Both the position numbers and the translations under genes were made by a program. From NCBI RefSeq assembly GCF_000021965.1, contig NC_011832.1:1-64000 (forward strand): a stretch of 64,000 bases of DNA, read 5' to 3'. The DNA is from Methanosphaerula palustris E1-9c. Lineage in GTDB: Archaea > Halobacteriota > Methanomicrobia > Methanomicrobiales > Methanospirillaceae. The notes beneath the pieces are model-generated. The model was given only the letters and a program-made list of their open reading frames with translations. It was not told the DNA's origin and did no database searches. Of the stretch, positions 1 through 64,000 are shown piece after piece. Numbering within the stretch: position 1 is the stretch's first letter; every line of letters starts with the position of its first letter.

Positions 1-81
1 TTATAGTATTAAATTCATAATTACTCAATGCTCGTATCTCATTTTTAGAGAAGAAGAGAATCTATCTCGTGTTCTCATGTT

Positions 82-99
82 CCATAGGAAATAAAGGGG
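82..99 (+). promoter_or_regulatory. Origin recognition box-like repeat, copy 1
   Basis: Sequence CCATAGGAAATAAAGGGG, followed by a further TGGGGG tract. The TTCCATAGGAA dyad is intact although its centre differs from the other two copies. It points toward cdc6. Confidence 0.7.
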
Positions 100-234
100 T
101 GGGGGTACATTTTTTTGCTTCCAAGTGTTCTGATACCAAATTCAACAGATATTCCTGGGTGTTCTTCCAAATTAATCTAAAAATCCAGAGATCAGGAGAT
201 CATCTTCAGGGAAGATCGTGATCTCAATAATTCT

Positions 235-252
235 CCAGTGGAAAAGAGGGGG
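235..252 (+). promoter_or_regulatory. Origin recognition box-like repeat, copy 2
   Basis: Sequence CCAGTGGAAAAGAGGGGG, close to the archaeal ORB consensus. It is immediately followed by a TATATAAA element at 253-260, so Orc1/Cdc6 bound here would cover the BRE/TATA region of its own promoter. Confidence 0.75.
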
Positions 253-260
253 TATATAAA
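253..260 (+). promoter_or_regulatory. Possible TATA box for cdc6
   Basis: TATATAAA directly abuts the G-string of the second origin box. A start of transcription about 25 bases downstream would leave a leader of roughly 110 bases before the GTG at 400. The element could instead act as part of the unwinding region. Confidence 0.4.
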
Positions 261-314
261 TTCCATAACTCTGATCAGATGAAACGCTCCACTATGATGG
301 AAGTTTGAGATTCT

Positions 315-332
315 CCACTGGAAATGAAGGGG
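315..332 (+). promoter_or_regulatory. Origin recognition box-like repeat, copy 3
   Basis: Sequence CCACTGGAAATGAAGGGG, 80 bases after copy 2 and in the same orientation. One base of the dyad centre is changed relative to copy 2. Confidence 0.75.
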
Positions 333-399
333 TATCGATCGATTATCAGGTGATAAGCGATCATCTTAATAGAAACAGATAGCTAATGTACAGATTCCA

Positions 400-1704
400 G
401 TGAACGAGATGCCTGAAGAAGAATGCGATCAGAACAGATCAATGGGGCTTTTTAAGAAGTATCTGACTGATCGGAATAAAATTTTCAAGAACAGGGAGGT
501 TCTCAGGCATTCGTACCGTCCTCATATCCTGCCTCATCGTATGCCCCAGATCGATGAGATCGCCTCAATTTTGGCCCCCTCCCTTCGCAACGAGACCCCC
601 TCAAACATCCTGATCTATGGAAAAACTGGCACCGGGAAGACTGCAAGTGTCAGATATGTGGGTTCTGAGCTAGAAAAAGCGTCAAGTCAGAATGTGGCTA
701 CCTGTGCTGTGGTCCATATCAACTGCGAAGTAATCGACACCCAGTACCGAGTGCTGGCTCAGATCGCCAAGGATATCGAGAGACCTGACGAAACCCCCTC
801 AGACAAGCTCAGACCCCATATCCCGATGACCGGCTGGCCGACAGACCAGGTTTATATGGAACTGAAGAATCAGCTCGAGGCACGCGGCGGTGTACTGGTG
901 ATCGTCCTCGACGAGATCGACAAGCTGGTCAAGAAGAGCGGGGACGACACCCTCTACAACCTGACCAGGATCAACTCTGATCTCCACAGTTCCCGGGTCT
1001 GTATCATTGGCATCTCTAATGACCTCAGCTTCAAGGATTTTCTGGACCCGCGGGTCCTCTCCTCCCTATCAGAGGAGGAGATCGTCTTTCCCCCGTACAA
1101 TGCTCCGCAGCTCTGCGATATTCTCCAGCAACGTGCAGAGAAGGCGTTTGTCCTTGAGACACTCGATGAAGGGGTGATTCCGCTCTGCGCGGCTCTGGCT
1201 GCCCAGGAACATGGAGACGCACGCCGTGCGCTCGATCTACTTCGGATCTCCGGCGAACTCGCCGAGCGCGAGGAGGCTGAGAAGGTCGCTGAGAGCCATG
1301 TCAAGAGTGCTCAGGCTAAGATCGAGACCGACTCGATGATCGAGTGCATCTCGACCTTGCCGACGCAGTCCAAGGTGGTTCTCTACTCGATGCTCCTCCT
1401 CGAGCAGCTCGGGCATCTGATCTTCACCTCCGGGGAGGTCTGCAGAGTCTACCAGGAACTGGCCTGCCACCTGGAGATTGATGTGCTGACCAATCGGCGG
1501 ATCACTGATCTGATCTCAGAGCTGAACATGCTCGGGGTGATCAACACCCGGGTGGTCTCCCGCGGCAGGTATGGACGGACCAAGGAGATGTGGTTCGATG
1601 CAAACTCGACCAAGATCCAGGAAGTGATCCAGAAGGACCCACGGCTCACAGAACAGGGGCTCGGGCAGATGGATCGCACCTGGCTGAAACAGACATTTAG
1701 GTGA
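400..1704 (+). CDS. cdc6: Orc1/Cdc6 family replication initiator
   Basis: AAA+ ATPase that recognises origin boxes and loads the MCM helicase. The 434-residue product has Walker A GKTGTGKT at residues 74-81, Walker B LDEID at 170-174, a sensor 1 segment (GISND) near 204-208 and a sensor 2 arginine in GDARRALDLLR near 272-282, followed by a C-terminal winged-helix domain from about 310. The length is typical for the family. The GTG at 400 is the longest start; ATG at 409 or 442 (MGLFKKYL) are real alternatives because no clear Shine-Dalgarno site precedes 400. The gene lies directly beside origin-box repeats, which supports its role as the cognate initiator. Confidence 0.96.
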   Translation: MNEMPEEECDQNRSMGLFKKYLTDRNKIFKNREVLRHSYRPHILPHRMPQIDEIASILAPSLRNETPSNILIYGKTGTGKTASVRYVGSELEKASSQNVATCAVVHINCEVIDTQYRVLAQIAKDIERPDETPSDKLRPHIPMTGWPTDQVYMELKNQLEARGGVLVIVLDEIDKLVKKSGDDTLYNLTRINSDLHSSRVCIIGISNDLSFKDFLDPRVLSSLSEEEIVFPPYNAPQLCDILQQRAEKAFVLETLDEGVIPLCAALAAQEHGDARRALDLLRISGELAEREEAEKVAESHVKSAQAKIETDSMIECISTLPTQSKVVLYSMLLLEQLGHLIFTSGEVCRVYQELACHLEIDVLTNRRITDLISELNMLGVINTRVVSRGRYGRTKEMWFDANSTKIQEVIQKDPRLTEQGLGQMDRTWLKQTFR

Positions 1705-1709
1705 TTATC

Positions 1710-2201
1710 ATGGATCAGACAGACCGTGACCTCCTCCATCTGCTGGAGGAGGACAGCAGGATAGCAGTGGAAGAACTCGCAACGATGCTTGAGACGACGG
1801 CAGAGGAGGTCGCAGCCCGGATGGCGACCCTCGAAGAGGCTGGTGTGATCAGAAAGTACTCTGCGGTGATCGACTGGGAAAGGGCAGGTAACGGCGAGGT
1901 CTCTGCGATCATCGAGCTGAAGGTCAGCCCTGAGCGGGACTTCGGGTACGACCGGCTCGCCGAGCGGATCTCACGGTTCAAGCAGGTCCGGTCGATGCGG
2001 CTGATTACTGGCGCTTATGATCTGCAACTCCAGGTGACCGGCAGAAACATGCAGGAGGTGGCCCGGTTCGTCTCTGAAAGGATCGCGACGATGGAACAGA
2101 TCCGGGAGACGGCGACGCATATCGTTATGAAGTCGTACAAGGAGAACGGCACGGTCCTCTTCACCCGTGAGACTGACGAACGGATCCCGTTCTCATTCTG
2201 A
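1710..2201 (+). CDS. Lrp/AsnC family transcriptional regulator
   Basis: Predicted DNA-binding feast/famine regulator. Residues 1-60 form the helix-turn-helix (beginning DQTDRDLLHLLEEDSR) and the rest an RAM-like effector and oligomerisation domain with a ferredoxin-like fold. The ATG at 1710 is preferred because AGGTGAT at 1698-1704 makes a well placed ribosome binding site that overlaps the cdc6 stop. The following gene, 10 bases away, encodes an aminotransferase, so the regulator probably senses or controls amino acid levels in connection with it. Effector unknown. Confidence 0.9.
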   Translation: MDQTDRDLLHLLEEDSRIAVEELATMLETTAEEVAARMATLEEAGVIRKYSAVIDWERAGNGEVSAIIELKVSPERDFGYDRLAERISRFKQVRSMRLITGAYDLQLQVTGRNMQEVARFVSERIATMEQIRETATHIVMKSYKENGTVLFTRETDERIPFSF

Positions 2202-2210
2202 GGCACCTGT

Positions 2211-3377
2211 ATGAAGGATCGGATATCTGAACGGGCCCGGGTGATCCCACCGTCAGGGATCAGGAAGTTCTTTGATATCGTCCAGACGATGGACGAAGTG
2301 ATCTCACTCGGTGTCGGCGAGCCGGACTTTGTGACCCCCTGGAACATTTGTGAGGCCGCGATCTACTCGATCGAGCAGGGGAAGACCTCGTACACCTCGA
2401 ACCGGGGGCTTCAGAACCTCCGCGAGGCCCTTGCGGCACGGATGGAGCGGGTATATGCCCTCCAGTACCACCCTGACCGGGAGATGATTATCACCACCGG
2501 CGTGAGCGAAGGGGTTGATATCGCGGTCCGCGCGATCGTCGACCCGGGTGACGAGGTGTTGATTGCAGAGCCGAGCTATGTTTCGTACGCTCCCACAGTG
2601 ACCCTGACCGGTGGGGTTCCGATATCAGTGGAGTGTCGAGAGGCAGATCGGTTCAAGCTGAACCCCGATACCCTCGCCGAAGCGATAACACCGAAGTCCA
2701 AGGCCCTGATCATCAACTTCCCGACCAACCCGACCGGAGCCGTGATGACCAGGTCCGACTACCGGGAGATTGCCGATCTGATCACCGACCATGACCTTAT
2801 CCTGATCAGCGACGAGGTCTATGCCGAGCTGACCTATGAAGGGACGCATGTCCCTGCGGCCACGGTCGGTGACCTCTGGGAGCGGACGATCACGCTGAAC
2901 GGTTTCTCCAAGGCCTACGCGATGACTGGCTGGCGGCTCGGGTACCTCTGCGCTCCAGAAGATCTCTGCGATGCAGCCTTGAAGATCCACCAGTATGTGA
3001 TGCTCTGTGCTCCGATTATGGCCCAGATGGCGGCGAATGAGGCTATTCGATCTGCAGAGGAGGAGAAGGACGCGATGATCAAAGAGTACCGGCAGCGGCG
3101 GAACCTCTTCGTCGAGGGGTTGAATCATATCGGCCTCCACTGCCATCTGCCGGAGGGTGCGTTCTATGCGTTCCCGTCTATTGCCTCCACCGGCCTTTCG
3201 GACGAGGACTTCGCCGAGCAGTTGCTGCATGAGCAGCATGTGGCGGTCGTCCCGGGATCGGTCTTCGGGGCTGGCGGAGTTAACCATATCCGCTGCGCCT
3301 ATGCGGTCTCACGGCCGGACCTGACCGAGGCGGTCAGACGGATCGGTCTCTTCATCGCTGACCACCAGCGGGCTTGA
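2211..3377 (+). CDS. Class I/II PLP-dependent aminotransferase (AspB-like)
   Basis: Fold-type I aminotransferase of 388 residues. The PLP lysine is K234 in NGFSKAYAMTGWRLGY, the cofactor Asp/Tyr lie in ISDEVYAEL (about 199-207), and NFPTNPTG (169-176) contains the substrate-carboxylate-proximal Asn. It is probably an aspartate or aromatic amino acid aminotransferase acting in the cytosol; the exact substrate cannot be read from the sequence. Translation is likely coupled to the preceding Lrp-type regulator, 10 bases upstream. A second, clearly different aminotransferase (DapL-like) is encoded at 35199. Confidence 0.9.
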   Translation: MKDRISERARVIPPSGIRKFFDIVQTMDEVISLGVGEPDFVTPWNICEAAIYSIEQGKTSYTSNRGLQNLREALAARMERVYALQYHPDREMIITTGVSEGVDIAVRAIVDPGDEVLIAEPSYVSYAPTVTLTGGVPISVECREADRFKLNPDTLAEAITPKSKALIINFPTNPTGAVMTRSDYREIADLITDHDLILISDEVYAELTYEGTHVPAATVGDLWERTITLNGFSKAYAMTGWRLGYLCAPEDLCDAALKIHQYVMLCAPIMAQMAANEAIRSAEEEKDAMIKEYRQRRNLFVEGLNHIGLHCHLPEGAFYAFPSIASTGLSDEDFAEQLLHEQHVAVVPGSVFGAGGVNHIRCAYAVSRPDLTEAVRRIGLFIADHQRA

Positions 3378-3461
3378 TCGACCTTCACTTTTTCACTCAT
3401 TCTGCCGGTCTCTTCTGCCGGGCAGTGTTTCATATCCCCTGACTCCCTTAGTGGCAACAGG

Positions 3462-4652
3462 ATGGTGCCGACACCAGATCTGCAGAACGATCGGTACAGG
3501 GTGATCGTGGTCCCCTTGGCTGCTCCCCTCTCACCGGAGGGTTCAGCCCTGATAGGAAGGATCGGTGCAGGGTTCAGCCCTCAGGATCTGCTCCTCTCCC
3601 TGACTGATACCTCCCTGACATGTCACCTGCATGCCCTCTCCCCCAATCTTCTCCGCGATCGGATCCAGATGATCAGTGCCGCATCCCCGCGACCAGGGTC
3701 TCTCGCCGGCGCCGTAGCGGTGCTCGGAGGGCTGGCCGATGCCGTGGATCGTCAGACCAGCTACACGATCCATGATGGAAAACGAGTCTATGCCGGCTTT
3801 ACGGCCGAACGGAAGGTTATCGGGCGGAGCGAGAAGGTACAGCGGCGGGGGGGTTGTTATTATGCCGGGGACCACCAGTTCAGCAGGGAGGAGAACCGCC
3901 TCTCTGGTGTTCCAGTGGACTCGATCGTCTGCGGGGACAGCGAGGAGGTGCTCTCCCGCCTGCCTGACAACTGCGTGGACCTGGTGCTCACCTCGCCGCC
4001 GTACAACTTCGGTCTCTCATACCACGAAGGAGATGACGGGCGGCACTGGGATGCCTACTTCAGCAAACTCTTCTCGATCCTCGACCAGTGCGTCCGGGTA
4101 CTGAAGTTTGGCGGCCGATGTCTGGTCAACATCCAGCCGCTCTTCTCCGACAACATCCCGACCCATCACCTGATCTCGCAGCATCTGCTGTTGCGGCGGA
4201 TGATCTGGAAGGGGGAGATCCTCTGGGAGAAGAACAACTATAACTGCAAGTACACGGCCTGGGGCTCCTGGAAGAGTCCGTCGGCCCCGTACCTGAAGTA
4301 CACCTGGGAGTTCATCGAGGTCTTCTCGAAAGGGGACCTCAAAAAGACCGGTCCCAAGGAGGGGATCGATATCACAGCCGATGAGTTCAAGGCCTGGGTG
4401 GTGGCCAGGTGGTCGATTGGGCCTGAACGGCAGATGAAGCGGTATAACCACCCGGCTATGTTCCCTGAGGAGCTGGTTGAACGGGCCCTGAAGCTCTTCT
4501 CCTATCAGGGTGATCTGGTCCTCGATCCGTTTAACGGGGTCGGCACCACCACGCTGGTCGCCCGGCGGCTGCAGCGCAGGTTCATCGGGGTCGATCTCTC
4601 TCCGGAGTACTGTGCGACCGCCAGGGAACGGTTATCTAACCGGGGAACCTGA
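3462..4652 (+). CDS. Orphan DNA methyltransferase, N4-cytosine/N6-adenine type
   Basis: Predicted SAM-dependent DNA methylase. The catalytic motif TSPPYN lies near residue 178 and the SAM-binding motif DPFNGVGTT near 350, so the catalytic motif precedes the SAM motif as in beta-class enzymes. The first ~145 residues, including a VDRQTSYTIHDGKRVYAGFT segment, match no family I recognise. No restriction endonuclease gene adjoins it, so it looks like a solitary methylase. The 3' end overlaps the convergent SAM methyltransferase gene by 21 bases. Start at ATG 3462 is the first in-frame start after the aminotransferase. Confidence 0.85.
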   Translation: MVPTPDLQNDRYRVIVVPLAAPLSPEGSALIGRIGAGFSPQDLLLSLTDTSLTCHLHALSPNLLRDRIQMISAASPRPGSLAGAVAVLGGLADAVDRQTSYTIHDGKRVYAGFTAERKVIGRSEKVQRRGGCYYAGDHQFSREENRLSGVPVDSIVCGDSEEVLSRLPDNCVDLVLTSPPYNFGLSYHEGDDGRHWDAYFSKLFSILDQCVRVLKFGGRCLVNIQPLFSDNIPTHHLISQHLLLRRMIWKGEILWEKNNYNCKYTAWGSWKSPSAPYLKYTWEFIEVFSKGDLKKTGPKEGIDITADEFKAWVVARWSIGPERQMKRYNHPAMFPEELVERALKLFSYQGDLVLDPFNGVGTTTLVARRLQRRFIGVDLSPEYCATARERLSNRGT

Positions 4653-5513
4653 CCGTTTCTGATCTGTCCTCCAGGAGATCCTGGCATAGGTCGAGGGACT
4701 CGTGAACAGAACCCCGTCGGGGATCACCACCCTGGTCAGGTCTAGGTGGGTTCTCAGCACCCCCTCCTGCCGCTGGTCGGTGATGCTGAATCTGGGTGCG
4801 AAGAACTGGTACGCCTCCTCCATGTCTCTGAATCGGTAGGTCTTGTCAGCGGGGAACATCCGGATGTCGGCGTAGATCCCGTGCTGGTAGAGGAGATTGA
4901 AGACGATGTCGGCCTTGGGACCCGGGGAGAAGTGGGCATGGTGGAGTTCAGGCCAGAGGGTCAGGTACTGCTGCTCCCAGAAGGAGTTGTCCACGAACCA
5001 GTACAGCGCCACGAGCCCGTCGGTGACCTGGTTCATCTTAGAAATGGCCGCCCAGAGGTCGATCATCACCAGCGAGAACGAGACGATCACCAGGTCGTAG
5101 GGGGGGGCGAGATCCTCTGTTGAATTGACATCCTCCCAGCGCTTCTGGATGCAGGTGATGTTGTCGATCCCCTCGCTCTGGATATGTTCCTTCAGCACCT
5201 CGACCATCCCGCCGGCCGGTTCAACGGTGGTCACCGACCTGACCAGTGGTGAGAGTGGCAGGGCCAACGTGCCGGGGCCGGCCCCGATATCGAGCACCCG
5301 TTCCTTCCTGTTCGGATGGAGGTCCCGGATCGTCTGCTGCACCCGGGCGGAGTACTGCTCGCGGGAATTCAGATCGTACCTGGCTGCATTCTTCTTCTCT
5401 CCCCAGAGATGGACGGAGTCATGGTAGGATGGGGTGGCATCATACCGTTGCTGAGATCTCTGCCAGACCTGGTTCCAGTCCGGTTGTTCAAAGTTCGATC
5501 GATCGCTCTGCAT
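4632..5513 (-). CDS. Class I SAM-dependent methyltransferase
   Basis: A 293-residue Rossmann-fold methyltransferase. Motif I is VLDIGAGPGTLALPL (about 74-88), followed by the acidic strand end TTVEPAGGM. The substrate is not evident; the fold resembles small-molecule methylases. The start codon is about 30 bases from an AT-rich TATA-like element (5541-5551 on the opposite strand) and has no Shine-Dalgarno site, consistent with a leaderless or very short-leader mRNA. It converges on and overlaps the DNA methylase gene. Confidence 0.8.
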   Translation of the reverse strand: MQSDRSNFEQPDWNQVWQRSQQRYDATPSYHDSVHLWGEKKNAARYDLNSREQYSARVQQTIRDLHPNRKERVLDIGAGPGTLALPLSPLVRSVTTVEPAGGMVEVLKEHIQSEGIDNITCIQKRWEDVNSTEDLAPPYDLVIVSFSLVMIDLWAAISKMNQVTDGLVALYWFVDNSFWEQQYLTLWPELHHAHFSPGPKADIVFNLLYQHGIYADIRMFPADKTYRFRDMEEAYQFFAPRFSITDQRQEGVLRTHLDLTRVVIPDGVLFTSPSTYARISWRTDQKRSGSPVR

Positions 5514-5571
5514 CAGGGAATGCTATCTGGTCCTTCTCTTTTTTAATAATGGGGGTGGAGGGCCGAATATG

Positions 5572-5582
5572 TTTATATATTA
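5572..5582 (+). promoter_or_regulatory. TATA box for the ytfJ-like gene
   Basis: TTTATATATTA lies 34 bases before the ATG at 5616. The expected start of transcription near 5600 leaves a short leader containing GAGGT at 5603-5607. Confidence 0.7.
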
Positions 5583-5615
5583 TCTCCGGTTAATACAGAC
5601 GCGAGGTACAACGAT

Positions 5616-6044
5616 ATGGCAGGTGAAGAATTTCTAAAGACAACGGTCGATGAGCTCGAGAAGCTCGTCTCCACCAAGAACATCATCGGCGACGCGATTC
5701 CGATGGGCGAACGGATTGTGATTCCGGTTGCAAGCTATGGGTTCGCGTTCGGCGGCGGGTACGCCAAGGGGAACGATACGATGAAGGGCGAAGGGGGTGG
5801 GTCCGGAGCAGGGGCCGGGATCACCCCGATTGCTGTGATCATCATCGACTCCACTGTGAAGGGACGTGACGGGATCCAGGTGCACATGCTCAATAAGAAG
5901 ACTGAGATCTCTGAATTGATCAGCACCATTTCGACATCGCTCGTTCCGCAGATCATCGAAGCGGTCAAGAGTAAAATGGATAAGAAGGAGAAGAAAGAGA
6001 GCGCTGAGAATACAGAGAACGAACCCGAGACCGGATCTGCCTGA
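5616..6044 (+). CDS. YtfJ/GerW family protein
   Basis: A 142-residue protein matching the Spore_YtfJ family: an N-terminal helix, a VIPVASYGFAFGGGYA core, a glycine-rich loop (GEGGGSGAGAGITPIAVII) and a charged C-terminal tail. In Bacillus the homologue is a spore protein needed for germination with spore lytic enzymes; its biochemical role is not established. Methanogens of this group do not sporulate, so the function here must differ. It is followed 29 bases later by a DUF2953 membrane protein, the same partner as in Bacillus (ytfI-ytfJ). Confidence 0.85.
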   Translation: MAGEEFLKTTVDELEKLVSTKNIIGDAIPMGERIVIPVASYGFAFGGGYAKGNDTMKGEGGGSGAGAGITPIAVIIIDSTVKGRDGIQVHMLNKKTEISELISTISTSLVPQIIEAVKSKMDKKEKKESAENTENEPETGSA

Positions 6045-6073
6045 TCCCTCTCATCTTTTTGACCCCTTCGGCC

Positions 6074-6778
6074 ATGCCCATCCTCTTGACGATTCTGCTG
6101 ATTCTGCTGCTACTCATTGTTCTGGCAGTCCTCTACCTGCTGCTGGTCCCGATCGATCTCCAGGTCACCGGGACGCTGGACCCTGAGGGGATGACCGCAG
6201 CAGGCGGTCTCACCTGGGGGGTAGCCGGGCTTGTGGCCGAGCACCGACAGGGAGATCTCAAGACGGGTGTCTCGCTCTTCGGCCACCGGTTCTGGTTTTC
6301 GATGGAGCGGGGTCGGCAGAAGCCCGAAGGGTCGGTTAGGTCGAAAGAACCGGAAAAACCGATTGCATCGGCCGGGGAGAGCGAAGAGCACCAAGAGAAG
6401 AAGCAAGGGTCGTCCGGGCCGGGCGCCGGCGAGGTGATTGGCATGGTAGAAGAGGTCTGGCCTCGGATTACCGATCTGCTCGGGTCGACGTTCAGGGCAC
6501 TGGAGATCAGGTCGATCAGCATCGATATGACCTTTGGCCTCTCCGACGCCGCAAAGACCGGGGAGGTATTCGGGTACCTGATGGCGATTCGGGGAATGCT
6601 GACCCCGGTCCCCTGGTTCTCGATGGGGGTGACTCCGGTCTTTGATACGATTACCCTCGTCGGTACCGGCTCCGGCACGCTCAGGTTGAACCATCCGGGG
6701 ACGCTACTCGTCCCGGCCGCCCGGTTGCTGCTCAGCAGACCGGTTTGGCGGATGATCCGGACGAGGGGTACATCATGA
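6074..6778 (+). CDS. DUF2953 (YtfI-like) membrane-anchored protein
   Basis: The product starts with one strong hydrophobic segment (about residues 4-27: long Leu/Ile stretch) followed by a soluble, beta-rich region (residues 28-80), a charged low-complexity linker (about 85-120) and a C-terminal domain. This matches the DUF2953 pattern. It is the usual neighbour of YtfJ. ATG 6074 is chosen over an in-frame TTG at 6059. The next small gene overlaps its stop codon, so the three genes form one operon. Molecular role unknown. Confidence 0.7.
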   Translation: MPILLTILLILLLLIVLAVLYLLLVPIDLQVTGTLDPEGMTAAGGLTWGVAGLVAEHRQGDLKTGVSLFGHRFWFSMERGRQKPEGSVRSKEPEKPIASAGESEEHQEKKQGSSGPGAGEVIGMVEEVWPRITDLLGSTFRALEIRSISIDMTFGLSDAAKTGEVFGYLMAIRGMLTPVPWFSMGVTPVFDTITLVGTGSGTLRLNHPGTLLVPAARLLLSRPVWRMIRTRGTS

Positions 6779-7011
6779 AGCACGAGACCACCTATCAGGC
6801 GGGCGGGATGGTGCAGGTCGGCGACCGACAGATCGTGCCGATAGAAAAGGTGAGTGTGCTGAGGATAACCGGGGTGCTCTCTATTCAGAAGACAGGGGTC
6901 GGGCTGTTGATCACCGAGGGGGAGGAGCAGTACCTGTTCCCCTTTTTTGAGGAGATCACCCCCTCCTGGGTAGAGGAGCACCTCCCTGGGGTGCTCAGGT
7001 CTCCTCTCTGA
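6775..7011 (+). CDS. Small protein in the ytfJ operon, unknown function
   Basis: A 78-residue protein (MKHETTYQAGGMVQVGDRQI...) whose ATG overlaps the stop of the DUF2953 gene (ATGA), so translation is coupled. It is probably a compact beta-strand-rich soluble protein; I recognise no family. The pattern GGMVQVGDRQIVPIEKV near the start resembles the strand-turn-strand of the YtfJ core, but this is only a visual impression. Confidence 0.6.
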   Translation: MKHETTYQAGGMVQVGDRQIVPIEKVSVLRITGVLSIQKTGVGLLITEGEEQYLFPFFEEITPSWVEEHLPGVLRSPL

Positions 7012-7019
7012 CCTCTCTT

Positions 7020-9212
7020 CTAGATCGTTCCTCTGCTGTCGACCATTCCTGATGGGGTGGCCGGCTTTTTAATGGATTTTTTACCGGGTTTCTGTTCCCG
7101 GTACTGTTTGAGCGTCACCGTCAGGTCCCTGGTGAACGCGAAGTAGCCGACCTGGGTGCTCTTGCAGAGTTTCATCGCCATATCCATCAGCCCGCGGGGG
7201 TCAGGGCGTGCCTCGCCGAGCCAGATGTGGAAGATGTTTCCCCCGTCGACGATCGGGAAGAAGACATGCTCGACCTCCATCCGCTTGGGTAGCGGAACAT
7301 CGGCTCCGGGAGCCACATGCGTGCCATTGGTGTAATAGATCGGGAGGTCATGCGTGGTTCCGATCCGGGCCAGGGCATCCGGCAGGTTTCCCTTGATCAC
7401 CTTCATCGCATGCGCCCGGTACCGCCGGTCGATCAGATCGGCGACTGCGAACCGCTGTCCGGTCGTCTCTGCAGGGGTCCGGGCCAGAGCGATCGTCATG
7501 TGGTGCCGCCTGGAGAGTTCTTTGGCATAGAGTTCCATCTCGGTCATCGCCCGGATGGCTAGGGCGAAGGCCTCACGCGACTGGTGCAGCTCGGTGCCGA
7601 CATGGTGCTGCACCATCTCGTTCACCCCGACGATCCCGATCGTGTAGACAAGTGACTCCAGGTCCACGGCCACAGCTCCTCGTTCCCCGGTGTTTGGATC
7701 CTTGGGCCGCTGCATCGCAAACGGCATCCTGCCGTTGGTCCGGATCAGGTTCATCCACCGGCGCTTGATCTTAAACGCCTCGACGGCCCGATCCATCAGA
7801 GCCTTCAGTTCGGCGAAGAGGCGGCTGTCATCCCCTTCTGCATTGTAGGCCGCACGCGGGCAGTTCACCGAGATCACCTGCCAGGAGCCCATCGAGAAGT
7901 GCATCCCATCCTTGAAGATCAGCTTGTCGTCGAAACCGGAGTCCTCCTCTGCGAGGGTGGAGAACTGGTAGGCGCAGCACTGGTAGCAGGAGATTCCCTT
8001 GCCGGCCCCGCGGTACGCCGGCATCTGGTTGTCGTAGTACGGGGTTCCGAACTTGGAGGCGAGCTCGAATGACTTCAGGTACAACTGCTGGTAGGTGGGG
8101 AGGTCGGGATGGGTCGCGTTGAACCCTTCGTCCTCCTGCATGAAGTCTGGCTCGACCGAGATCTCGGGTTTGGGGAATGAGAACGGTTTGCCCCAGGCGT
8201 CTCCCTCCATCATCACCTCCATCAGCGCGAGGAAGAGGAGCCTGACCTCCCGCTCGAACTCGCTGTACGTCCGGAGCGGGGCCTGCTCCCCGTCCCAGAC
8301 CTTCCCCTTGTACACGCAGGGCTTGTCCTTCCAGAGCGTCGGCACCCCGGGTGAGAGCTGCACCGATGAGAAGACCAGCTGCCCGCCCCGGGCGACCATC
8401 ATCTGGGTCATTTCGTAGACGAACATCTGCATCAATTGCTTGATCTCGTCGTACGGAACCCCTTCGACGAACGGTGCCAGGAAGGTCAGAAAGTTGTAGT
8501 AGCCCTGGCCCCCCGCGAAGTTGGTCTGGGCGGAACCGAGCGCCTTGACGGCGTGGAGGACCGCCACCTCCGCTCGCTTGGCAGGGCCGGCCACCGAGGC
8601 CTTCGTCCCGTTGCCGTCGGGCATCAGCCCGTAGTACAGGAAGTAGCGAAGGTCCCAGTCCTGGCAGAACGGGCGCGTGCCGAAGTACTCCAGGTCATGG
8701 ATGTGGATGTCCCCGGCCAGGTGATGATCGGCGATGGTCGGTGGCAGTTGGAGCAGGTACTGTTCCTTGCTGATCTTGTCAGCCTTCTTCTTGTGCGAGG
8801 TCTCTGCGTTCTCCTGCAGGTTCGCGTTGTCATGCGCCTCGAACCCCCTGCCGACATCGATCAGGTGGGCGTCGTACACCGGAGTTCCGACCCTGGTACA
8901 GACGTTCCGATACTGGACCAGCCCATGCTCGAGGAGGGTGATGTTCATGATCTCCCGGATCAGCGGGCCTGAGAGGGCAGTCAGGTGGAGGGCCAGGATC
9001 CGTTCCTCGACCTCTGCGGCGATCTCCCGGGCCTGCTCGACAGTGGCCCCGGTGTAGCCGTAGAAGGTCTCGACCAGTTTCGTCTCGTTCAGGATCTGCT
9101 GGACGATCCGTTCCCGGTCCCACTCGAGGATATGCCCGTCCGAGGTCCGGACTGGCGGCAGGGCAGGGACCCAGACCCCGTCGAGGGTGGTCTGCTGTGT
9201 CTGCTGCGTCAC
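7020..9212 (-). CDS. nrdD: Anaerobic (class III) ribonucleoside-triphosphate reductase, catalytic chain lacking the C-terminal zinc/glycyl-radical segment
   Basis: Reduces ribonucleotides to deoxyribonucleotides without oxygen. Residues 15-110 form an ATP-cone regulatory domain; the barrel follows, with the Cys-rich segment GKGISCYQCCAYQF near 405-420 and GGNIFHIWLGEA near 660. The protein reaches YFAFTRDLTV at 690-699, the point where other NrdD proteins continue with a CxxC-CxxC zinc finger and an RVxGYL glycyl-radical site. Here a 31-residue basic tail without any Cys follows instead. A QVGYF string at 687-691 only superficially resembles a radical site. The gene overlaps the upstream NrdH-like gene by 4 bases. 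No activase gene (nrdG) is present in the window. A stand-alone segment of the missing type is encoded at 25906-26268. Confidence 0.93.
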   Translation of the reverse strand: MTQQTQQTTLDGVWVPALPPVRTSDGHILEWDRERIVQQILNETKLVETFYGYTGATVEQAREIAAEVEERILALHLTALSGPLIREIMNITLLEHGLVQYRNVCTRVGTPVYDAHLIDVGRGFEAHDNANLQENAETSHKKKADKISKEQYLLQLPPTIADHHLAGDIHIHDLEYFGTRPFCQDWDLRYFLYYGLMPDGNGTKASVAGPAKRAEVAVLHAVKALGSAQTNFAGGQGYYNFLTFLAPFVEGVPYDEIKQLMQMFVYEMTQMMVARGGQLVFSSVQLSPGVPTLWKDKPCVYKGKVWDGEQAPLRTYSEFEREVRLLFLALMEVMMEGDAWGKPFSFPKPEISVEPDFMQEDEGFNATHPDLPTYQQLYLKSFELASKFGTPYYDNQMPAYRGAGKGISCYQCCAYQFSTLAEEDSGFDDKLIFKDGMHFSMGSWQVISVNCPRAAYNAEGDDSRLFAELKALMDRAVEAFKIKRRWMNLIRTNGRMPFAMQRPKDPNTGERGAVAVDLESLVYTIGIVGVNEMVQHHVGTELHQSREAFALAIRAMTEMELYAKELSRRHHMTIALARTPAETTGQRFAVADLIDRRYRAHAMKVIKGNLPDALARIGTTHDLPIYYTNGTHVAPGADVPLPKRMEVEHVFFPIVDGGNIFHIWLGEARPDPRGLMDMAMKLCKSTQVGYFAFTRDLTVTLKQYREQKPGKKSIKKPATPSGMVDSRGTI

Positions 9213-9484
9213 ATCTGGTCACCCTTGATGAAGGGCCCCACGTTCTTCTCGTTCACCGCACCCCCGGTGAAGAGGTCCGCGGAGGTCAGAAAAGCCATCC
9301 CTCGCTGCAGCACTGGAGCCTCGTTCACAAAGATCCCGTTCAACCGCAGTTCGGTCAGGGAGGCAGCAGTGGACATGTCCTCCTCGGTGTAGGCCACCCC
9401 ATGCCCTTTCAGGTACTCCTTCAGAATCTCGCAGTTCGGACAGAATTCAAGTGTATATACGGTCAATTTTGGCGCCGGCGACAT
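9209..9484 (-). CDS. Glutaredoxin/NrdH-like redoxin
   Basis: A 91-residue thioredoxin-fold protein with a CPNC redox motif at residues 15-18 (LEFCPNCEILKEYL) and a cis-Pro region in NEAPVLQ. The ATG at 9484 is preceded by GGAGGG with good spacing, so the longer reading from 9514 is rejected. It overlaps nrdD by ATGA and is most likely the electron donor of that reductase, as known for the NrdD2 type that uses an NrdH-type redoxin in place of formate. Confidence 0.88.
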   Translation of the reverse strand: MSPAPKLTVYTLEFCPNCEILKEYLKGHGVAYTEEDMSTAASLTELRLNGIFVNEAPVLQRGMAFLTSADLFTGGAVNEKNVGPFIKGDQM

Positions 9485-9631
9485 CAGACTCCCTCCATAA
9501 AGTAACAGTACCATAGGTCATCGCGGTGGTAAAAATTGTAGTGTTTGATCTGGACCTGCCACTATCTTCATCAACCTGTATGGAGACTCTGGTACCACGT
9601 GTCCGAGAGAGAGAGTCCGCGTGATCGACTG

Positions 9632-11077
9632 ATGGGAATCACTCCTGTCCGGAGACAGTCGTTCATCGGGTTCATGTCAACCATCGGCTCGACGATTGTC
9701 GGATTCATCTCGACGGTTTTTATCGCCCATGTGGCCGGTGCCGGCCCGCTCGGGGCCTTCTACCTGCTCACCGCTTATACAAACATCCTCAACCTGATAG
9801 CCGACGGTGGCACAGGTGGGGCGGCGGTGCAGCGGATCGCAGAGGGAGATGAGGAGAACGCTTACTTCTCAGCCTTTGCCGCGGTTCGGTTGCTCCTCTG
9901 TCTGCTGACCATCGGTGCACTGTTGATTGCCCGCCCGTTCCTGGTGAACCTGGACCAGGCTGGCCTCTTCCCCTGGCTGGTCATCACCGTCCTGGTCGGC
10001 ACTGTCAGCGCGCTGGCCGTGACTGGGGTCTATGGCAGGGGGAAGGCCGGAGTCTCACAGATCGCCGACCTGACCGGCACCATCGTCAGGGTGATCGGGC
10101 AGGTGGCCCTGGTGGCGCTGGGCTATGAAGTGGCTGGCCTGGCCGGGGGGATGGTGGCAGGTCTCGTTGCGGCTACACTCGTCGACTATCGGTTCCTCGA
10201 CCTCTCCTTCGTCAGGTTCCAGTGGCGGCACCTCATTGGCCTCTGGTCGTTCGCGGTCTGGTCGTTCCTCGGCGGGATCACCGCCGTCGTCGTCGGGTCC
10301 GTCGATACGATCCTGCTCGGTCACTTCCTTCCGAACAGCGATGTCGGGTTCTACCGGACCGCCTTTCAGCTCGCGACGATGGCCCTCTTCACCACCCTGG
10401 CGGTCAGGTCCTCGCTGGGGCCGCGGATCACTCGGTGGTTCCGGGAGGGAGCGATCCCGGCGATCGAGGAAGCGCTGGCCCGGGCCTTCACGTACGCGTT
10501 TCTGCTCGCGGTTCCGGTCTGCACTGGTGGTTGGCTGCTCGGGGGACGACTCCTCTATTACCTGTATGGGGAACCGTTCGTGGCCGCCACCCCGGCCCTT
10601 GCCGTCCTCTTCGCCGCTGAGGCGGTGACAATCCTGGTGACCCTGGAGGGGATGTGCCTCGGCTCGATGAATCGCCCGCGCGAGACCGTCACCGCCGCAG
10701 CTGCCGCGGCTGTCGTGCTGCTCCTGCTGGACCTGTTGTTGATCCCCCTGATGGGGATCACCGGGGCCGCTGTCGGGCTGCTCGCCTCGATGGTGATGAA
10801 CTGGGTGCTCCTCCACCGCTCGCTGAAGCGGCAGATGGTGGTCAGAATAGAACGGCACTCAATCCAGGTCATCCTCTCCGCATCGATGGTGATGGGAGCG
10901 GTGGTCCTGCTGTACCGGATGGTCGTGTCGATTGATACACTGCCGGCCCTGCTCGGGGCGGTCCTCGTCGGTGGAGTTGTCTATGGGGGGCTTGTTCTCA
11001 GGGGAGATCTGGCCGTCCATGACGAGATAGCGACTCTGGTTCGGGATCTCGGTCTCCCCTGGCCGTCATGGCTCTGA
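9632..11077 (+). CDS. Polysaccharide flippase-type membrane transporter (Wzx/MATE-like)
   Basis: A hydrophobic protein of about 481 residues with some 12-14 membrane segments, beginning GFMSTIGSTIVGFISTVFIA. The profile fits oligosaccharide-lipid flippases that move glycan carriers across the membrane for S-layer or cell-surface glycosylation. ATG 9632 is chosen over an upstream TTG at 9545, because the extension is rich in Trp, His and Arg and looks non-coding. No glycosyltransferase genes adjoin it. Confidence 0.8.
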   Translation: MGITPVRRQSFIGFMSTIGSTIVGFISTVFIAHVAGAGPLGAFYLLTAYTNILNLIADGGTGGAAVQRIAEGDEENAYFSAFAAVRLLLCLLTIGALLIARPFLVNLDQAGLFPWLVITVLVGTVSALAVTGVYGRGKAGVSQIADLTGTIVRVIGQVALVALGYEVAGLAGGMVAGLVAATLVDYRFLDLSFVRFQWRHLIGLWSFAVWSFLGGITAVVVGSVDTILLGHFLPNSDVGFYRTAFQLATMALFTTLAVRSSLGPRITRWFREGAIPAIEEALARAFTYAFLLAVPVCTGGWLLGGRLLYYLYGEPFVAATPALAVLFAAEAVTILVTLEGMCLGSMNRPRETVTAAAAAAVVLLLLDLLLIPLMGITGAAVGLLASMVMNWVLLHRSLKRQMVVRIERHSIQVILSASMVMGAVVLLYRMVVSIDTLPALLGAVLVGGVVYGGLVLRGDLAVHDEIATLVRDLGLPWPSWL

Positions 11078-11117
11078 TCGATCACCCTTTAGTAGTTCGC
11101 TGCCCATATTCTCTGCA

Positions 11118-11657
11118 ATGGTCAGGGCTTTCATCGGAATTGACCTTCCTGCATCGATCAGGGAGGAGATCGCGGCTGTGCAGCCGGCGCTTCGGGCTGT
11201 ACCGGCAGACATCTCGCTGGTCAATCCTGCGATAATCCATATCACGCTCCGCTTCATCGGCGAGGTCACTGAGGAGGAGATTGGAAGGATCAGTGCCGCC
11301 CTGCAGACGATAAAGGTCAAACCGTTCCCGGTCTCGATACGGCCGGTCACACTGAACAGCCGGACACGGCCCAGGGTGATCTGGTGTGGTGTTGAAGATC
11401 AAGGGCGATCTGCGGCGCTCCATCAAGCAATCGAGGCTGTGCTCTCCCCACTCGGGTACGAGCCTGAAGCCCGGGCCTTCACCCCCCATGCGACGGTCGG
11501 GCGGATCCGACGGGGCCACTCCTCCCTCGAAGGGGTCATCGATTCCCTTGGTCAGAATGGGTTCGGTGACTTCGAGGTCGGGGAGTTCAAACTCAAACAG
11601 TCCGTGCTGACGGCCAAGGGCCCGATCTATACCGATCTCTGCGTGGTGACGTTGTGA
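11118..11657 (+). CDS. thpR: RNA 2',3'-cyclic phosphodiesterase (LigT/ThpR)
   Basis: 2H phosphoesterase of 179 residues with both HxT motifs visible: HITL at 41-44 and HATV at 124-127. It opens 2',3'-cyclic phosphate ends of RNA, probably in tRNA processing. The stop overlaps the GTG start of the CCA-adding enzyme (GTGA), so the two are co-translated, and both act on tRNA ends. Confidence 0.93.
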   Translation: MVRAFIGIDLPASIREEIAAVQPALRAVPADISLVNPAIIHITLRFIGEVTEEEIGRISAALQTIKVKPFPVSIRPVTLNSRTRPRVIWCGVEDQGRSAALHQAIEAVLSPLGYEPEARAFTPHATVGRIRRGHSSLEGVIDSLGQNGFGDFEVGEFKLKQSVLTAKGPIYTDLCVVTL

Positions 11658-13051
11658 ACGAGGAGGAGATCCAGCCAGTGCTCGCCCGGGTCATCGAACG
11701 GATCCGGCCTGAGGCCGAAGAGGTGGCGGCGATCTGGCAGGTCGCAGACAGGCTTATCGCTGCAGTCATAGCATCCGGTGCTGCAGAACCGATGGTGGTC
11801 GGTTCGGTGGCTAGGTCCACCTTTGTTCGAGGCGACCGGGATCTGGACCTCTTCATGCTCTTCCCTCCCGATCTCCCGCGGGAAGCGCTCGAGGGGCAGG
11901 GGCTTGGTCTAGCCCGCTCGCTGGCTGATCAGTTCGGGGGAAATTACCAGGAGAAGTACGCCGAGCACCCGTACATCAACACCACCATCGATGGAATCGA
12001 TGTCGACCTGGTCCCCTGTTATAAGGTCACCTCTGCGACGGCCATTCAGTCGGCGGTGGACCGGACACCGTTCCACACTCGGTATGTGATCGCACGGATC
12101 GGAAATTTGGCCGACGATGTGCTCCTGCTCAAACAGTTCGCCAAGGCCTGTGGTGTCTATGGTTCAGACCAGATGACCGAGGGGTTCGCCGGCTACCTCT
12201 GCGAACTACTGGTCCTCCACTATGGCGGGTTCCTGCAGGTAATGGCCGCGGCTGCTGGGTGGCGGTCTAGGACCGTCATCGATCTGGAGCAGCATGCGAC
12301 CAAGACCTTTGATGAGCCGCTCGTCGTCGTCGACCCGGTCGACCCGAATCGGAACGTCTCCGCCTCGGTCTCCCTCTCCAGAATGTTTGAGTTCGTGGAG
12401 ATGGCCCGCGGGTTCCTTGAGCACCCTGGAGAAGAGTTCTTTGTAATTCCAGATCCAGAACAGATCAGCAGAGAAGATCTCTCTGCAGCGCTTGAGGTTA
12501 GGGGGACCTGCCTCTGTGCCGTGACCTTTGCGACTCCCCCGTTCATCGAGGATGTGGTGGTCCCGCAGCTCCGTCGCTCCCTTGATGGTACCTGTCACCT
12601 GCTCGAACGGTCAGGATTCATGGTCAACCGGGCGGACGCCTGCATGGGGGAGGAGCAATGTCTCCTCCTCTTTGAACTGCTGGCCCCGTCGGTGGCCCGT
12701 GTCAGGCGGCATATCGGCCCGCCACTCTCGAGCCGGGATAATGCAGAGAAGTTCCAGAAGAAGTACAGCGATCCTTCCCTATCCATCACCGGGCCGTACA
12801 TCGAGGACGGGCGGTATGTGGTCGAGGTGCTTCGCCAGTTCACCACCCCGGAGACGCTGCTTGGTTCGGAGCTGCTTCTTACGGTCTCGCATGGAAAGCA
12901 TGTCCGTCGATCGCTGAAGAAGGGATGGCAGGTCAGGCTGGGGGATGACTGCTGGTCAGAGGAGTTTGGATGTTTCTTCAACGCATTTATGAATGCCTCG
13001 TCCCCGCTGGTCCGTCTTCTCAAGAGAGGGGCCGACGGGGGCCAGGACTGA
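11654..13051 (+). CDS. cca: CCA-adding tRNA nucleotidyltransferase, archaeal class I
   Basis: Adds or repairs the 3' CCA of tRNAs. The nucleotidyltransferase signature GSVARSTFVRGDRDLDLF covers residues 50-67 (catalytic D63 and D65) and the third acidic residue lies in DGIDVDLVPCY near 112-122. The 465-residue length matches archaeal class I enzymes with body and tail domains. It starts with GTG overlapping thpR. Its stop codon abuts the stop of the convergent glnK gene with no base between. Confidence 0.95.
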   Translation: MNEEEIQPVLARVIERIRPEAEEVAAIWQVADRLIAAVIASGAAEPMVVGSVARSTFVRGDRDLDLFMLFPPDLPREALEGQGLGLARSLADQFGGNYQEKYAEHPYINTTIDGIDVDLVPCYKVTSATAIQSAVDRTPFHTRYVIARIGNLADDVLLLKQFAKACGVYGSDQMTEGFAGYLCELLVLHYGGFLQVMAAAAGWRSRTVIDLEQHATKTFDEPLVVVDPVDPNRNVSASVSLSRMFEFVEMARGFLEHPGEEFFVIPDPEQISREDLSAALEVRGTCLCAVTFATPPFIEDVVVPQLRRSLDGTCHLLERSGFMVNRADACMGEEQCLLLFELLAPSVARVRRHIGPPLSSRDNAEKFQKKYSDPSLSITGPYIEDGRYVVEVLRQFTTPETLLGSELLLTVSHGKHVRRSLKKGWQVRLGDDCWSEEFGCFFNAFMNASSPLVRLLKRGADGGQD

Positions 13052-13453
<402 letters not shown>

Positions 13454-13724
13454 CTATCTATATTTAATAATATCTTATTTGAAGACTCTGATGTACCTGG
13501 TCCGGCGATGCCCACCCTTGTCAGAACTGCAGAGCCTTTCTTTCTCTCTCAATCCAAAAAAAAGTTTGGGTGCCCGATATCGGGAGTAACAGGTATTAGC
13601 GATTCCATAGGTGCGAGTGTTCCGATAGAAGGACAAAGATATATATCCTCGCTCCCTGTATTTGTTGCTAGACAGTTCTCTGCCCTGACGCCGGATTGCT
13701 GCCTCTTTCCCCGGGTGACAACCG

Positions 13725-14768
13725 ATGATTACAGTTCTCTTTGTGGATGATGAACCAGATTTTCTTGACTTGGCCGGTGATATGCTCAGCCGGTATACTG
13801 ACCTGGCAGTGGATCTGCTCGTATCGCCGGAGGAGGCGCTCGAGAAGATCAGGACCGGGTTCTATGATGTCGTCGTCTCAGACTATGATATGGAGGGAAT
13901 GAACGGAATTACGCTCCTTCGGACATTGCGCGGGGAGGGGAATACAATCCCCTTCATCATGATGACCGGGATCGGTTGTGAGCATACCGCTATTGAGGCA
14001 CTGAACAGTGATGCGGACTTTTACCTGGAGAAAGGGGAGGAGCCCGGTCAGATGTTCGACCATCTCGCACGCAGGATCCACGAGGCCGCCCACCGGCGTC
14101 TGAACGCCCAGGCACTCAAGCAGGCAAATCGGAAGTTGAATCTGCTCTACAGTGTGACCAGGCACGACATCCTGAATCAGCTGACGATCGCACTCGGGTT
14201 CATCGAGATCATGAAGAAGAAGGTCTCCGATCCCTCAGAGATGCGGTATATGGAGAAGATCGAGCGATCATCCAAGACGATCTATTCACTGATCGAGTTC
14301 ACGAGAACCTATCAGGAGATCGGAGTCAAATCGCCGAGCTGGCAGTTTCTCGCCGGCACGCTCCGCGGGTCCGTTGCCTCTCTCGATCTCAGAGGGGTCG
14401 CGTTCACCCAGGACGTCGGAACCTTTGAGATCTATGCCGATCCGCTGCTGGAGAAGGTCTTCTACAACCTGATCGACAATGCGCTCAGACATGGTGAACA
14501 TGTGACCGCCATCACCGTCAGTGCTGGTCTCCGGGGGGATGGCGCGCTCTTGATCACAGTTGAGGATGATGGGGTCGGGATCCCGGTCTCTGAAAAAGAG
14601 CGAATATTCGAGCGGGGGAGGGGTAAAAATTTTGGATGGGGGCTCTTTCTGGTCAGAGAGATCCTCTCGATTACCGCCATGATATTGCAGGAGACCGGGG
14701 TTTATGGGAACGGTGGACGATTCGAGATTCTGGTCCCTCCCGGTTACTTCCGGTCTGATCCGCACTGA
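13725..14768 (+). CDS. Response regulator-histidine kinase hybrid (REC-HisKA-HATPase)
   Basis: A 347-residue soluble signalling protein. The N-terminal receiver domain has the acidic pair D8-D9, phosphoacceptor D53 and a conserved Lys in YLEKGEEP. A kinase core follows with H-box TRHDILNQL (H147), an N-box in NLIDNALRHGEHV and ATP-lid residues DDGVGIP. The GRGKNFGWGLFLV segment replaces the usual GFGKHTGLGLFLV, a slight divergence in the G2 box. It has no membrane segment or PAS domain, so it likely relays a phosphate received from another kinase. Confidence 0.9.
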   Translation: MITVLFVDDEPDFLDLAGDMLSRYTDLAVDLLVSPEEALEKIRTGFYDVVVSDYDMEGMNGITLLRTLRGEGNTIPFIMMTGIGCEHTAIEALNSDADFYLEKGEEPGQMFDHLARRIHEAAHRRLNAQALKQANRKLNLLYSVTRHDILNQLTIALGFIEIMKKKVSDPSEMRYMEKIERSSKTIYSLIEFTRTYQEIGVKSPSWQFLAGTLRGSVASLDLRGVAFTQDVGTFEIYADPLLEKVFYNLIDNALRHGEHVTAITVSAGLRGDGALLITVEDDGVGIPVSEKERIFERGRGKNFGWGLFLVREILSITAMILQETGVYGNGGRFEILVPPGYFRSDPH

Positions 14769-14796
14769 TATAGGTTCAGCCCCCCACCTGATCGGG

Positions 14797-15705
14797 ATGG
14801 GGACTGAACAGGGCGACCAGGGGCTGCAGAGGAGGGCAGTGATTCAGGCCCTCCTCTCGGCCTCATTCTTCGGGGCGACGATTCCGCTTTCCAAACTCTT
14901 TCTTGAGGATGTCGGTCCCCTGCAGGTCTCGGGGCTGCTGTACTCGGGTGGGGGGGTGACCTTACTCGTCTGGACGGTTCTTCTTTTCTTAGGCGGGAAG
15001 ATCCCAGCTGACCGGTGGATCAGGAAAACTGACCTCCCGTGGCTTTCGGGTGCGGTGCTGGTCGGCGGCGTCACTGCTCCGGTGGTGCTGATGATCGCCC
15101 TGACGGTCACACCGGCCGCCACCGCCTCGCTGCTGTTGACCACCGAGGGGATCGCCACCGCCCTGCTGGCTACTCTCTTCTTTTCAGAGCAGATCCGGCG
15201 ACCGATCTGGGCTGGAATAGCCTGCATCGCCGGTGCGAACATTCTCCTTTCGCTGGAGTCTGAGAACGGCTGGGGGATCTCTTTCGGGGCGCTTGGGGTC
15301 GTCCTTGCCTGTCTGCTCTGGGGACTTGATAACAACCTGACCCGGAGGGTGGCGATGAGAAACCCGCAGATGGTTGGGGCAGTGAAAGCGACTGTGGCCG
15401 GTGGATCGGCCCTTCTGTTGAGCTGGGCCGTTCATGAACCCTCTGCAGGTCTCCTCGCCATCGGTGCGCTGCTGCTGATGGGGGGCCTCTGCTACGGCTT
15501 CTCGATCGTCCTCTTCATCAGTGCCGTCAGGACGATAGGGGCCTCGAGGACGGCGGCCTTCTTTGGGGTTGGTCCATTCGCAGGGGCTCTGGTCTCGTTT
15601 CTTCTCTTCCAGACTGCTCCGACCCTACCGTTGTTGATAGCGCTACCACTGTTGATCACTGGAACGCTGCTGATTGCCAGAGTGCATCGTGCCCCGATCC
15701 GGTGA
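14797..15705 (+). CDS. EamA/DMT family transporter
   Basis: About ten hydrophobic segments over 302 residues with the internal duplication typical of the EamA family (two five-helix halves, QALLSASFFGATIPLSKLF and a second half starting near VLACLLWGLDNNL). The substrate is unknown; relatives export amino acids or other metabolites. ATG 14797 is chosen because upstream in-frame starts lie inside the kinase gene. Confidence 0.82.
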   Translation: MGTEQGDQGLQRRAVIQALLSASFFGATIPLSKLFLEDVGPLQVSGLLYSGGGVTLLVWTVLLFLGGKIPADRWIRKTDLPWLSGAVLVGGVTAPVVLMIALTVTPAATASLLLTTEGIATALLATLFFSEQIRRPIWAGIACIAGANILLSLESENGWGISFGALGVVLACLLWGLDNNLTRRVAMRNPQMVGAVKATVAGGSALLLSWAVHEPSAGLLAIGALLLMGGLCYGFSIVLFISAVRTIGASRTAAFFGVGPFAGALVSFLLFQTAPTLPLLIALPLLITGTLLIARVHRAPIR

Positions 15706-15750
15706 GGTTGAGAATCTTTATCAGCGGCGACCCCACCACTCTAGATCACC

Positions 15751-16326
15751 ATGAAGGAGAAGAAGGCAGACCATGAGCATGACCCCAAAGAACGGGTGAT
15801 CTGGCAGGATCCTGATCGGATTCTTGGATCGATCGGAGTCAGAGAGGGAGCGACCTTCATCGATGTCGGCTGTGGGGATGGATTCTTTGCCCTGCCGGCA
15901 GCGGTGCTGGTCGGGCTGACAGGAATGGTGTACGGTATAGATGTCGACGAAGGGCGGTTGGCCCGGCTTTCAGCGCAGGCTCGTGAACAGGGGCTCGAAA
16001 ACATTCGCCTGGTCAGAGGCGAAGCTGAGGAGAGTGTCCCCTGTCAGGGGTGTGCAGATATCGTCTTCTTTGGGACCTGTCTGCATGACTTCGCTGACCC
16101 GGCTACGGTGCTGCAGAACGCCCGGTTGATGCTGAAGCCGGGGGGAATACTGGTGGATCTGGACTGGAAGAAGGAGGAGATGCCGCTTGGACCCCCGTTC
16201 CGGATCAGGTTCAGTGAGGAGGAGGCTGCATCCCTGATCGCCGGCGCCGGATTTCAGGTCAGGGATGTCGTCCCGTCCGGGCCATATTGCTATCTGCTGA
16301 CAGCGGCCCTACCGTCTGACGACTGA
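15751..16326 (+). CDS. Class I SAM-dependent methyltransferase
   Basis: A 191-residue protein with motif I FIDVGCGDGFFALPAA (about 36-51), the acidic residue at the end of strand 2 in VYGIDVDEG and the post-motif LKPGGILVDLDW. It resembles UbiE/arsenite-type small methyltransferases; the substrate cannot be assigned. The 3' end overlaps the convergent rad50 gene by 18 bases. Confidence 0.8.
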   Translation: MKEKKADHEHDPKERVIWQDPDRILGSIGVREGATFIDVGCGDGFFALPAAVLVGLTGMVYGIDVDEGRLARLSAQAREQGLENIRLVRGEAEESVPCQGCADIVFFGTCLHDFADPATVLQNARLMLKPGGILVDLDWKKEEMPLGPPFRIRFSEEEAASLIAGAGFQVRDVVPSGPYCYLLTAALPSDD

Positions 16327-18897
16327 GGATATCCCGTCTACCTTGGTGACCCGGTAGAGTGTATCGACGAACCCTTCGAGTTCTTTCTCGTGCGATACCA
16401 TGATCAACTGGTCGCAACCGGCGTCGAGGAGGATATCCCGCAGCCGATAGAGCTGACCGGCGCTGAACCCGTCGGTCGGTTCGTCAAGGATCAGCAGGGA
16501 CTTCTGGTCGGCCCCGCTCTCATCTCTGACGATGGTGTTCAGGGCCAATCGGTAGGCCAGCGCCAGCGAGGTCCGCTCCCCACCTGAGAGGCTGTCTGCA
16601 TCCACCTCAAAGCCGTCCTGTTCGACCAGCGGGGTGAAGGCTTCGTCGACCCTGACCGAGATCTCCTCCGCTGCGATCAGGTCGGTGAACCATTGCTGGA
16701 AGAAGCAGTTGAAGGTCTCGTTGATCTGGGCCAGCCTGGATCGTTCGATCGATTCGACGGCTGGGAGGAAGTGATCGCGGAGCCATCGCCGCTGCTCTTG
16801 GAAGACCTGCATCGTACCGGCCTTCGCTCGTTTCTCCAGGATAACCTTCTTCAGATCTTCGCTGGTTCTGGTCTGGTACTCCACCTCCCGCCGCAGTTGG
16901 TCCAGCACCTGCTGCTGTTCCTGGATGACATCCCGCTGCCTGGTCGCGGTCGTCTCCAGGTCAAAAAGTTCCTGAAGTTTCACCTCGGCGTCGGCGAGGG
17001 CTTCCTCTCCTGTTCTGATCGCTTTGTCAAGGTCCAGAATATCAGTTTCGACCGATCGGATCGCTTCCGCGTTGGCGTTCCTCCGCTCAAGGAGCCCCTG
17101 TTTTGTTTTGATTCTGGCGTTCAGGGCTGAAAAGGTCTTCTCGACCTCCTCCTCTTCGAGGTCCCGGATCGTTTTCTTTGCCTGGATGTACCTCGTCACC
17201 TCGTCGGTGAGAGCTTCGATCGCGGAGGTGACATCCTGACGCTGCTGTTGCAGGTCCAGGGCGAAGGTGCCGGTGGTGAGCGCCTCCCGGATCTTCTGCT
17301 CCTCGTCGACTGCAGTGCCGAGCCGCTCCTCCTCCTGTAGCAGTCCGCCTATTCTGGCTGTGATACCAGCGAGCTCGGTCTTCTTCCTGTTGCAGGTCCG
17401 TTGCTCCTCTTCGAGCGCTGCCTGCTCGATCCGGGCACTGCTGATCATCTCATCGGCCTCCTTGAGCAGTCCGGCGAGATCCCGCTGCCAGCCCAGGATC
17501 TCGTCGGCCTTCGCCCAGGTCTCCTGCTCCATCGCGACCAGGTGCTCTCTGGTCAGGGTCTGCTGGCACTGGGGGCAGGTGGCTCCCTCCCCGATGGCGG
17601 CAATCTGCTCCCATTCGGTCTTCAGGGTCTTCAAGCTCCTCTCCTGGGTCTCCCGTTCAACTCGGATCCTCTCCCTCCCCTGAACCAGGGTGTTCACCCG
17701 GGCGGTCACCTCCGGCAACCGCGCCACCGCCGTTTTGAGGGGTTTTAGGGCCGCGCTGATCGTCTGCTGCTGTCGGGCCAGATTCTGCCGTTCATCATGG
17801 ATCGCCTGCGCCCGCTCCCGGTCTCTCTGGCACCGGCCTGCCCGCTCCTTCAGGTGTTCCTCTTCAGCTCTGATCCGGGCTGTGAGGGCTGCTTCCCTAC
17901 CCTGCAGATCCCGGTGGTAGAGATAACGCTCTTCAAGGGTGACTATCGCCCGTTTCTGTTCCAGGAGATGCTGATACTTCGGCTTTAGCTGGGCCAGGGC
18001 CTCCTCGTCACCTGCGATCAAGATGAGATCTCTATCGATCCGCTTCTCTTCATCGAGCAGCCCCTGGCGCTGTGCCTGCCTGGCTTCTCTGGCCGAGGTC
18101 AGACCGGGGAGGGAACCTCGGAGGGTGCCGACCTTCTCCTGGAATGGAAGGAGGGAGGCGATCGCCTCGTCGATTCGGGTGACGGCCCCGGTCAGGGTAG
18201 CGAGGAGTGCTGCCTGTTCTGTCACCCCGGCCCTGGCCTGCTGGCATCCGAGCAGCACCTCTTCATACTGCCGCTCGTCCTCCTCCAATCCGGTGCAGAG
18301 GCGGGTACAGATTTCGATCTCCGTGTTCAGCCACTGCCTGATCACAGCCTCCTCGGTGTTGGTGGCCGCCCACCGGTACTGTTCGATCCCAAATGCCCTT
18401 CTGAGGATGTCGAGCCGCTGCTCCTCCTTCATCGAGAGGACCGCTTTCATCGCCTCCTGGGGAGTGTAGATTGCGTACCGGAAGATTCGAGAGGTGGCCT
18501 TGGGGTCGGGCTGTTCGTGGAACCCGAGGATCGCGAGCACCTTCGGTTTAAGGTCGGCGGGTGCGTAGGCCTCTTCGCCATTCGGCCCGGTTAGTGAGCA
18601 CGGCCCCTGGTTCACCCCCTTCTTGGTCCTGACCAGTGTCCGGTTGATGGTGTACTCCTCCTCGCCAGTGATGAAGGTGAGGCTGACCTCCCCGCGTTTC
18701 TGGTGGTGCCTGAGGAGGTGGGTCGACTTCACGTCGCCGAGGCCGAAGAGGCCGAACTCGATGGCCGAGAGGATCGTCGACTTTCCGCTCCCGATGTCGC
18801 CTGAGAAGAGGGAGATCCCGGGTGAGAAGTCGATCGTGATCGGTTCCTCGCCATAACTCCGGATGTTCTGGATCCGGAGGTGTACCAGGTGCAGCAT
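16309..18897 (-). CDS. rad50: DNA double-strand break repair ATPase Rad50
   Basis: SMC-like ATPase of 862 residues that works with Mre11 in break processing. Walker A GDIGSGKST lies at 33-41, long coiled-coil arms span about 180-760 and are interrupted by the zinc hook CPQC at 441-444, and the C-terminal lobe carries the signature LSGGERTSLALAYRLALN, Walker B LLILDEPTDGFS and the H-loop in MVSHEKELEG. The start codon overlaps the mre11 stop (TGATG), so both proteins are made from one transcript. Confidence 0.97.
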   Translation of the reverse strand: MLHLVHLRIQNIRSYGEEPITIDFSPGISLFSGDIGSGKSTILSAIEFGLFGLGDVKSTHLLRHHQKRGEVSLTFITGEEEYTINRTLVRTKKGVNQGPCSLTGPNGEEAYAPADLKPKVLAILGFHEQPDPKATSRIFRYAIYTPQEAMKAVLSMKEEQRLDILRRAFGIEQYRWAATNTEEAVIRQWLNTEIEICTRLCTGLEEDERQYEEVLLGCQQARAGVTEQAALLATLTGAVTRIDEAIASLLPFQEKVGTLRGSLPGLTSAREARQAQRQGLLDEEKRIDRDLILIAGDEEALAQLKPKYQHLLEQKRAIVTLEERYLYHRDLQGREAALTARIRAEEEHLKERAGRCQRDRERAQAIHDERQNLARQQQTISAALKPLKTAVARLPEVTARVNTLVQGRERIRVERETQERSLKTLKTEWEQIAAIGEGATCPQCQQTLTREHLVAMEQETWAKADEILGWQRDLAGLLKEADEMISSARIEQAALEEEQRTCNRKKTELAGITARIGGLLQEEERLGTAVDEEQKIREALTTGTFALDLQQQRQDVTSAIEALTDEVTRYIQAKKTIRDLEEEEVEKTFSALNARIKTKQGLLERRNANAEAIRSVETDILDLDKAIRTGEEALADAEVKLQELFDLETTATRQRDVIQEQQQVLDQLRREVEYQTRTSEDLKKVILEKRAKAGTMQVFQEQRRWLRDHFLPAVESIERSRLAQINETFNCFFQQWFTDLIAAEEISVRVDEAFTPLVEQDGFEVDADSLSGGERTSLALAYRLALNTIVRDESGADQKSLLILDEPTDGFSAGQLYRLRDILLDAGCDQLIMVSHEKELEGFVDTLYRVTKVDGISSVVRR

Positions 18898-20213
18898 CAG
18901 CGGTCCTCCTGGTGTCTGAGGAGGGGCTCGACACCACGCCTGATCCGAAGGGTGAAGTCGTCCTTCCGCTCGTCCTCACGCTTCTCCTCTTCGAGGGCGG
19001 CCAGGAGTCTGACGGCGGTGGAGACCCCGTTCTCACCGGTCAGGAACTCCAGTATCTTCCTGGTCTTTCCATCCGTGATCTTGGAGTCTGGGGAGAAGGT
19101 GGCGGTGGATTTGGCGAAGATAGTCCGCTCGATCTCGTCCCGGTTCTCACCGGTGATCATCTGTTCGGCCTTATCTGGCGACCGAAGATTCGATCTGCTG
19201 ATCTTCACGACAAGCGCCCCGTCAGCCTCAAGGTGCTGCCGTACCTCTTTAAAGCCCACCTGGTGCGGGGCGCCGGAGGAGAGCGTCCCCTTCACCGAGA
19301 GGAGAACGATTGCCCCTGCGACGTCCAAGCTGTTTTGGACCTCCTCAAGGAGTGCGGTCACCTCAGCCGGGCTCTTCTGGTCGGCATCAACCCGCTCGAC
19401 GATCACATCGGGGAGATGGACTGGGATGAACTCGCTGGTCGCTTCCCCTCCCCGGAGGGTCACCAGGAAGAACCCGCGGCTGGCCCCTGCCGCCAGCGCT
19501 TCGAGGTCTTGGATCTGGTGGCCGAGCAGGGGGCCCGGGTAGGCGATCGTCCCGTAACCGTCCATCTGCACGGAGATGCGGGTGTGGATGTGCCCGCCTG
19601 CATAGTAGGCGAACCCGCGGGGAAGGAGTGTGAGCGGGACGCCCTCTTCGAACGCCTTGCCTACAGGTTGTAACTCGCTGATCGCCGAGTGGAAGAGGAA
19701 GATCTTCGTTCCCTCCTCCTCTTCCAGCCAGGTGCGGTCTAGGTCCTGGTAGAGGGCCGCCTCCAGGCCGTTCTTTCTCCCGTAGATCCCGGTCAGCTTC
19801 ACCCCGGTGGGCTGGTCGATGACGAACGGCAGTCGGAGTCCCTCTCCGTCGGCTGTCTGATGGTCTCCTTCTGGACTGACCCTGCAGAAGAGGCCGGCCG
19901 AGGCCAGGATGTCGATGATCGAGGTGCCGGTCGGGGAATAGTCATGCGATCCATAGGTCAGATAGGTCCGAATCCCGTGATCTGAGAGCCTCTTTAGATG
20001 GGTAACAGCCTCCCGAACAACGCCCAGGTCGGGAAGGTTTCCGTCGAAGAGATCCCCGGCGATCACCACAAAGTCCACCCTCTTCAGAATACAGGCCGAG
20101 ATCGTTTCAGCGAAGGCGGTCATGTTCAGGGTTGAGAGCATCCGCTCGCGCCATGCGCCGATATGGAGGTCAGCCAGATGAGCGAATCTGGCCTGTACTG
20201 GTCTCTCTTCCAT
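18897..20213 (-). CDS. mre11: DNA double-strand break repair nuclease Mre11
   Basis: Metal-dependent nuclease of 438 residues. Conserved phosphoesterase motifs are visible: AHLADLHIG (D15, H17), VIAGDLFDG, the GSHDYS motif (equivalent to GNHD, with Ser for Asn) and GGHIHTR. The capping and C-terminal Rad50-binding regions follow. It is the first gene of the mre11-rad50 pair. The GNHD to GSHD substitution affects the usual catalytic-loop Asn and is worth noting. Confidence 0.95.
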   Translation of the reverse strand: MEERPVQARFAHLADLHIGAWRERMLSTLNMTAFAETISACILKRVDFVVIAGDLFDGNLPDLGVVREAVTHLKRLSDHGIRTYLTYGSHDYSPTGTSIIDILASAGLFCRVSPEGDHQTADGEGLRLPFVIDQPTGVKLTGIYGRKNGLEAALYQDLDRTWLEEEEGTKIFLFHSAISELQPVGKAFEEGVPLTLLPRGFAYYAGGHIHTRISVQMDGYGTIAYPGPLLGHQIQDLEALAAGASRGFFLVTLRGGEATSEFIPVHLPDVIVERVDADQKSPAEVTALLEEVQNSLDVAGAIVLLSVKGTLSSGAPHQVGFKEVRQHLEADGALVVKISRSNLRSPDKAEQMITGENRDEIERTIFAKSTATFSPDSKITDGKTRKILEFLTGENGVSTAVRLLAALEEEKREDERKDDFTLRIRRGVEPLLRHQEDR

Positions 20214-20268
20214 CGATCCTATAGTATCAAATGGATGTCAGACTCTGTATTTCTTGCCCTAGGTTCAT

Positions 20269-20454
20269 TCAGGATTCACTGAGAAGGACTCCGCTCTTGG
20301 CGATGTTCTCCTTCTTCAACTCCTGGATCATGACGGTGATCATCCCGGGGTCGATATGGAAGTTCTCCGCAATCGAGTGTGTGATATCCTGGGCGACTTT
20401 CCGTTTCTGGTCGAGGCTCCGCCCCTCTGCCATCTGTATCGTTACCACTGGCAT
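20269..20454 (-). CDS. 4-oxalocrotonate tautomerase-like small protein
   Basis: A 61-residue protein beginning MPVVTIQMAEGRSLDQKRK, so the catalytic Pro would be exposed at position 1 after Met removal, and the length is that of 4-oxalocrotonate tautomerases. Such enzymes form hexamers and interconvert keto-enol isomers; here the substrate is unknown. It stands alone between mre11 and the CorC-like gene. Confidence 0.85.
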   Translation of the reverse strand: MPVVTIQMAEGRSLDQKRKVAQDITHSIAENFHIDPGMITVMIQELKKENIAKSGVLLSES

Positions 20455-20570
20455 ACCCTGATCAGATCAACCTGGGGGGATATCGCGGTTCCGGTTGTGG
20501 GATGGCCAGCGGATCCTCTCCGTTCCTCGAAGCCTATTTATCAGACCGGCGTCCTCTTTCTGATAACGTT

Positions 20571-21878
20571 ATGGCGGCACTCATTGAGATCGGTATCATC
20601 CTTCTGCTGATCCTCTTCAACGGCCTCTTCTCGATGGCAGAGTTTGCGATCGTATCAGCCCGCAAGATCAGGCTCTCCCAGCTGGCTGCGGATGGGGATA
20701 AGCGGGCTGCAGTGGCCCTGGAACTTGCCGAGGAGCCGAACCGTCTCCTCTCTGCCGTCCAGATCGGAATCACTGTCATCAGTATCGTCTCCGGTGCCTA
20801 TGGTGGGGCAGCCCTCTCCGGGTACGTGGCGGCACCCCTCAAGTCGATCCCGGAGGTGGCTCAGTACAGCGACCTTCTGGCCCTGGTGTTGGTTGTCGCT
20901 GCCATCACCTACTTGACCCTGGTCTTTGGGGAACTGGTCCCAAAAAGGCTCGCCCTCACGAATCCGGAGCAATTTGCGGCGTCGGTCGCGGTCCCGATGA
21001 AGTGGTTCGCCTGGGTGGGATCTCCGCTCGTTTCACTCCTCTCGTACTCCACCGATCTCGTGCTGGCAATGCTCGGGGCAAAGAATTCGTCAGGGTCCCC
21101 GGTGACTGAGGAGGAGGTGAAGCTCCTGATACGGGAGGGGACACAGGCGGGGGTCTTCCTGGAGGAGGAGCAGGCGATGGTCAGCCGGATTCTCCGTCTT
21201 TCAGACCGGCGGGTATCCGGGCTGATGACACCACGACCTGAGATCACGGCGATAGATCTCCGGAGTCCAGATCTGGAGCAGATCGCCCTGATGCGGGCCA
21301 GCGGCCACTCGTACTTTCCGGTGATCGACGGTGATCTGGATCGGATCCGGGGGATGGTCTCGGTCCGGGACCTCTGGGCCCGGATGCTCGATGGTCAGGA
21401 GGCCACAGTCAGGGGCGCCCTGAGCGAACCACTTTATATCCCTGAGTCAGTGCCAGCGCTGAAGGTGCCGGCCCTCTTCCGGGACGCCGGTCTTCATCTG
21501 GGTCTGGTCACCGACGAATATGGATCGGTGCAGGGCCTGGTCACCCCGCACGACATCCTGGAATCGATCGTCGGGGTCCTCCCCTCCCCAGATCAGGAGG
21601 CCGAGCCTGAGATCGTTCAGCGGGATGATGGCTCCTGGCTGGTCGACGGGATGCTCCCGCTCGACCAGTTCCGCGATGTCGTGCCGCTTGAGGACCTGCC
21701 GCTCGAGGAGAAGGGGTATTACCATACGATCGGCGGACTTGTGATGATGCATCTTGAACGGAGGCCGCAAACCGGGGACCGGTTTACCCATGGGGACTTG
21801 CAGTTCGAGGTGGTGGACATGGATGGCAACCGGGTCGACAAGGTGCTGGTCACCCAGGTCGATGAGGCAGATCAGTAG
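20571..21878 (+). CDS. CNNM/CorC (HlyC) family membrane protein with CBS pair
   Basis: A protein of about 435 residues. The N-terminal DUF21/CNNM membrane domain (four hydrophobic segments over residues 1-155, with ELVPKRLALTNPE) is followed by two CBS domains (about 190-320, containing GLMTPRPEITAID and DEYGSVQGLVTPHDILE) and a C-terminal CorC_HlyC domain. The family is linked to magnesium or sodium-coupled cation export. ATG 20571 fits the first hydrophobic segment. The 3' end overlaps the RNase HIII gene by 7 bases, tail to tail. Confidence 0.9.
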   Translation: MAALIEIGIILLLILFNGLFSMAEFAIVSARKIRLSQLAADGDKRAAVALELAEEPNRLLSAVQIGITVISIVSGAYGGAALSGYVAAPLKSIPEVAQYSDLLALVLVVAAITYLTLVFGELVPKRLALTNPEQFAASVAVPMKWFAWVGSPLVSLLSYSTDLVLAMLGAKNSSGSPVTEEEVKLLIREGTQAGVFLEEEQAMVSRILRLSDRRVSGLMTPRPEITAIDLRSPDLEQIALMRASGHSYFPVIDGDLDRIRGMVSVRDLWARMLDGQEATVRGALSEPLYIPESVPALKVPALFRDAGLHLGLVTDEYGSVQGLVTPHDILESIVGVLPSPDQEAEPEIVQRDDGSWLVDGMLPLDQFRDVVPLEDLPLEEKGYYHTIGGLVMMHLERRPQTGDRFTHGDLQFEVVDMDGNRVDKVLVTQVDEADQ

Positions 21879-22828
21879 TCTCTGCAGATCTTTGAAGTGG
21901 TCCGGAAGTGAATTTTTGCCACCGTCCGGAGCACGCCAGAGCCGTATCGATCGACCATCTGCGCAGCCTGTTTGGTCACGCCTGCAGAAGCCCCTTTTAA
22001 CAGATGGACGTTGTACGGCATGCCGAGCAGGTCCAGGTCCTCAAGGAACCGTGCCCGGGCCAGCACCGAGGCCGCCGCTACTGGAGTCTCCTGCTCTGCC
22101 CTGGGTCGCTGAACGACCCGAAGACCGGGGTACCGGACGGCGAGCAGATCGTCGAGTACCCGTTCCCCGGCGAACTGGTCGACGAGCACTGTGGTGCACC
22201 CGCTCTCTGCTGCCACCCTCTGGATCGCTTCGGCATGGACCGATGCGAGGAGGTCGTTCAATGTTCCACCGGCTCTGGCTGTGGCCGCATACCGGGCGTT
22301 ATACTCCTCTGGGAGGAGAACCTTCACCGAGATGCTGACCGCTACCTTTCTGACCACGGAGGCCAGGGACAGGTTCTCCTGGTCGGAGAGCGCCTTGCTG
22401 TCCGTCACCCCAGCCGCCCTGAGCCTGGCGGCGCCCTGCTGATCCAGGCAGACGGCAGCCACGACCAGCGGTCCGAAGTAGTCCCCTTTGCCCGATTCAT
22501 CGCTTCCGATCAACAGCGGAAGGGCGGCCAGGTTCTTTAGTGTACCGGATGGATCTGCTGTCTGCGGAGTCGACACCTCTCTGCCGGCGATCGCCGCCTT
22601 CAGGGCCGCCTCGGCCTGGCTGTTTCTTACCTGCGAGTAGTCGACCGTGACCGCCCCGGACTTCTTCTGGTAGACCCTGAGCAGGGTCGACCACTCGCTG
22701 GTGCTGACCTGGAACTGGAACCCGTAGGCGATCGTCCGTCTGGGTCCGGCCTGGATCCCGGCTGCATTCAGTCTGGTTGCGATCTCCTGGTAGAACTCGT
22801 CAGGGGGTGATGCCTGGAATAAGGACAT
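21872..22828 (-). CDS. rnhC: Ribonuclease HIII
   Basis: Cleaves RNA in RNA-DNA hybrids. The signature GSDESGKGDYFGP (residues 108-120, D110/E111) and DSK (D143) and VDQFAG (D217) motifs match type HIII rather than HII. Residues 1-90 form the TBP-like N-terminal substrate-binding domain characteristic of HIII enzymes. This enzyme is mainly bacterial. The gene lies 18 bases behind the RPA partner gene but a run of eight T (minus strand, 22829-22836) sits just before the ATG, so it may be only partly co-transcribed and lacks a Shine-Dalgarno site. Confidence 0.93.
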   Translation of the reverse strand: MSLFQASPPDEFYQEIATRLNAAGIQAGPRRTIAYGFQFQVSTSEWSTLLRVYQKKSGAVTVDYSQVRNSQAEAALKAAIAGREVSTPQTADPSGTLKNLAALPLLIGSDESGKGDYFGPLVVAAVCLDQQGAARLRAAGVTDSKALSDQENLSLASVVRKVAVSISVKVLLPEEYNARYAATARAGGTLNDLLASVHAEAIQRVAAESGCTTVLVDQFAGERVLDDLLAVRYPGLRVVQRPRAEQETPVAAASVLARARFLEDLDLLGMPYNVHLLKGASAGVTKQAAQMVDRYGSGVLRTVAKIHFRTTSKICRDY

Positions 22829-22840
22829 AAAAAAAAGGGG
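22829..22840 (-). terminator. Oligo-T tract before rnhC
   Basis: On the minus strand a C4-T8 tract ends immediately at the rnhC start codon. Archaeal RNA polymerase terminates at such T runs, so this may limit read-through from the RPA genes into rnhC. Confidence 0.4.
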
Positions 22841-22846
22841 ACCTGA

Positions 22847-23440
22847 TCAGATGTTCATCTGGGTCAGGGCGTTGTAGACCATGCTTCTGAACTGGGCAGG
22901 GTCCTGGGTGTACTGCTCTAGGGCCGTCTTTGAATCGGGGGTGGTGCCGTAGGCATCGATCCGGTTCAGCGTCGCTGCGGCCGCATCGAGCACCCAAAGA
23001 TCCCTCGTCTCCTTGTCCACGACCGTCACCGATTCGGCCTTCACCGAGATGAGCTTGGTTCCGTCAGGGGTCTCGTAGATGTTCGGCTTGCCGATGACGG
23101 CGACGAAGGCCGGAGTCTCAATCTTTGCCAGTTGGAGCATCGCCTCCTGCTGGTAGTTGCCAGCCATGATGAAGGTGGTCCCGCTCGGGTCCACCACCCG
23201 TGCCCGGTAGAAGGCGTTCTGTTCGCCCTGCCGCTGCTTTTCGGTCATCGTCCCGACCAGGAAGACCCGGTTGCAGCGTTCGCCTGTCGGGAGGAGCACG
23301 AAGGTCGGGCTCTTCTCTTCGGTCCCCTCCTTGAACTGATACCTGGTCTCGCGGAGTTCCTGTGCAAAGACCCGCCGTGCCGGCTCCCGCTCGAACCGCT
23401 GCTCTCGCCGGGGGAATGGTGCACTCTTCTCTGGGGTCAT
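22847..23440 (-). CDS. RPA-associated protein (COG3390 type)
   Basis: A 197-residue OB-fold protein (core from about residue 45: FVLLPTGERCNRVFLVGTMT, then GTTFIMAGNYQ) of the kind that is paired with replication protein A in euryarchaea. It probably binds RPA and assists single-stranded DNA binding during replication and repair. Its ATG overlaps the RPA stop by 4 bases, supporting complex formation. Confidence 0.87.
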   Translation of the reverse strand: MTPEKSAPFPRREQRFEREPARRVFAQELRETRYQFKEGTEEKSPTFVLLPTGERCNRVFLVGTMTEKQRQGEQNAFYRARVVDPSGTTFIMAGNYQQEAMLQLAKIETPAFVAVIGKPNIYETPDGTKLISVKAESVTVVDKETRDLWVLDAAAATLNRIDAYGTTPDSKTALEQYTQDPAQFRSMVYNALTQMNI

Positions 23441-24669
23441 GCCTGTTCACCTCCGGCACGGTTGATCAGCGCAGCCAGGGCTGTCTGGTCCAGGTGTTGC
23501 GGTTCGCACTGGTTGACCAGCATCACCTGATCCATCTCCCGGCCTCTGCAGGTCAGGTACCTGCCCATCACGGTGTTGCAGAGGTGATAAAAAACCTCAT
23601 CAGCTCCGAGCGGGTTGTTCTCTGCCATCTCCTGAGCAGCCTCCAGGGTCATCCCGGTCACCTGTTCGGTCACCTCGCGCTGCATCAGCACGTTCCTGGT
23701 CTTCTCGCCGTCGTCGAGCACACCCTTGATCCGGAGGTCATACCGGAACTCCGGCTGCATCTCGTGGATTGGGCAGTAGTTCTGCCTGGAGAGGACCCGG
23801 TTGCACCCCTCTACCGGACAGCGCTTGACCAGCCCGGAACCTTGGCTGATGTGGACGAGCGCCCCTGAGAAGGCTGCTCCCCCGGTTCCGACCTCGATAT
23901 CCCCCTCGTCAGGGATGACAGTCGCGCTGTTCAGGTTCAGCGAGAGACGGCCGTTGTACTCGTCGACCTGAGCATAGTAGATATTGTAGACGGTGTCAGG
24001 GAGGAGCTTCTCCTTTCCTTCTCCTTCCTCGCGCCATATCGTGAACTTCAGCGTCCCGGACTCGTCGCCGATGATCCCGGTCTGCAGCATCCGTTCATGC
24101 GAGGGCTCCCACTCCTGCACCATCTTCACCCGCACGCTGCCGACCCCTGGATGGAGGGTCTGCACGGGGATTATCGTCGGCACGAGTGGCTGATCATGGG
24201 TGACATGGCTGACGGTCGTTCCGGAATGAACCTTCACATTCGGAACGCTCCGGAACTCGTCGACCACAGCTGATTCGAGTTTGTACCACTCCCCTAAGTC
24301 GAGGAGTGGCGCTCCTGCCTTGGCCCAGATCACAAACTGCATCGCCCCGGTGGAGTCCGCGAGGATCCCGGTCTGTCCGATCGCAGGGGTACGTGGGATG
24401 GTCAGGGAGACCACCTTCCCTTCGATCGTGACCCACTCACCTGGAAGCACCTCACCCAGGCCACGGAGGTCTGAAGCCATGCTGACCACGCCGGTCAACT
24501 GAAACTCCTTGGCGAGTTCGTTCATCACGGTCCGCTCTGCCTCGGCAGGCTGGACCCCAAACTCCTCGATCAGGCGGCGGAGCTTCGCTTCGATCGCTGC
24601 CTGGTCGGGGTTTTTGCCTTTGGACTGAATCTTCTGGGAGATTCTCTCAGCTATTACGGAAATATCCAT
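23437..24669 (-). CDS. Replication protein A (single-stranded DNA-binding, OB-fold)
   Basis: A 410-residue protein with an N-terminal helical segment (residues 1-60), two OB folds (about 68-165 containing GEWVTIEGKVVSLT, and about 175-275) and a zinc-binding segment CPVEGCNRVLSRQNYCPIH near 282-300 before a C-terminal domain. It coats single-stranded DNA in replication and repair. A TATA element at 24704-24711 and GGAG before the start support the chosen ATG. A second OB-fold protein is encoded at 37653. Confidence 0.93.
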   Translation of the reverse strand: MDISVIAERISQKIQSKGKNPDQAAIEAKLRRLIEEFGVQPAEAERTVMNELAKEFQLTGVVSMASDLRGLGEVLPGEWVTIEGKVVSLTIPRTPAIGQTGILADSTGAMQFVIWAKAGAPLLDLGEWYKLESAVVDEFRSVPNVKVHSGTTVSHVTHDQPLVPTIIPVQTLHPGVGSVRVKMVQEWEPSHERMLQTGIIGDESGTLKFTIWREEGEGKEKLLPDTVYNIYYAQVDEYNGRLSLNLNSATVIPDEGDIEVGTGGAAFSGALVHISQGSGLVKRCPVEGCNRVLSRQNYCPIHEMQPEFRYDLRIKGVLDDGEKTRNVLMQREVTEQVTGMTLEAAQEMAENNPLGADEVFYHLCNTVMGRYLTCRGREMDQVMLVNQCEPQHLDQTALAALINRAGGEQA

Positions 24670-24703
24670 ACTTACATCTCCACGTTAGGAATGGATCTGT
24701 CAG

Positions 24704-24711
24704 GATAAATA
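24704..24711 (-). promoter_or_regulatory. TATA box for the RPA operon
   Basis: TATTTATC on the minus strand, about 38 bases before the RPA ATG. It would give a leader of about 10-15 bases that still contains the GGAG ribosome-binding site. Confidence 0.55.
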
Positions 24712-24784
24712 CCCTCAACGCTGCGGGGTGAAAATGAGTTGTCCTTACCCTGTCATCTGCCGGAATCGACAGATGTTTAAACGA

Positions 24785-24805
24785 ACCTGTATTCACAGTA
24801 CAGGT
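24785..24805. promoter_or_regulatory. 21-base inverted repeat abutting the DUF1858 start codon
   Basis: ACCTGTA-TTCACAG-TACAGGT has perfect 7-base arms and ends on the base before ATG 24806. A TATA-like TGTTTAAAC lies at 24774-24782, so the transcription start should fall within or at the end of the repeat. It is well placed as a repressor operator. Confidence 0.55.
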
Positions 24806-24997
24806 ATGGCGTTAACAGCTGACAGCACAATCTATGATCTCCTCCAGGAGAAGCCGGAATCGACAGCGATCCTCTTCAAGTTCGGGATGGGCTGCGTAGG
24901 GTGCTCGATCGCCAAGGGCGAATCGATCAAGGAAGCGGCGATCGCACATGGCATTCCGCTCGACGAGCTCGTCGCGGCCCTCGGCATCTCCCAGTAA
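24806..24997 (+). CDS. DUF1858 domain protein with CxxC motif
   Basis: A 63-residue protein matching DUF1858, the small disulfide domain often found near hybrid-cluster and redox proteins. The CVGC motif covers C30-C33 in FGMGCVGCSIAKGES. It is probably a cytosolic redox or metal-binding adaptor. ATG 24806 is chosen because it gives the full domain and because the upstream extension is an in-frame accident across the promoter. Transcription is probably leaderless. Confidence 0.85.
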   Translation: MALTADSTIYDLLQEKPESTAILFKFGMGCVGCSIAKGESIKEAAIAHGIPLDELVAALGISQ

Positions 24998-24999
24998 CC

Positions 25000-25011
25000 C
25001 TCTTTTTTTGG
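25000..25011 (+). terminator. Oligo-T terminator after the DUF1858 gene
   Basis: CTCTTTTTTT follows the stop codon directly, as expected for archaeal termination. Confidence 0.5.
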
Positions 25012-25051
25012 TGTAGAGACACCTGTCTATGTTCATGCGATCTTCTGACCG

Positions 25052-25909
25052 TCAGGTTTTGGATTGTCCGATCAGGTGTCGGTGCACCTGTTTGAGTTCG
25101 TTGAGCGAGGCCATCGGATTCCTCTGCAGGTAATCGGCGACCACCGGCTCGTGCACCAGGGTGCACTCACTGCAGTTCCAGACCGTCTTCCCACTTGAAG
25201 CGATCACCTGCTGGCCGAGTTCATCGTCATTACAGGGGTAGAACGGGCAGTAACAGTACCTGCAGGACTGCCCCTTCATATGACACGGGTAGTACGGACA
25301 ACCTTCAGGCTGCCAGGTCACCCAGTGGTTCCCACCAAACCGGCTGTAGATCGAGAAGGCCGGCCGGCTCAGGGCGGTCTGGTCCTTCGGTAGGGAGAGC
25401 GAGCGCCGAAGAAGCGCTGTCCCTGTCGCTTCGATGACCGCAGCCGTCACCTGCGCGTCCTGGCCGGTCCTGGCCGGAGATTCTGTTTCTTCCTCGGTGG
25501 CCGCCACCACCTCCACCCGGTACCCTGGCGTTCCAGCCTCTTCGAGCACCCTGTCGACTGCGGCTACGGCAGTCTCCAGGATCCCGGCCAGCAGACCCGG
25601 TCCGGCCCGATTTGAGACGATCACCACACTCACCGATGACGGCCCAGCATGGGCGAAGGCGGTCACCTGATCACAGCGTGCGACCGCGGCGGTGTTGATC
25701 ATCCCTGCCGAGAAGAGGGTGTACACTGGTCCAACCATCCCGGCTCTGGCTGCAGTCAGTTCTTCAACCCGGCTCTGGTCCTTCTCTTCTACGGATGTGA
25801 CCCTGATCATCACCAGGGGGACGGTCATCAGCAGGGCTGGATCATGCTGGACTGCAACCGTGAAATGACCGCGGAGAAAAAGGGTGGTATCGTCGAGATA
25901 ATATCTCAT
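25052..25909 (-). CDS. CbiZ-like adenosylcobinamide amidohydrolase fused to a Cys-rich small domain
   Basis: The first ~195 residues resemble CbiZ, which removes the nucleotide loop side chain of pseudocobamides for salvage: compare SAGMINTAAVARCD and the helix GLLAGILETAVAAVDRVLEEAG. The C-terminal part holds a Cys-rich module (CPYYPCHMKGQSCRYCYCPFYPC would be 23 residues; its Cys pairs lie between about 206 and 230) like the COG2158 domain of methanogens. ATG 25909 overlaps the stop of the upstream glycyl-radical-module gene (ATGA). The CbiZ assignment rests on a partial resemblance and is moderate; the Cys-rich domain is clearer. Confidence 0.65.
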   Translation of the reverse strand: MRYYLDDTTLFLRGHFTVAVQHDPALLMTVPLVMIRVTSVEEKDQSRVEELTAARAGMVGPVYTLFSAGMINTAAVARCDQVTAFAHAGPSSVSVVIVSNRAGPGLLAGILETAVAAVDRVLEEAGTPGYRVEVVAATEEETESPARTGQDAQVTAAVIEATGTALLRRSLSLPKDQTALSRPAFSIYSRFGGNHWVTWQPEGCPYYPCHMKGQSCRYCYCPFYPCNDDELGQQVIASSGKTVWNCSECTLVHEPVVADYLQRNPMASLNELKQVHRHLIGQSKT

Positions 25910-26268
25910 GCAATGGTGTAGTGGACCCGGTCCTTCAGTTCCTGCTGTTTTCCTGCATTCCAGCCGGAGACATCCTGAAGGTAGCCGGTGACCCGGCTGA
26001 TCTGCACCACATCGTGGGACCCGCAATCCGGACAGACCGCCGCCCCACAGAGTGGACAGTACTCGATCCCTGCGAGCACCTCATGTGAACAGTGGCAGTG
26101 GTCGAGCGGACACATGATCTCTGGGTGTGCCTCGCCACAGTTCGGGCATGGGCTCTCGTCCACGATCAGATGGCATGTGTGACATTTGTACCGCCGTTCC
26201 TCCAGGGGGGTATCGGTGAGTTTGCGGTATTTTGCGGCGAGCTTCCGCTGTTCCTCGCTCCATTCCAT
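25906..26268 (-). CDS. Stand-alone NrdD-type zinc-finger and glycyl-radical module
   Basis: A 120-residue Cys-rich protein. Cys pairs occur at 29/32, 41/44, 53/58/60, 71/74 and 79/82, and the C-terminus reads SRVTGYLQDVSGWNAGKQQE (91-110). This matches the end of anaerobic ribonucleotide reductases, where CPxCG is followed by RVxGYL, whose glycine carries the radical, and by NxGKxxE. Here G95 would be the radical glycine. The catalytic NrdD at 7020-9212 lacks precisely this part. By analogy with YfiD, the spare glycyl-radical subunit of pyruvate formate-lyase, it may complement NrdD in trans. A TTTTAAAA box at 26291-26298, about 27 bases before ATG 26268, indicates a leaderless mRNA. It is co-translated with the CbiZ-like gene. 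Confidence 0.8.
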   Translation of the reverse strand: MEWSEEQRKLAAKYRKLTDTPLEERRYKCHTCHLIVDESPCPNCGEAHPEIMCPLDHCHCSHEVLAGIEYCPLCGAAVCPDCGSHDVVQISRVTGYLQDVSGWNAGKQQELKDRVHYTIA

Positions 26269-26290
26269 AGTATTCAATGGGAGAGACTGC

Positions 26291-26298
26291 TTTTAAAA
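26291..26298 (-). promoter_or_regulatory. TATA box for the glycyl-radical-module operon
   Basis: TTTTAAAA lies 23-30 bases before the ATG at 26268, the spacing expected when transcription starts at the start codon. Confidence 0.5.
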
Positions 26299-26365
26299 CT
26301 TTCAGCCTCAAAAAAGATCAGCAATGGTTCGATCATCTCAGCAGACTCATAGGGTTCATCACTGA

Positions 26366-27016
26366 TCAGGATGATCGTTCATCATTGACGATCGCTGCCA
26401 TCACTGCTGCCTCTTTTGCAGGGTCAGCCGCCCCGTAGATCGTCCTGCCGACGATCACCCCTTCGACCAGCGGGAGCACCGAACGAAGGTCGCCGCCCTG
26501 CGTACCAATGCCGGGGCTGTAGATCTTTCTCGATCGGACCACACTGCGGAGGGCCCGGATCCGTTCCGGTCGGGTGGCCGGGGCGATGATCCCGTCGGCC
26601 CTGCATTCCACCGCCAGGGTTGCGATCTGCTCGGCCACCCCGCGGGAGAAGAACGAGAGGGCCCCTGGGTGGGACATCTCCGCCACCACGAAACATTCTC
26701 CACCATAGGCATGGGCCGCGTCTACACAGGCCTCCACGGCGTCTCTGCCGGTGAATCCGTGGCAGATGATCGCATCGAACCCGGCCGAGAAGACCTGGTT
26801 GGCGATCAGCCCGTTGGTGTTGGGGATGTCGGCCACCTTGAAGTCCGCGATCAGCGGCAACCCGAGGTCGGCGAGGTCCTTGACGACGCCCAGACCCGCC
26901 GAGAGGATCAGTGGGTAGCCGAGTTTGATGGCGTCCAGCGAGGCCGCGCAGGACTCGGCCACCTCGCGGGCATACATCGGGTCGAGCAGGTCGAGGGCGA
27001 GGATCAGATCAGCCAT
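26366..27016 (-). CDS. pyrF: Orotidine 5'-phosphate decarboxylase
   Basis: Last step of UMP synthesis. The 216-residue product has the active-site motif DFKVADIPNT (about 58-67) and the C-terminal phosphate-binding GVIVGRTIYGA. It overlaps the upstream deoxyhypusine synthase gene by 8 bases, so it is the distal gene of that operon. Confidence 0.95.
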   Translation of the reverse strand: MADLILALDLLDPMYAREVAESCAASLDAIKLGYPLILSAGLGVVKDLADLGLPLIADFKVADIPNTNGLIANQVFSAGFDAIICHGFTGRDAVEACVDAAHAYGGECFVVAEMSHPGALSFFSRGVAEQIATLAVECRADGIIAPATRPERIRALRSVVRSRKIYSPGIGTQGGDLRSVLPLVEGVIVGRTIYGAADPAKEAAVMAAIVNDERSS

Positions 27017-27944
27017 GGAGCATCTCCTCGAGGGTTGCGGCCACGATCAACGGGAAGGTGATCGTCGCGTCGGCATAGACGGTGACGGCCTGCCCCTCCT
27101 CGGTGATCTTACCCCAGGACCTGGCCTCGTCGAGGGTCGCCCCGGAGAGACCGCCGAGGTCGGGTCGATCGCCGGTCAGCTGGACCGCGTACGAGAAGCC
27201 ATTCGGGGTCATTAGCATCGACTGGAGGATGAAGTTCTTCGGCACCCCGCCGCCGATCAGAAAGGCGCCGGCTTTTTCGGTCGCAAAACAGCGGTCGAGC
27301 AGGGCCGGCATGTCCTTAAAGGCGTCGATGGTGACCTTGTGCGTCTGAGAGAAGAGCCAGTACTGCAGCCCGAGCATCGAGTCCTGCAGGGCCGGGCAGT
27401 AGACCGGAATGCCGGCCCTGGCTGCCTCAGCGAGGATCCCGGTCTTCAGGTGGAGGCCGATATGCCGCAGGAGTTCACTGATCGAGATCACCGAGCCCTC
27501 CTCGAGATCCCCGTAGACCTCCTGCATGAACTCCTCGAAGTGGATGAAGGCCTCGTTTGGGAGGAAGACATCGTAGATACGGTTGATCTCTTCGTGGAGG
27601 AGTTCGACATCCGAGCAGTCGGCCGTGCCATGGTAGTGGTGGCAGCCGATCGCCTCGATCACGTCGTGGGTCAGGTTCGCACCGGTGGAGACGAGCAGGT
27701 CGATATGCCCGTCCCGGATCAGGTCCGATACGATCCCGCCCATCCCTGCCGGGACCATCGCTCCGGCGAGGCCGAAGAACTTGGTCGTCTCGGTGTCCTC
27801 AAGCATCCTGCGATAGATCGTCACCGCTTCCGCCAGCGATCCCCCGTTGTACGCCCCAGCCCCTCTCAGTGCGGCGACGAGCGCCCCGACGCTCATCCCT
27901 GCTGTGAGGTGCGCCTGTTTGACCGGCTCATTGCATCCCTTCAT
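27009..27944 (-). CDS. dys: Deoxyhypusine synthase
   Basis: Transfers the aminobutyl group of spermidine to a lysine of aIF5A. The 311-residue product has the NAD-binding GAMVPAGMGG region, TGANLTHD, and the catalytic Lys in EARSWGKI near the C-terminus. ATG 27944 is preferred over GTG 27953 because AGGTGG lies at the right distance before it. It is followed by pyrF with an overlap. Confidence 0.93.
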   Translation of the reverse strand: MKGCNEPVKQAHLTAGMSVGALVAALRGAGAYNGGSLAEAVTIYRRMLEDTETTKFFGLAGAMVPAGMGGIVSDLIRDGHIDLLVSTGANLTHDVIEAIGCHHYHGTADCSDVELLHEEINRIYDVFLPNEAFIHFEEFMQEVYGDLEEGSVISISELLRHIGLHLKTGILAEAARAGIPVYCPALQDSMLGLQYWLFSQTHKVTIDAFKDMPALLDRCFATEKAGAFLIGGGVPKNFILQSMLMTPNGFSYAVQLTGDRPDLGGLSGATLDEARSWGKITEEGQAVTVYADATITFPLIVAATLEEMLHG

Positions 27945-28009
27945 AGTCGCCACCTGCGGATGCAGGAATGTTGGTCCTCATCAAAGATAACTCCTCGCAG
28001 CCCCCAGGT

Positions 28010-29257
28010 TCACTGTTCAGGGCAGGGGTCCGGAGCAGGGCCGGTTCCCCTGCAGAGGGGCTTTGCCAGGTGCCGGCGAGCCACCGAAGGTACCTCGTAC
28101 CATCTGCAGGCGAGGGTTCGCTGCTGCATCTTCACCTCGGGCTCTGCGCTCTTTTCGCCACAGTGCCGGCACTTGTACCCCTGTCCGCGGCCTGCACTGG
28201 TCATCCGCCGGGTGCAGGCAGCACAGAGCGGCGGCCGGCGGGTCACTGCGTCAGCCATCGTCCGGACCTGCAGTTTCTCCAGGTTCAGTGATCCCCCCTT
28301 GTAACTCCCGGTCACCGCCACCTGGTCTCCCGGGATGAGGGCTCGGATGATGTCGCGGAAGCCCTTTGTTGGTTCGTAGGCCATTGCCGGCAGGGTCGCA
28401 CCGTCCTCCCCTTCGAGGAGCAGGGTCACATGCCCGCCCTGGCCGGTGACTGGCACTGCGGTGACGGTCCCGTCCAGACGGTACGACCGCCCGTCGAGCA
28501 GTCTGCCGATCACCCCTTCGACCAGGTGGGCATCGGTTCCCTGGTTGGTCCGGTAGATCTGCTCGAGGGCTGGCAGTTCGGTCTCCAGGTACGACCTGGC
28601 CAGCGTCACCCAGGCAGGTGAGACCCCCCGGATTCCGAAGAGGACCGGGTCGGGGGTGTGCGGCACGCAGACCACCGTGCTGTTCACCGTATCCACCGTG
28701 TCCCATGTCTGCGGGAAGGTCGCCGCCTCTGCCGTAAAGAAGGACTCTTCGTCGATCTGTCGGTGGGTCCCCCAGCAGGACGGGTCCCGGTAGGCGAGCA
28801 GTTCGGCGGTCGAATCGGGGAGGTCGCTCGCAATCGCCGCTGCCGCCCCGATCAGTCCTCTCCTGTTCTTATAGCCCCGGTACCGGGCGCCCCAGGTCTC
28901 CAGCACCGCCTCTGCCTCGGCGATCGTGCAGAAGTCCTGCAGTGCCTGGTGATAGAAGGCAGGGTCGGGCCGTTCAGCCACCACCGCCACGCCGGGGTTC
29001 GTCTCGACCCCATCGAACTCCGCCAGTTCCTCGACGGCAGCACAGGCGAGTGCGAACCCCTCCTCCAGATCTCCATCAGCCTCGATGGCGATGGCTGCGT
29101 TTCCCCTGGTCTTGAACTTGACGTTGGGGTTCAGCCGGATCAGCCGGACCTCTCTGACCGTAAACCCAGCCTTCTTCAGCCGGCTGATCAGCACCGCCCC
29201 GAGGTAGGTGGTGCACATCCCCTCCCGTGAATCGGTGTCGTCGATCCCGATGATCAT
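28010..29257 (-). CDS. tiaS: tRNA(Ile2) 2-agmatinylcytidine synthetase TiaS
   Basis: Modifies the wobble C of tRNA(Ile) with agmatine so that it reads AUA. The 415-residue protein starts MIIGIDDTDSREGMCTTYLG with the DDTDS catalytic motif, has an OB-fold region near 265-345 and a C-terminal zinc ribbon (CAACTRRM...YKCRHCG). It is likely the first gene of tiaS-dys-pyrF, two of which act on the translation apparatus. It is divergent from an HTH regulator with only 49 bases between the starts. Confidence 0.95.
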   Translation of the reverse strand: MIIGIDDTDSREGMCTTYLGAVLISRLKKAGFTVREVRLIRLNPNVKFKTRGNAAIAIEADGDLEEGFALACAAVEELAEFDGVETNPGVAVVAERPDPAFYHQALQDFCTIAEAEAVLETWGARYRGYKNRRGLIGAAAAIASDLPDSTAELLAYRDPSCWGTHRQIDEESFFTAEAATFPQTWDTVDTVNSTVVCVPHTPDPVLFGIRGVSPAWVTLARSYLETELPALEQIYRTNQGTDAHLVEGVIGRLLDGRSYRLDGTVTAVPVTGQGGHVTLLLEGEDGATLPAMAYEPTKGFRDIIRALIPGDQVAVTGSYKGGSLNLEKLQVRTMADAVTRRPPLCAACTRRMTSAGRGQGYKCRHCGEKSAEPEVKMQQRTLACRWYEVPSVARRHLAKPLCRGTGPAPDPCPEQ

Positions 29258-29306
29258 AACCTTATTCTTTATTAGCCCGTTGGGCCTATATGCATTCGTC
29301 AGGTCA

Positions 29307-30218
29307 ATGGTGCAGGATCGGCTCTTCCAGAAGGCGATCAGCGTGCTGCTGATCGCCGGTTATGAGGTCTCGGAACGATGTGCGATACGTCCACGTAGTT
29401 TTGACCTCATCGCTGAGAAGGGCGGCCTGCTGCTGATCATCAAGGTCTCGTCCCCGATCGATAATGTCTCTGAAGAGATCGCAAGGGACCTCGACCTGAT
29501 TGCCGGTCATCTCGAAGGTTCTCCGTTGATCATCGGCGGCCGGGCTCGGGATACGGATCTTGAGCGGGGTGCGGTCTACCTGCGGTACGGGATCATCGCC
29601 ATCAACCCCGAGACCCTGTACGACTACTTGGTCGACGGGATCCCGCCGCTGGTCTACGCCTCTCCAGGGGGGCTGTACGTGAATATCAACGGGGATGTCC
29701 TCCGGGGGCTGCGCGAGCAACGGAACATGTCCCTCGGGGATCTGGGTGCGGTGCTCGGTGTCTCGCGGCGGACGATCAGCAAGTACGAGAGCGGGATGGG
29801 GACCACGCTCGAGATCGCCATCAAGATCGAGGAGGTCTTTGACTCGGGGGTGATTGAGTCGATCGACCTGTTGAAGTACACCTCCCACTTTGCAAATAAG
29901 CCACAGGAACGGCTCCCTGTCCAGGCACTGGCCGTGCTCGAGCGGATCGGGCTCGAGCTGCATGCGCTCCGGCGTGCACCGTTTCAGGCGCTGGCCACCT
30001 TTGAAGGGGAGATGATCCTGACCGGGTACGGTACGGCGCAGAAGGTGGTCAAGCGCGCCGGTCTGATCGGAAATCTCTCTGCGATCACGCATACGCACGC
30101 GATGTGCGTGGCGATCGATGGTTCGATCCGGAAGAAGGTCGGGCAGACGCTGATTATCGGCGAGGAGGAACTTCATGACATCGAGGACGGCGAGGAACTG
30201 ATTGAACTCTTCGATTAG
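29307..30218 (+). CDS. HTH (XRE-like) transcriptional regulator, COG1395 type
   Basis: A 303-residue archaeal regulator. Residues 1-120 resemble a restriction-endonuclease-like or sensor fold (SFDLIAEKGGLLLIIKV), the Cro/CI-type HTH spans about 132-165 (SLGDLGAVLGVSRRTISKYE), and an uncharacterised C-terminal domain follows. The ATG at 29307 sits about 20 bases after a CTATATG element, suggesting a leaderless mRNA. Target genes are unknown; the divergent tiaS and the following thermosome gene are candidates by position. Confidence 0.85.
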   Translation: MVQDRLFQKAISVLLIAGYEVSERCAIRPRSFDLIAEKGGLLLIIKVSSPIDNVSEEIARDLDLIAGHLEGSPLIIGGRARDTDLERGAVYLRYGIIAINPETLYDYLVDGIPPLVYASPGGLYVNINGDVLRGLREQRNMSLGDLGAVLGVSRRTISKYESGMGTTLEIAIKIEEVFDSGVIESIDLLKYTSHFANKPQERLPVQALAVLERIGLELHALRRAPFQALATFEGEMILTGYGTAQKVVKRAGLIGNLSAITHTHAMCVAIDGSIRKKVGQTLIIGEEELHDIEDGEELIELFD

Positions 30219-30219
30219 A

Positions 30220-30234
30220 CGAAATTTTTATATA
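30220..30234 (+). promoter_or_regulatory. BRE/TATA promoter of the thermosome gene
   Basis: CGAAA followed by TTTTTATATA forms a strong archaeal BRE/TATA pair just after the regulator stop codon. It predicts transcription from about 30258, giving a 15-20 base leader with AAGGTGAT. Confidence 0.75.
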
Positions 30235-30274
30235 GAACCACAAACCAAATTTATCGCTACATAAGGTGATAACT

Positions 30275-31930
30275 TTGTCTCAACAGCTTGCAGGACAGCC
30301 AATCTTTATTCTTAAGGAAGGGAGTTCACGGACTCGTGGACGCGACGCGCAGGGGAACAACATCAATGCAGCCAAGGCTGTTGCGAATGCAGTCAGGACC
30401 ACGCTCGGACCAAAGGGCATGGACAAGATGCTCGTCGACACCATCGGTGATGTCGTAATCACCAATGACGGTGTCACAATTCTCAAGGAGATGGACATCG
30501 AGCACCCGGCCGCAAAGATGATGGTCGAGGTCGCTAAGACCCAGGACGATGAAGTCGGTGACGGAACCACGACCGCTGTCGTGATCGCCGGCGAACTCTT
30601 AAAGCGTGCAGAAGACCTTCTTGACCAGGACGTTCACCCAACCGTGATCGCTCACGGATACCGGATGGCAGCAGAGAAGGCTCAGGAGATCCTCGCCGAG
30701 ATTGCGATCCCGGTGAAGGCCACTGACCTCGCAATGCTGAAGAAGATCTCAGAGACCGCGATGACCGGCAAGGGTGCAGAGGCTGCCAAGGACAAGCTCT
30801 GCGACCTGGTCGTCAGGGCAGTCACGATGGTCGCCGAAGAGGATGGCACTGTCGACAAGGACAACATCAAGGTGGAGAAGAAGGTCGGCGGTTCGATCCA
30901 GGACTCCGAGATCATCGAGGGGATGCTGATCGACAAGGAACGCGTCCACCCAGGGATGCCAAAGAAGGTCGTCGGCGCGAAGATTCTGCTCTTAAATGCA
31001 GCGGTCGAGTTCAAGAAGACCGAAGTCGATGCTGAGATCAACATCACGAGCCCAGACCAGCTCCAGTCATTCCTCGACGAGGAAGAGCGGATGATCCGGA
31101 CCATCGTCGAGAAGATCATCGCCAGCGGCGCGAACGTCCTCTTCTGTCAGAAGGGTATCGACGACATTGCCCAGCACTACCTTGCGAAGGCAAAGATCTT
31201 CGGGGTCCGCCGTGTAAAGAAGAGCGACATGGAGAAGCTGGCCCGTGCGACCGGTGCCACCATGGTCTCTTCGATCGACGCGATCAGCAAGGACGAGCTC
31301 GGCACTGCAGGGCTCATCGAGGAGAAGAAGGTCTCCGGCGAAGAGATGATCTTCGTCACCGAGTGCTCCAACCCCAAGGCGGTCTCGATCATCGTCCGCG
31401 GTGGGACCGAGCACGTCGTCGACGAGCTCGAGCGTGCGATGGAGGATGCTATCAGGGTCGTCTCCGTCGTCATCGAGGACAAGAAGCTGGTCGCCGGCGG
31501 CGGTTCACCAGAGACCGAGCTCTCCCAGCGCCTGAAGATCTATGCGTCCAGCGTCGGTGGCCGCGCACAGCTCGCCATCGAAGCCTTCGCCAGCGCCCTT
31601 GAGATCATCCCGAGGACCCTTGCGGAGAATGCAGGGCTCGACCCCATCGATATGCTCGTCGAGCTCCGTGCAGCCCATGAGAAGGGACAGAAGACCGCAG
31701 GTCTCGATGTCTACGAAGGCAAGGCAGGGGACATGCTGGCAGCAGGGGTCATCGAGCCGCTGCGGGTCAAGACCCAGGCCATCTCCAGCGCTGCAGAGGC
31801 AGCTGTGATGATCCTCAGAATCGACGATGTCATCGCATCGTCCAAGTCAGCAGCCCCAGAAGGCATGCCACCAGGTGGAATGGGCGGCATGCCACCGGGT
31901 ATGGGCGGTATGGGTGGCATGGACTACTGA
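30275..31930 (+). CDS. thsA: Thermosome subunit (group II chaperonin)
   Basis: ATP-driven protein-folding chaperonin. The 551-residue product has GDGTTT at 95-100, the nucleotide-binding TLGPKGMDK near 43-51 and ends with a Gly-Met rich tail ([18 protein letters not shown]). The TTG at 30275 is chosen because AAGGTGAT lies 4 bases before it and because thermosome proteins commonly begin [16 protein letters not shown]; the GTG at 30266 lies within the ribosome-binding site. Codon use is strongly C/G-ending, in line with high expression. Confidence 0.97.
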
Positions 31931-31978
31931 AGTCCAACCCCTTACCCCGATTTTTCATCAGTGGGCAGAGAGCCTGGC

Positions 31979-32038
31979 GGGGCGAAGCCCCCCAAACTTC
32001 ATGATCCCAGGGTCTGGCCGAAGAGCCAGGAACTCTGG
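31979..32038 (+). other. Two stable hairpins downstream of the thermosome gene
   Basis: A GGGGC-GAA-GCCCC hairpin (31979-31991) is followed by a second, larger stem-loop (32007-32038: CCAG...CTGG closing an inner TGGC/GCCA stem), then by TTTTTT at 32046-32051. It may be a terminator, a stabilising 3' structure or a small RNA. Confidence 0.45.
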
Positions 32039-32101
32039 AATCGACCTTTTTTGAGTTCCTTGAATCAAATGTGATAAAAAAGAAGAGTGAATCTCTTCGC
32101 T

Positions 32102-32386
32102 TCAGCGTTTCTGCTTGGGGAGAGCCCGGAGCTTCTCGATCTCCTCCTTTCCTTCCGCCCGGAGGAGGAAGGTGCCGCGGCAGGGCTTGGTGTACGGGAA
32201 GATCACATCGTCGCCATCGACGCCGATGGTGACTGGGGGCACCCCGATCAGGTAACTCTCGAAGAGCCGATACCCAGGTTGGACCTCGTAGTACTCGGAG
32301 AAGTGCGCCCTGATGTACTCGCTGCTCTCCTTGAACGAGGCCCCCTGGAGGAGGACCTCGTAGTTGATGTTGTCGATGCAGCTCAT
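32102..32386 (-). CDS. DUF1894-type methanogen protein
   Basis: A 94-residue protein (SCIDNINYEVLLQGASFKESSEYI...) resembling the DUF1894 family found mainly in methanogens. Function unknown. It overlaps the preceding DUF1890-type gene by 4 bases; the two families recur as neighbours, which suggests that they act together. Confidence 0.7.
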   Translation of the reverse strand: MSCIDNINYEVLLQGASFKESSEYIRAHFSEYYEVQPGYRLFESYLIGVPPVTIGVDGDDVIFPYTKPCRGTFLLRAEGKEEIEKLRALPKQKR

Positions 32387-32853
32387 GCCAGTACCTCCTT
32401 CAGTTTATGCACCAGTGGCATCGGGTTATGGACGGCCTTTGCGACGACCTTCTCGCAGGGGAAGGTGATCGTGGCCGCCACCTCCTCGGCATGCTCGCCA
32501 TAGATGACGGCGATCAGTCTTCCACTGGAGATGGCCGACATGGTGCCAGCGTATGAGACCCCGCCGTCGTTGTGGACGAAGACGAAGATCTCGTCGAAGT
32601 CGCGTTCCTTCTCTGCGATCGCCGCAATACAGGCGTCGAGGTCGATGGAAGTTCCGATGTAGTGCCCTTCGGGGTCGGCGACGTCGATCAATTTTCTAGC
32701 CGAGGTGGTCCCGGCGATGGTTGGCAGGACCCCGTGCGCTTTGAGGGCGTGGCAGAGATAGATCGCGAGACTGGTCTGCACCGGCACCTGCGGGCACCCG
32801 AGCAGGATCAGTGCGGTCGGTGCGTTCTCTCCTGTGGTGGTTTCTGTATCCAT
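32383..32853 (-). CDS. DUF1890-type methanogen protein
   Basis: A 156-residue Rossmann-like protein: TALILLGCPQVPVQTSLAIYL near the N-terminus is typical of DUF1890, followed by a FDEIFVFVHNDGGVSYAGTM segment. No enzyme activity is known to me. ATG 32853, with GGAGTG six bases before it, is preferred to ATG 32910, whose extra 19 residues (MTRVSGAGAAPDSPDWSAA) look non-conserved. Confidence 0.7.
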   Translation of the reverse strand: MDTETTTGENAPTALILLGCPQVPVQTSLAIYLCHALKAHGVLPTIAGTTSARKLIDVADPEGHYIGTSIDLDACIAAIAEKERDFDEIFVFVHNDGGVSYAGTMSAISSGRLIAVIYGEHAEEVAATITFPCEKVVAKAVHNPMPLVHKLKEVLA

Positions 32854-32949
32854 TGCAGCACTCCAGTCCGGGCTGTCCGGGGCAGCGCCTGCCCCAGAGA
32901 CCCGGGTCATGTACTCTAGTATCGTGGGGGGAGAGATAATACCCTCCTT

Positions 32950-34512
32950 TCACTCCTCCTTTCTGCGGAGGCCAAGCCCGATCAGCCCGAGCCCAACCAG
33001 CAGCGGCAGGAGTTCAGGCCCTGACTTCTGGGTCGTCGTAGGGGTGAGGGGTGTCAGGTTCGCGATGATGTCGACGGTCTCTCCTTTGGCAGGATGGGTC
33101 GTGATGTTAATCGTGAGGGGAGAGAATCCCTCCCCGGTGACGGTGATGTTCTTGAATGGGGTGCCGGTGACATACACCATCACCTTCAGGGTCCCGTTGG
33201 TGATGGTCCCTTCAGGGGTGGAGTCGAAGGAGACGTTGGCCCCCTCGGCATTGGAGTGGATGAGGTACCATCCCTGGTCTCCCCCGATCAGGGTGTTGGT
33301 GGTGGTCTGGACTGTAGTGGTGTTGGTGGTGGTCGTCGTGGAGAGCGGAGTCAGGTTCGCATAGAGATCGATGATCCCGCCCTTGGAGGGTACTGAGGTG
33401 ATCTGGCCGGAGAAGGGTTGGTATCCGTTCTTGGTGGCGGTGAAGGTCTTATAGGGTGTACCGGTGGTATAGACCTGTACCTTGAGGACCCCTCCCTGAA
33501 TCGTTCCCTTGGCCGTTCCATCGAAGGCGATCGATGCCCCGTCGACGTTCGAGTGGACGAGATACCATCCCTGGTCTCCGCCGATCACCGAGGTGTCATC
33601 GTTCGAGGCGGTGGTGGTCAGGGGTTGGAGAGTCGCATAGAGGTCGATGGTCTGGTCCTTTGCCGGGTAGCCGGTGATCTGACCGTTGTAGGTCTGATAC
33701 CCTGCCTTGGTGACAGTGAAGTTCCGGTACGGTGTGGCGGTGGTGTATACCTGCACCTTGAGTACGCTGTTCTGTGTCGTCCCCATCACCGTGCCATCGA
33801 AGATGACAGTCGCCCCGTCAACGCCGGCATGGACCAGATAATATCCCTGGTCCCCGCCGATCAGCGTCTGCGCGGTGGTGGCGTTGGCAGTGGCAGTGAC
33901 TGTGGTGGTGGTCAGGGGCTGGAGTGTCGCATAGAGGTCGACGGTCTGGCCCTTGGCTGGATGATCGGTGATCTGTCCGTTGTAGGTCTGATACCCTGCC
34001 TTGGTGACGGTGACGTTCCGGAACGGTGTGGCAGTGGTGTAGACCGGGACGTTCAGCACACCGTTCTGTGTCGTTCCCATCACGGTATCATCGAAGGTGA
34101 CGGTCGCCCCGTCAACGCCCGTGTGGACCAGATAGTATCCCTGGTCCCCGCCGATCAGCGTCTGCGTGGTGGTGGTCGTTGTGGTCAGAGGCTGAAGGGT
34201 TGCTATGAGGTCGACGGTCTGGTCCTTTGCCGGGTAGTCGGTGATCTGACCATTGTAGGTCTGATACCCCACCTTGGTGACAGTGAAGTTCCGGTACGGT
34301 GTGGCGGTGGTGTATACCTGCACCTTGAGTACGCCGTTCTGTGTCGTTCCCATCACCGTGCCGTCGAAAGTGACGGTCGCCCCATCAACGCCGGCGTGGA
34401 CCAGATAGTATCCCCGGTCCCCGCCGATCAGCGTCTGATCTGCGCCCATGACCCCGGTGGGGATGAGGGCGACGATCAGCAGTGCAATCAGGAGTGAAGA
34501 GCGGGGAATCAT
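32950..34512 (-). CDS. PEGA-domain repeat surface protein
   Basis: A secreted, membrane-anchored protein of 520 residues. A signal peptide (residues 1-23) is followed by five PEGA repeats of 88-98 residues (27-117, 118-215, 216-308, 309-407, 408-495) separated by Thr-rich linkers, then a C-terminal hydrophobic segment ending in RRKEE. Each repeat begins IGGDxGxYLVH and contains the PEGA-like G-Y-Q-T-Y-N-G-Q-I turn. The Thr-rich linkers are likely O-glycosylated. It probably sits on the cell surface. Repeats 1-3 are nearly identical, which points to recent duplication or gene conversion. Confidence 0.88.
   Translation of the reverse strand: MIPRSSLLIALLIVALIPTGVMGADQTLIGGDRGYYLVHAGVDGATVTFDGTVMGTTQNGVLKVQVYTTATPYRNFTVTKVGYQTYNGQITDYPAKDQTVDLIATLQPLTTTTTTTQTLIGGDQGYYLVHTGVDGATVTFDDTVMGTTQNGVLNVPVYTTATPFRNVTVTKAGYQTYNGQITDHPAKGQTVDLYATLQPLTTTTVTATANATTAQTLIGGDQGYYLVHAGVDGATVIFDGTVMGTTQNSVLKVQVYTTATPYRNFTVTKAGYQTYNGQITGYPAKDQTIDLYATLQPLTTTASNDDTSVIGGDQGWYLVHSNVDGASIAFDGTAKGTIQGGVLKVQVYTTGTPYKTFTATKNGYQPFSGQITSVPSKGGIIDLYANLTPLSTTTTTNTTTVQTTTNTLIGGDQGWYLIHSNAEGANVSFDSTPEGTITNGTLKVMVYVTGTPFKNITVTGEGFSPLTINITTHPAKGETVDIIANLTPLTPTTTQKSGPELLPLLVGLGLIGLGLRRKEE
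33028..34434. repeat. Five tandem ~280-bp coding repeats in the PEGA protein gene
   Basis: Repeat borders, from the 5' end of the gene: 34434-34162, 34161-33868, 33867-33589, 33588-33292 and 33291-33028. The first and third copies share long identical DNA runs, the fourth and fifth are more divergent. The arrangement is prone to copy-number change. Confidence 0.85.
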
Positions 34513-34748
34513 ATCAATCCCCTCTCACGGGCGCAATACCTGCTCTCTTCTTCTGCGATTCCTGCCGCTGTGATCGAACAGATCACGATGGCGCGATGGT
34601 ACAATTGAATCATCTGATCCATAGATGGATCACTGTTTCCACTGAGTTTAAACGTGCTGATTTGATCTTCTTGAGGATCGACTCTGGAGGCAACGAACTC
34701 CGGCATCATCTCCGTGATGGTCCAGTTCTCTGTAGCAGGGTATGTGGA

Positions 34749-35093
34749 TCACACCGGCGGCTCTCCGGTCATCTCCCTCACCCAGTCGAGGTATGGGACC
34801 GACCCACCGATGATCGGCAGGGCGATCACCTCGGGAACCTGATAGGAATGGTGGCTGCAGATGGCCACAGTTATCTGCTCGGTCAGGTCGGCGGTGGTCT
34901 TGATGATCAGCAATTCTTCAGGTTCGTGGTGAACAGTTCCCTCCCAGCGGTAGAAGGACTGCACCGGTATCACATTCACACAGGCCGCCAGGTGTCGTTC
35001 GACCAGGTACCTGGCCAGGTCGCCCGCCTCGCTGGCCGGTGCGGTCGAGAGGATCACGACTGCACCCCCCTTTCCATCGCACTCGTCATTCAT
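34749..35093 (-). CDS. cutA: CutA1 family protein
   Basis: A 114-residue protein with the CutA signature: VILSTAPASEAGDLARYLVERHLAACVNV, the SFYRWEG turn and the VPEVIALPI strand. Members form trimers and are linked to divalent metal tolerance, although the exact role is unsettled. ATG 35093 is chosen because it gives the normal length; the upstream ATG at 35135 adds 14 residues without similarity. Confidence 0.9.
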   Translation of the reverse strand: MNDECDGKGGAVVILSTAPASEAGDLARYLVERHLAACVNVIPVQSFYRWEGTVHHEPEELLIIKTTADLTEQITVAICSHHSYQVPEVIALPIIGGSVPYLDWVREMTGEPPV

Positions 35094-35198
35094 AGACAGA
35101 GAGAACACCGCCACCGGCTTAAATCCTGCCCCCAACCAGCCAGGGGAATGTCCTTGATCTGTCAGGTTAATTATCGGTGAACCACCAATAGATCAGCA

Positions 35199-36347
35199 AT
35201 GTATGCACAGCGCATGGGTTCTCTCCCACCCTATCTCTTCGCCCGTATCGATGCGATGAAGGCAGAGAAGATTGAGCAGGGCGTCGATATCATCGACCTC
35301 GGTGTCGGTGACCCGGACCTGCCGACTCCGCCCCACATCGTTGAGGCCCTCTGCACGGCCGCACGGGACCCGAAGAACCACCACTACCCCTCGTACGCCG
35401 GGCTGCCGGCGTTCCGCTCGGCGGTCGCCGACTGGTTCCAGCACCGGTTCCATGTCACCCTCGACCCGAAAGATCAGATCCTCTCGTTGATGGGCTCGAA
35501 GGATGGGATCGCCCACATTCCCGAGGCCTTCATCAACCCCGGCGACGTGGTGCTGGCTCCTAGCCCAGGGTACCCGGTCTATCGGACCTCGACCCTCTTC
35601 GCCGAGGGGACGATCCATGAGATGCCGCTCACTGCTGAAGCAGGGTTTCTGCCGGTCCTCGATGACATCCCAAAGGAGGTCGTTGCGAAGGCGAAACTCC
35701 TCTTCCTGAACTACCCGAACAACCCGACCTCGGCGGTCGCCCCGATGAAGTTCTATGACGAGGTCGTCGCCTTCGCCCGCGAGCACAACATCGTCGTCGT
35801 CTCCGATAACGCCTATTCTGAGATCTCGTACGACGGCTACAAGTCCCCCTCGTTCCTCAAGGCCGACGGGGCGATGGAGGTCGGTGTCGAGATGCACTCC
35901 CTCTCCAAGACCTACAACATGACCGGCTGGCGGCTCGGGATGGCCGTCGGCAACGCCGAGATCCTGGCCGGCCTCGGCCGGGTGAAGACCAATGTAGACT
36001 CCGGGGTCTTCGATGCGGTGCAGCATGCCGGTATCGCGGCCCTCTCCGGCTCGCAGGAATGTATCGGCGAGGCCTGTGCAGTCTATAAGGAACGGCGCGA
36101 CGTACTCGTCAATGGACTCCGATCCCTTGGTTACCAGGTGACCGCTCCGAAGGCGACCTTCTATGTCTGGATGCCGGTCGACGACTGCATGGCTTTTGCG
36201 GCCCGACTGCTGAACGAGGCAGGGATCGTGGCGACGCCCGGGCTCGGGTTTGGTTCGTCGGGTGAAGGCTACGTCAGATTCGCCCTTACCCGACCGGTGG
36301 AGCGGATCCAGGAAGCCCTCGACCGGATCGCGGGGATGAGCCGATGA
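35199..36347 (+). CDS. dapL: LL-diaminopimelate aminotransferase-like class I/II aminotransferase
   Basis: A 382-residue PLP enzyme with K237 in SLSKTYNMTGWRLGMA and the NYPNNPTSA motif near 171-179. It is immediately followed (ATGA overlap) by diaminopimelate decarboxylase, so it very likely makes LL-diaminopimelate from tetrahydrodipicolinate as in the short DapL lysine route used by many methanogens. Assignment rests on family resemblance plus context. Confidence 0.88.
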   Translation: MYAQRMGSLPPYLFARIDAMKAEKIEQGVDIIDLGVGDPDLPTPPHIVEALCTAARDPKNHHYPSYAGLPAFRSAVADWFQHRFHVTLDPKDQILSLMGSKDGIAHIPEAFINPGDVVLAPSPGYPVYRTSTLFAEGTIHEMPLTAEAGFLPVLDDIPKEVVAKAKLLFLNYPNNPTSAVAPMKFYDEVVAFAREHNIVVVSDNAYSEISYDGYKSPSFLKADGAMEVGVEMHSLSKTYNMTGWRLGMAVGNAEILAGLGRVKTNVDSGVFDAVQHAGIAALSGSQECIGEACAVYKERRDVLVNGLRSLGYQVTAPKATFYVWMPVDDCMAFAARLLNEAGIVATPGLGFGSSGEGYVRFALTRPVERIQEALDRIAGMSR

Positions 36348-37633
36348 TCCTCCCCCCACACTTCTCGATCAGGGGCGGCGATCTCTTTATCGAGGGACAG
36401 AACTGCGTGGACCTGGCCGAGCAGTATGGCACCCCACTGTACGTGACCAGCGAGGACCGGATCCGAACGCAGATGCAGGGTTATCGGGACGCCCTCTCCT
36501 CGTATTATTCTGACATATCGGTGCTGTACGCGGCCAAGGCGAACGGCAACCTGGCGGTCTTCCAGATCCTGGCCTCAGAAGGGGCTGGCGCCGATGTCTT
36601 CTCATCAGGGGAGGTGGCGCTGGCCCTGAAGGCCGGTATGGACCCGCACAAGCTCCTCTTCAATGGCAGTTCCAAGACCCTCATGGACCTCGCCCTTGCG
36701 GTGGAGCTTGGGATCCGGGTCTCGGTGGACTCGCTCGACGAGCTCCACCAACTCGACGCCGTGGCGGCTGAGGCCGGAAAGGTCGCCGAGATCGCGTTTC
36801 GGGTGAACCCGGCCCTCGAAGTGCCGACGCATCCCAAGATCGCCACTGGCCTCGCCTCCAGCAAATTCGGGATCCCGCATCAGCAGATCCCGGCGGCCTA
36901 TGCTGAGGCGCTCGCCTGCAGTAACATAAAACCGGTTGGGATCCACTGCCATATCGGCTCGCAGATCCTGGACGTCACCCCCTTTGCGAAGGCGGCCGAG
37001 GTGATGGTCAGGATCGCCAGGGAGATCACCGACCTCGGGATCAAGCTCGAGTTTCTGGACCTGGGCGGCGGCCTCGGGATCCCGTATAACCACACCTCCG
37101 AGACGGCGCCGTCGCCGGCAGAGTACGCAGCAGCCGTAATGCCGGTATTTCTGGCCGGGATAAAAGAGTGCAACATCCACCCAGAACTCTGGGTGGAGCC
37201 GGGGCGGTCCCTGGTCGCCGACTCGACGGTGCTGTTGGCCACGGTCAACTCGGTGAAGAAGGCCCACAAGACGTTCGTGAACGTGGACGCCGGGTTCAAT
37301 CTGCTGATTCGGCCGGTGATGTACGACTCCTACCATGAGATCGTCGTGGCCAACCGGGCCGACCAGCCGATAGCCGGGACGTACACGGTCGCCGGGCCGA
37401 TCTGTGAGACCGGTGACCTGCTGGCGGTTGACCGGGCGCTGCCGGGCGTCCAGGAGGGCGACCTCGTCGCCGTGCTGGACACCGGGGCCTACGGGTTCTC
37501 GATGTCCTCGCAGTACAACAGCCGGCCCCGGTGTGCCGAGGTGCTGATCCGGGGTGGGGATGCCGCCCTGATGCGCAGGGCAGAGACGGTCGACGACCTG
37601 CTGGCCTCGATGGTCACCCCTCCCTGGCTCTAA
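36344..37633 (+). CDS. lysA: Diaminopimelate decarboxylase
   Basis: Last step of lysine synthesis. The 429-residue fold-type III PLP enzyme has the PLP lysine K65 in YAAKANGN, the glycine loop LDLGGGLGIPY, EPGRSLVAD and the substrate-side Cys in GPICETGD. Its ATG overlaps the dapL stop. Confidence 0.96.
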   Translation: MILPPHFSIRGGDLFIEGQNCVDLAEQYGTPLYVTSEDRIRTQMQGYRDALSSYYSDISVLYAAKANGNLAVFQILASEGAGADVFSSGEVALALKAGMDPHKLLFNGSSKTLMDLALAVELGIRVSVDSLDELHQLDAVAAEAGKVAEIAFRVNPALEVPTHPKIATGLASSKFGIPHQQIPAAYAEALACSNIKPVGIHCHIGSQILDVTPFAKAAEVMVRIAREITDLGIKLEFLDLGGGLGIPYNHTSETAPSPAEYAAAVMPVFLAGIKECNIHPELWVEPGRSLVADSTVLLATVNSVKKAHKTFVNVDAGFNLLIRPVMYDSYHEIVVANRADQPIAGTYTVAGPICETGDLLAVDRALPGVQEGDLVAVLDTGAYGFSMSSQYNSRPRCAEVLIRGGDAALMRRAETVDDLLASMVTPPWL

Positions 37634-37652
37634 ACCAGACGAGTCTCTTCCC

Positions 37653-38933
37653 ATGCAGTTTCACTATGCCCTGGTCGACGATCTGATGACCGGGTCCGAA
37701 TTCGAGGCGAAGGTCGAGGCGCAGATCGCGGCCTGCGGCGACCTGATCGACGAGCAGACCGCGGCGATGCTGGTGGTCCGGGACGCTGGCCGTCAGCATC
37801 AGAAGATCCGGGACCTGGCCGGCCGGTCCAGCCTGGTCCTCTTCTTTGCGAGGCTCCTCTCAGTCACCCCTCCGCGCGCGTTCACCCGGAAGGACGGGAG
37901 CGAAGGGATGGTCTCGACGATGACCGTTGGGGACGAGTCGGGCAGGATCGAGGTGACCCTCTGGGACGAGCGGGCAGAGGCCGCGGCAGAACTCGAGGTT
38001 GGCGAGGTCTTTGAGATCATCGCGAAACGATCTGAGCGGCGGGCCGGCGAGTTCACCCTGATGGCCATGCAGAAGGCGGCCTGCGAGATCCGGTGCCAGG
38101 CGCCGCAGCCTGTGCAGGAGGGGGAGGATGCCCCTCCAGAACTGGTCGTCAGGCTGCTGGCTTTGGAGGAGCTGCGGACCTTCTCGCGGCGGGACGGGAC
38201 GACCGGGGAGATGGTCGGGGCCCTGATCGGTACCGAGGCCGGGACGGCCCGGCTGGTCTGCTGGTACCCCCCGCTCCTCGACGGGTTCACGGCCGGGGAG
38301 GTGATCCGGCTGGTCGGGGCGACCCGAAACCACCGCTCTGAACGGCCGGAGTACATGATCAGCGAGACCGGGGAGATCACGGCCACCGATCAGGAGGTGA
38401 CGGTGCCCCTGACCCCGCTCTCGGCGCTGGTCCCGGACCAGACCTTCTCGGTTGCCGGGACGGTCCACGCGATCCAGCCGGCCCGGGAGTTCGTGACCAG
38501 GAACGGATCCCGTTCCTGGGTGCGGAACCTGATCATCGGGGATAAGGAGACGGAGGTGCCGGTGGTGCTCTGGGGGGACCATGCCCTGCAGGGGATCAGT
38601 GTCGGGGAGGCTCTCTCTCTCTACCACCTTTCGGCCCGGACCGGTCGTTCTGGTTCCCTGGAACTGAGTGCCGGCTGGGGGAGCGTGATCATCACCCCGG
38701 CACCCCCGCCCGAGGAGGTGATCTTCTCCGGGACGGTGATCGTGACCAGGGCGGGTACCTTCCTGGATACCGACGACGGCCGGTACCTGCTGACCGGCGG
38801 GGCGCCGCATGGCCGAACGGTGGAGGTGACCGGGGTGTTACAGGGTTACCGGCTGACCCCGGCCAGCACCCGGCTGCTGGTTCCTGACTATGCTGCCGTG
38901 AAAGAGCGGATCAGACATCTTATCGACGGGTAA
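37653..38933 (+). CDS. OB-fold nucleic acid-binding protein (RPA-like)
   Basis: A 426-residue protein with three or four OB folds (for example VTLWDERAEAAAELEVGEVFEI, residues about 105-126 in shorter parts, and VVLWGDHALQGISVGEALSL near 303-322 in parts) and an N-terminal helical segment like that of RPA. No zinc finger is visible. It lies 19 bases after lysA and before radA and may supply a second single-stranded DNA-binding protein. It is less typical than the RPA at 23437. Confidence 0.8.
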   Translation: MQFHYALVDDLMTGSEFEAKVEAQIAACGDLIDEQTAAMLVVRDAGRQHQKIRDLAGRSSLVLFFARLLSVTPPRAFTRKDGSEGMVSTMTVGDESGRIEVTLWDERAEAAAELEVGEVFEIIAKRSERRAGEFTLMAMQKAACEIRCQAPQPVQEGEDAPPELVVRLLALEELRTFSRRDGTTGEMVGALIGTEAGTARLVCWYPPLLDGFTAGEVIRLVGATRNHRSERPEYMISETGEITATDQEVTVPLTPLSALVPDQTFSVAGTVHAIQPAREFVTRNGSRSWVRNLIIGDKETEVPVVLWGDHALQGISVGEALSLYHLSARTGRSGSLELSAGWGSVIITPAPPPEEVIFSGTVIVTRAGTFLDTDDGRYLLTGGAPHGRTVEVTGVLQGYRLTPASTRLLVPDYAAVKERIRHLIDG

Positions 38934-39007
38934 CGATACTCTTCCAGAACAGGATCGATTACTTTCACCCTGCATGGTCGTCTGGCTATATGCTGAAAGG
39001 TGCATAG

Positions 39008-39014
39008 TATATAT
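39008..39014 (+). promoter_or_regulatory. TATA box for radA
   Basis: TATATAT within CATAGTATATATGG. Start of transcription would be about 39035-39040, giving a ~60-base leader. Confidence 0.6.
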
Positions 39015-39059
39015 GGTGAAACCGGGAATGCCTGATCGGCGCCCGGCGACTATCGATAC

Positions 39060-39090
39060 GGGCCGGTGCCAGGGGCACGCGCCCGGAGGT
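39060..39090 (+). promoter_or_regulatory. GC-rich hairpin and Shine-Dalgarno in the radA leader
   Basis: GTGCC-AGG-GGCAC (66-78 within 39060s) is enclosed by GGGC/GCCC (39060-39063 and 39081-39084), and GGAGGT at 39085-39090 follows at once, 7 bases before ATG 39098. The hairpin could expose or hide the ribosome binding site. Confidence 0.45.
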
Positions 39091-39097
39091 ACATTAC

Positions 39098-40081
39098 ATG
39101 GCAGCAGGACCGCTTGAAATTGAAGACCTGCCCGGTGTCGGCCCGACTACGGCCGAGAAGCTCCGCGATGCAGGATTTTTAACCGTTGAGAGTATAGCAA
39201 CGGCTTCCCCGACCGAACTTGCAGAGGCTGCAGAGATCGGCGAGGCGTCAGCCAAGAAGATCATCAAGGCTGCACGTGAGATCGCCGACATCGGGGGGTT
39301 CAAGACCGGACAGGATGTCTTTGAACAGAGAAAGAATGTGCGCAAGCTGAAGACCTTCGTCCCTGACTTCGACGAGCTGCTCGGAGGTGGCGTCGAGACG
39401 CAGGCCATCACCGAGGTCTACGGTGAGTTCGGGTCTGGGAAGAGTCAGATCGTCCACCAGATGGCCGTGAACGCCCAGCTCCCCGAGAGCGTCGGCGGGC
39501 TGAACGGCTCGGCGATCTATATTGATACCGAGAACACGTTCCGGCCTGAACGGATCGAACAGATGGTGGCAGGGCTCGACTTTCCTGAACTTGAGCTCCC
39601 CAGCTTTGAGGAGTTCCTCAACAACATCCATGTGGCCAGGGCGCACACCTCGGACCACCAGATGCTGCTGATCGATACGGCCCGAGAGCTTGCCGCAGAG
39701 TTGAAGAACAGCGACCACCCGGTGAAGATCTTCATCATCGATTCGCTGACCGCCCACTTCCGGGCTGAGTACGCCGGCAGGGGTACCCTCGCCACACGGC
39801 AGCAGAAGTTGAACCGGCATATGCACGAGTTCTTCAAGCTGATCGACGAGCACAACGCCGTCGGTCTGGTCACCAACCAGGTGATGTCCAATCCGGCGGT
39901 CTTCTTCGGGGATCCAACCAAGCCGATCGGGGGGAACATCGTCGGCCACACCGCGACCTTCCGGCTCTACCTGCGCAAGAGCAAGGGCGGGAAGCGTATC
40001 GCCCGGCTGGTCGACAGTCCGAACCTGCCTGAAGGGGAGGCCCCTTTCATGGTGGAGGAGGGTGGTCTCAAGCCGTGCTGA
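39098..40081 (+). CDS. radA: DNA repair and recombination protein RadA
   Basis: Archaeal RecA/Rad51 recombinase of 327 residues. The N-terminal helix-hairpin-helix domain ([19 protein letters not shown], residues 8-26) is followed by the polymerisation segment, Walker [10 protein letters not shown] (109-117) and Walker [11 protein letters not shown]. The C-terminal end overlaps the phosphoglycolate phosphatase gene by 7 bases. Confidence 0.97.
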
Positions 40082-40776
40082 AGGCTGTCGTCACCGATGT
40101 CGACGGGACGATCACTGATCAGCGCAGACGGATCAGCACCTGCGCGATCGAGTGTATCAGAACGCTCGTCGATGCCGGGGTCAGGGTGGTGCTTGCCAGC
40201 GGCAACACCCCCTGTTTTATGAATACGCTCACGAAGATGATCGGCACCGACGGTACGTTCATCGGAGAGAACGGTGGGGTGTATCGTATCGGGTTCACCG
40301 GGGACCTGCAGGTCCGGGGCGACCAGCAGGTCTGCTGGGACGCCTACCACCTGCTCAAGTCCCACTTCGACCAGCAGGGGATCGCCCTCGAACTCTTCGG
40401 AGCGAAGGAGCGATTCGCCGATCTGGCGCTGGCCAGGAATGTCCCGGTGGACGAGGTCCGCATCCTCCTCTCGAACAGCCCGGTGCAGGTGCTCGACACC
40501 GGGTTTGCCCTCCATCTGCAGTCGCTCTTTATCAGCAAGGCGACGGCACTGGAGGAACTTGCTTTAACACTCGCTCTCCCTGCAGATCAGATCCTTGCAG
40601 TTGGAGACTCAGAGAACGACATCCCGATGCTGCAGTGGGCCGGCACCGGTATCGCGGTCGCCAACGCCAGGCCGGCCGTCCAGACGGCGGCCACCCATGT
40701 GACCGCTGCACGATATGGCGAAGGATTTGTGGAGGCGGTCAGGCACGCCCTCCCGTCCCTTTTTGAGAGAGCCTGA
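40075..40776 (+). CDS. Archaeal phosphoglycolate phosphatase (HAD superfamily)
   Basis: A 233-residue HAD phosphatase with [10 protein letters not shown] (nucleophile D8, D10) and [10 protein letters not shown] near the C-terminus, a Cof-type cap between. Archaeal members hydrolyse phosphoglycolate. The GTG at 40075 overlaps radA, so it is translated from the same mRNA. Confidence 0.88.
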
Positions 40777-40787
40777 CGTGAGATAGT

Positions 40788-40803
40788 CCCCCCCCAAAAA
40801 AAG
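40788..40803 (-). terminator. C/T-run terminator downstream of the PRC-barrel gene
   Basis: Read on the minus strand there are seven T followed by eight G, about 30 bases after the stop of the PRC-barrel gene. The T run suits archaeal termination between two convergent genes. Confidence 0.4.
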
Positions 40804-40831
40804 GTCTATTGAATCGGTTATAAGATATGGA

Positions 40832-41092
40832 TTATGCAGACGGTGACTTGGAGAGGAACCGATCCACGACGATATAGTCCTTGATATCCTTGACCGCTTC
40901 GAAGGGGATCATCATACGATCGCCGTCGATCCGGTATCCTGTCGCATCGAAGGTGCTGTCAGGCTTCACGATCAGATCGATCACCTGCCCGCTGTCCAGG
41001 TCAACCATCACGTTCTTGAGGGTGCCTATCACCATACCATCATTGCTCATCACTTTTTTTCGGGAGAGGCTCCGTGAGAATGTACTGACCAT
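40832..41092 (-). CDS. PRC-barrel domain protein
   Basis: An 86-residue single PRC-barrel: VMSNDGMVIGTLKNVMVDLDSG, then DSTFDATGYRIDGDRMMIPFEAVKDIKDYIVVD. Such small archaeal proteins are linked to RNA metabolism or cell division (the CdpB family) but the specific role is not known here. A TATTTATAAT box at 41113-41122 on the opposite strand lies about 25 bases before the ATG. Confidence 0.8.
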   Translation of the reverse strand: MVSTFSRSLSRKKVMSNDGMVIGTLKNVMVDLDSGQVIDLIVKPDSTFDATGYRIDGDRMMIPFEAVKDIKDYIVVDRFLSKSPSA

Positions 41093-41592
41093 AAAAAAAT
41101 GTCTAAACTATTAGTATTTATAATGGTGATATGCAAGGGGACGATCTCCTGATCATTTCACTCATAAGCCGGGATCCTGCCCACAATTTCGGTAAGATAT
41201 CGATGCATCATGATCACCCCCTGTCGAAGACCTGATCGTCCGGGGGATACCCGGTTCATGATAAACGATAAAAGATGAGATATCTATGAGATATACTATC
41301 TCGGACCTCTTCTGGTCCTGTCATCATCGGCCCCCTTCAGTGGTAGAGAGACTAAAAAAGGTCTTGACGAAGACGACGAGCCGGAGAACCCGATGGGTAT
41401 CGGCCGGTCGGCTTATGAAAAGATCCGATCCGGTAAACAGGTCGGTCAGATCGCGCGGGTCCTGCAGTTCGATGATGAATGCCGGTTCCGGTATCTGATC
41501 GAATAACATCCATTCATCCAGATTTCGTTGCATCGCAGTGATAGACCCGGTTTGCCTCGTCTCATAAAAGGGATTGCAAAAACGGAGTACCC
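41093..41592. other. 500-base stretch without an assigned gene
   Basis: Holds the promoter of the PRC-barrel gene on the left, and a repeat-rich AT segment at 41276-41305 (GAGATATCTATGAGATAT-like) that may serve the channel gene. On the minus strand at 41324-41533 a 69-codon frame contains DQIPEPAFIIEL, which resembles the start of a PAS domain; it may be a remnant, but the evidence is thin. Confidence 0.4.
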
Positions 41593-42543
41593 ATGTCAGA
41601 AAATCCAGAACACCCGACAGAGAAGATCACCACGGGACCGTCCCGCTATGACCAGATAAAGGCCCGGGTCCGTACGATCCTCAATGCATCCCAGGACAGG
41701 GATCGAACAACACTGCTCATCCAATCCTTCCTCGCTGTCGTCATCCTTACCAATACGATCGCCGTCGTTGTCTCGACCATACCGGATTTCCCCCTCCAGT
41801 TTCTGGTCTTATCGGTCATCGTGGTCTGTCTCTCCATTTTTTCTATCGAATATATCCTGCGGCTCTGGTCATGTACCCACAGCGGCACGGTCAGGGGCAG
41901 GGCGATCGATCGCCTGCGTTATGCAATTCAGATCTCCATGATCATCGATCTCATCTCGATCATCCCCATCCTCTTCTTCTATCTCTTCCCCCGGATCCCT
42001 GCCCTGCTTCATCTCTTCATGCTCCTCTCGATCTTCAAACTGGTGCGCTACAGTCGGGACTCAGAATCACTCAAACAGTTACGCCGTGTCATCTTCAAGA
42101 AGCGGGAGATCATCTCAATTCTGGGAATTTTTCTGATCTTTGAGATCCTCTTCTCCTCGACGATCATGTACATTATCGAAAACGCAGCACAGCCGGATAC
42201 ATTTTCGAGCATCCCTGCAGCCATGTGGTGGGCGGTGATGACGGTGACGACTGTGGGATATGGAGATATTATCCCCATCACTCCCCTGGGAAAGATCATC
42301 GCAGGTATGGTGACGATCGGGGGCGTCTTGCTCCTCGCCCTCCCCTCTGCGATCCTTGCTTCTGGATTTATGGAGGAGCGGCAGAGAGAACAGATGGTTC
42401 GGGATCATCCCGGGATCGAGGCTGGGATTTCGCTGCTTGAACGGGTGGGAACCTTAAAAGAGCGGGGGCTCATCACCGAAGAGGAATTTGACGAGTATAA
42501 GGTACTCGTTCTGCTCGGATTGCACGAAGAAGAGAAAACTTGA
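41593..42543 (+). CDS. Voltage-gated potassium channel-like protein
   Basis: A 316-residue channel subunit. S1-S4 span about 44-165, with Arg/Lys residues in LVRYSRDSESLKQLRRVIFK (150-169) acting as the voltage-sensing helix. S5 (about 172-196) is followed by the pore loop with the selectivity filter TVGYGD at 220-225 and S6. A short C-terminal cytoplasmic helix follows with a SHOCT-like end (GLITEEEFDEYKVLVL). It probably forms a tetramer. Confidence 0.93.
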   Translation: MSENPEHPTEKITTGPSRYDQIKARVRTILNASQDRDRTTLLIQSFLAVVILTNTIAVVVSTIPDFPLQFLVLSVIVVCLSIFSIEYILRLWSCTHSGTVRGRAIDRLRYAIQISMIIDLISIIPILFFYLFPRIPALLHLFMLLSIFKLVRYSRDSESLKQLRRVIFKKREIISILGIFLIFEILFSSTIMYIIENAAQPDTFSSIPAAMWWAVMTVTTVGYGDIIPITPLGKIIAGMVTIGGVLLLALPSAILASGFMEERQREQMVRDHPGIEAGISLLERVGTLKERGLITEEEFDEYKVLVLLGLHEEEKT

Positions 42544-42718
42544 AGAACGCTCGATAAAATTCCGCCAGCCTGATGGCCATCAAACCTGATAATAATCCCG
42601 GTCTTCTTTCTCCTTTAATCTCCGGCAATCCCGTTGAGCCATATCACCTCTTCTCTTCTGGTCAGCAGCACGACGTTGCAATACCCTGTTATCTGACGAC
42701 ATTCCCTGCCCTTTATAG
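42544..42718. other. Spacer between the channel gene and the kinase pseudogene
   Basis: Contains a 12-base palindrome TGATGGCCATCA at 42571-42582. No gene or promoter is evident; the lost 5' part of the kinase gene would have lain here. Confidence 0.35.
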
Positions 42719-45104
42719 GTCAAGGTCATCCGTATCATCACCTATGAACCGGAGGACTATGCCACGATCCAGTCGATCAAGGGCTTCCTCTTCATCATCA
42801 CCGCGCTCCTCCTCTTCCTGCTCATCCAGCACTTCACCCGCGAGTTAAGGGGGAAGAACGACGAGCTCCGGACTTCATACGAAGAGATCGCCGCTTCGGA
42901 AGAGGAATTGCGCCAGAATTTTGAGGATCTCATTGCCGGCGAACAGGCATTACAGGAGAGTGAGGAACGCTACCGTCTGATCGCAGAGAATACCGGGGAC
43001 GTCATCTGGGTGCTCGAATGGTGCCGGAATCAGCACGTCCCTTTCCGTACGGCTGGTCGCCTATGCTGCCGACGACGATACCATGAAGGTCCAGATCGAA
43101 GAGGTGGACCAGGTCTGCCGGGACGGCTCCATCGTTCCAATCGAAGCGGTCACCACTCTGGTGGCCGATGCCGGTCGACGGGTGACCGCGATCATCGGGA
43201 TTTCTCGGGATATCACCGAACGCAAACAGGCAGAGCTTGAACTCGGTCAGTGGAATCGCGCCCTCCAGTTCATCAGCAGCGCAGACTCCCTGCTGGTGCA
43301 TACGATCGATGAGCAGACGCTGACCGATCAGATCTGTGCGGTGATCACTAGGGCCGGTGTGTACCGGATGGCATGGATCAGGTATGCCATGCACGATGAG
43401 GCGAAGAGCGTCCCCCCCGTCTCCAGCTGCGGGTTCGAAGACGGTTTTCTTGAAACGATCAATCCCACATGGGCGGATACCGACAGGGGGAGGGGACCGA
43501 TCGGAACGGCGATACGGATGGGTTGGTATTGCTGTCCCCGGAACATTCCCGGTGATATTGCATTCGATCCCTGGCGCGAAGCGGCTACCCCCCGGGATAT
43601 CAGTCCTCCATCGCCCTCCCGCTGGAATCAAATGGCACCATCTTCGGTGCGCTCAATATCTACAGCACAGTGACGGACTCCTTCACTGACGAAGAGGTCA
43701 TCCTCCTGACCCAACTCGTCCGGGACATCTCCTTTGGTATCCTGACTCTCAGGGATCTGGTGCTCCGCATGGCTGCAGAACAGGAACTCCGACAGCTCAA
43801 TCTTGAACTGAAGGAGCATGTCAGGGAAAGGACACGGGGACTGAGTGAAGCCATTGAATGGCTCAGGGAACTCGACCGGCTCAAATCGATGTTCATCGCA
43901 TCGATGAGCCATGAACTCCGGACCCTGCTCAACTCCATCATTAGGTTTATGGGGATCATGGTGAAAGGAATGACAGGGGGATCAATGCAGAGCAGAAGCA
44001 GCAGCTCGGCATAGTACAGGAGAGTGCCCGGCACCAGCTGGTCCTCATCAACGATGTGATCGATATCTTCAAGATCGAGGCTGGCGTCTCGACGTTCGAC
44101 CTCGTCGACCTGATCAACGAGGTGGAGAGTGATTTTGAACTGCAAGTATATGATCGGGGACTTGTTTCAGTTGTTAAATTTCCGGTCCTATCGCTATCAC
44201 CAGCGATAAACGCCGTATTAAACAGGTCATAACAAACCTTGTCAGCAATGCGATCAAGTGCACTGACGAGGGAAAGGTCGACCTGACGGTTGAGGAACGA
44301 GGATCGGTTGTGGCTGTTCGTGTCTGTGACACCGGCATCGGCATTGGGAAGGAGGATTTCGACCGGCTCTTCTCTCCCTTTGGCCGGGTTCCGGTGCCTG
44401 GGCGCCTGACCGAGGGGACAACAGGGCTCGGATTATATCTGTCAAAGAAACTTGCCTGGTTCCTTGGCGGAGATATCATGGTGGAGAGAGAGGTGCAGAG
44501 GGGGAGCGTGTTTTCGTTCACCCTCCCGAAAACATATGAGGAACAGGATGGGACACAGTTCCCGGGAGAGGTTTCATCCAGTCCTTTTATCGATCGCCCT
44601 GGGCAGACACTGTTGAGCATGATCATCAGAGACATATCAGAGTGCAGAAATCAGGAGATGGGCCAGCAGCCACCCCGCTGGCAGCGTATCAGGGATCTCC
44701 TAGACACTATCCATATGACAGGTGTGGCGGGCTCTCTTCACATCACGAACGAAACGGAGAACATGGAGATATACGCGTATCCAGTCATCGAAAAAGTGTT
44801 CTGGCACATGGTCGACAACTCGGTAAAGCACGGGAAGAAGGTTACTGAGATCCGGATCACTGCCCATGAATCTGCATTCGGATGTACACGGATCTATCAG
44901 GATAATGGCGTTGGGATTCCAGTGGACATGAGAAAGGATCATTTCACCAAGAGTTTTGGCAAGGAGACTGGTTATTCTCTCTTCTTTGTCCATGATCTTC
45001 TTGAGATCTCCGGTATGACGACCGCTGAGACCGGGGAACCAGGGAACGGAGTCCGGTTCGAAATCGGCGTGCCGAGGGGACTCTACCGATTTGTCAGTTG
45101 TTAA
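42719..45104 (+). pseudogene. Decayed PAS/GAF sensor histidine kinase
   Basis: Reading across frames reconstructs a kinase: a membrane segment (IKGFLFIITALLLFLLIQH) and coiled coil, a PAS start (ERYRLIAENTGDVIWVL), a PAS end (RRVTAIIGISRDITERKQAE), a GAF domain (about 43240-43660), a HisKA H-box (SMSHELRTLLNS, about 43903), and two HATPase-like parts: one with TGLGLYLSKK (about 44430) and one with NSVKHGKK (about 44820) and a GVGIPVD segment. At least four frameshifts are needed (near 43025, 43592, 43978 and 44185), and most of the first PAS core is deleted. The upstream sensor half is missing (stop at 42716). The open frame from 44180 to 45104 carries both HATPase parts and could be a chimera of two kinases. 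It cannot make a working kinase. Confidence 0.9.
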
Positions 45105-45209
45105 CTCCAGTTGTCACCGGACTTTTTTTAGACCTGGAACCGATCGCCCTGAGAGGTATCGGCAGGTACTTATCCTCTTTAATCCATCTTCCAGACAGGA
45201 CTCCCCAAA

Positions 45210-48152
45210 ATGGAGTGGAAGTGGTGCCCCGTGATCTCAGTGCTGTATGTCGATGATGAGCCGGTTCCTCTTGAGATGACAAAACTCTCTCTGGAGAAGG
45301 GATTCGGCTTCTCTGTTGACACGGCGATCAGTGCACACGATGCCCTGGAACACCTCAAAATCCAGCGATACGATCTCATCATATCTGATTACCAGATGCC
45401 GGAGATGGATGGAATAGAACTCCTGAAACTTTTGCGCAGAACCGGTAATGCAATTCCATTCATCCTCTTCACCGGGCGGGGACAAGAAGAGGTTGTAGAC
45501 GATGCCTACAATGCAGGGGTTGATTCGTTCCTTGTCAAAGGTGGTGATCCCAGGATCCTGTATATGGATCTCGCCCGAAGGATCGAACAGATCGTCAGCC
45601 ATAAAAAAACGGAGCAGGCGTTACAGTTCAGTAACATCCTCCTCTCCACACAACTGGAGACTTCGATGGATGGAATTCTCGTCGTTGATGAACACGGGGC
45701 GATAATCTCGTCCAATACGCGTTTCATGGATATGTGGAATATTCCGGTGGACGTTATTGCTCCGGGCTCGGATGAATGTGCATTGCTGTCGGTTCTTGGC
45801 AACCTTGTTGATTTCGAAGCCTCTTCCCTATCTGCGAATTATCTGTCTGATCGTCGAGATGAGAAGAGCCATGAGGAGATCGTTTTAAAGGACAGCAGGG
45901 TATTTGACCAGTACTCAGCTCCAATGGTAGAGAGCGATGGTGAATACTATGGAAGGGTTTGGCACTTCCGGGATATCACAGCCCGAAGGCAGGCGGAAGA
46001 GGCGCTCCGTGAAGATGAAGATAAATCTCGCATGATCTTTGAAAATTCCAATGATGCGATCTTCCTTATGGAGGTGGCTAGGGAGGGGGAGATCTGCCGG
46101 ATCATCGATGTAAACAGTGTGGCTGTCAGACAAACCGGGTATTCGAAGGAGGAACTTCTGTCTGGATCTGCAGTCGGCATCGATTTCCCAACCCTGATCC
46201 AGAGACTGCCGTCGACCATCTCTGAACTGCTCGCCGGAGGCAATACTACCTTTGAGAGTGATGTGACCAGAAAGGATGGCATACTCCTGCCGGTAGAGGT
46301 GAACATCCAGGCCGTTCAATTCAAGAATACCTCCTGCATCATTGTTACCATTCGTGATATTTCCAGGCGCAAACGTACAGAGGAAACACTGCAGAAGAGT
46401 GTGGCAGATCTGGCACGCGCCCAACAGGTGGCAAATATCGGGAACTGGAGTCTTGACCCTGCCACAAATGAAGTGGCATGGTCAGATCAGATGTATGAAA
46501 TCTTCACCATCCCCCGATCATCCCTGATAACTCGTGACCTCTATCTTGCTACCATCCATCCAGATGATAGTGAACATGTCATACAGGTACTGACAGAGGC
46601 CCTTAATGGTTCTCTGGACTTTTTCGACCTGGAGTACCGGATCATCATACAGGGAGGTCATATCAGGAATATCTATGAACTCGCAGAGATCTCCCGCGAT
46701 GAGCAGGGAACCCCGCTTCTTGTCTTTGGCACTGCACAGGATGTCACGGAAAGGATTCTTGCCGAAATGATATGCAGAGAGAGCGAGTTGAAATATCGAA
46801 CGCTCATCGAGAGCGCAAATGAGGGTATCTTCATCATTCAGGATGGGTTTGTTCCGTATGGGAATCCCAAGGCGATGGAGATCATGGGATTTTCAGCAGA
46901 TGAATTTGCAGGGAATCATTTCCTTGAACTGGTTCATCCCGATGATCGGCAAGAGACTCTGGAACGGTATCAAAAGCGGATACGTGGCGAATTCGATGAA
47001 CCGATTGCCTACTCACGGATCATCGATCGGAATAACAATGTCCACTGGCTTGAGATCAATGCGGTCAGGATTCTGTGGAATGGTAGACCGGCGACACTCA
47101 ATTTTGTGACCGATATCACCAGGAGGAGACGTGCTGAAGAGGCACTCAGAGAGAGTGAAGAGAATTACCGGATGGTCGTTGAAAATATCTCGGATGTTTT
47201 TTACCGAACAGACAAAAACGGGATTCTCACCATGATCAGTTCGAGTCTGAAGACGGTGCTGGGATATGATTCGGTGGAAGAGTGTCTTGGGCAGTCCATC
47301 GCTGAAAAACTTTATTTCGAGCCGGAGAAACGGAGAGACTTCCTGGAAGTGCTTTTGAAGAATGGTTCAGTCAAAGATTTCGAAGTGACCCTGAAACGAA
47401 AGGATGGGAGCCCGGTGACGGTGGCAACCAGCAGCCAGGTCTATTATGACGAATCCGGCAACGTTCTCAGGATTGAAGGGGTTTTCCGGGATATTACTGA
47501 ACGCAAGCGGACTGAGGCCGCTCTGGTTGAGTCTCTGCATGAGAAAGAACTGCTCTTAAAGGAGATCCATCACCGGGTAAAGAATAATCTCCAGACGATT
47601 TCGAGTCTCCTGTACCTCCAGTCACTCTCAACAGATAATATAGGGCAGATCTCATTACTCAGGGAAGCCCGGTCGCGGGTCATATCCATGGGTCTGATTC
47701 ACCAGAAACTCTACCAGTCCGCAGACATTGCCCATATCCAGTTCATGGATTATATCCGGGGTCTCATCGATTTTCTTGAAGAGTCCTATGGTGTTGATCC
47801 GGATAAGATCCAGACATTTGTGGATGTCAGCCCCTCCGATCTCACGATGGACCTCGATACTGGTATCCCCTGCGGACTCATAATCAACGAACTGGTCACC
47901 AATGCTCTCAAGTATGCATTCCGGGAGTATGGGTGTGGGACTATCCGGATCCGAATGGAGCGGGACGAGCATGAGTACCTTCTCACGGTCAGCGATGATG
48001 GGGTGGGAATCCCGGAAGATCTGGATCTCTCCACGGTAAAATCCCTTGGGATGACCATCGTCACCGATCTCGTCAGTCAGCTCGATGGATCGCTTGAGAT
48101 CATCCGCCAGCCGGGTGCAACCTTCAGAATTCGGTTCCCTGATCAGAAATGA
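45210..48152 (+). CDS. REC-multi-PAS sensor histidine kinase (HisKA_2 type)
   Basis: A 980-residue cytosolic signalling protein without membrane segments. Residues 8-130 form a receiver domain (D15-D16, phosphoacceptor D60, conserved Lys in SFLVKGG). Five PAS domains follow at about 145-260, 275-390, 400-515, 525-640 and 650-765, each closed by an R-DI(T/S)-R/ERK-type end. The kinase core has H-box HHRVKNNLQ (H787/H788) and an HATPase with NELVTNALKYAF and DDGVGIP. This is the HisKA_2/HWE-related class. The ATG at 45210 is used; GTG 45231 (MISVLYVDDEP) is a strong alternative because related receivers begin there. The next gene, 12 bases away, is a response regulator. Confidence 0.93.
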   Translation: MEWKWCPVISVLYVDDEPVPLEMTKLSLEKGFGFSVDTAISAHDALEHLKIQRYDLIISDYQMPEMDGIELLKLLRRTGNAIPFILFTGRGQEEVVDDAYNAGVDSFLVKGGDPRILYMDLARRIEQIVSHKKTEQALQFSNILLSTQLETSMDGILVVDEHGAIISSNTRFMDMWNIPVDVIAPGSDECALLSVLGNLVDFEASSLSANYLSDRRDEKSHEEIVLKDSRVFDQYSAPMVESDGEYYGRVWHFRDITARRQAEEALREDEDKSRMIFENSNDAIFLMEVAREGEICRIIDVNSVAVRQTGYSKEELLSGSAVGIDFPTLIQRLPSTISELLAGGNTTFESDVTRKDGILLPVEVNIQAVQFKNTSCIIVTIRDISRRKRTEETLQKSVADLARAQQVANIGNWSLDPATNEVAWSDQMYEIFTIPRSSLITRDLYLATIHPDDSEHVIQVLTEALNGSLDFFDLEYRIIIQGGHIRNIYELAEISRDEQGTPLLVFGTAQDVTERILAEMICRESELKYRTLIESANEGIFIIQDGFVPYGNPKAMEIMGFSADEFAGNHFLELVHPDDRQETLERYQKRIRGEFDEPIAYSRIIDRNNNVHWLEINAVRILWNGRPATLNFVTDITRRRRAEEALRESEENYRMVVENISDVFYRTDKNGILTMISSSLKTVLGYDSVEECLGQSIAEKLYFEPEKRRDFLEVLLKNGSVKDFEVTLKRKDGSPVTVATSSQVYYDESGNVLRIEGVFRDITERKRTEAALVESLHEKELLLKEIHHRVKNNLQTISSLLYLQSLSTDNIGQISLLREARSRVISMGLIHQKLYQSADIAHIQFMDYIRGLIDFLEESYGVDPDKIQTFVDVSPSDLTMDLDTGIPCGLIINELVTNALKYAFREYGCGTIRIRMERDEHEYLLTVSDDGVGIPEDLDLSTVKSLGMTIVTDLVSQLDGSLEIIRQPGATFRIRFPDQK

Positions 48153-48164
48153 TGGAGATATGCC

Positions 48165-48932
48165 ATGATAGAAAAGAAGATCCTGATCGTTGAAGACAAT
48201 GCGATAATCGCCCGCGAGACCTCAGAACGATTGAAACGGCTCGGGTACACGGTGACTGGAATTGCTGCGCGAGGCATCGATGCCATCGAGAACGTCCGGG
48301 CGAGCCTGCCCGACCTGATCCTCATGGACATCAATCTGAAAGGAGAGATGGATGGTATCGAAGCGGCCGGCAAAATAGGTGAATTTTCAGATGCACCGGT
48401 GATCTATCTCACCGCCTATTCCGACGATCTCACCCTGCAGCGTGCCATGCAGACAAAACCGGTTGCGTACCTGATCAAACCGTTCAAGGAGCGTGAACTC
48501 TACAGCAACATCGAGATGGCTATCTACAAGCACAAGGCAGAGAAGAAGACCGGGATATCCGACGAGACCGACGAGATCATCAGGGCTTTTGCCGACCTCC
48601 CCGAGTGTGTCATCGTGACTGATAACGAGGATCGTATCCTGTTCATGAACCGTTCTGCATCGCACCTCATCGGCTTCTCTGCAGAGGAGACCCTGGGATC
48701 TTTGATCTCGACCGTCTTTACGATCAGACGAGGTTCGCCCAGGCTGGAGGAGACCCTGAAGAAGAAGTCGACCGGTTTCCCCCTTCTTCAGGAGGAGCGT
48801 ATCAGGGTAGACCTGATCACCCGGGGGGGGTCGAGTGTCCCGGTCATCACGGAGGCGACTGCCATTACCGATAGTCTTGGGATCAGGGAGGGTTTTGCTC
48901 TGGTCTTCTGGGTTGACGAACCGGGATCGTGA
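48165..48932 (+). CDS. Response regulator with C-terminal PAS domain
   Basis: A 255-residue protein. The receiver domain (residues 1-120) has E10-D11, phosphoacceptor D in LILMDINLKG and the Lys in AYLIKPFKE. A PAS-like domain follows at about 140-250 (PECVIVTDNEDRILFMNRSA). No DNA-binding domain is present, so it acts through protein partners or sensing. GGAG precedes the ATG. It probably receives phosphate from the kinase at 45210. Confidence 0.9.
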   Translation: MIEKKILIVEDNAIIARETSERLKRLGYTVTGIAARGIDAIENVRASLPDLILMDINLKGEMDGIEAAGKIGEFSDAPVIYLTAYSDDLTLQRAMQTKPVAYLIKPFKERELYSNIEMAIYKHKAEKKTGISDETDEIIRAFADLPECVIVTDNEDRILFMNRSASHLIGFSAEETLGSLISTVFTIRRGSPRLEETLKKKSTGFPLLQEERIRVDLITRGGSSVPVITEATAITDSLGIREGFALVFWVDEPGS

Positions 48933-49007
48933 ACCTGGATGGGATTATCCAGTACGACCGGAACGGGAGAACAGGTGGCCTCTGGACCCCACGAACCGGT
49001 GAGATGA

Positions 49008-51887
49008 ATGGGGATTTTTGATATATTTACCCCGGATATCCAGAAGATGCGCGATGCAGGTGATGTCCGGGGGCTGGCGAAGGCGCTTGGGGATTCGAAT
49101 CTGGAGATCGCCCGGAAGGCGGCAGCAGCGCTGGTGGGTCTTCCCTCGTCCAGTGCCGTGATTCCGTTGATCCGGTCACTTTCATCCCCTGACAAGGATA
49201 TCAGGCGTCTGAGCACGGCTGCACTTGGTGCGACCGGGGACCCACATGCGCTCCCTGCCGTTCTGGAAGCAACGGAGGATGGAGATCTCGGCGTAAGGCT
49301 GGAGGCAGTAAAAGCACTTGCAAAATTCCACGATCCTGAAGCAAATTTGCTTATTACCCGGTTTACCGCTGACAGCAATCTGGACATCCGGATGGCGGCA
49401 GTCTCTGCACTGGGGCAGACCGGGGATCCCACATCGATCGAACCTCTCCTCCATCTGCTCGTGGATCCCCATTACGGCATACGTGAGGTCTCTGCATATG
49501 CACTCGACTCTCTCGGCTGGGTGCCGGCGAACGATCGGGATAAGGCTTTCTATTTTATCGCAAAACGGGAATGGAGAGGCCTGTTCAACCTCCAGTCGGT
49601 GGCAGTAAAAGTTCTTGTCTGGGCATTGAAAGATGAATATTATGCTGTCAGGCAGGGGGCGGCCTCGACCCTGGGAAAACTCAAGGATCTCCGGGCTGTC
49701 AGGGCACTGGTCTCTGCTCTTTCCGATGAAGAGAGCAGTGTTCGGATGGAAGTGGTCTCCGCTCTGGGTGAGATAGGCGACCTTCGGACTGTCCCTATCC
49801 TGGTACGGGTACTTGACGATGATTATATCGGTGTGCGCATGACTGCCGCCTCTGTTCTCGATGGCATGGGATGGAAACCGTCAACTGAGAACGACCTGAT
49901 CCTCTATCTCCTCGCCAAGGAACGATGGATGGATATTGCAGTTATCGGGAAACGATCGACGCAGGTTCTGGCAAAACGACTCAATGATCCTAACTATAGC
50001 ACCCGTGATGAAGTCGGAAAGATTCTGCAGAGACTGGGTGAGCATGCACAAGAACCGATGCTTTCTGCATTGAAGAATCCTGACCCGGATGTCCGGTCAA
50101 GGGCTGTGTGGATCCTCGGGAATATCAGGACCAGGCAGGCTGTTGGCCCGATCATTCGAATCCTCAGCGATGACAATCCAGCATGTAGAGAGGAAGCTGT
50201 CAGAGCGCTGGGAAAGATCGGGGACCCCCGTGCCATCCCGTTCCTCAACCGTGTCCTCGGGCGTGAAATTCTTCTCGCCCCGGTGGCGATCCGGGCGCTG
50301 GGGCAGATCGCTCATCCCGCTTCTGTCAAGGCATTGATGCCGTATCTTGGGAGTGCAGACCGGGAGATCCGGCTGCATACGATCCTGGCACTGGGAGAGA
50401 ACGGTGATAAAAAGATATCAGGTGCCATCGCTCATGCGGTGAAGGATTCCGATCCTGAGGTACGGGTTGCTGCTATTACCGTTATCAGCAAGTTCCCTTC
50501 GAACGAGGTGTACGCCCTGATCCGGGCTGCACTCGAAGATGTTCATCCCGATGTCCGGTATGCAGCCCTCCTCGCCATCTCCACGTGGCAGGCCGACGAC
50601 ACGATCCCACTGATGGTCAGGCGACTGGAAGATGAAGATCAGAAGATCTGCAGGATTGCTGCACAGGCGCTGAATCGACGGCGCTGGCAGCCGGCATCCC
50701 TGCCGGAGCGAAGAAATTACCTGATTGCTATGGGTCAGTGGCGGGATCTGGAACGTCTGGACTATGTCAATAAAGAGCTGCAGAAGAAGGAATCGGATCT
50801 CGCATGCCAGATCGTCCCCCGGGGAAGCATCATGGATCCTGTACCTCCGCTGTCGGGATCTCCAGGAGAGCGGGTTGATGGAGATCCAACGAGACCGGAG
50901 GGTGCAGGAATAACCGGTGAACCCGATAGCCTACTGGCACTGATCCGGACGCTGGGGGACCAGAAGGAGATGCAGGCACTCCGGTGGAGATCTGCTGAAG
51001 GGCTCGGGGGACTGGGCGATAAGCGGGGGGTTGAGCCACTCATTGTCGCGTTATTTGACCCGGATTCTGAGTTACGTTGGCGTGCTGCGTTTTCTCTAGG
51101 CCTGCTGCATGATGAGCGTGCCATCGAACCACTTGCAACCGCCCTCCGCAGTGATGATCAGCTGACTGTCAGGGTACGGGTTGCAGAAGCGCTCGGACAA
51201 TTTAAAAAACCGGTCGTCATCAGGCCGCTCATTCACTCACTTGGTGACGTTCATCCGGATGTCAGGGATATGGCAATCCGTTCGCTTGGAGAGATCGGAA
51301 CTGAGAGTGCGATTAACGCAATCCTGACCGGGCTCCTCGATGCGGATGAGACTGTCCGCGAGAGCGTCATCGATACCCTCTTAAAACTCGGTGCCATGGC
51401 AGGCAGGTCGTTGGTGAAGAATCTCAAAAATAGAAACCCAGAGGTCAAAAAAGGAGTTTTGACCGTTTTTATGCGGATGAAACCAGCGATCAGTTTCCGC
51501 ATCCTGGTCTCTGAACTGGAGAATGGTGACTGGGAAGTCCGCCAGATGGTTGCCGCTGCACTGGATTCTCTTGACTGGCAACCAGGGGATCCCTTTCAGA
51601 GGGCGATATATCTGTTTGCACAGCGCGACTGGAGAGCCCTTGAAGCGCAGGGGAAGACCGCTGAGGGAATTCTGATCCGGGGGACTGCCGACAGCGATCC
51701 CGCGATTCGGAGGGCTTCAGTGGAACTTCTGGGTTTGATTGGGGACCGTCGTACTATTCCTTCTCTGACCGAGGTCATGTATGACGAGAACCGGGAAGTC
51801 CGTCTCTCCTCGATAAAAACTCTGCTGAAGAGGCAGGGCGGGGAGTCCTCCAGGCTTATCTCCACTCTGAAACGAAACGTGAAATAA
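49008..51887 (+). CDS. Large HEAT-repeat (PBS-lyase type) protein
   Basis: A 959-residue protein made almost wholly of HEAT/PBS-lyase repeats of about 31 residues, typified by DIRRLSTAALGATGDPHALP and VRMEVVSALGEIGD. At four places the repeats are broken by a module W-x-P-x(5-8)-Y-x-x-A-x-x-x-W-x-x-L (near 168-187, 288-305, 560-580 and 855-880 approximately). A linker with low repeat character (about 590-640, PPLSGSPGERVDGDPTRPEG) divides two solenoids. No signal peptide. Presumably a scaffold for protein interactions, perhaps with the kinase/regulator pair upstream. Function unknown. Confidence 0.88.
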   Translation: MGIFDIFTPDIQKMRDAGDVRGLAKALGDSNLEIARKAAAALVGLPSSSAVIPLIRSLSSPDKDIRRLSTAALGATGDPHALPAVLEATEDGDLGVRLEAVKALAKFHDPEANLLITRFTADSNLDIRMAAVSALGQTGDPTSIEPLLHLLVDPHYGIREVSAYALDSLGWVPANDRDKAFYFIAKREWRGLFNLQSVAVKVLVWALKDEYYAVRQGAASTLGKLKDLRAVRALVSALSDEESSVRMEVVSALGEIGDLRTVPILVRVLDDDYIGVRMTAASVLDGMGWKPSTENDLILYLLAKERWMDIAVIGKRSTQVLAKRLNDPNYSTRDEVGKILQRLGEHAQEPMLSALKNPDPDVRSRAVWILGNIRTRQAVGPIIRILSDDNPACREEAVRALGKIGDPRAIPFLNRVLGREILLAPVAIRALGQIAHPASVKALMPYLGSADREIRLHTILALGENGDKKISGAIAHAVKDSDPEVRVAAITVISKFPSNEVYALIRAALEDVHPDVRYAALLAISTWQADDTIPLMVRRLEDEDQKICRIAAQALNRRRWQPASLPERRNYLIAMGQWRDLERLDYVNKELQKKESDLACQIVPRGSIMDPVPPLSGSPGERVDGDPTRPEGAGITGEPDSLLALIRTLGDQKEMQALRWRSAEGLGGLGDKRGVEPLIVALFDPDSELRWRAAFSLGLLHDERAIEPLATALRSDDQLTVRVRVAEALGQFKKPVVIRPLIHSLGDVHPDVRDMAIRSLGEIGTESAINAILTGLLDADETVRESVIDTLLKLGAMAGRSLVKNLKNRNPEVKKGVLTVFMRMKPAISFRILVSELENGDWEVRQMVAAALDSLDWQPGDPFQRAIYLFAQRDWRALEAQGKTAEGILIRGTADSDPAIRRASVELLGLIGDRRTIPSLTEVMYDENREVRLSSIKTLLKRQGGESSRLISTLKRNVK

Positions 51888-51976
51888 TAAATCCTGATTC
51901 AAAGCGCAGAATTTCAATTATATTCGACTATGATCTCTTCCAGTCGATAACGGGAAAATCCCCCTGGAATTTTTGT

Positions 51977-52230
51977 ATGATCTCGGTATGGTATGTCGAT
52001 GATGAAGAGTCCCTTCAAAAAAATTGCGAAGATGTACCTGGAACGGAGGAACGAGTTCTCTGTCGACACGGCATCGTGTTTCTCACGCACCTCTGTATGA
52101 AAGAAGATCAGACGCCGTTCATCATCTTCACCGATGGGGATGGGAGGGGGCGGTATCGATGCGAATAACGGCAGAGTTGACTTCGATCTCTTGAAAGGGA
52201 TTATCCCCCCGTCCTTCTTCAAAACTGGTT
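51977..52230 (+). pseudogene. Remnant of a response regulator receiver domain
   Basis: MISVWYVDDEE (51977) opens exactly like the receiver domains elsewhere in this window. A one-base shift then gives PFKKIAKMYLERRNEFSVDTAS, and a further segment reads DQTPFIIFTDG followed by ANNGRVDFDLLKG, which match the receiver strands IPFIxFTGRG and NNGADFYLxKGG. The central part with the phosphoacceptor Asp is deleted and at least two frameshifts are present. Confidence 0.75.
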
Positions 52231-52348
52231 GAATGATTCTCTGCCAGTTCAATTCTTTTCCGGACGATCGGCCAGTGGTCGCTGGTGAGGATCAGGATCC
52301 GATAGGTTCATGTCAAGCATGACACAGGGTAGCATGGGAGTGGATGGG

Positions 52349-53446
52349 ATGAGAACCATGAACCATGACTTGCAAGGACTGTTATCTGATCTGAAAGGCG
52401 GCCACCGGCTCGGTGAGGATGAAGCGTTGATGCTCTTCGAGACCCGGGGCCGAGATATCTGGACGATCGCAGCAGCGGCCGACGAGCGGCGGGAGGCGGT
52501 GGCCGGCGACCCGGTCACCTATGTCAGAAACCAGAACATCAATGTCACCAACCTCTGCGTCAATGCCTGCGGTTTTTGTGGGTTCTCAAAGAAGCCCGGG
52601 GATGACGGCATCTATTATCATAGCCGCGAGGAGATCCAGCAGAAGGCTGCGCTGGCGAAGAGCCGAGGGGTCTCCGAGATCTGCACGGTGAGCGGGCTGC
52701 ATCCCCATTTCACGGCCGAGTCCTATATCGAGATCTACCGCTGGATCACGGAGGCGGCACCGGGGATTCATCTCCATGCGAGCAATCCCATGGAGGTTGC
52801 GTACGGGGCGGAGAGGAGCGGGATGACCACACGGGAGGTGTTGACCGGGATGAAGGCGGCCGGCCTCTCCTCGATGTGTGGAACAGCGGCTGAGATCCTG
52901 GTTGACCCGGTCAGGGATACGATCTGTCGTGGAAAGATCCCGACCGATGAGTGGGTGCGGATCATCAGGGAGGCCCACTCCTTAGGCATTCCCACCACGG
53001 CCACGATCATGTACGGCCACTGTGAGACCGAGGCCGACCGGGTCCGACATCTGGCGATCCTCCGGGCGATCCAGGATGAGACCCATGGGTTCACCGAGTT
53101 CGTCCCGCTCTCGTTCATCCACATGAACACCCCGATCTACCGTCAGGGGCTCGCCCGGGCCGGCGCGACCGGGAGGGAGGATCTGTTGATGGTCGCCGTC
53201 GCCCGCCTCTTCCTCGATAACTTCCGAAATATCCAGGTCTCATGGGTGAAGGAGGGGATCAAGATGGCGCAGTTGGGCCTCATCGCCGGGGCCAACGACC
53301 TGGGGGGGACGATGTACGAGGAGAGCATCTCGAAGGGGGCCGGCGCGACCAACACTGACTACCTCGATCCGGCAGAGATGCAGCGGGTGGCGGAGGATCT
53401 CGGGAGGATGCTCGAGCGCCGGACGACGCTCTACGACATGTGTTAA
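52349..53446 (+). CDS. cofH: 7,8-didemethyl-8-hydroxy-5-deazariboflavin (FO) synthase subunit CofH
   Basis: Radical SAM enzyme of coenzyme F420 synthesis that joins the 4-hydroxybenzyl group of tyrosine to the ribitylaminouracil. The cluster motif CVNACGFC (Cx3Cx2C) lies at about residues 70-77 from the chosen start, followed by SGLHPHF and LSSMCGTAAEILVDPVRD. ATG 52349 is chosen because GGGAG lies 8 bases before it; ATG 52310 is the longest reading. cofG is not in the window. Confidence 0.93.
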   Translation: MRTMNHDLQGLLSDLKGGHRLGEDEALMLFETRGRDIWTIAAAADERREAVAGDPVTYVRNQNINVTNLCVNACGFCGFSKKPGDDGIYYHSREEIQQKAALAKSRGVSEICTVSGLHPHFTAESYIEIYRWITEAAPGIHLHASNPMEVAYGAERSGMTTREVLTGMKAAGLSSMCGTAAEILVDPVRDTICRGKIPTDEWVRIIREAHSLGIPTTATIMYGHCETEADRVRHLAILRAIQDETHGFTEFVPLSFIHMNTPIYRQGLARAGATGREDLLMVAVARLFLDNFRNIQVSWVKEGIKMAQLGLIAGANDLGGTMYEESISKGAGATNTDYLDPAEMQRVAEDLGRMLERRTTLYDMC

Positions 53447-53764
53447 CGGGTTATTCTGGTTGTGGTTCGTCGACTTGGCCCGGTTTGGGCGAAGGTAGAG
53501 GGTCGACAGCTGACTGGCATGGACACAGAGACGGCGGCGCTCCTCTTCAACGAGTTCGAGGAATAGGAGATCGAAGAGATTCCGAGGGGGTTGAGATCTA
53601 TAAAACTCTCCGAGATCATAACGGTGATCGGGGGAGGAACTCTGTCGACAACAGTTGATGAGTACTGGAATGGAGAGATCCCATGGTTTTCTGTTGTCGA
53701 CGCTCCCTGGGAGAGTGAATTGAGGGGATTTCTTAATGTTCAGCTGCCAAACACCAATATCTAG
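53447..53764 (+). pseudogene. Remnant of a type I restriction specificity subunit (HsdS)
   Basis: Reconstructed reading gives LWFVD, then PVWAKVEGRQLTGMDTETAA and, after a TAG stop at 53564, EIEEIPRGLRSIKL, IIGGG-like IGGGTLSTTVDEYWNGE and IPWFSVVDAP, ending at a stop at 53762. This matches the central conserved region of HsdS (SWFVDFDPVRAK...GM...FEESELGEIPRGW) and the start of its second target recognition domain. One frameshift, one nonsense codon and loss of both ends make it non-functional. No hsdM or hsdR adjoins. Confidence 0.85.
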
Positions 53765-53799
53765 GCTCGGCCCCCTTCCACCGAAAAGACACCACCATC

Positions 53800-54249
53800 C
53801 TACCGTCCATCGAACCTGACGATGAACCCGGTCTTCGATCGCCCGTCGAAGCCGGCCTGCTCGTAGAACGGTATCGCTTCTCTCCTTCCGGTCAGCAGCA
53901 TCACCTTGTAACATCCCTGCTCCCTGGCGATCACCAGTGCCCGCTGGAGGACTCGTGTCCCGATACCCCGGTGCCTGTACTCCGGGTGCGTCACGACATT
54001 CTCGATCAGTCCGTACGGGGCCGCCTGCCGGGTCAGGTTCTGAATGATGGTCAGGACACAGGAAGAGACCAGCCTCCCGTCGACCTCGGCCACCAGGTAC
54101 CGCTGCCCCGGGTCCGCCAGTATCCCGTCCCATACGGCATGCACCCGGGTGTCGACGGCGAGATCGCCGTCGTCACTGTTCAGATGTTCGTAGAGCGCAA
54201 GGAGATCGTTCAGTTCCTCTTTTTTAATGAGACGAATAATTTCGGCCAT
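53800..54249 (-). CDS. GNAT family acetyltransferase
   Basis: A 149-residue N-acetyltransferase: the acetyl-CoA loop lies in VVTHPEYRHRGIGTRVLQRAL and the C-terminal GCYKVMLLTGRREAIPFYEQAGF motif is typical. Substrate unknown. ATG 54249 with GGAG nine bases before it is chosen over 54297. Confidence 0.9.
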   Translation of the reverse strand: MAEIIRLIKKEELNDLLALYEHLNSDDGDLAVDTRVHAVWDGILADPGQRYLVAEVDGRLVSSCVLTIIQNLTRQAAPYGLIENVVTHPEYRHRGIGTRVLQRALVIAREQGCYKVMLLTGRREAIPFYEQAGFDGRSKTGFIVRFDGR

Positions 54250-54620
54250 AGCATATATCTCCATTTTATCGGGATGCGAAACCCCTGTCGGGATCACTCC
54301 TTATGATTTCATCCCGTACCTCCGGAATGGAATAGGGAACACCACGATGTGCGGATCTGATACTCAGGTTGAATAGTCTGACATGAACAGATATTAAACT
54401 GGGTTCTCTGGTGAATGCTTCTCCACCTGATTGGTTCCCGTCCGTCCGTAAGGTACCGATAATCTGACGTCAGTACACCTTGATACGATTGTTCGGAATC
54501 GGACGCGATAAAAACCAGCTTCTTTATTTTTCCCTAAACCCCATACCAGAACAATCGTTAGGCGAGATCCCATGCAGCCGACCATACCACAAGACTCCCA
54601 CACCGTCCCCTGCATTTCGA
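54250..54620. other. Gene-free stretch between the GNAT and kinase genes
   Basis: The GNAT promoter presumably lies at its left end. The remainder holds no recognisable gene; a 73-codon minus-strand frame (54394-54615) has no family resemblance. A T-rich segment (54521-54535) may end transcripts. Confidence 0.4.
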
Positions 54621-57527
54621 TTACGTGGGGTCAGTAGACCGGTACGTCCCCCTGGGAACATGGATCTCAAACCGGACGCCGGCACCGGGTTCGCCGGTCT
54701 CGGTGATGGAGATCCCGGTGATCGAGAGGATCTCCCGGATCAGAAAGAGACCGAGACCGGTATGTTTCCCAAACCCCTTCTGGAAGAGCCTGTCCTTGTC
54801 ATCAAAGGCGATACCGGCACCGTCGTCATGGTAGGTGATCACGATACCGTCCGGGGTCTCGTCTGCGGTGAGCCGAATCACGGTCACATGACCCCCATGG
54901 CGCAGGGAGTTTTCGATGAGATTGTAGAAGACCTTCTCGATCAGGGGGTCTGCATAGACGAGGAGATTGGAGACCTGCACCTCGACACCGATCTCCCCGA
55001 GCGGGAGCTGCGACGCGGCAGATCGGAAGATCTCTGCGATGGTACACCATTGGGGTGTCTGGACCCCGAGATCCTCGTAATACTGGGTGAATTCGATCTG
55101 TTCGCGTATTGCATCCGCTGCCACGTCCCCCTTCTTCAGGTACTCTTGGAGGTCGGGATCCTGTACACGTTCAATCGAGAGTTCGAGATAGGCACGCAGG
55201 CCGATGATCTGATTGAGAATGTCATGTCGGGTGATGGACGAGAGCATGTTGAGTTTCTTGAGGGCTTCCTGCAGCGCCAGCTCAGTCTGTTTCCGTTCGG
55301 TGATGTCTCTGATGATCCCGACGATGAACTCATCGCCGGCGGTATTGGTGTTGAGGGCTTTTTTGGTGATGACCGTATGAGTATTTCCCCGTAAGTCGGT
55401 GATCTTCTCCTCGTTTTCATTCCCCTGACTGGTCCGGAGAACCTCATCATCTTTCTCCAAAAAGACATCCGCTTCCTCCCTTCTGAAGAGATCAGAATCG
55501 GTCTTTCCCAGCAATTCCTCCCGGGTGTGTCCGGTCAACTGACAGAAACTGGTGTTCACTTTGACAAAATGGTGCTTGTGATCCTTGATGAAGAGCGGGT
55601 CCGCCAGGGTATTGATCACCGTGTCCAGGTATGCATTCGATTCCTGTAACGCCCGCTGGACCATCTTCTGGTCGGTGACATCCCGGATCGACTCGATCGC
55701 ACCGGTGATCTCCCCCTTCTGATCGATCAGCGGCGTCGCACTGGCCCAGAGCGAAAAACGGGCGCCATCCATACGGGAGATCTCTGTCTCGGTCATCACC
55801 GTAGTTCCTTTGAAGTGGACATTGGGATACGCTTTTTTTATCTCTTCATGATCCTGTTGCAGGACATAATCGATGAGGATTGGACCGGTGTGATCGGAGA
55901 TCCATGCAGTATACGATTCTCTCTCCTTGCCGAGTATATCCGATGCCGAAACCCCGCTCAACAGTTCCAGAGCATGGTTCCATGCTACAACAACACCAGT
56001 CCTGTCGATGACCATCGTCGGTTCAGGAAGGAAATCGATGATCTCGGCAAGACGCCGGCTGGTCTCACGAAAGGCCTCTTCCGCCTGTTTTTGTTCGGTG
56101 ATATCCCGATTGCTGGCACGTCTTCCGATGAACGCTCCCTTTGCGTTATAGAGGGGCTGACAGACATGCCCGATCCAGCGAATGCTCCCATCCCGATGAA
56201 CTATCCGGAAATCAACTGTTTCCAGGGTATGGGGCGGAAAAAAACGGGACATGTGGTGCTCAAGGGCATCCCGGTCCTCAGGATGCAGGATGGTATTGAT
56301 CAGACGCCTGGTGGTATAGAATTCCTGCGGGGTGTAGCCGGTGATCCGTTCGCAGGAAGGAGTCGTATACAGGATCGATTCATCAGGACCGATCCAGTAC
56401 TCCCAGTCGTAGGTGTAATCGGCGAGTGTTCGATATTTTTCCTCACTCTCCTTGAGGGCATTCTGCGTCAGGGTGAGTTCAGATATATCGATGAAACTTT
56501 CAAGAAGGTAGGTGCGGTCGTGAAGGATGATCGGTACCACCGATTTCAGGACCGGGCGTCGTTCACCATCCGCCTGGATCAGCACCTTCTCTGACCGGTC
56601 GACGATCTGATGGAGATCGGTGATCGGGCATCCTCCGTTCAGGGCAGGACAGATGTAACTGGTGCAGACCGAACCGATGATCTCCTCTTTTTTTGCCCCG
56701 ATCATAGCCGCTGCAACGGCGTTCACCTCGACGATGGTATGGTCCTCTGGATCGATCACCACCACGCCGGCGATCATCGATTCCAGAATGGCGTTGAGGA
56801 GATCATCGCGGATTTTTTGTTCGTCTTCTGTCCGCTTTCTCTCTGTGATATCCCTCCCGATGACCTGGACTCCTGATATCGTTCCATCGTTTATGATGGG
56901 TGCACCAAAAAATTCTATGAATGCAGTGCCTCCGTATTTTTTTCTGAACCTGACCGTGATCCCTTCGGTGACCCCCCCTCCCAGGAGATCAGGGAACGAC
57001 TTCTCTAACTGGCCGAGATCATCGGGGTGGATGAAAGCTCCGGAGAGTTTCCCGATGATCTCAGCAGGATCGTAGCCCAGGATCTTTCTGGCTGAAGGGG
57101 AGACATACGTTGCCCGTCCTTCCCTGTCGGTGAGCAGGATAATATCGGAACTCCGTTCAGCCACACCCCGGAAGAGGGTCTCGCTCTCCCTCTGGCGGGC
57201 AGTCAGGGACGAGACAACGGTCGCAATCAGGATGAACATGATCACCCGTCCCCCGACCAATAGCAGTTCCCCGGGGATGATTGGATTCGAGATATAGGTC
57301 ATACCACAATAGATCGCTGAAATAACCGCTGAGAAGATGATTCCGCGTCGGGGAAAAAAGTACGCGGTGAGGATGATCGGAATATAAAAGAGGTGGGGGA
57401 GGACACTGGTCGTTCCGATCATGAGTTCGTATTCGTTCAGGATCAGAGTTATGCCGGTACTGACTGCGATCAGTGCAGCAAGTAGATTTGGACGATCTTG
57501 CAGGTGCTGAAGGAAGGAACGATCCAT
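54621..57527 (-). CDS. Membrane-bound multi-PAS sensor histidine kinase
   Basis: A 968-residue kinase. About four membrane helices (residues 15-110: LLAALIAVSTGITLILN..., FYIPIILTAYFFP) form a MASE-like sensor without a large extracellular loop. Five PAS domains follow (about 115-230, 240-355, 360-485, 490-625 and 630-750). The kinase core has H-box TRHDILNQI (H768), N-box NLIENSLRHGGHV, DDGAGIA and GFGKHTGLGLFLI. The second PAS contains a Cys-bearing loop, ICPALNGGCPITDL. The stop is at 54621. Confidence 0.93.
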   Translation of the reverse strand: MDRSFLQHLQDRPNLLAALIAVSTGITLILNEYELMIGTTSVLPHLFYIPIILTAYFFPRRGIIFSAVISAIYCGMTYISNPIIPGELLLVGGRVIMFILIATVVSSLTARQRESETLFRGVAERSSDIILLTDREGRATYVSPSARKILGYDPAEIIGKLSGAFIHPDDLGQLEKSFPDLLGGGVTEGITVRFRKKYGGTAFIEFFGAPIINDGTISGVQVIGRDITERKRTEDEQKIRDDLLNAILESMIAGVVVIDPEDHTIVEVNAVAAAMIGAKKEEIIGSVCTSYICPALNGGCPITDLHQIVDRSEKVLIQADGERRPVLKSVVPIILHDRTYLLESFIDISELTLTQNALKESEEKYRTLADYTYDWEYWIGPDESILYTTPSCERITGYTPQEFYTTRRLINTILHPEDRDALEHHMSRFFPPHTLETVDFRIVHRDGSIRWIGHVCQPLYNAKGAFIGRRASNRDITEQKQAEEAFRETSRRLAEIIDFLPEPTMVIDRTGVVVAWNHALELLSGVSASDILGKERESYTAWISDHTGPILIDYVLQQDHEEIKKAYPNVHFKGTTVMTETEISRMDGARFSLWASATPLIDQKGEITGAIESIRDVTDQKMVQRALQESNAYLDTVINTLADPLFIKDHKHHFVKVNTSFCQLTGHTREELLGKTDSDLFRREEADVFLEKDDEVLRTSQGNENEEKITDLRGNTHTVITKKALNTNTAGDEFIVGIIRDITERKQTELALQEALKKLNMLSSITRHDILNQIIGLRAYLELSIERVQDPDLQEYLKKGDVAADAIREQIEFTQYYEDLGVQTPQWCTIAEIFRSAASQLPLGEIGVEVQVSNLLVYADPLIEKVFYNLIENSLRHGGHVTVIRLTADETPDGIVITYHDDGAGIAFDDKDRLFQKGFGKHTGLGLFLIREILSITGISITETGEPGAGVRFEIHVPRGTYRSTDPT

Positions 57528-57746
57528 GTCGACAGACTCCCATTTTCTGGGAATAGTCTGTTACTTTTGGGGTATGAGTAATAATAGTTACTGCTTTTTC
57601 TCCGGATTCCTCTTTTGGAGTACCCCAGTGAAATAAGATCGTTGGGTTCTTCTTCATTGAAATACAGAAAAAAGAAGATTCGATAATGATCGAAATCTTT
57701 GCTCGGTGCAACGGACCTGCTATCAGGACACCCTGTTGGTGTATAA

Positions 57747-58625
57747 TCAGTCTGTCGGGAAGACGCGGAGCACGTCTGACTGGGTCAGGATCCCGACCGG
57801 ACTCCCGTTCTCGACGACGATCAGACGGCCGATCTCCCGCTCCTTGAACCGCTTCACCACCTCGAAGAGGCGAACCCCGCCGTCGGCTTCGATCACGTCG
57901 GGGGTCATCACCGTCGAGACGGGTGCACTGACCGGCAATCCCTCGTCGATCGCCCGGACGATGTCAGAGATCGTAACGATTCCTTTCATCGCCTCGTCGT
58001 CCATCACCGGAGCCCCGTGGATGTTTCTGGTATGGAAGAGATGGATCGCTTCGCTGATCGTCGCACTGGTGGCGAGCGTCAGGAGCGGTGTCGACATGTA
58101 GCAGCGGATCGGCAGCTTTGGAAGTGAGATCATCTCTGAGATCGAGATGATCAACCCCTGGTCGACCTCATCCTTCCCAAAGACCTCGCCCCGCACAAAG
58201 AGTTTGTTCACCGGCGTCGGGCCGATGGCCACCTGGTCGCCGATATCAAACCCCTTCACCGATCCGATCACCTTCACCACCGCATGGCAGACATCCGGGT
58301 GGCAGAGGGTGGTGAAGTCGATCTCGGTCGCCGAGACGCCAGGGAGTTCCTCTCCCCGCCGGGTGATCCGGACCTTGGCCTCACCGTCTGCAACCGATAT
58401 GCTCAGTTCCTTGTAGGCGCGGGCGGTCGGGTTGTACCCCCCTTTGGGCCCTGGCACCCCGTCGACCAGTTCGAGTGCCTTCAAGGCCTGCATCTGATTT
58501 CTGATCGTGCCCGGGTTCCGCTTGATCACCTCAGCGATCTCCTCACCCTTGATCGGGTGCGAGTGCTGGTGATAGAGGGTGATCAGGGTGATCAGGATGT
58601 CCTTCTGGATGAGCGAAAGATCCAT
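57747..58625 (-). CDS. CBS-domain transcriptional regulator with N-terminal HTH
   Basis: A 292-residue predicted regulator (COG2524-like). The winged HTH covers about residues 1-65 (IKGEEIAEVIKRNPGTIRNQMQALK), a middle domain with CHPDVCH follows (about 70-165), and two CBS domains end the protein (about 175-230 and 235-292). CBS pairs often bind adenylates or SAM, so the regulator may sense energy or methyl status. A perfect palindrome overlaps its expected transcription start (58627-58638), which hints at autoregulation. Confidence 0.85.
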   Translation of the reverse strand: MDLSLIQKDILITLITLYHQHSHPIKGEEIAEVIKRNPGTIRNQMQALKALELVDGVPGPKGGYNPTARAYKELSISVADGEAKVRITRRGEELPGVSATEIDFTTLCHPDVCHAVVKVIGSVKGFDIGDQVAIGPTPVNKLFVRGEVFGKDEVDQGLIISISEMISLPKLPIRCYMSTPLLTLATSATISEAIHLFHTRNIHGAPVMDDEAMKGIVTISDIVRAIDEGLPVSAPVSTVMTPDVIEADGGVRLFEVVKRFKEREIGRLIVVENGSPVGILTQSDVLRVFPTD

Positions 58626-58626
58626 A

Positions 58627-58638
58627 ATGATTAATCAT
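58627..58638. promoter_or_regulatory. Palindrome at the start of the CBS-regulator gene
   Basis: ATGATTAATCAT, a perfect 12-base palindrome one base before the ATG. A TATA-like CTATTTAA lies at 58648-58655 on the minus strand, so transcription should begin inside the palindrome. Confidence 0.5.
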
Positions 58639-58679
58639 ACGGTTATCTTAAATAGGTTGGCGCACCGGCCATTCTCTGT

Positions 58680-59588
58680 TCAGAGCAGGGTCAGCCAGGC
58701 CCAGGCTCCCGTGGCTGCGCACCCGAGCAGAAATCCGAGGATCGTGCCGCCGTTCAGGGGTGGCAGCCCGGCCTGGGGCTTTCCGGTGTTCACGAACCAG
58801 AGGAGGACTGCGAGTCCAACGACGGACCCTGCCATCGCTCCGAGCGCAGGGAGGTTCAACCCGAGCGGTAACGTGGCTGGGAGGAAGACCGCGGCTGAGA
58901 CGACCAGGATCGAGGGCATGATCAGATCTCCCATCCCGATGATGAAGGCCCCGCGCTCCCCGTCCCCGCCGAGGTCCCCGACCCCATCTCTGATAAACGA
59001 GTAATCCCGTTTCTTGGGGACCACGAAGAGGATCGGGGTCTTGAGACCGATGACCCCCTCGGCCAGGGCGATCATATGCTTGGTCCGGTAGACCGAGATC
59101 GCATCGTAGACAGCCAGCAGCAACAACAGCAGGAGCACCGGCAACAGACCGAGCGAGACACCGAATATCGCCGCGACGCCGGCCCCAAGCAGCAGCCCGA
59201 GTCCGTCGATCACGTACCATTCGGGATACCGGTACAGCAGCAGCGAGGCCAGGGCTCCGAGGAGGACGGCCAGTCCAAGGCCGAGGAGCGGGTCCGACAG
59301 CAGAGGAAAGACGAGGGCCTGGAAGATGTACACGAACGTCAGCCAGATCGAGAGGCCGATCACGGCGGAGATCAGTTTGAGGTGGTTGGCCCTGATCAGC
59401 ACCAGCAGAAAGAGCGTGAAGGCCAGCATGATCACGATGAAGATCACCGGATCCGTGAGTGAGGTCGGGTCTTCGAATGCAGTGATCCCTGCGCTCTTCA
59501 TCAGCGGGGCGAAGAGTACGGCCCCGGTCTCTACGATCAGCAGCATCAGCAGGATACCGAAGAATGGGATCAGGTTGGTCAGCTTCAT
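58680..59588 (-). CDS. Presenilin-like intramembrane aspartyl protease (A22 family)
   Basis: A 302-residue membrane protein with nine hydrophobic segments. The catalytic YD motif is Y161-D162 (LAVYDAISVY), the GxGD motif is GMGD at 218-221 (D221) and the PAL motif is at 247-249. These match presenilin homologues of archaea, for example the Methanoculleus enzyme whose catalytic Asp residues I remember as D162 and D220. It cleaves membrane proteins within the bilayer; substrates are unknown. ATG 59588 is chosen, 10 codons after the first ATG, because the region upstream is the TATA box and because it reproduces the usual numbering. Confidence 0.92.
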   Translation of the reverse strand: MKLTNLIPFFGILLMLLIVETGAVLFAPLMKSAGITAFEDPTSLTDPVIFIVIMLAFTLFLLVLIRANHLKLISAVIGLSIWLTFVYIFQALVFPLLSDPLLGLGLAVLLGALASLLLYRYPEWYVIDGLGLLLGAGVAAIFGVSLGLLPVLLLLLLLAVYDAISVYRTKHMIALAEGVIGLKTPILFVVPKKRDYSFIRDGVGDLGGDGERGAFIIGMGDLIMPSILVVSAAVFLPATLPLGLNLPALGAMAGSVVGLAVLLWFVNTGKPQAGLPPLNGGTILGFLLGCAATGAWAWLTLL

Positions 59589-59597
59589 GGATAGGTA

Positions 59598-59612
59598 ACT
59601 TAAAATATACAC
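59598..59612. promoter_or_regulatory. Shared TATA element of two divergent genes
   Basis: The AT-rich core ACTTAAAATATACACC lies about 20 bases from the presenilin-type start (59588) on one side and about 25 bases from the start at 59630 on the other. Both genes appear to be read from leaderless mRNAs. GGTAA (59594-59598) and TTACC (59618-59622) flank the core as an inverted repeat. Confidence 0.5.
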
Positions 59613-59629
59613 CGCCATTACCTAAAAGT

Positions 59630-59944
59630 ATGGATATACGCGAATCTCTTCTTGATATCATTCTGACCATTGTACTGGTCATTTCAACCCTGGTGCTGGT
59701 CTTCCGGCTCTGGCAGGATGTGACGATCGCGGTCGCTGCCACGCTGATGATGCTCGCCCTGGGCGGGCTTTTCCTCTCGTTCGGGGCCAAAATCTCCATC
59801 CTCGACAATACCCTGATCGTGCGCGAACGGTCGATGCGGCTGAACCTTGAGGAGACCTCTCTGATGATGAGCGAGAAGTACGAGACGACTGTGGCGCAGA
59901 TCGATGCGATCATCCAGGACTTCTCGCGCAGGATGTACCGCTGA
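59630..59944 (+). CDS. Small membrane protein upstream of FEN1, unknown function
   Basis: A 104-residue protein with one or two hydrophobic segments (residues 8-30 and 34-53) and a soluble C-terminal helix (ERSMRLNLEETSLMMSEKYE). Family not recognised. It ends one base before the FEN1 start, so both genes are co-transcribed. Confidence 0.7.
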   Translation: MDIRESLLDIILTIVLVISTLVLVFRLWQDVTIAVAATLMMLALGGLFLSFGAKISILDNTLIVRERSMRLNLEETSLMMSEKYETTVAQIDAIIQDFSRRMYR

Positions 59945-59945
59945 C

Positions 59946-60947
59946 ATGGGTGTTGCTCTCCGTGAGGTGCTGACCGAGTACAAGCATCCCAGAACCTGGG
60001 AGACCCTGGCCGGGACCGCCGCCATCGACGGGAACAATGCCCTTTACCAGTTCCTCTCGATCATCCGGCAACCGGACGGCACCCCGCTGATGAACAGCGA
60101 AGGGAGGATCACCTCTCACCTCTCCGGGGTCTTCTTCCGCACGCTCCGGTTCCTTGAGAAGGGGATCCGCCCGGTGTATATCTTCGACGGCAAACCCCCT
60201 GCTCTGAAACAGGAGACGATCGAGAGCCGGCGGGAGGTGAGACGGGAGGCCGGCGTCCAGTGGGAGGCTGCTCTGGCCCGGGGGGACCAGGAGGAGGCGT
60301 ACAAACAGGCCCGTGCCTCCTCCCGGGTCACTCCTGAGATCATCGCCACCTCAAAAGAGCTGCTGACCCTGATGGGCGTCCCCTGCGTGCAGGCTCCGTC
60401 CGAGGGGGAGGCCCAGGCCGCCTCGATGGCCGCTTCCGGGGCGGTCACCTACGCCGTCTCGCAGGACTACGACTCCCTCCTCTTCGGAGCCCCGCTGCTG
60501 GTCAGGAATCTGACCGTCTCGAGCAAACGGCGGGTGCAGGGGAGGACGATCGCAGTCCAGCCCGAGTCGATCCGTCTCGATGAGGTGCTCGGGGGACTCG
60601 GGATCACCCGTGAACAGTTGATTGAGGCCGGCATTCTGATCGGCACCGACTTCAACCCCGGCATTAGGGGAGTCGGACCGAAGACAGCGCTGAAGATCGT
60701 GAAGAAGGACGGGTTCGCCGACATGATCGCCGAGAAGTTACCGGACTTCGACCCGTCCCCGATCCTACAGTTCTTCCGCTCCCCGCCGGTGATCGCCAAC
60801 CTCTCCCTGGACTGGCAGCCGCCGGACCAGGCAGGGATCGAGGATCTCCTCTGTGGGGAGTACGGGTTTGCAACAGAACGGGTAAGAACTGCCCTTCAGA
60901 AGATCAGCGGCCCTCCCGGGCAGAAGACCCTGGACCGCTGGTTCTGA
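59946..60947 (+). CDS. fen: Flap endonuclease 1
   Basis: Removes 5' flaps during Okazaki fragment maturation and repair. The 333-residue product has the N-terminal metal Asp in TAAIDGNNALYQF, YIFDGKPP, the acidic PSEGEAQAA and VSQDYDSLLFG motifs and the helix-3-turn-helix GTDFNPGIRGVGPKTALKIV. The last eight residues, QKTLDRWF, form a PCNA-interacting (PIP) box. The ATG at 59946 gives MGVALREVL at the N-terminus; the N-terminal Gly2 is conserved and helps place DNA. Confidence 0.96.
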   Translation: MGVALREVLTEYKHPRTWETLAGTAAIDGNNALYQFLSIIRQPDGTPLMNSEGRITSHLSGVFFRTLRFLEKGIRPVYIFDGKPPALKQETIESRREVRREAGVQWEAALARGDQEEAYKQARASSRVTPEIIATSKELLTLMGVPCVQAPSEGEAQAASMAASGAVTYAVSQDYDSLLFGAPLLVRNLTVSSKRRVQGRTIAVQPESIRLDEVLGGLGITREQLIEAGILIGTDFNPGIRGVGPKTALKIVKKDGFADMIAEKLPDFDPSPILQFFRSPPVIANLSLDWQPPDQAGIEDLLCGEYGFATERVRTALQKISGPPGQKTLDRWF

Positions 60948-60955
60948 TTTTTTTG
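60948..60955 (+). terminator. Oligo-T terminator after FEN1
   Basis: A run of six to seven T begins two bases after the FEN1 stop, typical of archaeal termination. Confidence 0.45.
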
Positions 60956-61114
60956 CGTTGAAAGTGGAAAAGACGGGGGAGTGATTGGAAAATTTATTCC
61001 GTAACCAGCCGGGAAATTTTCCGGGGAACATCCCTTCGTCAAAAACACAGGATGATACCGGACAGAACATTTTTTGGAATATCCACAGAATAATGAATAA
61101 GAGGAGATGTCTGG

Positions 61115-62860
61115 ATGAATTTTTTCGAATTTCTTTTCATCACCTCCTCATTACTTCTTATTTTGCTTGGAATTTTTGTTTTCACCCGGGACCCGAAAAG
61201 TCCCCTGCACCAGGCATTCCTGTTGTTAACCCTTGGTGCGTTCTGGTGGGCGTTCTCCTTATTCATGTTCAGGTATTCATCCACCTATTCCGAAGCTTAC
61301 TTCTGGATGAGAATGAGTGCCTTCTGGACGTTTGTCCCTGCTTTATCGTTGAATTTTATCTGGATATTCAGACGATCTGCTGCACAACGGGGGAGTATCT
61401 GGATATATCCGTTCATATACATCCCTGCAATAATCTTCTGCATCCTTGAACTGGTAACGGATGTTATCAATGTCAGACCTGTCAGTGAATATTGGGGATA
61501 TTCCTTTGGTCTGTCAGAAAACCTGTGGATCTATTATATCGAACTCGCATGGGCATTTAGCCTGATCATCATCTCACTGCTCGTCTGCCTTCACTATTAC
61601 CTGAGTACTCGTGATATCCGGAAGAAGAAGCAATCCCAATTTATTTTGATTGGATTTGCTTGCCCTGCGATTGCTGTTTTCATGTATCTCATCATATTGC
61701 CAGTTTTCGGCATCGCGGTTCTACCGGTCATCAGCATCGCTTTTCCAGAGATAGTCATTATTTTTGTCCTCATCTTCTCCATCTTTGTCGGGTATGCGAT
61801 CTGGAAGTACGATCTCTTTGTCCTGACACCTGCGACAGCGGCCGACACGATCATCTCCACCATGACAGACCTGTTGATCATGCTGGATGGAGAAGAGAAC
61901 ATCGTTGTGGTGAACCGTGCGACGAGGGAGATGCTTGGATATACTGAAGATGAACTCATCGGAAGTCCAGTGAGCATATTGATCGGTGACCACCCTGAAA
62001 AACCCGATTTTTTGGCTGATATAATCAACAATGGGGGTTCGCTCTCTGATATAGAGATGGTATGCCGGAAAAAAGACGGGACCGCCATGCCTGTCAGTGT
62101 TTCCGGTTCGGTCATTAGTGATAATGCCCGGAGCATCTCCGGCGTTGTCATCGTATTACGGGACATCACCGAACGGAAACAGGCGGAGAATGCACTGATA
62201 CTGGTATTGGAAAAATTGAAAAAAATTAATCTCCTCTCCAGCATCACCCGGCATGATATCCTCAACCAGCTGACTGTACTGAAAGGCTATCTTGAGCTCG
62301 CAGAGACACTGGAACATGATCAGGATATCGTCATGTATCTAAAAGAGATGCAGGAGATAACTGATGTGATCGACGAACAGATATCGTTTATGAAGGATTA
62401 CGAGGAGATGGGCGTGCGGGAACCTGTATGGCATGATGTTGCTGCAGGAATTCGGCGATCCATTGCCTCCCTCCCGATGCGAAATGTCAGGACGGTGATC
62501 GATATGCATGGTGTAGAGGTGTTTGCTGATCCGCTCTTTGAGAAGGTATTCTACAACCTCATCGATAACGCGTTACGGTATGGTGGGGAGAATCTTACCA
62601 TAATCCGATTCATGGCCACTGAATCTGGTGCGGGAATCCTACTTGTCTGTGAAGATGATGGCAGCGGGATCTCTCCTGATGACAAAAAAAACCTGTTCAT
62701 GAAAGGATTTGGGAAACATACCGGTCTTGGTCTCTTCCTGGTCAGGGAGATCCTTTCGATCACTGGTATCACCATCACCGAGAACGGGGGGTCGGGACAG
62801 GGAGCCCGGTTCGAGATCATCGTGCCGCAGGAAGCGTACCGGTTCCCCGACATGCACTAA
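61115..62860 (+). CDS. 7TM-PAS sensor histidine kinase
   Basis: A 581-residue kinase. The first 235 residues contain seven hydrophobic segments resembling the histidine-kinase N-terminal 7TM region (LLLTLGAFWWAFSLFMF, SFIFRR-like IWIFRRSAAQRG). A PAS domain spans about 245-355 (TDLLIMLDGEENIVVVNRAT). The core has H-box TRHDILNQL (H380), NLIDNALRYGGEN, DDGSGIS and GFGKHTGLGLFLV. GAGGAG precedes the ATG. The core is very similar to the kinase at 54621, suggesting common ancestry by duplication. Confidence 0.92.
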   Translation: MNFFEFLFITSSLLLILLGIFVFTRDPKSPLHQAFLLLTLGAFWWAFSLFMFRYSSTYSEAYFWMRMSAFWTFVPALSLNFIWIFRRSAAQRGSIWIYPFIYIPAIIFCILELVTDVINVRPVSEYWGYSFGLSENLWIYYIELAWAFSLIIISLLVCLHYYLSTRDIRKKKQSQFILIGFACPAIAVFMYLIILPVFGIAVLPVISIAFPEIVIIFVLIFSIFVGYAIWKYDLFVLTPATAADTIISTMTDLLIMLDGEENIVVVNRATREMLGYTEDELIGSPVSILIGDHPEKPDFLADIINNGGSLSDIEMVCRKKDGTAMPVSVSGSVISDNARSISGVVIVLRDITERKQAENALILVLEKLKKINLLSSITRHDILNQLTVLKGYLELAETLEHDQDIVMYLKEMQEITDVIDEQISFMKDYEEMGVREPVWHDVAAGIRRSIASLPMRNVRTVIDMHGVEVFADPLFEKVFYNLIDNALRYGGENLTIIRFMATESGAGILLVCEDDGSGISPDDKKNLFMKGFGKHTGLGLFLVREILSITGITITENGGSGQGARFEIIVPQEAYRFPDMH

Positions 62861-62896
62861 CGGTGCAACATGTGGGTCCAAAACCCACCTTCACCG
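62861..62896 (+). terminator. Stem-loop after the 7TM kinase gene
   Basis: GTGGGT-CCAAA-ACCCAC (62872-62888) is enclosed by CGGTG (62861) and CACCG (62892). It has no long T run after it, so it could be an mRNA 3' structure instead of a terminator. Confidence 0.4.
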
Positions 62897-63094
62897 GTAA
62901 TCCCAAATTGATACACAAAAATCCGCTGAATGGAGCGTTCTGGTCACCGGCTGCGTACATATGACCTGCACCCCTCGTTAGAGATTTCCGCTGCATGTGA
63001 AGAGAACGAAGGCTGTTAGGTAATGGTGCGTTCACCACTCCACCTGTCAGAAAAAGGATGGATCTGTCGGGGGATGAACGTATTCCCGGGCACG

Positions 63095-64000
63095 CTACTC
63101 GTCAGCAGAACTGCTAACCGCCGGGGCAGGTTCTCTTCTCTCCCGTACAATGACTGAGAACACGAAGGTAGCGATGGAGAGTACGAACCCGATCAGCGTG
63201 GAAAAATGGAAGCCATGCATGAATGTGCCAAGATCCAGGTCGGAAAATGCTACAATACCCCCTCCTGCAGTTGTAATCGTAAAAGCCGTTGCATAGAGCG
63301 CAATACCAATAACACTTCCGAGATATATTGCCGTGACCATCAGGGATGATCCGGTCCCTTCTTCGCCAGGGGGGGCATGATCTACAACTCTACTGGCAAC
63401 CGGTCCTCCGGCAAATCCCCAGAACAGGCCCATCAGGATGAGACCTGCTAAGAGCGGAACAACTCCCATCTCCGGGAGAATTATCAGGTAGATTCCGTTC
63501 ACTGCAATCAATACCAGACATGCTGCAAGAGCGAACGGTCTGCGGCCGATACTATCCGACCATCTCCCGAGCGGGATCCCGATGATCGTCGTGAGTGCGG
63601 GTGGAATCAGCAGATACAGACCGCTCATTGCCGTATCGAACTGCATGCCCGCCTGCAGGAAGAACGGCAGGAGGTACAGCATCCCCGCGTATATAACATT
63701 CATGATGAGAAATGCGAGGAATACTGCAGTGAATCTCCATGCGGTAAAGACCCGGATGTTCATCAGCGGCGTTGTACACCGGAGTTCTCGAAGAAGAAAC
63801 GCGATGGTACATACAAGACAGAGAACGGTGCAGATCTGTATTTGCTGATCGGTGATGCCCAGATGGGGAATACGTTCCAGGGTATAAACCCCGAATCCCA
63901 TCATGCCGAAGAGCGCGACAGCACCGAACAGGTCGAACGGCTGTTTTTTCCGGGTGTTGTCCTCTGGAATGACATGCAGGGCAAACGGCAGAGCAAGGAG
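63095..64000 (-). CDS. MFS (DHA2/EmrB-QacA type) drug exporter, 5' part cut by the window edge
   Basis: Only the C-terminal part is present; the frame stays open to base 64000 (first codons there read LLALPFALHVIPEDN). Eight or more membrane segments remain, with GIPLGRWSDSIGRRPFALAA between two helices, which is the MFS inter-helix A-like motif, and a VASRVVDHAPPGEEGTGSS segment typical of 14-helix exporters. It probably expels drugs or toxic metabolites by proton exchange. The true start lies to the right. Confidence 0.88.
   Translation of the reverse strand, partial: LLALPFALHVIPEDNTRKKQPFDLFGAVALFGMMGFGVYTLERIPHLGITDQQIQICTVLCLVCTIAFLLRELRCTTPLMNIRVFTAWRFTAVFLAFLIMNVIYAGMLYLLPFFLQAGMQFDTAMSGLYLLIPPALTTIIGIPLGRWSDSIGRRPFALAACLVLIAVNGIYLIILPEMGVVPLLAGLILMGLFWGFAGGPVASRVVDHAPPGEEGTGSSLMVTAIYLGSVIGIALYATAFTITTAGGGIVAFSDLDLGTFMHGFHFSTLIGFVLSIATFVFSVIVRERREPAPAVSSSADE

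Follow-up and report, generated by a model that had tools for sequence, protein, structure and literature searches.

A probable two-polypeptide class III ribonucleotide reductase in Methanosphaerula palustris and other Methanomicrobiales

The 64,000-nucleotide stretch of DNA analysed here (the window) very probably encodes, judging from sequence comparison, a class III ribonucleotide reductase of the NrdD3 type that consists of two polypeptides, a large chain with the catalytic barrel and a 120-residue protein with the glycyl-radical domain, whose genes are separated by 16.7 kb. The sequence-only reading of this DNA had proposed a split enzyme with its radical domain in trans, and this proposal is supported by the complementary coverage of the NrdD profile by the two proteins, by their order-wide co-occurrence and co-loss, and by genomes in which no other reductase is detectable.

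The two chains and their genes

The large chain and its redoxin neighbour are laid out as follows.

7020..9212, minus strand: nrdD large chain, 730 aa, GTG start at 9212
8664..8666, minus strand: Cys183, conserved barrel cysteine, invariant in the large-chain alignment
7971..7988, minus strand: finger loop CYQCCA, residues 409-414, with the NrdD3-type QCC(A/R) motif (alignment)
7140..7154, minus strand: QVGYF, residues 687-691, assigned to the last barrel strand from fused relatives and the model
7023..7115, minus strand: tail, residues 700-730 (31 residues), in place of the radical domain; variable, predicted disordered
9209..9514, minus strand: nrdH-like glutaredoxin gene (CPNC), overlapping the nrdD start by 4 bases

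In the large chain, residues 128-699 match the Pfam family NRDD (PF13597) over positions 1-510 of its 562-position profile (E 2e-130), and the TIGR02487 NrdD match (473 bits versus a cut-off of 326) ends at position 529 of 581; the part of the profile that is absent comprises the zinc finger and the glycyl-radical loop. The chain had earlier been read as ending after YFAFTRDLTV (residues 690-699) with a Cys-free 31-residue tail, a description with which coordinates, lengths and motifs all agree. Pfam coverage and predicted structure together describe a 10-stranded barrel without a glycyl-radical domain, preceded by an N-terminal region that is predicted to be helical and ATP-cone-like. In the AlphaFold model (pLDDT 69) the last strand spans residues 690-695 and is followed by the disordered tail, and the best matches of this model in the PDB are solved NrdD structures (best E 1e-23). 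The active-site residues do not vary among the aligned sequences, and Cys183 would, by analogy, correspond to the beta-A cysteine of NrdD. Another cysteine, Cys683, which sits just before the last barrel strand, is conserved in at least 90% of the split chains and is Ala in fused relatives. No reading frame continues past the nrdD stop, and a plus-strand gene (6745-7011) converges on nrdD.

The small protein and its neighbours are arranged as listed here.

25906..26268, minus strand: stand-alone glycyl-radical-domain protein, 120 aa, ATG at 26268 (Pfam and alignments)
25984..25986, minus strand: predicted radical glycine, Gly95 in SRVTGYL, invariant in two alignments and opposite RITGYL of Prevotella
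26023..26058, minus strand: four-Cys zinc-ribbon motif CPLC-x4-CPDC, residues 71-82, with Cys invariant in all stand-alone modules aligned
26089..26184, minus strand: extra N-terminal Cys/His-rich region CHTC...CPNC...CPLDHCHC, residues 29-60 (alignments)
25052..25909, minus strand: gene with a PF04071 zf-like domain, downstream, overlapping the stop of the small gene by 4 bases
26366..27016, minus strand: conserved upstream neighbour, presumably pyrF-like

Residues 71-120 of the small protein match NRDD positions 508-562 of 562 (E 1e-14), and the earlier suggestion that this protein is the missing segment of NrdD thus holds. A six-frame search of the one-contig genome (2.92 Mb) returned the large chain and the small protein as its NRDD matches and no third. 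Apart from NRDD, Pfam reported only weak DZR matches in the small protein, and the pyruvate formate-lyase-type domain (Gly_radical) had no match in it. The protein also aligns with the C-terminus of a Prevotella NrdD over VCPxCGSH..RITGYL..WN.GK..EL.DRV. Its Cys/His-rich region is strongly conserved and has no counterpart in fused NrdD; guesses at its function are docking, binding of the activase or a safety role like that in YfiD. Modelled in isolation, the small protein is poorly predicted (pLDDT 64, with residues 92-120 below 50), and a PDB structure search with this model matched nothing.

An NrdH-like gene adjoins nrdD in 30 of 31 loci, and the small gene has a fixed neighbourhood, including the PF04071 gene, in all 45 full loci; in the other loci read, as in the window, nrdD and the small gene are not close to each other. 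At 26291-26298, 22 bases ahead of the ATG of the small gene, lies TTTTAAAA, possibly the archaeal TATA box of a leaderless transcript of its own. Elsewhere in the window, positions 5616-6044 encode an archaeal protein homologous to the GerW/YtfJ sporulation family, with a score below the family cut-off.

Distribution across the Methanomicrobiales

Among 199 Methanomicrobiales genomes, 132 of them high-quality, an NRDD match was present in 174. By a tally of two match tables, large and small piece occur together in about 164 genomes, the large piece alone in five, all incomplete drafts, and the small piece alone in five, likewise drafts. Only two unpaired genomes are at least 90% complete, G086 with the large and G194 with the small piece, and the lack of the small one in G086 (93% complete) is probably a gap. 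In nearly every genome of the order with NrdD the large match ends at profile position 510-516, and the remainder of the profile is found on a separate gene for a protein of about 120 aa, unfused to NrdD in every case listed. This identical end point throughout the order rules out a frameshift, an assembly error or a pseudogene as the cause of the truncation. As separate observations, a Methanomicrobiales genome (G001:C1:590703-592373) has a second, full-length NrdD (profile 1-560) beside the split one, and others, including G052, G096, G063, G108 and G116, have very long NrdD frames (1,200-1,740 aa) in which the NRDD match is interrupted near profile position 53 or 259, as inteins would give.

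The 25 genomes with neither piece all belong to one genus (g27), probably Methanocorpusculum. A module profile search had no match in any of the nine listed members of this genus, and the ortholog of the activase NrdG was missing in 12 of 12 members checked, all of which keep a class II reductase (NrdJ); in 12 of 12 other Methanomicrobiales the NrdG ortholog was strong (E at most 4e-59). NrdD, module and activase are therefore absent together in this genus. In the window genome, NrdG matches TIGR02495 with 150 bits versus a cut-off of 131 (G000:C1:2102501). Of the marks of the NrdD class, the barrel and NrdG are thus found in this genome, and a glycyl-radical domain at the C-terminus of the barrel chain itself is not.

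The class I/II catalytic domain (PF02867) had no match in 40 of the 199 genomes, among them at least 24 of the 132 high-quality ones, and TIGR02505, the monomeric class II family, was missing in all 21 PF02867-less genomes rechecked. Those without a PF02867 match include the single-contig genomes G109 and G154, and G182 is counted with them from its absence in the match list. Truncated NrdD and module were both read directly in G109 and G182, as was the truncated NrdD in G154 (3,544,738 bases), presumably Methanospirillum hungatei JF-1. In those at least 24 high-quality genomes the two-piece NrdD is apparently the only reductase, as far as profile searches can tell. Since no other reductase is detectable in some species, the two-piece enzyme presumably works, and split NrdD and module apparently make all deoxynucleotides in those genomes, unless an unknown reductase or an import of DNA precursors does so.

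These observations also bear on the reading that the small protein is a mere YfiD-like spare part, or belongs to another glycyl radical enzyme, and that the truncated NrdD is a relic or functions without a glycyl radical. We consider this improbable, even though stand-alone modules outside the order stand beside full-length NrdD and a class II reductase is also encoded in the window genome, because the module matches the NRDD profile and not the pyruvate formate-lyase type, the active site of the large chain is preserved without variation in the sequences aligned, many genomes have no other detectable reductase, and NrdD, module and NrdG are lost in concert.

Fused relatives, free modules and the origin of the split

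The NrdD3 subtype is defined by a QCC(R/A) motif without methionine in the finger loop (PMC9669993). The finger loop reads SCYQCCAYQF, with few if any deviations, both in the split chains and in the fused relatives (756-823 aa) of other families examined, and it holds QCC(R/A) without Met; an NrdH redoxin gene stands beside nrdD. By these two features the large chain is NrdD3-like in sequence, and its identity to the fused chains is 64-72% for most families compared. Fused NrdD3, as in Methanosarcina, thus shares with the split enzyme the barrel, the QCC(A/R) finger loop, the nrdH neighbour and the NrdG activase, but it has its own C-terminal glycyl-radical domain, whereas here this domain stands on a protein of its own, which has an additional Cys/His-rich region at its N-terminus. 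When a tree of the catalytic part takes family f9 as outgroup, all split chains fall into a single clade (100/100) nested in fused NrdD3, which indicates a single loss at the base of the order; a root on MCC-type NrdD was misplaced via a long branch, a problem that the f9 outgroup resolved.

The C-terminus of fused NrdD3 reads ..TQ(I/V)GYFAFTKDMTVC..H..CxNC..SRVTGYIQ... The residue after TV is Cys in 36 of 36 fused chains and is followed by His in most; at the same position the split chains have S (21), C (6), A (3) or T (1), and the His is mostly gone. The small protein, in contrast, has a complete CPxC-x4-CPxC ribbon. The zinc site may hence have shifted entirely to the module, with decay of the former ligands in the large chain. 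The same fused chains bear on the idea, raised as an alternative in the sequence-only reading, that the large chain is complete alone and that QVGYF is its radical site. Although this Gly-Tyr pair near the C-terminus superficially resembles RVxGY, the idea has to be abandoned as highly improbable, since fused NrdD3 carry both the (I/V)GYFAF strand and, further on in the same chain, RVTGY, and since residues 690-695 are predicted to form the last barrel strand. That the two chains are joined after translation by split-intein trans-splicing is scarcely credible either: the very long NrdD frames of the order point to inteins, but the large chain ends in a tail of 26-34 variable residues, with S, C, A or T at the first position in the alignment, and the N-terminal half of the small protein, conserved and rich in Cys and His, lacks an intein ending.

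Returning to the two-polypeptide enzyme, stand-alone modules of 75-131 aa, again with the four-Cys ribbon, also occur outside the order (f8 g63, f8 g48, f24 and f36). In these Halobacteriota genomes of other families NrdD is full length, its match being in two pieces in the fragmented G481. The modules beside full-length NrdD (L209:4464-4820, L210, L211, L212, L213, L214, L215 and L217) are, by their sequences, candidate NrdD spare parts. At L209 the module gene lies about 0.9 kb from a gene (3119-3595) that was named desulfoferrodoxin-like by eye. In a tree that includes the zinc region the modules of other families group with those of Methanomicrobiales (100/99), and without this region the common grouping was neither recovered nor rejected (p-AU 0.20), so that the case for a common module origin is made largely by the shared zinc-ribbon architecture. 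We give about even weight to a history that began with the module as a spare part for an intact NrdD3; the ancestor of Methanomicrobiales would afterwards have lost the cis domain, which made the module obligatory. This loss could be owed to a stand-alone spare copy that was already present, and that copy would thereby have become essential.

Proposed mechanism and its bearing on glycyl radical enzymes

In the proposed enzyme the large chain would provide the barrel, the cysteines of active site and finger loop and probably also an allosteric N-terminal region, while the radical glycine and a zinc ribbon complete in itself would come from the 120-aa protein. The radical-SAM enzyme NrdG, whose gene lies elsewhere in the genome, would install the radical on Gly95, probably with the small protein in complex with the large chain. 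In the NrdD of T4 and Thermotoga, the C-terminal loop of the cis domain docks in the barrel; by analogy, the C-terminal Gly95 loop of the small protein would dock there beside the finger loop, and the radical would move from Gly95 to a finger-loop cysteine (409-413). Nucleotides would then be reduced, and the resulting disulfide of the active-site cysteines would be re-reduced by the neighbouring NrdH.

To our knowledge, the radical glycine always lies in the catalytic chain of the characterised glycyl radical enzymes, and YfiD and Y06I are the only suppliers in trans, as repair parts. YfiD/GrcA and T4 Y06I, of about 14 kDa, act as pyruvate formate-lyase spare parts with a glycyl-radical domain in trans (PMC8683613). 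The likeness to YfiD that had been drawn from the sequence stands insofar as a small protein is proposed here, too, to supply the domain in trans, but YfiD is an optional part that repairs an oxygen-cleaved full-length enzyme, whereas the large chain here never has the domain, the module appears obligatory and, unlike YfiD, it is of the NrdD family with a zinc ribbon. The window genome has only a truncated NrdD and thus no full-length partner for such a part; the modules of other methanogen families do have one, and the YfiD comparison fits them better. A ribonucleotide reductase with its catalytic protein spread over two genes is mentioned for class II, NrdJa/NrdJb, in PMC9669993; this is a different class, however, and the division does not set apart the radical-bearing domain of a glycyl radical enzyme. 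In the reductase surveys and structure papers searched, the radical domain is treated as belonging to NrdD, and term searches of PMC4390871, PMC9531940, PMC9669993, PMC2686161, PMC3019208, PMC2795772 and PMC4493059 gave no mention of a split NrdD.

Spare parts are proven for pyruvate formate-lyase only, and whether other glycyl radical enzymes have them has been asked (PMC8683613), a question that the two-piece NrdD would help to answer. If the proposed history is true, the free modules beyond the Methanomicrobiales would be the first spare parts to serve a glycyl radical enzyme besides pyruvate formate-lyase, and in Methanomicrobiales a repair part would have turned into an obligatory subunit of the sole detectable source of DNA precursors in several species. 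In inventories of reductases, NrdD of this kind should count as complete only if the small gene is present too. The enzyme would offer a natural two-component system for studies of radical installation, docking and transfer, and an enzyme needed for DNA synthesis that always depends on a small separate protein for its radical would mean that supply in trans can be a permanent design.

Follow-up and report, generated by a model that had tools for sequence, protein, structure and literature searches.

Introduction

In the class III ribonucleotide reductases (NrdD) described in the open literature consulted, the glycyl radical is carried in the catalytic chain itself. Methanogens have a class III type of their own, NrdD3, which comes with an NrdH redoxin (PMC9176816). 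Autonomous glycyl-radical proteins have been described as cofactors of pyruvate formate-lyase (PFL), namely GrcA (YfiD) of Escherichia coli and Y06I of phage T4 (PMC8683613). A further precedent that bears on the present work is provided by the pre-mRNA introns of crenarchaeal cbf5, which are short, one of them being 33 bp, and by the 12-bp introns postulated for an archaeal virus (PMC2738675).

Here we analyse the first 64,000 nucleotides of contig NC_011832.1 of Methanosphaerula palustris E1-9c (assembly GCF_000021965.1), referred to below as the window. A preliminary description of this DNA, made from the sequence alone, had drawn attention to a small glycyl-radical/zinc-finger protein encoded next to a putative cobamide salvage gene. 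Our analysis suggests that the gene for a class III reductase underwent a single fission in the ancestor of the Methanomicrobiales, and that this 120-residue protein is very probably the glycyl-radical subunit of that enzyme. We found no earlier report of a split NrdD or of a separate NrdD radical subunit in the open-access literature, and a prior description outside it is possible.

A 120-residue protein with a conserved putative radical loop

The small protein (13 kDa; Table 1) contains 11 cysteines and matches the Pfam profile PF13597 (NRDD) above its curated cut-off, with residues 68–117 covering profile positions 508–562 of 562 (E = 1.3e-14). Nearly all of the order-wide matches listed span the whole 120-residue ORF, at 69–83% identity, and together with the profile match this means that the ORF is not a chance one. 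The NCBIfam model TIGR02487 is also matched, over positions 528–580 of 581, with a score far under its whole-enzyme cut-off, which agrees with the earlier expectation that routine annotation would simply call the protein a ribonucleotide reductase. The preliminary description had likewise recognised a stand-alone NrdD-type protein with a glycyl-radical domain and a zinc ribbon, and this is supported. It had placed the radical motif at the very end of the chain; the motif is there, but SRVTGYLQDVSGWNAGKQQE is not terminal, since ten further residues (LKDRVHYTIA) follow.

Conservation is concentrated on the radical loop. No substitution of Gly95 occurs in any of the 80 named loci (the best 80 of 152 relatives), and the radical glycine is kept in all 37 rows of an alignment that combines split and fused sequences (A2), so that the glycine of RVTGYL, on whose conservation the preliminary description had made its case depend, is indeed retained in orthologues. 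Of the 13 invariant columns in the split and fused rows of this alignment, 12 lie within residues 92–114, making the loop the most conserved part of the protein. Cys29, 32, 41, 44, 53, 60, 71 and 74 are also invariant in the same 80 loci (best 80 of 152 relatives). The first 77 residues, where a helix is predicted and zinc-ribbon-like repeats are present, have no counterpart in the aligned fused NrdDs, and the protein gives weak profile matches to double zinc ribbons. Modelled alone it reaches a middling pLDDT of 74.8, with about 60 at the radical end, and a search of the PDB with this model returned no match at E ≤ 0.001.

Table 1 Coordinates of the features discussed, in the window and in virus records
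Feature	Position	Strand	Basis or remark
Proposed small glycyl-radical subunit gene	25906..26268	-	120 aa + stop; profile match, conservation
N-terminal helix and Zn-ribbon module (predicted)	residues 1-77 of small protein	-	predicted helix, Cys conservation
NrdD-type glycyl-radical domain, residues 78-117	25918..26037	-	sole part matching fused NrdDs outside the order
Gly95 codon (RVTGY), putative radical site	25984..25986	-	invariance across loci
Downstream neighbour, C-terminal zf-like domain (PF04071), diverged CbiZ-family N-terminus	25052..25909	-	ATGA overlap with small gene
nrdD catalytic core, 730 aa	7020..9212	-	PF13597 positions 1-510 only
NrdH-like redoxin ORF, overlaps nrdD start	9209..9514	-	presumed reductant; homologue near most cores
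Virus stand-alone subunit with RVTGY	L239 3694-4074; L240 4989-5306; L255 319-651		
Interrupted virus subunit gene	L248 7068-7400 = L249 7660-7992		33-nt insertion

A catalytic core that stops short of the radical domain

A genome-wide search with the NRDD profile (one contig, 2,922,917 bases) returned two matches only, the small protein and a 730-residue protein. The latter is encoded by a partner nrdD in the same window that has no radical domain, a point which the preliminary description had overlooked. Within one genome the two cover complementary halves of PF13597, the large protein positions 1–510 of 562 (E = 6e-131) and the small one the stretch from 508 to the end, and we therefore take the 730-residue protein to be an NrdD that lacks the glycyl-radical domain, and the 120-residue protein to be the domain missing from it. 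As the partner has lost exactly this part, the small protein looks like a required half of the enzyme.

The position of the break is sharply defined by comparison with fused NrdDs from outside the order, mostly 67–72% identical to the core, which can be aligned up to GYFAFT(R/K)D(M/I)T(V/I/L). Beyond the break the fused enzymes show a zinc site and CPNCGSxNVEHLSRVTGYxQAVSGWN..K(K/R)QELKDRxRY; split cores cannot be aligned past it and end in a short variable tail. In M. palustris the core closes with FTRDLTV and some 30 further residues for which the model has very low confidence, lacks an RVxGY motif, and ends exactly where the zinc ribbon and radical domain of its fused relatives start. Across alignment A3 the R(V/I)xGY motif is found in none of 21 split cores and in all 19 fused rows. 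Over the stretch they share, the C-termini of the fused relatives and the small protein are 53–66% identical, with the similarity beginning at residue 78 of the latter (56–68% over some 40 residues for six genomes, 48% for one distant genome). The core gene is a full ORF whose product has many invariant columns in common with the fused enzymes.

A structural model of the core (mean pLDDT 85.1, pTM 0.85, residues 699–730 under pLDDT 50) gives the same picture. After re-alignment of 1000 PDB chains, the best matches are all class III reductases (Z 26.6–32.1), from Prevotella copri, phage T4, Streptococcus thermophilus and Thermotoga, and the alignments reach only to about model residue 694–712; class I and PFL-type chains score Z 18.3 or less. 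The N-terminal region of the core is presumably of the ATP-cone type, and the core further comprises the ten-stranded barrel and the catalytic cysteines. We also considered that the core might hide a radical domain of its own, and ruled this out, there being no second full PF13597 match and no motif in 21 of 21 cores. Elsewhere the genome encodes an NrdG2-type activase (TIGR02495, 150 bits against a cut-off of 131), and 31 of the 32 core loci examined have an NrdH-like redoxin homologue no more than 1.5 kb away. A class I/II-type reductase is encoded as well, and the split enzyme thus need not be the main reductase of M. palustris.

Could the small protein be a strict spare part of the GrcA/YfiD kind, serving only to rescue an NrdD cleaved by oxygen? 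Its size and architecture, an N-terminal extension followed by a radical domain, resemble those of the PFL spare part, and spare parts for other glycyl-radical enzymes are called possible in PMC8683613. Such a protein would, however, have no intact NrdD to rescue, as the core itself is without the domain, and among the matches listed an additional full-length NrdD occurs in only 1 of 199 genomes (G001). We consider a pure repair function highly unlikely; since the partner is permanently without the domain, the small protein looks like a subunit instead.

Co-occurrence of the two halves and origin of the split

To follow the two halves through the order, 199 Methanomicrobiales genomes were searched with NRDD, the small protein and PF02867 (class I/II large subunit), and 132 of them were classed as good (at least 90% complete, at most 5% contaminated). 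Barring two draft assemblies, core and small protein are either present together or both absent in these 132 genomes. PF13597 is absent from 12, all of them from one genus (g27), all with PF02867 and without a strong small-protein match. Among the remaining 120, the core is found in 119, the exception (G194, 810 contigs) having the small protein without a core, and the small protein in 119, the exception (G086, 70 contigs) having a core without a small match. PF02867 is absent from 24 of the 132 good genomes, some of which were identified by elimination, consistent with the tally of 108 positives. All 24 carry exactly two NRDD matches, core and small protein, and single-contig assemblies are among them (G109, G154 and G182). 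In these 24 genomes the split enzyme is the sole ribonucleotide reductase detected.

Of the best 80 of 152 relatives kept from a scan of named genomes, every title gives a genus or family of the Methanomicrobiales or else an unspecific 'Euryarchaeota' metagenome bin. In a phylum-wide search (392 genomes) the matches listed from outside the order are mostly full-length; cases in groups f7, f10, f15 and f22 were inspected, and some matches there are cut by long inserts. A split just outside the order was considered and rejected, six f7 genomes examined being fused. In a tree of 32 split, 27 close fused and 8 outgroup NrdDs, built by a quick method, the split cores fall on one side of a branch with an SH-aLRT of 100. 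Partial, insert-bearing or duplicate sequences (L030, L191, L192, L198 and L236) had been excluded beforehand, and the tree leaves out the distant fused rows L065–L085, L089, L091 and L187. The simplest reading is that the gene broke apart a single time, before the Methanomicrobiales diversified from their common ancestor. The two genes lie 17 kb apart in the M. palustris window and, among the matches listed, at least 223 kb apart in 26 other genomes with both on one contig, so operon structure gives no evidence of their partnership.

Several observations on individual lineages deserve mention. Genus g27 was checked for a retained small protein and this was rejected: the weak matches, in the four genomes examined, fall in one ORF of 1142–1147 residues, where they probably reflect the zinc region of DNA polymerase D, a reading with which weak PDB matches agree. 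G001 encodes a second, distant full-length NrdD of 565 residues beside the split system (contig C1, 590703–592373, L190), and G034 has two core copies about 16 kb apart (contig C1, 285076 and 300796) with one small-protein match. In genera g18, g19 and g20 and in others, many cores are open frames of roughly 1,160–1,740 residues in which the profile match is broken by long in-frame inserts, probably inteins.

Gene neighbourhood

The stop codon of the small gene overlaps the start of the downstream neighbour as ATGA (25906–25909), exactly as the preliminary description had it, and in 51 of 80 loci (best 80 of 152 relatives) a neighbouring ORF of at least 200 residues starts inside the stop of the small gene. 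The neighbour itself (285 residues) matches PF04071 'zf-like' (E = 6.6e-30) and gives no match to PF01955 (CbiZ) at E ≤ 10; no CbiZ match over the cut-off exists anywhere in the M. palustris E1-9c genome. Of the three orthologous neighbours that were scanned, two are recognised by CbiZ (E = 9e-39 and 1e-31) as well as by zf-like, and the third (L103) matches zf-like only. The earlier label 'CbiZ-like' is therefore right by descent, but not for the local sequence, in which a CbiZ domain can no longer be recognised. In the M. palustris and L103 neighbours the zf-like domain is strong and the CbiZ domain has diverged beyond recognition; since the former has been kept, the zinc domain may be the part of this protein that matters.

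The wider surroundings form a conserved block. In 80 loci (best 80 of 152 relatives), many of them cut by contig ends, the small gene is accompanied by pyrF (78), the deoxyhypusine synthase gene (77), the zf-like/CbiZ-family gene (73), a DUF1858 gene (70) and an OB-fold gene (70), and TiaS also belongs to this housekeeping block. With the same limitation to the best 80 of 152 relatives and many truncated loci, nrdD is near the small gene in none of the 80. In these loci the proximity to nrdD or cbiZ proposed for related genomes holds for the CbiZ/zf-like gene and fails for nrdD.

The preliminary description had read the coupling to a B12 salvage gene as a means of balancing B12-dependent against glycyl-radical supply of deoxynucleotides. 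A CbiZ-family gene does overlap the small gene in many species. However, the neighbour is retained in 8 of 8 loci matched to genomes without a detected class I/II reductase (L103, L108, L111, L117, L119, L122, L126 and L145), the block also contains unrelated housekeeping genes, and the CbiZ domain is unrecognisable in the M. palustris neighbour. As the neighbour persists where the B12 reductase is absent, and no CbiZ is recognisable in this genome, the balancing idea is unsupported and we give it very little probability. A second reading that starts from the neighbourhood would make the small protein a zinc-ribbon regulator, binding DNA or RNA or controlling the CbiZ/zf-like gene, with a vestigial NrdD tail. 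While the many cysteines and histidines, the weak double-zinc-ribbon matches and the translational coupling in 51 of those 80 loci would suit a regulator, a vestigial tail is at odds with a radical loop that holds 12 of 13 invariant columns of A2, and the small gene is missing where nrdD is missing, making a regulatory role extremely unlikely. The least probable explanation of all, that the truncated core is radical-free or dead and the small protein acts elsewhere, draws on the clear truncation and on the class I/II-type reductase of many genomes, M. palustris included, but conflicts with the 24 good genomes that have no other detected reductase and with a core that is a full ORF sharing many invariant columns with fused enzymes.

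Virus copies and a predicted intron

Scans of virus contigs found the stand-alone subunit in five records (L239, L240, L248, L249 and L255), which represent four distinct viruses because 14,702 bases of L249 are the same sequence as L248. PHROGs scans show terminase, portal, tape-measure and head genes in L240, terminase and portal genes in L248/L249, and genes for Sak4, a Cas4-type exonuclease and a helicase in L239. No NrdD core was found in L239, L240, L248 or L249, records that may be fragments. Identity of the virus protein to a cellular one is 78.5% for L239 (to L206), 64% for L240 and 46% for L255. Occurrence of the stand-alone form on plasmids or annotated phages was also considered and rejected, the annotated matches being NrdD genes or adjoining an NrdG gene (the check covered at least 20 of 40 records in one search and all 15 in another, several of them unannotated).

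A 33-base insert with an in-frame TGA splits the gene of L248/L249 exactly between RV and GY. The minimum-energy RNA fold of the insert is a full bulge-helix-bulge, with a 4-bp outer helix, a 3-nt bulge, a 4-bp central helix, a second 3-nt bulge and an 8-bp inner helix, the two bulges lying on opposite strands. Bulge-helix-bulge elements are cut after the second base of each bulge. Applied here, such cuts restore the reading frame and join GTA A to CG GGG TAT, which gives R-V-T-G-Y, as in the other aligned small-protein copies; the intronless relative L255 reads SRVTGYLAN. We therefore predict that the insert is a bulge-helix-bulge intron whose splicing would restore RVTGY.

The fold energy is unremarkable (z = −1.5, with 22 of 200 shuffles equally low). 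The geometry says more: one as good as that of the insert arises in 6 of 200,000 mononucleotide shuffles, and a looser one, with an inner helix of 4, in 335 of 200,000 dinucleotide shuffles. At the stringency of the insert, no other place on the + strand of L249 qualifies. Motifs with an inner helix of at least 7 occur once in L249, five times among the 175,936 strand-bases searched in six virus loci, and 24 times among the 818,246 searched in 40 of the 80 host loci. The motif is not rare genome-wide; its coincidence with the insertion is. Translational bypass was considered as another way to read through, and it was set aside on two grounds: the bulge-helix-bulge is complete, and whole-codon removal gives Ser, whereas the standard cuts give the conserved Thr. 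It is also possible that the virus gene is simply broken.

Discussion

The observation in the preliminary description holds, and the finding is stronger than was claimed there. A two-part class III reductase is, in our assessment, very likely to be what the split nrdD encodes. In such an enzyme the zinc-ribbon part would hold the small protein against the core and let the RVTGY loop reach into the barrel. A radical would be generated on Gly95 by the radical-SAM NrdG2-type activase and transferred to the finger-loop cysteine of the core, and the NrdH-like redoxin encoded with nrdD would re-reduce the active site. The extra zinc-ribbon module is most likely the docking element that replaces the lost covalent link; virus copies that are missing the first 25 or so residues still retain its main cysteine positions. 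Because the radical half is a separate protein, a subunit cleaved by oxygen could be replaced without remaking the core, which would amount to a permanent version of the GrcA/YfiD arrangement.

An extension of this idea is tentative, and we would put it at somewhat less than an even chance. The small protein may act as an exchangeable cartridge: copies of the 13-kDa protein charged by the activase would serve the domainless core, damaged ones would be swapped, and viruses would supply their own, without a core, to drive or revive deoxynucleotide synthesis in the host. In one virus, expression of the radical site would depend on removal of the 33-nt bulge-helix-bulge intron directly before the radical glycine.

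If the two-part reading is true, this would be a natural two-component glycyl-radical enzyme, with the radical domain as a separate gene throughout an order and, in two dozen good genomes, as part of the only reductase detected. For future work, the split system would permit tests of radical-domain docking, of activation before docking and of subunit turnover after oxygen damage. An entry annotated as 'ribonucleotide reductase' would turn out to be the half that an essential enzyme had been missing. The virus copies suggest a way in which viruses that infect such hosts may influence deoxynucleotide supply.

How does this arrangement compare with known systems? With cbf5 introns the virus insert has in common that it is a short insertion at a predicted bulge-helix-bulge, of the same 33 bp as one cbf5 intron; it differs in being predicted from sequence and in its location, since the gene that holds it is viral and encodes a radical subunit of the methanogen type, which it interrupts at the catalytic glycine. 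The split system shares the barrel core, the RVxGY motif, the zinc ribbon and an NrdG-type activase in the genome with class III NrdD in general, and an NrdH-like redoxin adjoining the core with the methanogen-type NrdD3. In all aligned class III NrdDs from outside the order, however, the radical domain is C-terminal in the same chain, whereas in the split system it sits on a protein of its own that has an additional ribbon module at the N-terminus. GrcA/YfiD and Y06I resemble the small protein in being small and stand-alone, in combining an N-terminal extension with a glycyl-radical domain, and in occurring in a virus too. In contrast to GrcA/YfiD, the small protein belongs to NrdD and not to PFL, and its extension is a zinc ribbon; and while GrcA/YfiD rescues an intact parent enzyme, the only PF13597 partner of the small protein in its genome is a truncated core.
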